Source: Candidatus Saccharimonadota bacterium
GTDB taxonomy: Bacteria > Patescibacteriota > Saccharimonadia > Saccharimonadales > Saccharimonadaceae
Reading direction: 5' to 3'
Assembly (NCBI GenBank): GCA_009778015.1
Contig: WRKS01000002.1
Coordinates: 1-16,530 of the forward strand
Length of the DNA: 16,530 nt
Shown here: piece by piece, positions 1 to 16,530 of the stretch
Position numbering within the stretch: position 1 is the stretch's first letter
Layout: each line of letters begins with the position of its first letter
The notes under the pieces: model-generated
Told to the model about the DNA's origin: nothing
Database searches by the model: none
The model's input: only the letters and a program-made list of their open reading frames with translations
Program-made: the position numbers and the translations under genes

Positions 1-2
1 GC

Positions 3-227
3 GACGAAACCAGCGCCCTGCTTGGCACCAAGCACATCACGCTTACAATCGCCGAGGCAACGAAGCCACCGGTTGAACCGCCAACCGAGCCTGAGGCCCC
101 GCCGACCAGCGACCGCATTCGCTCTAGCGATACCGTCCGCAACATCGGTTTTATTGCCGGTATTACCGCTCTCCTCGCCGCGATTACCTTTGTCGCCCTC
201 AAACTCAAGCGAATTAGACGCTTCTAG
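3..227 (+). CDS. C-terminal end of a membrane-anchored protein (partial)
   Basis: The frame is open from the window edge to a TAG stop, giving about 74 residues; the true start lies outside the window. The visible part begins with a beta-strand-like stretch (TKHITLTIAEA), followed by a linker rich in Pro, Glu and Thr (KPPVEPPTEPEAPPTS). Next comes one hydrophobic helix (IGFIAGITALLAAITFVAL) and a short basic tail (KLKRIRRF). This is the usual layout of a protein with an extracellular domain, a proline-rich stalk and a C-terminal membrane anchor with a cytoplasmic basic tail. No sortase LPxTG motif is visible. The extracellular domain cannot be named. A terminator-like hairpin follows about 75 bp downstream. 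Confidence is good for a real C-terminus and low for function. Confidence 0.7.
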   Translation, partial: DETSALLGTKHITLTIAEATKPPVEPPTEPEAPPTSDRIRSSDTVRNIGFIAGITALLAAITFVALKLKRIRRF

Positions 228-302
228 GCTAGACATCAACACTTCTTCTAGTCGCGCGCAGACACCTCCGGACGTCACGGCGCTTCTGGACCGGACACTT
301 TA

Positions 303-327
303 GGAGCCCCGGTTGTCGGGGCTTCTT
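303..327 (+). terminator. Rho-independent terminator-like hairpin
   Basis: AGCCCCG (305-311) and CGGGGCT (317-323) form a perfect 7-bp GC-rich stem with a 5-nt loop, followed by TCTT. It sits downstream of the plus-strand partial gene and just beyond the 3' end of the minus-strand tRNA-Trp, so it may serve one or both. The T tract is weak. Confidence 0.55.
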
Positions 328-340
328 AAAACGATAATCT

Positions 341-415
341 TGGCAGGGGCATGCAGAATCGAACTGCAATCAAAGGTTTTGGAGACCTCTATCGTAACCA
401 TTAGACCATGCCCCT
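341..415 (-). tRNA. tRNA-Trp (anticodon CCA)
   Basis: Read on the minus strand, the acceptor arms AGGGGCA and TGCCCCT pair over 7 bp. The anticodon loop is CTCCAAA, so the anticodon is CCA (Trp). The T arm carries GTTCGATTC, and the 3' CCA (341-343) is encoded. The D arm contains the usual GGTTA. An extended overlapping ORF in this region is a shadow. A TATAAT box at 439-434 gives it its own promoter. Confidence 0.95.
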
Positions 416-433
416 GTAGCGAGTTACGCCCCT

Positions 434-439
434 ATTATA
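434..439 (-). promoter_or_regulatory. -10 box of the tRNA-Trp promoter
   Basis: TATAAT on the minus strand lies about 18 bp before the mature 5' end of tRNA-Trp. A poor -35 (TGGATT) lies 17 bp upstream. It is divergent from the promoter of the kinase/peptidase operon. Confidence 0.6.
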
Positions 440-491
440 TACAATTTGCAGGCAAAAATCCAGTATGGTATGATACAGGGCAACAATATGT

Positions 492-514
492 TATAATACA
501 GAGTATAGAGGAGG
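492..514 (+). promoter_or_regulatory. -10 box and ribosome-binding site of the kinase-like/peptidase operon
   Basis: A consensus TATAAT lies at 492-497 with no good -35 (TATGAT at 17-bp spacing). It is followed by AGAGGAGG (507-514), 3 nt before the ATG at 518. The 5' UTR is therefore only about 15 nt. The strong Shine-Dalgarno supports the 518 start. Confidence 0.65.
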
Positions 515-517
515 TTT

Positions 518-1024
518 ATGGCAAAGCCACATTTTTTGATTATCGCGGGTCCGATTGGCAGTGGGAAATCGGCTTTTGCAGAGCAATTCGGCGCCCTGTT
601 TAAGGCGCCAACGGTTGACGTGGAGGCGATTAGGCACGAGCTGAAGCGCAAGCCGGATTATTCCGAGGTTGAAGGGCGTTTGGCGCACAAGGTGGCGCTA
701 ATCATGCTCCGCACTTTTGTCGGGTCGGGCTACCCGCTCTTGGCGGTTGGCGGCGAGACCTTTGCCGAGCGTCAAAAGTGGCGCGTCATGGCCGAGCGCG
801 CCGGCTACCAAACCACGGTCGTCTGGATGCAAGTTGACCAGCCGACGCTTAAGCGCCGCTTTACCGAACGCATCAAGACCGACGGCTTGACTCCCGACAT
901 CTTTACCTCGGCTATGAAAGAGGTAGAGCTGCCTGAGCCGCAAGAAAAGGTCGTCTATGTCAGCGGCAAGCACGTCTTTTCTACCCAGGTCCGCTCGGTG
1001 CTGGAAAAACTGACCACCAAATGA
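518..1024 (+). CDS. P-loop kinase-like NTPase
   Basis: This 168-residue cytoplasmic protein starts with a hydrophobic strand and a Walker A loop, GPIGSGKS, at about residues 11-18. That layout is typical of small nucleotide or zeta-toxin-like kinases of the AAA_33 type. A DVEAIRHEL segment near residue 35 resembles the substrate-side acidic motif of such kinases. The basic stretch QPTLKRRFTERI near residue 108 resembles the lid region, where arginines contact phosphates. The substrate cannot be told. The start is fixed by AGAGGAGG immediately upstream. The gene overlaps the next one by ATGA, so the two are translationally coupled. The fold is known from the motif; the role is unassigned. Confidence 0.8.
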   Translation: MAKPHFLIIAGPIGSGKSAFAEQFGALFKAPTVDVEAIRHELKRKPDYSEVEGRLAHKVALIMLRTFVGSGYPLLAVGGETFAERQKWRVMAERAGYQTTVVWMQVDQPTLKRRFTERIKTDGLTPDIFTSAMKEVELPEPQEKVVYVSGKHVFSTQVRSVLEKLTTK

Positions 1025-1383
1025 CAATGCAAGAGCGGCTAGCAGCCGAGCAAGCTCAGGATCTGCGCGCCAAGGCCAAGCGCGTCTTGCCGGGGCGCCT
1101 GGTTGACTTGGTCAATACGACCGGCATCAATTATAATATAGAACGCGATGGCGTGCGTCTGGGGCATATGCGGACACGTTGGGGGTCTCGTAGCTCCAGT
1201 GGCACGATTTCGCTTAACATTGGCCTAGTCCGCCTGCCCAACCACCTAATTGACTATGTAATCATCCACGAATTATGCCACGTTACGCATATGAACCATT
1301 CGCCCGCTTTCTGGGCCGAGGTTTATAAATACTGTCCTAACTACAAATTATATCGCGCCGAAATGAGGAAATACCGGCCATAG
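1021..1383 (+). CDS. YgjP/DUF45-type (M48-like) zinc metallopeptidase, short form
   Basis: The 120-residue product contains HELCHVTHMNH (83-93), an HExxH-x5-H zinc site, followed by SPAFW, the signature of the YgjP/DUF45 (WLM-like) family. The preceding RTRWGSRSSSGTISLN block (residues 51-66) is also typical of the family and forms the strand next to the active site. Full-length YgjP proteins run to roughly 230 residues with an N-terminal beta domain, so this protein is close to the catalytic half alone, with a short helical N-terminus. The start overlaps the stop of the upstream kinase-like gene (ATGA). The TAG stop at 1381-1383 is followed with no spacer by the terminal repeat of cassette unit A. 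The family is well supported; the substrate is unknown. Confidence 0.88.
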   Translation: MTMQERLAAEQAQDLRAKAKRVLPGRLVDLVNTTGINYNIERDGVRLGHMRTRWGSRSSSGTISLNIGLVRLPNHLIDYVIIHELCHVTHMNHSPAFWAEVYKYCPNYKLYRAEMRKYRP

Positions 1384-1396
1384 CCCCCACATACAT

Positions 1397-1474
1397 TTAG
1401 TAGCCTAATAGTATGGTGCGGTGGGAGGTCCAGTTGTTAGCGCTGGCAGTGCCATTAGTGAAAGCAAATACTCC
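1397..1474 (-). pseudogene. Truncated cassette ORF A-minus (C-terminal 25 codons)
   Basis: On the minus strand the frame reads GVFAF, a variable stretch, then SHRTILLGY and TAA. This matches the C-terminal part of the other cassette ORFs. Everything upstream of the GVFAF motif is missing, and the DNA switches at about 1475 into the oppositely oriented cassette. It is a remnant. Confidence 0.75.
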
Positions 1475-1475
1475 A

Positions 1476-1739
1476 GGCACCGCCATAGCTAACGGCAGAC
1501 TCGCTAATAACTCATTATTCTTCGGCGATAGTTTAGCAGAAACCTTATCAAATAGTGTTGATGGCGGCGCTTGGAATAGAGGGCGCGTGCGATCTACTGG
1601 CTCAACTCAGCCGTGGCTGATCCGCGGTGGTATAGTTGAAGGGGGCATTGCTGCTGGAGTATTTGCGTTTATAGCAGCGATTCAAGCCGGCGGCACCAGT
1701 AACATCTACTCCCACCGCACCATACTATTAGGCTACTAA
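1476..1739 (+). pseudogene. Cassette ORF A-plus, 5'-truncated
   Basis: This frame of 87 codons plus stop contains AIANGRLANN, SLFFGDSLAET, GGAWN, PWLIRGG, AAGVFAF and SHRTILLGY, in the order seen in the other cassettes. The QLGV segment at the 5' edge is missing, along with a few following codons. An upstream GTG/ATG-initiated extension across the junction would translate antisense of the other cassette and is not credible. There is no ribosome-binding site. It is probably a silent or dead donor cassette. Confidence 0.65.
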
Positions 1740-1763
1740 ATGTATGTGGGGGGTGAGGTTAGG

Positions 1764-1793
1764 TTGGCCTTTGGTCGCAATATGTGATATAAT
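1764..1793 (+). promoter_or_regulatory. Promoter of tRNA-Gln
   Basis: TTGGCC (1764-1769), an 18-bp spacer and an extended -10 TGA-TATAAT (1785-1793) lie just upstream of tRNA-Gln. The promoter sits immediately downstream of the right end of cassette unit A. Confidence 0.65.
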
Positions 1794-1803
1794 CAGTGTA
1801 GAT

Positions 1804-1878
1804 TGAGGCGTCGCCAAGCGGTAAGGCACCAGGTTTTGGTCCTGGCATTCCGGGGTTCGAATCCCTGCGCCTCAGCCA
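1804..1878 (+). tRNA. tRNA-Gln (anticodon TTG)
   Basis: The acceptor stem TGAGGCG/CGCCTCA pairs over 7 bp. The anticodon stem CCAGG/CCTGG flanks the loop TTTTGGT, giving anticodon TTG. The T loop is TTCGAAT, with discriminator G and an encoded CCA at 1876-1878. Acceptor, anticodon and T stems are intact. It has its own promoter and terminator, so it is an autonomous gene within the accessory stretch. Confidence 0.95.
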
Positions 1879-1892
1879 TCTGATACCACTTA

Positions 1893-1946
1893 GGCAATCT
1901 GCATCAAATATTTTGGAATCGTCCAAAATAACAGATTGCCTTTTTT
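1893..1946 (+). terminator. Rho-independent terminator after tRNA-Gln
   Basis: GGCAATCTG (1893-1901) pairs with CAGATTGCC (1932-1940), followed by TTTTTT. A second, inner stem TATTTTGGA/TCCAAAATA extends the hairpin. This is a classic intrinsic terminator. Confidence 0.88.
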
Positions 1947-1994
1947 ACTTGTGCTTAATTGAAAAAATCCCAAAACGCTAAAGAGAAAATCTAA

Positions 1995-3229
1995 TATGAC
2001 CATATCCGAACCCCCGACATTTAGACAACAACCCTTTACAAACCACTACTTTGTCTAAATTCAGCCTCCACTTGATCTGGGGTCCGGTTACACAGGTAAC
2101 GGTGAATGCGCTCAGTATTATAAAAGTTTATGTACTTACTTGTGGACGCACGTAGCTCCGCTTCGGAGCGATAGTTTGCGCGATACAGCTCTTCCTTTTT
2201 GAAGCTAGCGAAGAACGACTCAATCACGGCATTGTCGTAAGGCTTGCCGGCTTGCGAGAAAGACTGAGCTATGCTATTCTTCTTAAGCGTTTTGTGCATA
2301 CTGTAAGAAGTGTAAGCAGTGCCGCGGTCTGTATGAATTAACAAGTCAGTGGGTCGGCGGTCTTGATAGGCAGCCATAAACGCCGTCTTCACTAAATAGG
2401 TGCTGCTGTTCTTGCCGATGCTATGCGATACGACCTTACGCGAGAATAAATCAATAAAGACACAAATATGGAGCACGGTGTCCTTGAATCTATAGCAGGT
2501 TATATCACTGGCCCAGACTTTATTGGGTCTATCCACATCAAAGTTTTGTTTCAAGACATTGGTCTTCTTTGTAATTTGAGCCAGTGCGCGTCCATTCTTC
2601 TTGGCGTTAACACTGATACTGGACAAGCCCATCTCCCGCATAAGCTCCGAGACATATTTCAAGCTTATGGTGTACCCCGCATTTACTAAAACCGCTCTAA
2701 TTTTGCCGGCACCGTAGATTTGGTTGCTGTTGTCGTAAGCGGCTTGGACAGCGGCCATTAGAGTACTGCGCCTCTGGTTATACCAAGTCTTATCGCGCTT
2801 ATTGCGCCGGATGTGGTTGTAGAAAGTCCCGCGCGACACATCCAGCGCTTCGCAGAGAATATGGATATTGTATTGCCCATATAACGGCTCCAAGGCTTTG
2901 AGGCGATAACTCATAGGTGCTGTTGCCGTGCAATCCACGGATTTTAGCACACAGATCATATCCTCGTATTTTTTTAAGCGGCGCCTAGCCGAGTCCAGTT
3001 CTTTAGGTGTTGCAGTCCCACCCGTTTTTGCTACCTGCATCCTGTAAATCTTTGCCCAATAGTATAGAGTGCTACGTGGGATGCTTGATTCCCGGCAAAT
3101 CTTAGCGGCCGACTCTCCCGCTTGATATCGTCGTGCGAGTCTTTGCTTGCTATCTTCGCTGATTTTCTTATACATAATGTCCTTTACATTTTGATGGTTA
3201 TATTGTATAGCTTAGTGCTTGTATGACCA
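1995..3229 (-). mobile_element. IS3-family insertion sequence, ends approximate
   Basis: The transposase gene at 2036-3175 identifies the element. The exact ends are not certain. The 8-mer TATGACCA occurs at 1995-2002 and again at 3222-3229, about 1.2 kb apart, which is the usual size of an IS3 element. Two readings are possible: these are target duplications, or the ends are TG...CA with weak inverted repeats (TGACCATA versus TGGTCATA, 6 of 8 matching). No long terminal inverted repeat is visible, so the copy may be decayed. It lies between the tRNA-Gln terminator and cassette unit B. Confidence 0.5.
2036..3175 (-). CDS. IS3-family transposase (single fused ORF, DDE)
   Basis: This 379-residue transposase carries an N-terminal helix-turn-helix (residues 10-45, with SAAKICRESSIPRSTLYYW) and a coiled linker to about 80. 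A middle HTH_21-like segment follows (about 105-195, QIYGAGKIRAVL). The integrase core has D224 in WASDIT, D283 in HTDRGTAYTS and E319 in NAVIESFFASFKKEEL; D283 and E319 are separated by 35 residues, as in canonical DD(35)E enzymes. Many IS3 members need a -1 frameshift to join orfA and orfB, but here the frame is continuous. All catalytic residues are present and the gene looks intact. Start ATG at 3175. It is the only DNA-mobilising protein visible in the window, but nothing ties it to the cassette repeats next to it. Confidence 0.92.
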   Translation of the reverse strand: MYKKISEDSKQRLARRYQAGESAAKICRESSIPRSTLYYWAKIYRMQVAKTGGTATPKELDSARRRLKKYEDMICVLKSVDCTATAPMSYRLKALEPLYGQYNIHILCEALDVSRGTFYNHIRRNKRDKTWYNQRRSTLMAAVQAAYDNSNQIYGAGKIRAVLVNAGYTISLKYVSELMREMGLSSISVNAKKNGRALAQITKKTNVLKQNFDVDRPNKVWASDITCYRFKDTVLHICVFIDLFSRKVVSHSIGKNSSTYLVKTAFMAAYQDRRPTDLLIHTDRGTAYTSYSMHKTLKKNSIAQSFSQAGKPYDNAVIESFFASFKKEELYRANYRSEAELRASTSKYINFYNTERIHRYLCNRTPDQVEAEFRQSSGL

Positions 3230-3255
3230 AGCATAAGCGTTCCCCCCACATACAT

Positions 3256-3540
3256 TTAGTAGCCTAATAGTATGGTGCGGTGGCCGTAGAAAGCTTGAGT
3301 GTTGCCTGGGCTATTGCCAGCACTAAACATACCACTACGCACGCTCCCATCTGGAGAGGTCTGATGCGCACCATAAAGACTCCAAGGGCGAGTTACTCCA
3401 ACTAAGTGCATCCAATCTAGATTCCAGCCACCATTATCGCGAAGAGAGCTGGTTACTTCCGATGTGTTAGAACCGAAGAATTGAGACTTATTTGCTAGCC
3501 CGCCGTTAACTACTGCGAGACTATTGCTCACGCCGAGTTG
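3256..3540 (-). CDS. Cassette ORF B-minus (lectin/FGE-like C-terminal domain, silent?)
   Basis: From the CAA of QLGV the frame runs 94 codons to TAA. The order of motifs is QLGVSNS, NGGLANKSQFFGSNTSEVT, GGWN, RPWSLYG, SGMFSAG and HRTILLGY. The last serine of SHRTILLGY is replaced (YGHRTILLGY), the only variation seen near the 3' end. The 5' edge lies in the central palindrome. In-frame reading continues upstream only into the antisense of the partner cassette, so no native N-terminus exists here. No Shine-Dalgarno or promoter is seen. The order of P-W, G-G, S-G-x-F-x-F and a final H/F-R motif resembles C-terminal parts of formylglycine-generating-enzyme/C-type-lectin-like domains; this fold call is inference. 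Confidence 0.6.
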   Translation of the reverse strand, partial: QLGVSNSLAVVNGGLANKSQFFGSNTSEVTSSLRDNGGWNLDWMHLVGVTRPWSLYGAHQTSPDGSVRSGMFSAGNSPGNTQAFYGHRTILLGY

Positions 3541-3555
3541 GCCAACTCGGCGTGA
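3528..3555. repeat. 28-bp perfect palindrome at the centre of unit B
   Basis: TCACGCCGAGTTGG (3528-3541) is followed directly by its exact complement CCAACTCGGCGTGA (3542-3555). Each arm encodes QLGV at the start of one of the two outward cassettes. It could extrude as a cruciform or be a recombination junction. Confidence 0.95.
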
Positions 3556-3818
3556 ATGCTGAGACTGCAATACCAAGCGGTGTGCTAGCTGGCAATATTC
3601 TTTTTTATGGGGCTTCCATAAATGAAACAATATCCTTTGCTGGTCTCAGCGGCGGGTGGGATAACGACCGCTCTTATTCTACTCGTCCAGCAGCTCCTTG
3701 GTCATACCGTGGTGCGCCTTCAAATTTCGCGGACTTTGCCGGTGTATTTGCATTTGGGGGCATCGCAGGCGTCGCCAACAATCAAGCCTCCCACCGCACC
3801 ATACTATTAGGCTACTAA
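3543..3818 (+). CDS. Cassette ORF B-plus (lectin/FGE-like C-terminal domain, silent?)
   Basis: The frame runs 91 codons from QLGV to TAA, with AIPSGVLAGNILFYGASINETIS, GGWDNDRS, APWSYRGAP, AGVFAFGG and SHRTILLGY. It is clearly homologous to the other cassettes in motif order, but its early segment (SGVLAGNILFYG) has diverged from the GGLANNSxFFG consensus. GTG within the CTCGGCGTG motif could in principle serve as a start, but the preceding bases offer no ribosome-binding site. It is separated from its partner only by the palindrome. Most likely a donor cassette rather than an expressed gene. Confidence 0.6.
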   Translation, partial: QLGVNAETAIPSGVLAGNILFYGASINETISFAGLSGGWDNDRSYSTRPAAPWSYRGAPSNFADFAGVFAFGGIAGVANNQASHRTILLGY

Positions 3819-3982
3819 ATGTATGTGGGGGTTAAGCATAGCTATGATCCAATACAAGTGGCCAGACAGTCATAACCCGGTTATTCGGGGGTTGGTGCAT
3901 CATCACACGATATGTTAGGATACCGGATAGTAATATAGTCGGAAGTTCTAATGTAAAACGAAGGGTATGTTTCTATCAAACG

Positions 3983-3999
3983 TGACGTCTGTTGCCATA
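3983..3999 (+). repeat. 17-bp dispersed repeat, copy 1
   Basis: TGACGTCTGTTGCCATA occurs here and again at 5598-5614. Read on the minus strand both give an ATG followed by GCAACAGACGTCA. The bases around the two copies differ. The copy lies in the loop of the TTCTATCAAA/TTTGATAGAA inverted repeat. Confidence 0.8.
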
Positions 4000-4028
4000 T
4001 TAAGACTACACCTTTGATAGAAGCTCAA

Positions 4029-4080
4029 ACCGCCAGAAAACCCCTACCGCCAGAAAACCCCTATAAATAGGGGTTTTCTG
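4029..4080. terminator. Tandem 17-bp repeat and bidirectional terminator-like hairpin
   Basis: ACCGCCAGAAAACCCCT is repeated exactly in tandem (4029-4045 and 4046-4062). The second copy runs into CAGAAAACCCCTAT (4051-4064), which pairs perfectly with ATAGGGGTTTTCTG (4067-4080) across 2 nt. The CCCCTAT stem flanked by AAAA on one side and TTTT on the other fits a terminator usable in both directions. Confidence 0.6.
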
Positions 4081-4247
4081 CTGTCCAGGGATCATAAGCA
4101 GGGCTTTTAACGGCTCTTTGATGGCTCTGCTCCGGGCATTTTGGAGCTTTGATATGCCCCGATGCACCAACCCAGAGTTTTCTATAAAACCACTATAGCA
4201 ATTTTGATATTTCGTGTGATGATGCACCAGTGCTACCCCACATACAT

Positions 4248-4529
4248 TTAGTAGCCTAATAGTATGGTGCGGTGGGAGCGTTGCGGGTTAGGAGCTGCGT
4301 CTTGGCGAGCAAAAGCAAATATCCCGCTGTTATAATCATTATCGCCAGAGATCCCACCACGATTATGCCACGGCATGGTAGAATTCATAGTGCTAGCTCG
4401 GTTATTGTTCCAGCCACCTTGTATTAGTGCCGGGTACGAGGTGACTTCGGCTGTCGCCGAACCGAGGAATCTAGAATTATTAGCTAAGCTGCCTCCCCAT
4501 ATGGCACCAAGGTCATCCACGCCGAGTTG
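4248..4529 (-). CDS. Cassette ORF C-minus (lectin/FGE-like C-terminal domain, silent?)
   Basis: The frame runs 93 codons from QLGV to TAA. It reads DDLGAIWGGSLANNSRFLGSATAE, then GGWNNNRAS, MPWHNRGG, NSGIFAF and SHRTILLGY. The WHNRGG and SGIFAF blocks are the closest in this window to the RGG...GxFA pattern of formylglycine-generating-enzyme-like C-termini, where a tryptophan/arginine core packs the fold. No ribosome-binding site or promoter; the 5' edge is the palindrome. SLANNSRFLG is shared with C-plus, so the two may be closer relatives than other pairs. Confidence 0.6.
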   Translation of the reverse strand, partial: QLGVDDLGAIWGGSLANNSRFLGSATAEVTSYPALIQGGWNNNRASTMNSTMPWHNRGGISGDNDYNSGIFAFARQDAAPNPQRSHRTILLGY

Positions 4530-4543
4530 GCCAACTCGGCGTG
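4518..4543. repeat. 26-bp perfect palindrome at the centre of unit C
   Basis: CACGCCGAGTTGG (4518-4530) is followed by its exact complement CCAACTCGGCGTG (4531-4543). It is equivalent to the palindrome of unit B but one base pair shorter on each side. Confidence 0.95.
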
Positions 4544-4810
4544 AACGACGTAAGTGCGATCAGAAATGGCGGCTTAGCCAATAACTCTCGGTTTCTGGGT
4601 GATGCCGTATCAGAAACTATCGCCATAGACCATCAGAATGGCAGTTGGAATGGAGACGATAACTATACAGCTGTTTCAACTGCTCCATGGTTTAGATGGG
4701 GCTCTCAGTCGGGAGGTAATAGCGTTGTAGCAGGCTTGTGGGCTAAGATTGGAGCTAACGGTGATACGGCTAACCATCTCTCCCACCGCACCATACTATT
4801 AGGCTACTAA
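4532..4810 (+). CDS. Cassette ORF C-plus (lectin/FGE-like C-terminal domain, silent?)
   Basis: The frame runs 92 codons from QLGV to TAA: NDVSAIRNGGLANNSRFLGDAVSETIA, GSWNGDDN, APWFRWGS, AGLWAKIG and SHRTILLGY. It is the most diverged in its second half: RGG is replaced by RWG, and the usual GIFAF by GLWAK. It keeps the invariant end at the DNA level. No start signal is present. GTG 4541 within the palindrome is the only nearby potential start and lacks a ribosome-binding site. Confidence 0.6.
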   Translation, partial: QLGVNDVSAIRNGGLANNSRFLGDAVSETIAIDHQNGSWNGDDNYTAVSTAPWFRWGSQSGGNSVVAGLWAKIGANGDTANHLSHRTILLGY

Positions 4811-4824
4811 ATGTATGTGGGGGG

Positions 4825-5205
4825 TTAGATGAAAAGAACTCGCAGCCCTGCAACGCTGGCGGCGATAAGAATAGCCGAAGCAACAATTAACACAATAACT
4901 TGATTAAGCTTTACAGCAGCAGCCTTTTTGGCACTAGGCCTAACCCTACTCTTACTGCACTTAATATCATCAATACCAATAATCTGGGAGATGATTATGG
5001 TTGGCAGTACAATAAAGACCAGAAGGGCTGTGCCAAGGCCGGTAGGCCCCCAATCCCCATGTTGATACAGAAGTATAATAGATATTACGGCAGCAACCGC
5101 TATTATCACCCGGGCCCCTAATACTATTTTCCATATCGCAAACTGATTTTTTTGGCTTGCGTACAGCAGTTCATCTGAGAACTTATCATTAGAAGGTCGC
5201 TCCAT
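4825..5205 (-). CDS. Small three-helix membrane protein, function unknown
   Basis: This 126-residue protein is not recognised. After a polar N-terminus (MERPSNDKFSDELLYASQKNQFAIWK) come three hydrophobic helices at about 30-48, 58-80 and 103-124. A basic, Lys/Ala-rich cytoplasmic-type loop (KCSKSRVRPSAKKAAAVK) lies between the second and third. ATG 5205 is preferred over an upstream ATG because TATAAT (5217-5212) sits only 6 nt before it, implying a leaderless mRNA; the longer frame would start upstream of the promoter, inside the cassette repeat. The gene is squeezed exactly between cassette ends: unit D begins 4 bp beyond its -10 box and unit C touches its stop codon. Confidence 0.65.
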   Translation of the reverse strand: MERPSNDKFSDELLYASQKNQFAIWKIVLGARVIIAVAAVISIILLYQHGDWGPTGLGTALLVFIVLPTIIISQIIGIDDIKCSKSRVRPSAKKAAAVKLNQVIVLIVASAILIAASVAGLRVLFI

Positions 5206-5211
5206 AAGAGT

Positions 5212-5217
5212 ATTATA
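5212..5217 (-). promoter_or_regulatory. -10 box, leaderless start of the membrane protein
   Basis: TATAAT on the minus strand lies 6 nt before ATG 5205. The -35 position falls inside the conserved cassette end of unit D and does not match consensus, so the cassette end forms the upstream promoter sequence. Confidence 0.6.
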
Positions 5218-5221
5218 GCAT

Positions 5222-5521
5222 CCCCACATACATTTAGTAGCCTAATAGTATGGTGCGGTGGGAGACAGTAACCTGGATGTTACCTGGAAAGCGAGCGAAG
5301 GCAAACATACCAGCACCATTACCAGCTGTAGCGCTTGGCGATTGTCCGCCAAACATAGCCCACGGGTTGGATGATTGGGGAGATTCGGCACGGTCTTCGT
5401 TCCAACCACCGTTGGCAGCTGTAGTGGACCCAAGAGTTTCTGCCGTATTGGAGCCAAAGAACTGAGATTTATTGGCTAAGCCACCAATAGGTATGGCGTT
5501 AATATCATTCACGCCGAGTTG
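5222..5521 (-). mobile_element. Cassette unit D: single half unit
   Basis: The 40-bp terminal repeat is at the left (from 5222) and the CAACTCGGCGTG motif at the right (5510-5521), with no partner cassette beyond. The DNA past 5521 is unrelated to the palindrome. It lies downstream of uvrB on the same strand, 118 bp after the uvrB stop. Confidence 0.8.
5234..5521 (-). CDS. Cassette ORF D (lectin/FGE-like C-terminal domain)
   Basis: The frame runs 95 codons from QLGV to TAA: NDINAIPIGGLANKSQFFGSNTAETLG, GGWNEDRAES, NPWAMFGG, GAGMFAFAR and SHRTILLGY. The N-terminal half matches the family consensus best. Unlike in units B and C, the frame stays open upstream to an ATG at 5617, adding about 32 codons (including LITLSLFPNHQFQLGV). 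This could be a remnant of a longer coding region, but the added part has no clear signal peptide and no ribosome-binding site, and its first ATG overlaps a dispersed 17-bp repeat. It is not in frame with uvrB. Whether it is expressed is unknown. Confidence 0.55.
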   Translation of the reverse strand, partial: QLGVNDINAIPIGGLANKSQFFGSNTAETLGSTTAANGGWNEDRAESPQSSNPWAMFGGQSPSATAGNGAGMFAFARFPGNIQVTVSHRTILLGY

Positions 5522-5597
5522 AAATTGATGGTTGGGGAATAAGGATAATGTGATAAGTGTAGTTGGTGCAAGGCAGCTTATATATCGTGTGATAACA

Positions 5598-5614
5598 TGA
5601 CGTCTGTTGCCATA
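5598..5614 (+). repeat. 17-bp dispersed repeat, copy 2
   Basis: TGACGTCTGTTGCCATA, identical to 3983-3999, sits between uvrB and half unit D. GTTGGTGCA and TCGTGTGAT, also found in the 3832-4235 region, lie close upstream (about 5568-5593), so the two regions share several short pieces. Confidence 0.8.
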
Positions 5615-5639
5615 CAATTATTTAGACATTTGTCAAGCA

Positions 5640-7595
5640 TTACTCCGCCCCCTCCAACTCGCGGATTTGATCGCGCAACTTGCTGGCGTCCTCAAACCGA
5701 AGCTCGGCGGCGGCCATCTGCATCTGGCCGGTTAGCTCGTGGATCATTTCTTTAAGCTCGCTCTTCGGCACCTTGCGCAAATCAAGTTTGGTCGGTTCGT
5801 TCTTTTTCGGTGCCACAGCACGGAGACCCTCCGTGATATTCTTGCTAATCCCCTCCGGCGTAATCCCATGCTTATCATTGTATTCTTGCTGGACGGCGCG
5901 TCGCTTCTCGGTCTCCTGAATCGCCTTCGCCATACTATCGGTAATGTTATCGGCATACATAATCACCTTACCATTGAGGTGGCGCGCGGCGCGGCCAATC
6001 GTCTGAATCAGCGCCGACTCACTCCTTAAAAAGCCTTCTTTGTCAGCGTCCAGAATCGCAACCAGCGACACTTCCGGCAAGTCCAACCCCTCACGCAGCA
6101 AGTTAATCCCGACCAATACATCGTAAACGCCGGTCCGTAAGTCGCGCAAAATATCCGAGCGCTCCAGCGTGTTAACGTCCGAGTGTAAGTAGGCGGTTTT
6201 GATTTTCAGCTCTTGCAAATAAATACTCAAATCCTCGGCCATCTTTTTGGTTAGCGTAGTTACCAACACCCGCTCACCAGCTGCCACCCGCTTGTCCACC
6301 TCCTCTACCAAATCGTCCACTTGATTACGAATCGGACGGACAACAATCTCGGGGTCCAAGAGCCCGGTTGGCCGCACCACTTGCCGCACCGGCTCGGGCG
6401 AAACTCCCAGCTCAAACTCGCTTGGCGTCGCCGAGACAAAAATCACCTTGTTAATCTTTTGGTAAAACTCGTCAAATTTGAGCGGCCGGTTGTCAAGCGC
6501 CGACGGCAAACGAAACCCGTAATCCACCAGATTCTGCTTGCGCGCGCGGTCGCCGTTATACATGCCACGCACTTGCGGCATCGTCATGTGGCTCTCGTCC
6601 ACAAACAGCAAAAAATCCTCCGGGAAATAGTCTATCAGCGTGCTTGGCGGCACGCCTTCCTCGCGGCCCGATAGATGACGCGAGTAGTTTTCAATCCCCT
6701 TGACAAACCCAGTTTCCTCCAGCATCTCCAAGTCGTATTTAGTGCGCTGAGCAAGCCGCTCCGCCTCCAAATGGCGCCCATGCTTCAAAAAGTATTCATG
6801 GCGCTCTTTGAACTCGGCGCGGATCCGTTCGGTCGCGGTTTGGACCTTTTCTTTTGGCGTAGCATAGTGCGAATTAGGGAACAAAAACAGCTCATTATAT
6901 TCGCCGACCGTTTTGCCGGTTAGCGGGTCAATCAGTTTGAGCTTTTCAATCGTGTCAAAATTCAACTCCACCCGTATCGCCCGCTCCTCGCCCGCCGGGT
7001 AAATGTCAATCACATCGCCTTTAACGCGAAAAGTGCCACGCTTAAAGTCAATATCGTTTCGGTGATACAAGATATTTGTCAAGAATTTGACTAACCATTG
7101 CACCGGCCGCTCGTCGCCAACCTTTAAAAGGAGCGACATATCCTCGTAGTCGCTCGGGTCGCCGATGCCGTAGATACACGAGACAGACGCCACCACAATC
7201 ACATCCTCGCGCGTGAGCAAGGCGGCGGTTGCGGCGTGGCGCATTTTTTCTATCTCGTCGTTGATGGCGCTGTCTTTTTCTATATAGGTGTCGGAGGCCG
7301 CGATGTAGGCCTCGGGCTGGTAGTAGTCAAAGTAAGAGACAAAATAATGCACAGCGTTATTAGGGAAGAACTCCTTAAACTCGGCGAATAATTGCGCGGC
7401 CAGCGTTTTGTTGTGCGCCAAAACCAGCGTCGGGCGGCCGTAGTTTTTAATCACGTTAGCCATCGTAAAAGTTTTGCCCGAGCCAGTCACGCCCAGCAAA
7501 GTCTGCTCGCGGTAACGCTTGAGACCCTTGCCCAAAGCCTCAATCGCCTTCGGCTGATCACCGGCGGGCTGATAAGGGCTCATTAAATCAAACAT
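5640..7595 (-). CDS. uvrB: UvrABC excinuclease subunit B
   Basis: This is the damage-verifying helicase subunit of nucleotide excision repair, loaded by UvrA and recruiting UvrC. The 651-residue product has Walker A GVTGSGKT (about 35-42), a beta-hairpin region rich in Tyr ([13 protein letters not shown]) that inserts between DNA strands, a Walker B-type DESHMTMPQ, helicase motifs V/VI ([14 protein letters not shown] and QTIGRAAR), and a C-terminal UVR domain ([17 protein letters not shown]) that binds UvrC. Length is normal. ATG 7595 ([14 protein letters not shown]) is chosen because TATAAT (7608-7603) lies 7 nt before it, giving a leaderless message; an upstream ATG at 7625 would precede the promoter. 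It is a stand-alone gene; neither uvrA nor uvrC is in the window. Half cassette D follows on the same strand. Confidence 0.97.
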
Positions 7596-7602
7596 ACATA
7601 CT

Positions 7603-7664
7603 ATTATACCATGGTTCCAAGACACCGCGGCTCCAGGACATCGCAGCTCCCAAACACCACAACC
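7603..7664 (-). promoter_or_regulatory. uvrB -10 box and upstream degenerate tandem repeat
   Basis: TATAAT (7608-7603) is 7 nt from the uvrB ATG. Upstream, 7617-7664 consists of three imperfect 16-bp units (CCAAGACACCGCGGCT, CCAGGACATCGCAGCT, CCCAAACACCACAACC). The first two match at 13 of 16 positions and the third is more decayed. They cover the -35 region and could be an operator or neutral repeat. No typical LexA box is recognised. Confidence 0.5.
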
Positions 7665-7681
7665 CCAAAATCGGCGCGAGA

Positions 7682-8056
7682 CTAAGTCGTAATTTCGCTG
7701 ATTTCACCATTGCGGTCGCTAACAACCGCCAAGATATTCTCTAGCGCAAAAATCGCGATTCCGTCTAGTTCCCCCTCGTGGTATTTGCCGATGGCCGGTA
7801 TCGCCTGGTCCTTTTCCTCGCCATCCACCAGCCGAGCCGTCGCCGAAAGCCGCACCGAACCAAAATCGCCCATGGTATAAATCTCGCACTTCGGGTTTTG
7901 CAGCAACTGCCGAGAGACGTTCTTTTTCGCCAGCGTCTCAATATAAATCTTGTTATCAATCAGCGCCGCCCCATCAAACGGACGGACGCGCGGCTGGTCG
8001 CCATCCTCGGTCGCGATATAAAACACACCCTGCAACATCTCTAAAATCTTTTCCAT
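7682..8056 (-). CDS. Pyridoxamine 5'-phosphate oxidase-family flavoprotein (split-barrel)
   Basis: The 124-residue protein matches small FMN-binding split-barrel proteins of the PNPOx-like class. The opening [30 protein letters not shown] carries the family pattern of a strand, a Gly/Asp turn, xPRVRPF and a second strand. [28 protein letters not shown] follows as in this family. Such proteins bind a flavin as a dimer and include reductases and general stress proteins; the substrate cannot be inferred. A true pdxH is much longer. The gene has TATAAT at 8080-8075 and a strong AGGAGG only 3 nt from ATG 8056. It lies 86 bp upstream of uvrB on the same strand, but uvrB has its own promoter. Confidence 0.85.
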
Positions 8057-8074
8057 ATACCTCCTATTTGCGTC

Positions 8075-8080
8075 ATTATA
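8075..8080 (-). promoter_or_regulatory. -10 box of the flavoprotein gene
   Basis: TATAAT on the minus strand lies about 18 bp before ATG 8056. The predicted 5' UTR is about 12 nt and consists mainly of the AGGAGG site (8065-8060). Confidence 0.6.
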
Positions 8081-8155
8081 CCACCCCGCCCCACCATAGG
8101 TCCATACCTAGCAGACAAAAACTAGTCGCAACAAAGAACCAGCCTCGGCCAAAGC

Positions 8156-8590
8156 CTAGTCGCGGCAGGAGAGTTTGACCGAAACTTCCACATCCGTGGC
8201 GCCATAAGGCTCGCGCGGGACGATATTAGCCAAAGTTTGTCGCTTGTCGCAGCCGGATTTCTCTAGGAAACGTTCGCGCAGCTCGGTTTTGTCGGCGTTC
8301 CGCCCCACAAACATATCGCCAAGCGCAATCACCAAGCCGCCGTTGTCCTCTAGCCGCCTCAGCGCCTCGGTCGCAGCCTCCACACCGCTCTCGGTAATAA
8401 TCCGCTCGCGATAATCGGCAAAATAGTTGTGCGCCAGATCGCTCAGCTTACGCTCTAGGTAAGCCTCATTGTAAAACCACCAACCATTGCGATGAGCCAA
8501 GAACCAAGTGCCGCTCGCCCCAATTAGTAGAACTGCTAATACGATACACCACACCCTTAGCGCCTTCGCGCTCTTTTGTCGCCTCTTCAT
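8156..8590 (-). CDS. Membrane-anchored or secreted small protein, function unknown
   Basis: The 144-residue protein has a basic N-terminus (MKRRQKSAKALR), one hydrophobic helix (about 13-31, VWCIVLAVLLIGASGTWFL) and then a soluble, charged domain. Two cysteines lie near the end (CDKRQ and LSCRD), plausibly forming a disulfide outside the cell. The domain (YLERKLSDLAHNYFADYRERI..., then EVSVKLS) is not recognised. The helix could be a signal peptide or an N-terminal anchor; no lipobox is visible. ATG 8590 is supported by TAAAAT 6 nt upstream, giving a leaderless start. It is divergent from the histidine kinase gene with only 36 bp between starts, suggesting shared control. Confidence 0.65.
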   Translation of the reverse strand: MKRRQKSAKALRVWCIVLAVLLIGASGTWFLAHRNGWWFYNEAYLERKLSDLAHNYFADYRERIITESGVEAATEALRRLEDNGGLVIALGDMFVGRNADKTELRERFLEKSGCDKRQTLANIVPREPYGATDVEVSVKLSCRD

Positions 8591-8596
8591 ACTTCT

Positions 8597-8620
8597 ATTT
8601 TACCATGAGCGTGATATAAT
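8597..8620. promoter_or_regulatory. Compact divergent promoter with two leaderless starts
   Basis: On the minus strand TAAAAT (8602-8597) is 6 nt from ATG 8590. On the plus strand an extended TGA-TATAAT (8612-8620) is 6 nt from ATG 8627. Each promoter's upstream (-35) region falls inside the coding region of the other gene. Confidence 0.6.
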
Positions 8621-8626
8621 AACAAT

Positions 8627-10129
8627 ATGAATTTATTTCAGAAAATCAAAACAGCTATGACCACCCCTATAGGTAACACTGGCAAAAAGCAAAAAACCGG
8701 GCAAGCGGCAGAATCAACCAAACCGATTCCCAGCACAAGCGCCGTCGTCAGCGGCGCCGGTGGCGCGCCAACCATTCCGGCAAGCTCCGTAGTCAACGCG
8801 ATTACCGATGGCGTGATGGCGCTAGACCGCTTTGGCAACATCAGGCTAGTCAACCCCGCGGCCTTAAGGCTCGCCGGCTTTGCGCTCACGAGCGATGCGG
8901 TTGGGCTTAACTATTCCAGCGTAATAACGCTTTTTGACGCCGCCGACAACGCAATCCCGGACAACGACAACCCGATTCGCACGGCTCTCACCAAAAGCAC
9001 CAACTTTGCCAGTCGAACGCTCAAGCTGTTTAACCAAGAGCAAAAATCCCGTGTCCCCATTTCGCTCCATGTCACATATTCCCAAGACGACGACGCGATT
9101 ATTGTCGTCTATAGTGATATCACCGATGAGGTGCGTGAGAGCCACGAGCAGCTTGCGTTTGTCTCTACCGCCTCGCACGAGATGCGGACCCCGGTGGCGG
9201 CGATTGAGGGCTACCTCAGTATCGCCCTTGACCCCAATAACGCCACACTAGATGCCCGCGCCAAAGATTACGTCACCAAAGCACATAGCGCCACGACACA
9301 CCTCGGCACGCTCTTACAGCAGCTGTTAGACACCACCAAATTGTCCGATCACCAGATGACGCCGCAGTTTCAAGCGCTTGAGGTCGGGTCGGCACTGTCC
9401 GATATCGCGGCCCACGCCATCCCCGTGGCGATGCAAAAACAGCAGGTGCTGTCTCTGGATTCGGTGCCGATGTCGGCCACTAGCCAAACGCGCATCAAAC
9501 AGCTGCTTTACGCCAAAATTGACCCCAACTTTTTACGCGAAATCGTTAATCAACTCCTAGAAAACGCGTTCAAGTATACGCCAGCCGGCGGTCGTATAGA
9601 TGTTTCAGCGGTCGGCAACGAACACGAGGTGGTCGTAACCGTGCGCGACACCGGTATCGGTATCCCGCAAGCCGATTTGCCGCATGTTTTCCAAAAGTTC
9701 TACCGAGTGGATAACACCGACACGCGCGAGCAAGGCGGTTCGGGTCTAGGGTTGTTTATCGCGGCGCAACGCGCCGAAGCGATGGGCGGCAAGCTCTACG
9801 CCGAGAGTCAAGTTGGGCGCGGCTCGGTCTTTTATCTACGCTTCCCTCGCTTGTCCGAGGAGCAATATATGCACGAGCAAAACGCCTTGGCCATGGCCGG
9901 CGGCGCCCCGGCTCCCGAGGCGGCAGCAGCCACCGCAGCAGCGACAGCCGTTGTCCCCGAAGTAGCCGGCCCGCTAGCTCCAGCTCCCCAAGTCATCGCG
10001 TCAACACCAGCGGCCGCACCCGCACCAGCAAGCGTACCAGCACCAGCAAGCGCGCCAGTAACAACACCCGCACCCGCCGAGCAATTAGCCGGTAACACCG
10101 CTAGTGCCGCCCAAGTTGAGAGCGTTTAG
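8627..10129 (+). CDS. PAS-domain sensor histidine kinase, soluble, with Ala/Pro-rich tail
   Basis: This 500-residue kinase has a low-complexity N-terminus (1-50) and a PAS domain (about 52-170, VVNAITDGVMALDRFGNIRLVNPAA). A HisKA dimerisation helix carries phospho-acceptor H184 in STASHEMRTPVAAIEGYL. The HATPase domain has N-box NQLLENAFKYTP (308-319), G1 DTGIGIP (341), F-box FQKFYRV and G2 GGSGLGLFIA (370-379). There is no transmembrane helix, so it senses something in the cytoplasm. From about 420 to 500 it ends in a tail of Ala, Pro, Val and Ser with PAPAS-type repeats, unusual after an HATPase domain. No response regulator is adjacent. It has a leaderless start, and its last 45 bp overlap the convergent pilin gene. 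Confidence 0.92.
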   Translation: MNLFQKIKTAMTTPIGNTGKKQKTGQAAESTKPIPSTSAVVSGAGGAPTIPASSVVNAITDGVMALDRFGNIRLVNPAALRLAGFALTSDAVGLNYSSVITLFDAADNAIPDNDNPIRTALTKSTNFASRTLKLFNQEQKSRVPISLHVTYSQDDDAIIVVYSDITDEVRESHEQLAFVSTASHEMRTPVAAIEGYLSIALDPNNATLDARAKDYVTKAHSATTHLGTLLQQLLDTTKLSDHQMTPQFQALEVGSALSDIAAHAIPVAMQKQQVLSLDSVPMSATSQTRIKQLLYAKIDPNFLREIVNQLLENAFKYTPAGGRIDVSAVGNEHEVVVTVRDTGIGIPQADLPHVFQKFYRVDNTDTREQGGSGLGLFIAAQRAEAMGGKLYAESQVGRGSVFYLRFPRLSEEQYMHEQNALAMAGGAPAPEAAAATAAATAVVPEVAGPLAPAPQVIASTPAAAPAPASVPAPASAPVTTPAPAEQLAGNTASAAQVESV

Positions 10130-10426
10130 CACCAAGCCAATAATAAGGCGAGCCGCAATCGCGACAACCAACCCAACAATAGCGTAAAGCAAGGTATTTT
10201 TGGCGTTCGCGACCTTTTTCTCGTCTCCACCGCTGATAATATATTTGATAGCGGCAATCACGATATACATGACCGCCAGCGCACCGACTAAAGTTGTCAA
10301 GATGTTCAGTATCAACTCCATCAAGCTTTCAATCGTCACAACGCCGGCCGACAAATCGCCGCCAACGCTGGCAGCGTCAATGCCGCTCTGGATATCCGCA
10401 ATAATCTTAAACGTATTTAGTCCCAT
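10085..10426 (-). CDS. T4SS pilin-type small two-helix membrane protein
   Basis: The 113-residue protein has two hydrophobic helices (about 39-62, LMELILNILTTLVGALAVMYIVIAA, and about 80-100, LLYAIVGLVVAIAARLIIGLVL). They are joined by the short loop YIISGGDEKKVANAKN, which is characteristic of the CPR T4SS_pilin family (VirB2-like). Such proteins are thought to form conjugation- or secretion-type pili or be membrane-pore components. ATG 10426 is preferred to a longer frame from 10462 because TATACT lies 7 nt upstream, and the longer start would lie in the -35 element. The Gly/Thr tail (GGTSGVTG) overlaps the 3' end of the kinase gene in antisense. No other T4SS genes are in the window. Confidence 0.8.
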   Translation of the reverse strand: MGLNTFKIIADIQSGIDAASVGGDLSAGVVTIESLMELILNILTTLVGALAVMYIVIAAIKYIISGGDEKKVANAKNTLLYAIVGLVVAIAARLIIGLVLNALNLGGTSGVTG

Positions 10427-10433
10427 TCGGTAG

Positions 10434-10486
10434 AGTATAACACATTTTTCTGATTTTTGCAAAGGTAGTGGGTTTTTGCAAAGGTA
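10434..10486 (-). promoter_or_regulatory. Pilin promoter with duplicated -35 motif
   Basis: Minus strand: TTGCAA (10462-10457), a 17-bp spacer, TATACT (10439-10434), then 7 nt to ATG 10426. The -35 lies inside TTTTTGCAAAGGTA (10454-10467, plus strand), which is repeated exactly at 10473-10486, a 19-bp period. The second copy may be an operator half or a second -35-like box. Confidence 0.65.
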
Positions 10487-10507
10487 TTTAGCTTTCTCCT
10501 AGTATGA

Positions 10508-10513
10508 TATAAT
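10508..10513 (+). promoter_or_regulatory. -10 box of the M16 peptidase operon
   Basis: An extended -10, TGA-TATAAT, lies at 10505-10513. A short leader with AAAGGG (10520-10525) precedes ATG 10531. No clear -35. Confidence 0.6.
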
Positions 10514-10530
10514 AACACCAAAGGGTCTAT

Positions 10531-11829
10531 ATGAAACATACAGTTAAAGAGGTAAAACTAAAGAACGGCGCCAAGGGTTTGTTCATCCATATCCCAGACG
10601 CGACCGTGATGAATTTTCAGTTTCTATTCCGCGCCGGGTTTCGCTTTGCCAAACCCGAGGTTTACGAGGTCGCGCATCTCCTAGAACACATGGCGTTTGG
10701 CGCCAACGCCCGCCACAAAAACCAAACCGAGTTTGAAAACGACTTCACTCAAAACGGCGCCTACCACAATGCCTACACCTCGGACAACCTCGTCTGCTAC
10801 TCTGCCGAGTGCGCCGATTTTGAATGGGAGCGCATTTTAGACCTCCAGCTCCTCTCTATCGCCGAGCCCAAGTTCAACGAGACCGAGCTCCAAGCTGAAC
10901 TCGGCAATATCAAGTCCGAACTGACCGGCTACCTCAACGACTACATGCGCCTCCTCTGGCCCGAGCTGCAAACCCGCATCGGCGAGCAAGTCCTCACCTT
11001 GCAAGACCGCCTCAAAACTCTGCCCAATATTACCCTAGACGACGTCTGGGCCCACTACAAAAAGACCCACACGGCGCGCAACCTCCGCTTTGTCATCACC
11101 GGCAACTTTACTAGCCGCACCGCCCGCATTTTGGAGTTGCTGGAGACCGCCAAATTTGCCGAAGGCCTAGAGCTCCCCTTCCCGGTGGATAACTACAACG
11201 CCAACACCCCCGAGCTAATCCAGCGCGCCGACGCCAGCAATGTCTCGTTTGGTTTTTCACTCGTCTTGCCGCGCCGCCTAGAAAGCAAAGAATCCGACGC
11301 CATGAGCGGCCTAAACCACTTGCTTAACGGCACCATGAGTAGCCGCATTTTCGGCGAGGCCAGGCGCAAAGGCCTGGTTTATGGTATCTTTTCCGAGACC
11401 CAGTTGGGCCAACAAAACGCCAGCTGGGACTTTGGCGGCGAGGCCAACCCAGAGACCATGGAGAAACTCTTTGCCATCATCACCCGCGAACTAAAAAAGG
11501 TCGCGGAAGGCGAAATCTCCGAGGACGAAGTTAAAGCCAACCACAGCTATGCCCTCGGCCGCTTGCAAATGCAGGGTCAAACCGTCGCTCAAACCGGCAA
11601 TTTTTATACCGGCCGCTATGTCAATTACGGCGAGATTGACGATTACGACCGCATGCAAGAACGCATCCAAGCCGTTACCAAACGCACCATGCAGACAATC
11701 GCCGCCGAGTTTCTAGAGCACGGCAAACTGGCCTTTGTAGCTGTCGGCAAGAAACGCGACAAAAAGCTAATTGACGATCTCGGTCAAAAACTAGAAAAAC
11801 TGCAAACTGAGGCGAGGACTAGTGGATAG
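10531..11829 (+). CDS. M16 family (insulinase-like) zinc peptidase
   Basis: The 432-residue protein carries the inverted zinc motif HLLEH (H49, E52, H53) followed by MAFG. The distal glutamate is at about residue 130 in ELGNIKSEL, at the spacing expected for M16 enzymes. The second, non-catalytic half has the usual GLNHLLNGTMSSRIFGEARRKGLVYGIFSE block (about 265-295), where the RxxxGLxY residues hold the substrate. The length fits a single two-domain subunit of the M16B type, probably acting as a dimer on peptides. No signal peptide, so cytoplasmic. The last 8 bp overlap the GTG start of the MurD-like gene, the first link in a three-gene overlapping operon. Confidence 0.92.
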   Translation: MKHTVKEVKLKNGAKGLFIHIPDATVMNFQFLFRAGFRFAKPEVYEVAHLLEHMAFGANARHKNQTEFENDFTQNGAYHNAYTSDNLVCYSAECADFEWERILDLQLLSIAEPKFNETELQAELGNIKSELTGYLNDYMRLLWPELQTRIGEQVLTLQDRLKTLPNITLDDVWAHYKKTHTARNLRFVITGNFTSRTARILELLETAKFAEGLELPFPVDNYNANTPELIQRADASNVSFGFSLVLPRRLESKESDAMSGLNHLLNGTMSSRIFGEARRKGLVYGIFSETQLGQQNASWDFGGEANPETMEKLFAIITRELKKVAEGEISEDEVKANHSYALGRLQMQGQTVAQTGNFYTGRYVNYGEIDDYDRMQERIQAVTKRTMQTIAAEFLEHGKLAFVAVGKKRDKKLIDDLGQKLEKLQTEARTSG

Positions 11830-12757
11830 TAAAATCTTCTTTCAGAACTGCCCCGCCGCCGTCATCGCGATTGCTGGACACAACAGCAAGACCACCGCGG
11901 CCATGCTGGCGCAGATTTTTAACACTTATTTTGCCACTACCGCTCTAGACGACAAGGTTCATCTTGTCGCCGCGGCCGCCGACCCGGCGCACCAAATTTA
12001 TCGCGACATGGATGTCCTCAACGACATCTCTAACATTGACATTGTGCTATATATATTGTCTGATGAGCAACTGGCCAACTTGGCGGTCAATCTCCCCTAT
12101 CTCGTCATCGGCGAGACCACCGACCCCAACACCAACATCGCCGCCGTCCGCTCCACCCACCTGGTCGCCGGGACCACCTTTTTCCTCGGCCGTGACCTCA
12201 ATTCTTACGCCCTCGCCAATCGCAGCCTCGCCAAAAACAAGCACGCCTTCCCCGATGATCTGCCGTTTAGCCTGCCGCCCTTGCAAGTCGTTGGCAATTG
12301 GCAACACGAGAGCGCCGCGGCCGCCGCGCTGACCGCCACCGCCTTTCGCTTTAAGGCCGAACTAATCCAGCGTGCGCTGGCCGATTTCAACGAGCTCCCC
12401 CACCACTTGGATTTTATCCGCGAGGTAAACGGCGTCCGCTATTACGACGACAGTATCTCCACCACTCCCGAACTAGCCGTCGTTTCAGTCCGCACCTTTA
12501 ACAAACCAATTATCATCTCGGCTCGCGAGTTCCAGGCCAACTTGGTCAAACGCCAAGTCATCATCCCGGTCGCCGGCAGCTCACCCTACCGCGCCGAATC
12601 CATGGTTGGCGACCCGCTAATAGACCATGCCGACTCGCTGACCGATGCCACGGCGCTGGCCAGCATCCTCGCCCAAGATGGCGATGTGGTGCTCTTTGTT
12701 CCTGCCGTCCCCGGGCTATCCGCCGAGGAATTCGTCATAGAGGTCAACAAGCTATGA
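11822..12757 (+). CDS. MurD-like Mur ligase, shortened
   Basis: The 311-residue protein resembles the central and C-terminal domains of MurD (UDP-N-acetylmuramoyl-alanine:D-glutamate ligase). The ATP loop reads GHNSKTT (19-25) instead of the usual GTNGKTT. VGNWQHESAAAAALTATAF corresponds to the GxHNxxNxxAA hinge motif. FNELPHHLDFIREVNGVRYYDDSISTTPE matches the GLPHRxExV...NDSKATNP start of the C-terminal domain, with the usual lysine replaced by isoleucine. MurD is normally about 440-450 residues; here the N-terminal UDP-binding domain is missing and the central domain is short. It may be a divergent CPR MurD or a paralogue with another substrate. The start is GTG 11822, overlapping the M16 gene by 8 bp; the stop overlaps prfB by ATGA. 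Confidence 0.75.
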   Translation: MDSKIFFQNCPAAVIAIAGHNSKTTAAMLAQIFNTYFATTALDDKVHLVAAAADPAHQIYRDMDVLNDISNIDIVLYILSDEQLANLAVNLPYLVIGETTDPNTNIAAVRSTHLVAGTTFFLGRDLNSYALANRSLAKNKHAFPDDLPFSLPPLQVVGNWQHESAAAAALTATAFRFKAELIQRALADFNELPHHLDFIREVNGVRYYDDSISTTPELAVVSVRTFNKPIIISAREFQANLVKRQVIIPVAGSSPYRAESMVGDPLIDHADSLTDATALASILAQDGDVVLFVPAVPGLSAEEFVIEVNKL

Positions 12758-13836
12758 AAATAACCGAACTCCACGATCAAATCAAATCGGCCTTGCAGAC
12801 CCTCAAGATTAGCGATAAACAAGCTCGCCTCGCCGAGATTGAGCAAGAGATGGCGCGCCCCGATTTCTGGAGCGATCAAGAGGCCGCCGAAAAGACGGTA
12901 GCCGAATTATCCAGCCTCAAAAAAATCACCGAACCTTGGACCAAACTGGATACCAAAGTCACCGACTTGGTAGAACTTGATTTGATGCTCGGGCACAATG
13001 CCAGCGAGGCCGAAGCTCAAGAACTGGCGGCCGATTTAGCATCTGCCATCGCCCAATATAACGAGCTCAAAAAGCACCTGCTTTACAACGGCGACTACGA
13101 CTCCGGCAACGCGATTCTGCGTATCACCGCCGGCGTCGGCGGCACCGAGGCAATGGATTTTGCCGCCATGCTAGAACGCATGTATCTACGCTTCTTTGAG
13201 CAAAACGGCATGAAGCCGACCCAAATTGAACGCGTCGCGGGCGAGGAAGCCGGCGTCAAAACCAGCGTTCTAGACGTCGCTGGCGATTATGCTTACGGCC
13301 AACTCAAAAGCGACCACGGCACGCACCGGCTGGTCCGCCTCTCCCCATTTAACGCCGACAACCTGCGCCAAACCAGCTTTGCCTTGGTTGAAGTCTTGCC
13401 AATTATAGAAAGCCCTGAAACCCTAATTGACCCCAAAGACGTTCGGGTAGATATTTACCGCTCCGGCGGCAAAGGCGGCCAATCCGTCAACACGACCGAC
13501 AGCGCCGTCCGCCTCACCCACCTCCCCACCAATACCGTCGTCGCCATCCAAAACGAGCGCTCGCAACTCAAGAACAAAGAGCTCGCCTTTAAGATTCTCG
13601 CCGCCCGGCTAGAGCAGCTCAGACAAGAACAGCACGCCGAGAACCTCAACTCGCTTCGCGCCGGCAAATCCGCCGACTGGGGTAGCCAAATCCGCAATTA
13701 CGTCTTGCACCCCTACACGCTCGTCAAAGACACTCGCACCAAATACGAAGAAACCGACGCCGAGCGCGTCCTAGACGGCGATATCGGCAACTTTTCTACC
13801 GCCTACCTTGAGTGGCTAGCGACCCAGCAATCTTAA
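12754..13836 (+). CDS. prfB: Peptide chain release factor 2
   Basis: RF2 releases peptides at UGA and UAA. The 360-residue protein has the stop-codon-reading tripeptide SPF (197-199, in HRLVRLSPFNADN), diagnostic for RF2 over RF1. The peptidyl-hydrolysis motif GGQ is at 241-243 in YRSGGKGGQSVNTTDSAVRLTH. The N-terminal domain 1 ends in ARPDFWSDQEAAEKT, typical of RF2. There is no internal in-frame TGA near codon 25: the programmed +1 frameshift that autoregulates most bacterial prfB genes is absent. Having RF2 implies UGA is read as stop. The ATG start overlaps the stop of the MurD-like gene, so translation is coupled. Half cassette E begins 4 bp after its stop. Confidence 0.96.
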   Translation: MKITELHDQIKSALQTLKISDKQARLAEIEQEMARPDFWSDQEAAEKTVAELSSLKKITEPWTKLDTKVTDLVELDLMLGHNASEAEAQELAADLASAIAQYNELKKHLLYNGDYDSGNAILRITAGVGGTEAMDFAAMLERMYLRFFEQNGMKPTQIERVAGEEAGVKTSVLDVAGDYAYGQLKSDHGTHRLVRLSPFNADNLRQTSFALVEVLPIIESPETLIDPKDVRVDIYRSGGKGGQSVNTTDSAVRLTHLPTNTVVAIQNERSQLKNKELAFKILAARLEQLRQEQHAENLNSLRAGKSADWGSQIRNYVLHPYTLVKDTRTKYEETDAERVLDGDIGNFSTAYLEWLATQQS

Positions 13837-13840
13837 CCCT

Positions 13841-14142
13841 CCAACTCGGCGTGACGAATAATATGTCTATATCTAACGGTGGTCTCGCACAGAACACTCT
13901 GTTCTTTGGCTCAGGCACATCAGAACTAGTCAGCACCCCAACTGCCGATGTATTTGATCGCTTAGGCTGGAACGACGACCGCACTCGTTCTATCGTGGCA
14001 ACACAACCGTGGTGGTTGCGAGGCAGCGAGGCGGAATACGAGTCAGGCTCGGGTATTTTTGCTTTCCACGGTCAGACCGCACTAGCCTATTTCTTCGCCT
14101 CCCACCGCACCATACTATTAGGCTACTAAATGTATGTGGGGG
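13841..14142 (+). mobile_element. Cassette unit E: single half unit after prfB
   Basis: CCAACTCGGCGTGA (13841-13854) begins 4 bp after the prfB stop, and the 40-bp terminal repeat with its G run ends at 14142. There is no partner cassette or palindrome. It is located between convergent prfB and RNase J, about 8 kb from the other units, showing the family is dispersed. Confidence 0.85.
13842..14129 (+). CDS. Cassette ORF E (lectin/FGE-like C-terminal domain)
   Basis: The frame runs 95 codons from QLGV to TAA: TNNMSISNGGLAQNTLFFGSGTSELVS, LGWNDDRTRS, QPWWLRGSE, SGSGIFAFHG and SHRTILLGY. It is not in the prfB frame, so stop-codon readthrough would not produce a fusion. Possible starts (GTG 13812 inside prfB, GTG 13851) lack a ribosome-binding site. 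Transcription from the prfB operon could reach it. No signal peptide. Best seen as a silent or orphan C-terminal domain cassette. Confidence 0.6.
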   Translation, partial: QLGVTNNMSISNGGLAQNTLFFGSGTSELVSTPTADVFDRLGWNDDRTRSIVATQPWWLRGSEAEYESGSGIFAFHGQTALAYFFASHRTILLGY

Positions 14143-14193
14143 CAAAAGCCCGCAAGTCCGAATCAACCAAGGGGGCTATGGGCTTTTGCCCCC
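14138..14193. repeat. 14-bp inverted repeat fused to the end of half unit E
   Basis: GGGGGCAAAAGCCC (14138-14151) is exactly complementary to GGGCTTTTGCCCCC (14180-14193), with a 28-nt loop. The first arm starts with the terminal G run of the cassette. On the minus strand a run of seven Ts precedes rather than follows the hairpin, so it is not a typical terminator for RNase J, but it may stop transcription between the convergent genes. Confidence 0.7.
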
Positions 14194-14205
14194 CAAAAAA
14201 ATGGG

Positions 14206-16299
14206 CTAAATATAATTCGTCGCAATTAACACAATCGGCGTGCGGCCGGTCGCGTCAAACAAAATGTGCGAAACGTCTTCTTTTAGCTCGGTTTTCAGCG
14301 CGTCCAACTTGTTCATATTAACGCCTTTTTCGGTCTTGGTCCGGATATAGTGCCGCACTTTACCAATCAGCTCCTCTGAGTCGTCAATATAAATAAAGGC
14401 GCGGCTAATCACATCTGGCGACTTGATCAGCTTGCCGGTCTTGCGCGAAAAGGTCAAGACCACCACAAAAATACCCTCGGTAGAGATGTGAATCCGGTCT
14501 TTGACTACAGCCTCGCTCACGATATGCCCAGCGTCGTCCCACAATTCCGAAGCCACTGGCATTCGGCCGGCCTTTTTCATTCGCTGGTTTTTGTCTAACT
14601 CCACGATATCGCCGTCGTCAACTACCAGAATCCGGTCGTGCGGAATGCCGCAAATGTTTTCTGCCATCTCGGCATTGTGCTCCAGCATATAGAACTCGCC
14701 GTGATTCGGCAGGTAATTTAGCGGTTTCAGCGTCTGCACCAATTTAACGTGGTCGTCAAAGTAGGCGTGGCCCGAGATGTGCAGCGGCCCCAAGCCATGG
14801 ATGTGCCCCTTGCCGTTTTGGATTACCTCGGCCCCTTCGCGCATCAACCCCGAAACTGTCGCTGTTACGTGCGGCTCGTTACCCGGAATCGGGTTACTGC
14901 TAAAGATAATTGTGTCGGTCGGCTTAATCTTAATATGCTTATGCTCGCCCGAGACCATCCGGTTTAACACCGCATTTAATTCGCCTTGCGAACCAGTGCA
15001 AACAATCACCGATTTTTCTTCCGGGATTTTGACGATGTCCTCCATCTTCATCACGGTGTCTTTTGGCACCCTGATCTGACGGCTGCGCAGCGCCACCTCC
15101 ACGTTATTGATCATAGAGAATCCGGCAAACGCCACCTTTTTGCCGCGTTTTACCGCCTCGTCCAGAATCAATTGCATGCGCACGACTTGAGACGAGAAGC
15201 AGGAAATAATCAAGCGTCCGTTGGCGCGGTCCATCGCGCGGCCCATGTTCTCGGCAATATCAAACTCCGAAAAAGGATGCGTGCCCGGACTGTCAATGTT
15301 AGTGCTCTCGTTTACCATCAGCGCGATTTTCTCGGTCTTGGCGATTTCTTCCAGCCGTGGCATGTCAAACTGTTTGGCCACCGGGTTGTTTTCAAACCGC
15401 CAGTCGCCCATGTATAAAACCACCCCATTCGGTGTGCGGATTACCAGCGCCGCCGACCCTGGAATAGAGTGCAGCACATGCACAAACTCCACCGAGAGGT
15501 TCTGCGACAACTTAATCTCTTTATGCGCAAACGGATCCACAATCTGGTAGTTAGTGTCTGGCGGCTCCGGCAGTTCGCTCATTTGCTTTTTGATCATATT
15601 TATTGTAAACTCGGTCGCATAAACCGGCGTCATCGGATTAAACCGCGGCAAAATATGCCGTGTGCCGCCGATGTGGTCCAAGTGGGCGTGGGTAAACAAA
15701 ATCGCCTTCACCTTGTCCATTTTGTCCTCTAGATATTTGGTGCTGGCAGTCAAGTAGTTAACACCCGGGTAATCGTCGTTGGCAAACAGCACTCCCATGT
15801 CAATAATAATAATTTCGTCTTTGTACTCAATCATGGTCATGTTTTTACCGATGCCGATTTCGCCGTGACCGCCCAGCGGCACAATTCTTACCGCATCTGG
15901 GTCTCGCGGCACGTTTTTGGCGAACCTCGGCTCTAGCTGCCGCCCGTTCGTGCCATTATAACGCGATTTATTGACCGGCACACCAATATGATGCTGGCTG
16001 GCTTGCGCCACCACGTCTTGCGACTTCATCCGTTGCGCGCGGGTTACCTCGCCGGCGCGGCTAGATACGCCGAGCATCCGACGACGCTCCTCGTTGCGCA
16101 CTCGGGCCTGCTCGTTTTGTTGCTTCAGTTGCTGGTAACGGTCCTTTTTAGGCATGCCATGGGCCGCTCCGCGAGCGTTCTTGCCGTTGCCGTTTGTTGC
16201 CACGCCAGCCTCTTTCATCTCGCGCTTTTTGGCAACCTGTTTTAATCGCTCCTCGCGTAACCTCTGCATTCTTTGCATTCTCTGTTTATCGTTTTCCAC
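14206..16299 (-). CDS. rnj: Ribonuclease J
   Basis: RNase J is a metallo-beta-lactamase/beta-CASP ribonuclease with 5'-3' exo and endo activity in mRNA decay and rRNA maturation. The 697-residue product shows VRIVPLGGHGEIGIGKNM at about 137, the zinc site HAHLDH (204-209) with a further HxLH-type histidine in FVHVLHSIPGS, beta-CASP features (CFSSQVVRMQ, TGSQGEL), and the C-terminal SGHAYFDDH...NYLPNHGEFYML core. Typical RNase J is about 555 residues. The extra length is an N-terminal extension of some 135 residues, highly basic and rich in Gln/Arg/Lys (coiled coil early on), probably RNA-binding. Start GTG 16299, with AAGGAG 11 nt upstream; no longer frame is open. It is transcribed from a promoter at about 16413-16441. 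Confidence 0.96.
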   Translation of the reverse strand: MENDKQRMQRMQRLREERLKQVAKKREMKEAGVATNGNGKNARGAAHGMPKKDRYQQLKQQNEQARVRNEERRRMLGVSSRAGEVTRAQRMKSQDVVAQASQHHIGVPVNKSRYNGTNGRQLEPRFAKNVPRDPDAVRIVPLGGHGEIGIGKNMTMIEYKDEIIIIDMGVLFANDDYPGVNYLTASTKYLEDKMDKVKAILFTHAHLDHIGGTRHILPRFNPMTPVYATEFTINMIKKQMSELPEPPDTNYQIVDPFAHKEIKLSQNLSVEFVHVLHSIPGSAALVIRTPNGVVLYMGDWRFENNPVAKQFDMPRLEEIAKTEKIALMVNESTNIDSPGTHPFSEFDIAENMGRAMDRANGRLIISCFSSQVVRMQLILDEAVKRGKKVAFAGFSMINNVEVALRSRQIRVPKDTVMKMEDIVKIPEEKSVIVCTGSQGELNAVLNRMVSGEHKHIKIKPTDTIIFSSNPIPGNEPHVTATVSGLMREGAEVIQNGKGHIHGLGPLHISGHAYFDDHVKLVQTLKPLNYLPNHGEFYMLEHNAEMAENICGIPHDRILVVDDGDIVELDKNQRMKKAGRMPVASELWDDAGHIVSEAVVKDRIHISTEGIFVVVLTFSRKTGKLIKSPDVISRAFIYIDDSEELIGKVRHYIRTKTEKGVNMNKLDALKTELKEDVSHILFDATGRTPIVLIATNYI

Positions 16300-16381
16300 T
16301 ATTTACTTTTCTCCTTTTATTCTCTCTCATGATATTATTTATATAATTTCGGCGGATACCCGCTCCATAAAAGTAGCCCAC
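16286..16381 (-). CDS. Possible 31-codon leader ORF overlapping the RNase J start
   Basis: GTG 16381 is preceded by GGAGG (16392-16388) at an ideal 6-nt spacing, within the transcribed leader of rnj. The frame runs 31 codons (VGYFYGAGIRRNYINNI...) to TAA at 16288-16286, ending 14 bases inside the rnj coding region in another frame. It could be a regulatory leader peptide coupling translation to RNase J. The peptide is basic and resembles nothing known. The RBS could be coincidence. Confidence 0.3.
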   Translation of the reverse strand: MGYFYGAGIRRNYINNIMRENKRRKVNSGKR

Positions 16382-16412
16382 TGTCTACCTCCAAAGATCT
16401 CTTCTTACCCCT

Positions 16413-16441
16413 ATTGTATCATACTATCTTGCAAAAATCAA
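16413..16441 (-). promoter_or_regulatory. RNase J promoter
   Basis: Minus strand: TTGATT (16441-16436), a 17-bp spacer, and an extended -10 TGA-TACAAT ending at 16413. This gives a 5' UTR of about 107 nt, by far the longest in the window; most other genes here have none or a very short one. Confidence 0.75.
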
Positions 16442-16472
16442 GTCGGATTCACTCTGGATTGATTTTTATAAC

Positions 16473-16511
16473 TAAGTTTTCTTAGGCGGTTTTCTTTTTC
16501 AAAAGAAAACC
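16473..16511. repeat. Two adjacent hairpins upstream of the RNase J promoter
   Basis: CTAAG-TTTT-CTTAG lies at about 16473-16485. It is followed by GGTTTTCTTTT (16488-16498) and its exact complement AAAAGAAAACC (16501-16511) across 2 nt. They may form a terminator for a gene beyond the window edge, but no clean T tract follows on either strand. Confidence 0.5.
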
Positions 16512-16530
16512 AATATAACCGTAAGAACTT

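Follow-up and report, generated by a model that had tools for sequence, protein, structure and literature searches.

We propose that this Candidatus Saccharimonadota genome keeps an archive of silent cassettes which, judging from the sequence, feeds an expression locus like the one found on contig C25, probably by homologous gene conversion, a reading that we regard as fairly probable. The genome (G000) is a MAG, 72% complete and in 87 contigs, one of which is the window, i.e., the whole stretch of 16,530 nucleotides analyzed here. A preliminary description of this window had suggested a store of alternative C-termini of a surface protein, and this suggestion is supported by the C25 gene, by the conservation of the cassette reading frame and by the recurrence of cassettes at second sites.

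Cassette units in the window

The eight copies in five units that had been described were confirmed in the window at their positions. As claimed for the outer ~40 bp, all eight outer ends are identical, each matching a 39-bp sequence (END) with 0 mismatches, and the common 5' edge, CAACTCGGCGTG, is present in all six window copies that retain this edge, where the short core lies. The divergence of the interiors was likewise seen, in the form of whole-codon indels and synonymous changes. The units and their parts are as follows.

1384..1753, no strand: unit 1, a degenerate head-to-head pair, centre and both cores lost
1385-1423, minus: unit 1 left END, together with the final ~26 codons of a cassette; joined to the right cassette
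about 1478-1736, plus: unit 1 right cassette without core, END at 1713-1751 (plus)
3242-3831: unit 2, a pair
3259..3540, minus: unit 2 left half, complete silent cassette, 94 codons, exact END at 3244-3282 (minus)
3529..3554, no strand: unit 2 perfect 26-bp palindrome CACGCCGAGTTGGCCAACTCGGCGTG, formed by two abutting cores
3543..3815, plus: unit 2 right half, complete silent cassette, 91 codons, exact END at 3792-3830 (plus)
4236-4824: unit 3, a pair
4251..4529, minus: unit 3 left half, complete silent cassette, 93 codons, exact END at 4236-4274 (minus)
4518..4543, no strand: unit 3 perfect 26-bp core/core palindrome
4532..4807, plus: unit 3 right half, complete silent cassette, 92 codons, exact END at 4784-4822 (plus)
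5237..5521, minus: unit 4, single complete silent cassette, 95 codons, exact END at 5222-5260 (minus)
13842..14126, plus: unit 5, single complete silent cassette, 95 codons, exact END at 14103-14141 (plus)
14103..14141, plus: unit 5 END, 39 bp comprising HRTILLGY, the stop codon and 12 untranslated bp

Unit 1 starts directly after the TAG stop of a YgjP-like metallopeptidase gene, and the 700 nt 3' of this gene in G001, G002 and G003 contain no cassette. A public protein with an upstream flank similar to that of unit 4 bears another cassette. Unit 5 begins 5 nt 3' of the prfB stop codon and, as had been stated for all copies, is by eye not in frame with the preceding gene, this being the sole site checked. 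In G002, a sister species, the prfB junction is strictly orthologous, being followed by the same downstream sequence, and lacks the cassette. Around the unit 5 END, 51 nt (14096-14146) have the potential to form a hairpin in which the stop codon is part of the stem (-9 kcal/mol and z -2.2 when folded as DNA). An IS3 transposase is also located in the window.

Extent and coding conservation of the cassette store

With up to three mismatches allowed, the END pattern has 60 matches in G000 (56 exact) vs 0 for its reversed control, and a 33-bp part of END was found in one of 394 genomes of the family, namely its own genome, so that chance is excluded. The eight copies counted earlier, correct for the window, are thus a small part of a genome-wide store of about 60. 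The assembled genome contains 45 cassette units, none of them within a called gene, including 14 head-to-head pairs of complete cassettes; singles have END at one side only and therefore lack terminal inverted repeats. The flanks of some units are reminiscent of integron attC R boxes (GTTRRRY), with a longer GTGAGG..TTAG form in 11 of the 60 right flanks; no second integrase was found. By eye, no target-site duplication is evident in the unit flanks.

All 52 complete cassettes extracted from G000 are in frame; 51 are free of stops, and in one the last codon has turned into a stop. Among 51 aligned cassettes there are 0 stops in 4,758 codons of the cassette frame vs 209 and 376 in the two remaining forward frames and 256, 156 and 266 in the reverse frames. 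Synonymous change has reached saturation in the interiors (pS about 0.75): in this alignment, pS is 0.76 and pN 0.19 at framework positions, and 0.74 and 0.60, respectively, at variable positions, compared to a pS of 0.02 in the core and 0.005 in END, i.e., near-invariant DNA at both ends. The reported lack of a promoter or ribosome-binding site on the cassettes was borne out by eye; the core ends in GTG, kept in 49 of the 51 cassettes, which a gene finder may call as a start codon, and no Shine-Dalgarno-like stretch is visible upstream.

A candidate expression locus

The preliminary description predicted a long gene with a signal peptide, a constant region and a C-terminus extending from QLGV to SHRTILLGY. 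Contig C25 (4697-6852) encodes a surface protein of 718 aa, up to the contig end, that has a signal-peptide-like start, a constant region and QLG from position 6803, as predicted, whereas the SHRTILLGY end is presumed, given that the contig end falls 40 nt past the core and only the first 16 cassette residues are assembled. The constant region ends in YSLT immediately before the core CAACTCGGCG, and the gene enters the cassette start in frame (..VYSLT followed by QLGANDRPSIANGALA). The codon after QLG is GCT, vs the GTG expected of the core. With a 771-aa protein of G002, the C25 protein shares 60% identity over its residues 5-672, and the match between the two stops 15 nt beyond the first core base. 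C25 and silent singles are linked by core-spanning matches of 13-20 bp, of which 3-10 bp fall upstream, in the constant region; the 40 nt that follow the core on C25 have no match among the other cassettes fetched. We infer that the C25 allele bears END and that exchange takes place at this locus. No full-length protein with this tail was detected at E <= 1e-3 among 178 candidates in the protein collection, and no silent units were found beside the C25 constant region, the contig ending inside its cassette.

Recurrence of cassettes between sites

For four G000 cassettes, a near-identical copy exists at a second site; the single visible edge of each such match is at a core or 5-8 nt past END. 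The flanks of cassettes mostly differ between sites, and the presence of near-identical cassettes in different contexts indicates copying between sites. Given that the recurring cassettes are all at contig ends, with one edge of each match visible, strain mixture or assembly may contribute to this recurrence. END and about 25 bp of adjoining sequence are common to contigs C5 and C74, which differ in the cassettes in between; this pattern fits exchange and also fits a repeated flank. The recurrence listing comprised 13 rows, of which five were used; those set aside were seven 90-92% matches of 62-70 bp, mostly END, and one tandem repeat within C49.

The encoded domain and its relatives

Comparison of the cassette profile with the C-termini of seven relatives yielded a probability of 99.3 and an E-value of 1.4e-20. 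In the homologues, the cassette segment is the tail of proteins of 600-772 aa; in relatives, long proteins end in this same domain, which is there the target of DGRs. Further public cassettes, annotated as proteins, end in HRTILLGY or HRTILSGY, and public contigs of 41-165 kb bear cassettes of the HRTILSGY kind. Searches of Pfam and PDB sequences with the cassettes identified no family, and the full protein produced only a sub-threshold FGE-sulfatase match, nothing in NCBIfam, a PDB match at E 0.97 and no match to any pilin family. The cassette appears to be the variable part of a domain resembling the formylglycine-generating-enzyme and C-type-lectin folds.

A second genus (G112) has a separate store, with 83 edge copies. 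All 49 bounded cassettes are in frame, with 0 stops in 2,519 codons vs 54 and 153 in other frames, and their synonymous sites are saturated (interior pS 0.66-0.67). The two genera, both of the same family, have different end sequences. Mismatches in G112 are mildly enriched at template A (ratio 1.35-1.70 in the 11 templates listed out of 49), and TR-like copies do not stand out from the other templates; given this mild adenine enrichment, DGR might have contributed in G112, though not as the sole source.

Possible routes of cassette exchange

Under the gene conversion scenario, each promoterless silent cassette would encode the ~90 C-terminal residues of a single protein, secreted or on the surface, which would be expressed from a locus such as that on C25. 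The near-invariant core and END would serve as short homology arms, and homologous recombination, presumably of the RecA type, would copy a silent cassette either to the expression locus or to another silent site. In this way, the binding face could change while the frame and framework stay intact. The shortness of these arms (10-20 bp and about 39-44 bp) counts against this explanation, as do the GCT codon and the unmatched 40 nt of C25 and the negative search for a full-length protein with this tail. The surface protein presumably binds host, prey or phage ligands. In a more specific and rather unlikely version, an archive of 60-100 selected, ready-made lectin-like tails, swapped by templated exchange, would replace random DGR variation, and END, as a descendant or equivalent of the 3' recognition hairpin of the DGR target, might be the landmark for retro- or DNA-based copying; the different end sequences of the two genera would then suggest more than one origin of the archive.

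It is unlikely that a dedicated recombinase acts on the core and/or END as its site and inverts or inserts the cassettes, in the manner of a shufflon or invertase. Shufflon crossover sites stand at the 5' edge of ORFs, as the core does here, the cores meet as inverted repeats in the 14 pairs of complete cassettes, and some units are framed by an inverted repeat, made up of CTCACC ahead of the core (6 of 20 singles) and GTGAGG behind END (18 of 60). However, the cassettes are scattered over 45 places, with none found beside the constant region as far as contig C25 extends, and a PF00589 search of the assembled part of this 72% complete genome revealed no dedicated tyrosine recombinase, only a single one as in each of three sister species; none was found in G112.

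Still less likely is a selfish MITE- or IS-like element that captured the 3' end of a gene and spread, the coding content being incidental. The pairs do bear END as 39-44-bp terminal inverted repeats, the 45 places are intergenic, and both the cassette-free prfB junction of G002 and the IS3 transposase of the window would be compatible with mobility. Nevertheless, the kept frames, saturated synonymous sites and conserved framework are unlike passenger sequence, END is on one side only in singles, and a gene with the same junction exists on C25. Furthermore, pair unit 2 (window 3244-3830) has no match in phages or plasmids, and no relative was found in viral contigs with the cassette profile or END.

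We consider it very improbable that the cassettes are DGR output, i.e., adenine-mutagenised copies of a template repeat (TR), even though G000 possesses a DGR reverse-transcriptase fragment as well as a TR-like sequence (contig C38), DGRs of relatives target this domain and G112 shows the mild enrichment described above. In the four TR/VR pairs of relatives that served as positive controls (further TR-like elements seen in G014 and G208 are not among them), 18/18, 23/24, 9/12 and 16/16 mismatches fall on template A, whereas in G000 template A accounts for 25% of mismatches on average (41% at most) over 2,550 ordered cassette pairs, at an A content of 23%, with per-template A ratios of 0.99 to 1.20. 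The TR-like sequence of C38 encodes a different motif, and no TR for the cassette family was found in this 72% complete genome. A DGR origin of the present differences in G000 was rejected, the mismatches not being concentrated on template A, unlike those of the four controls.

Just as improbable are free-standing small genes starting at the core GTG: this codon is largely kept, all 51 ORFs are open and such cassettes are publicly annotated as proteins, but no ribosome-binding stretch or signal peptide is visible by eye, the segment is the tail of 600-772-aa proteins in homologues, and the flanks are mostly site-specific.

Comparison with known systems

Among the matches listed in the open-access literature, no title or opening of an abstract mentions silent cassettes in Saccharibacteria or Patescibacteria; nothing was found there on gene conversion in Saccharibacteria or on shufflons in Patescibacteria. 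Cultivated members of the group live on other microbes, and their means of host identification and binding are described as largely unknown (PMC12206443). Silent-cassette variation is known mainly from animal pathogens evading immunity; if our interpretation is correct, it also serves a bacterium whose genome is about 0.6-0.7 Mb in size, and it points to the variable binding molecule of such a bacterium. Sister lineages would then offer a natural comparison of random (DGR) and archived (cassette) diversification of one domain.

In the R64 pilV shufflon, alternative C-terminal ORFs lie behind a common short site. The G000 cassettes share this arrangement but are dispersed, with no adjacent constant gene seen and no dedicated tyrosine recombinase found. 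The DGR of phage BPP-1 requires a hairpin beside the stop codon of its target (PMC3240598); similarly, END has the potential to fold into a hairpin, the stop codon being located in the stem, and the C-terminal variable domain is the same as in DGR targets of relatives, whereas G000 lacks the adenine signature and a TR for the family was not found. In Mycoplasma synoviae, the vlhA system pairs a single intact gene with about 70 copies that lack promoters and are arranged in tandem within a restricted region (PMC4534519). The G000 store likewise combines many promoterless copies with a small genome, but its cassettes are scattered singly and in pairs between genes.

In Borrelia, a contiguous array of 15 vls cassettes, each bounded by 17-bp direct repeats, lies beside vlsE, with 90.0-96.1% DNA identity to the vlsE cassette region (PMC2632889). 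In both cases the silent cassettes comprise the variable part only and have repeats at both ends, although those of G000 are dispersed and far more diverged. The Neisseria pilS system includes as many as 19 copies in six loci and is RecA-dependent (PMC4534519). The system proposed here differs from pilE/pilS in that it involves a lectin-like tail rather than a pilin, about 60 copies in 45 places, and head-to-head pairs with abutting cores; what the two have in common are promoterless silent partial copies with conserved sequence, several loci and, presumably, one expressed surface protein.

Organization of the cassette family in G000

The source genome of the window, G000, comprises 542,425 bases in 87 contigs and is 71.9% complete; the window is its entire contig C2. 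The five units with eight cassettes (silent ORFs of ~90 codons) reported in the preliminary description agree in position with the window sequence, and the identical outer ends noted there are borne out, all eight cassettes terminating in the same 39-bp 3' edge (END) with 0 mismatches. At a tolerance of up to three mismatches, G000 contains 60 copies of END, 56 of them perfect; reversing the pattern as a control gives 0 matches at the same tolerance. A 33-bp part of END (≤3 mismatches) is present in one of the 394 family genomes, G000 itself. With the 23 further END-bearing contigs, 29 of the 87 contigs were read.

Each cassette extends from a conserved 5' edge, the core CAACTCGGCGTG, to END, which contains the codons for HRTILLGY, the stop codon and 12 further bp. 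The cassettes are arranged either singly or head to head with abutting cores: both members are complete in 14 pairs, and another 24 complete cassettes do not belong to such pairs, although contig ends have probably cut some of these off from a partner. A simple ORF caller places none of the 45 units in G000 inside a gene, and they overlap the called end of a neighbor by at most 58 nt; 17 units occupy codirectional, 7 convergent and 3 divergent gene intervals, and 18 are located at contig edges, with one side lacking a called gene. The 51-nt stretch around END could fold into a moderate hairpin (as DNA, −9 kcal/mol, z −2.2). GTGAGG stands after 18 of the 60 ENDs, and 6 of 20 singles have CTCACC ahead of the core.

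Other features observed in the window are the following:

1384–1753: unit 1, with its centre lost; the public protein P0093 (6,211-bp contig) shows its right-hand cassette with a 5' part, MNEGTAIANG
2036–3175, reverse strand: IS3-family transposase gene (NF033516, above cut-off) between units 1 and 2, with no sign of moving cassettes
3893–4229: MITE-like stretch of ~340 bp with a 21-bp inverted repeat at both bounds (95%); a similar sequence flanks the END lying at the contig edge of C72
3979–3999: 21-bp piece repeated at 5594–5614 (95%)
4825–5229, reverse strand: 134-aa ORF separating units 3 and 4, judged by eye to have long hydrophobic segments, and with no Pfam match

Reading frame and selection

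A core at the proper distance accompanies 52 of the 60 ENDs and is absent for the other 8. All 52 resulting cassettes are in frame and span 88–98 codons; 51 are stop-free, and in the remaining one a variant END turns the last codon into a stop. The 51 stop-free cassettes, on which the alignment and substitution counts are based, contain 0 stops in 4,758 codons; the two alternative forward frames have 209 and 376 stops, and the three reverse frames 256, 156 and 266. Mean pairwise pS and pN are 0.76 and 0.19 at framework positions and 0.74 and 0.60 at variable positions, but core and END have a pS of just 0.02 and 0.005, respectively. The interiors are thus of long-standing divergence around a conserved framework, and the cassette ends are kept identical as DNA, even past the stop codon.

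Recurring cassettes and sites without a cassette

Four cassettes recur nearly identically at a second site in G000: C2 1639–1759 at the end of C9 (121/121), C11 2770–2901 at the start of C5 (99.2%), C39 1153–1289 at the start of C9 (97.8%) and C74 1112–1227 at the end of C49 (116/116). One side of each is a contig end, so that a single match edge is readable, and in all four this is a cassette edge: two matches run 8 and 5 nt beyond END, one stops 3 nt after the core of its partner, and one ends 1 nt short of the core; given these locations, strain mixture is not separable from duplication. END and ~25 bp of flank are common to C5 and C74 with differing cassettes, which fits either exchange or a repeated flank.

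In three cases among public proteins, differing cassettes follow upstream peptides that are identical or similar. P0057 shares 17 of 20 flank residues with the unit at window 5237–5521, the cassettes being 24% identical by position, but this is only suggestive because other parts of the window repeat some of the flank past 5521; the upstream peptides of P0037 and P0071 agree at 8/8 residues, and those of P0128 and P0134 over a run of 8. In the stretches read of G001, G002 and G003, no cassette is found 3' of prfB or the YgjP-like gene; only one of these sites, prfB in G002, is a strict empty site, with the same downstream neighbor.

Candidate expression locus

The best relative found outside G000 is the C-terminus of a 771-aa protein from G002, a genome of the same genus, and this protein finds a match on contig C25 of G000 (60% identity over residues 5–672). 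A long gene of the kind predicted in the preliminary description is thereby found, with a start that by eye resembles a signal peptide, and it runs into a cassette start; the predicted SHRTILLGY end would fall beyond the contig break, and the tail of the allele is unassembled. The gene carries an FGE-sulfatase-like motif (below the Pfam cut-off) and ends in ...GGGLVYSLTQLGANDRPSIANGALA, the contig breaking 40 nt past CAACTCGGCG. Its terminal residues fit the cassette consensus QLGVxxxxAIxxGxLANN. The preceding genes, similar in G000 and G002, encode what we take to be a UvrD-like helicase and a YvcK-like protein.

Matches of 13–20 bp, each including the 10-bp core, link C25 to several silent singles; 3–10 bp of these matches, and 8–10 bp in seven of them, lie within the constant region. 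The final 40 nt of C25 match none of the fetched silent cassettes, and a search of the protein collection found no full-length protein with this tail (178 candidates, 0 at E ≤ 1e-3). A second gene of this kind begins on C67 and runs off the contig.

Relationship to diversity-generating retroelements

Profile comparison links the cassettes to the C-termini of the relatives P0003–P0006 and P0008–P0010 (probability 99.3, E 1.4e-20), which resemble template repeat (TR)-like elements of G002. A reverse transcriptase (RT) match was obtained in 8 of the 12 genomes searched, G112, from another genus, being without one. Diversity-generating retroelement (DGR) loci with RT, TR and variable repeat (VR) are present in the same family (L166, L167, L168 and L170 in G017, G200, G079 and G006, respectively), where TR/VR mismatches fall at template A in 18/18 (G079), 23/24 (G017), 9/12 (G200) and 16/16 (G006) cases, 66/70 in total. 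The cassettes themselves could be adenine-mutagenised copies of a template repeat, as the DGR diversification of the same domain in relatives might lead one to expect, but we regard this as highly improbable: in all 2,550 ordered pairwise comparisons within the G000 set, mismatches at A average 25% (maximum 41%), near the A content of 23% and unlike the four TR/VR pairs of relatives. Adenine mutagenesis is therefore rejected as the source of the differences among the G000 cassettes.

Contig C38 (L188) of G000 starts with an RT fragment (3–449) and carries an A-rich TR-like sequence at 1919–2125 with another target motif (..LTVRCVAE), suggesting that G000 probably also has an ordinary DGR.

Short ORFs in G112 and public relatives

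Of the 394 family genomes, 18 (G000 included) were hit in a profile search; many matches are full-length genes or TR-like elements, but G112 has many short ORFs. These form a second, dispersed store of the same domain with end sequences of its own. For the 5' edge in G112, CCTCTGGGTGGTCGGGGGC, there are 83 copies at up to two mismatches (51 exact). Among the 55 distinct edges at the loci examined, the 3' edge GGTTTTCGTGGGG is present for 49 and absent for 6; all 49 bounded cassettes keep the frame. Their 2,519 codons include 0 stops, versus 54 and 153 for the two alternative forward frames, and interior pS is 0.66–0.67. Template A shows a mild excess of mismatches (ratio 1.35–1.70 among the 11 templates listed of 49), but TR-like copies are not distinct from other templates in the adenine test. 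Head-to-head pairs occur here too, with divergent edges ~72 bp apart, for example on contigs C2, C14, C30, C34 and C61 of this genome; a scripted search found no edges abutting within 40 nt. Four A-rich copies extend past the 3' edge, with a common sequence resembling a TR or a gene end.

The protein collection yielded 120 matches to the G000 profile, G000's own included, the other public matches ending in HRTILLGY or HRTILSGY. Those with HRTILSGY (e.g., P0029, P0036, P0047) number 4–8 proteins per presumed single contig of 41–165 kb, and probably represent the same system in another species with a better assembly.

Mechanism and comparison with known systems

The G000 system meets the needs of a templated archive, namely silent, framed and selected variants with constant DNA arms, along with a matching junction in the gene for a secreted protein (C25). 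One tyrosine recombinase was found in the assembled part of G000, a number shared by all three sister species searched, and none was found in G112. As this search, which covered tyrosine recombinases, revealed no dedicated enzyme, we favor, with moderate confidence, homologous gene conversion over a dedicated recombinase; a silent cassette would be transferred to the expression locus via the constant arms. As its domain is lectin-like and relatives in culture live as epibionts, the protein might bind host, prey or phage ligands.

Our searches of the open-access literature turned up no silent-cassette system in Saccharibacteria or Patescibacteria. The systems pilE/pilS (PMC4534519), vlsE (PMC2632889) and vlhA (PMC4534519) share their working principle with the G000 system. 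The latter differs in the protein involved, in the genome-wide dispersal and head-to-head pairing of its cassettes, and in that the same domain is diversified by DGRs in relatives.
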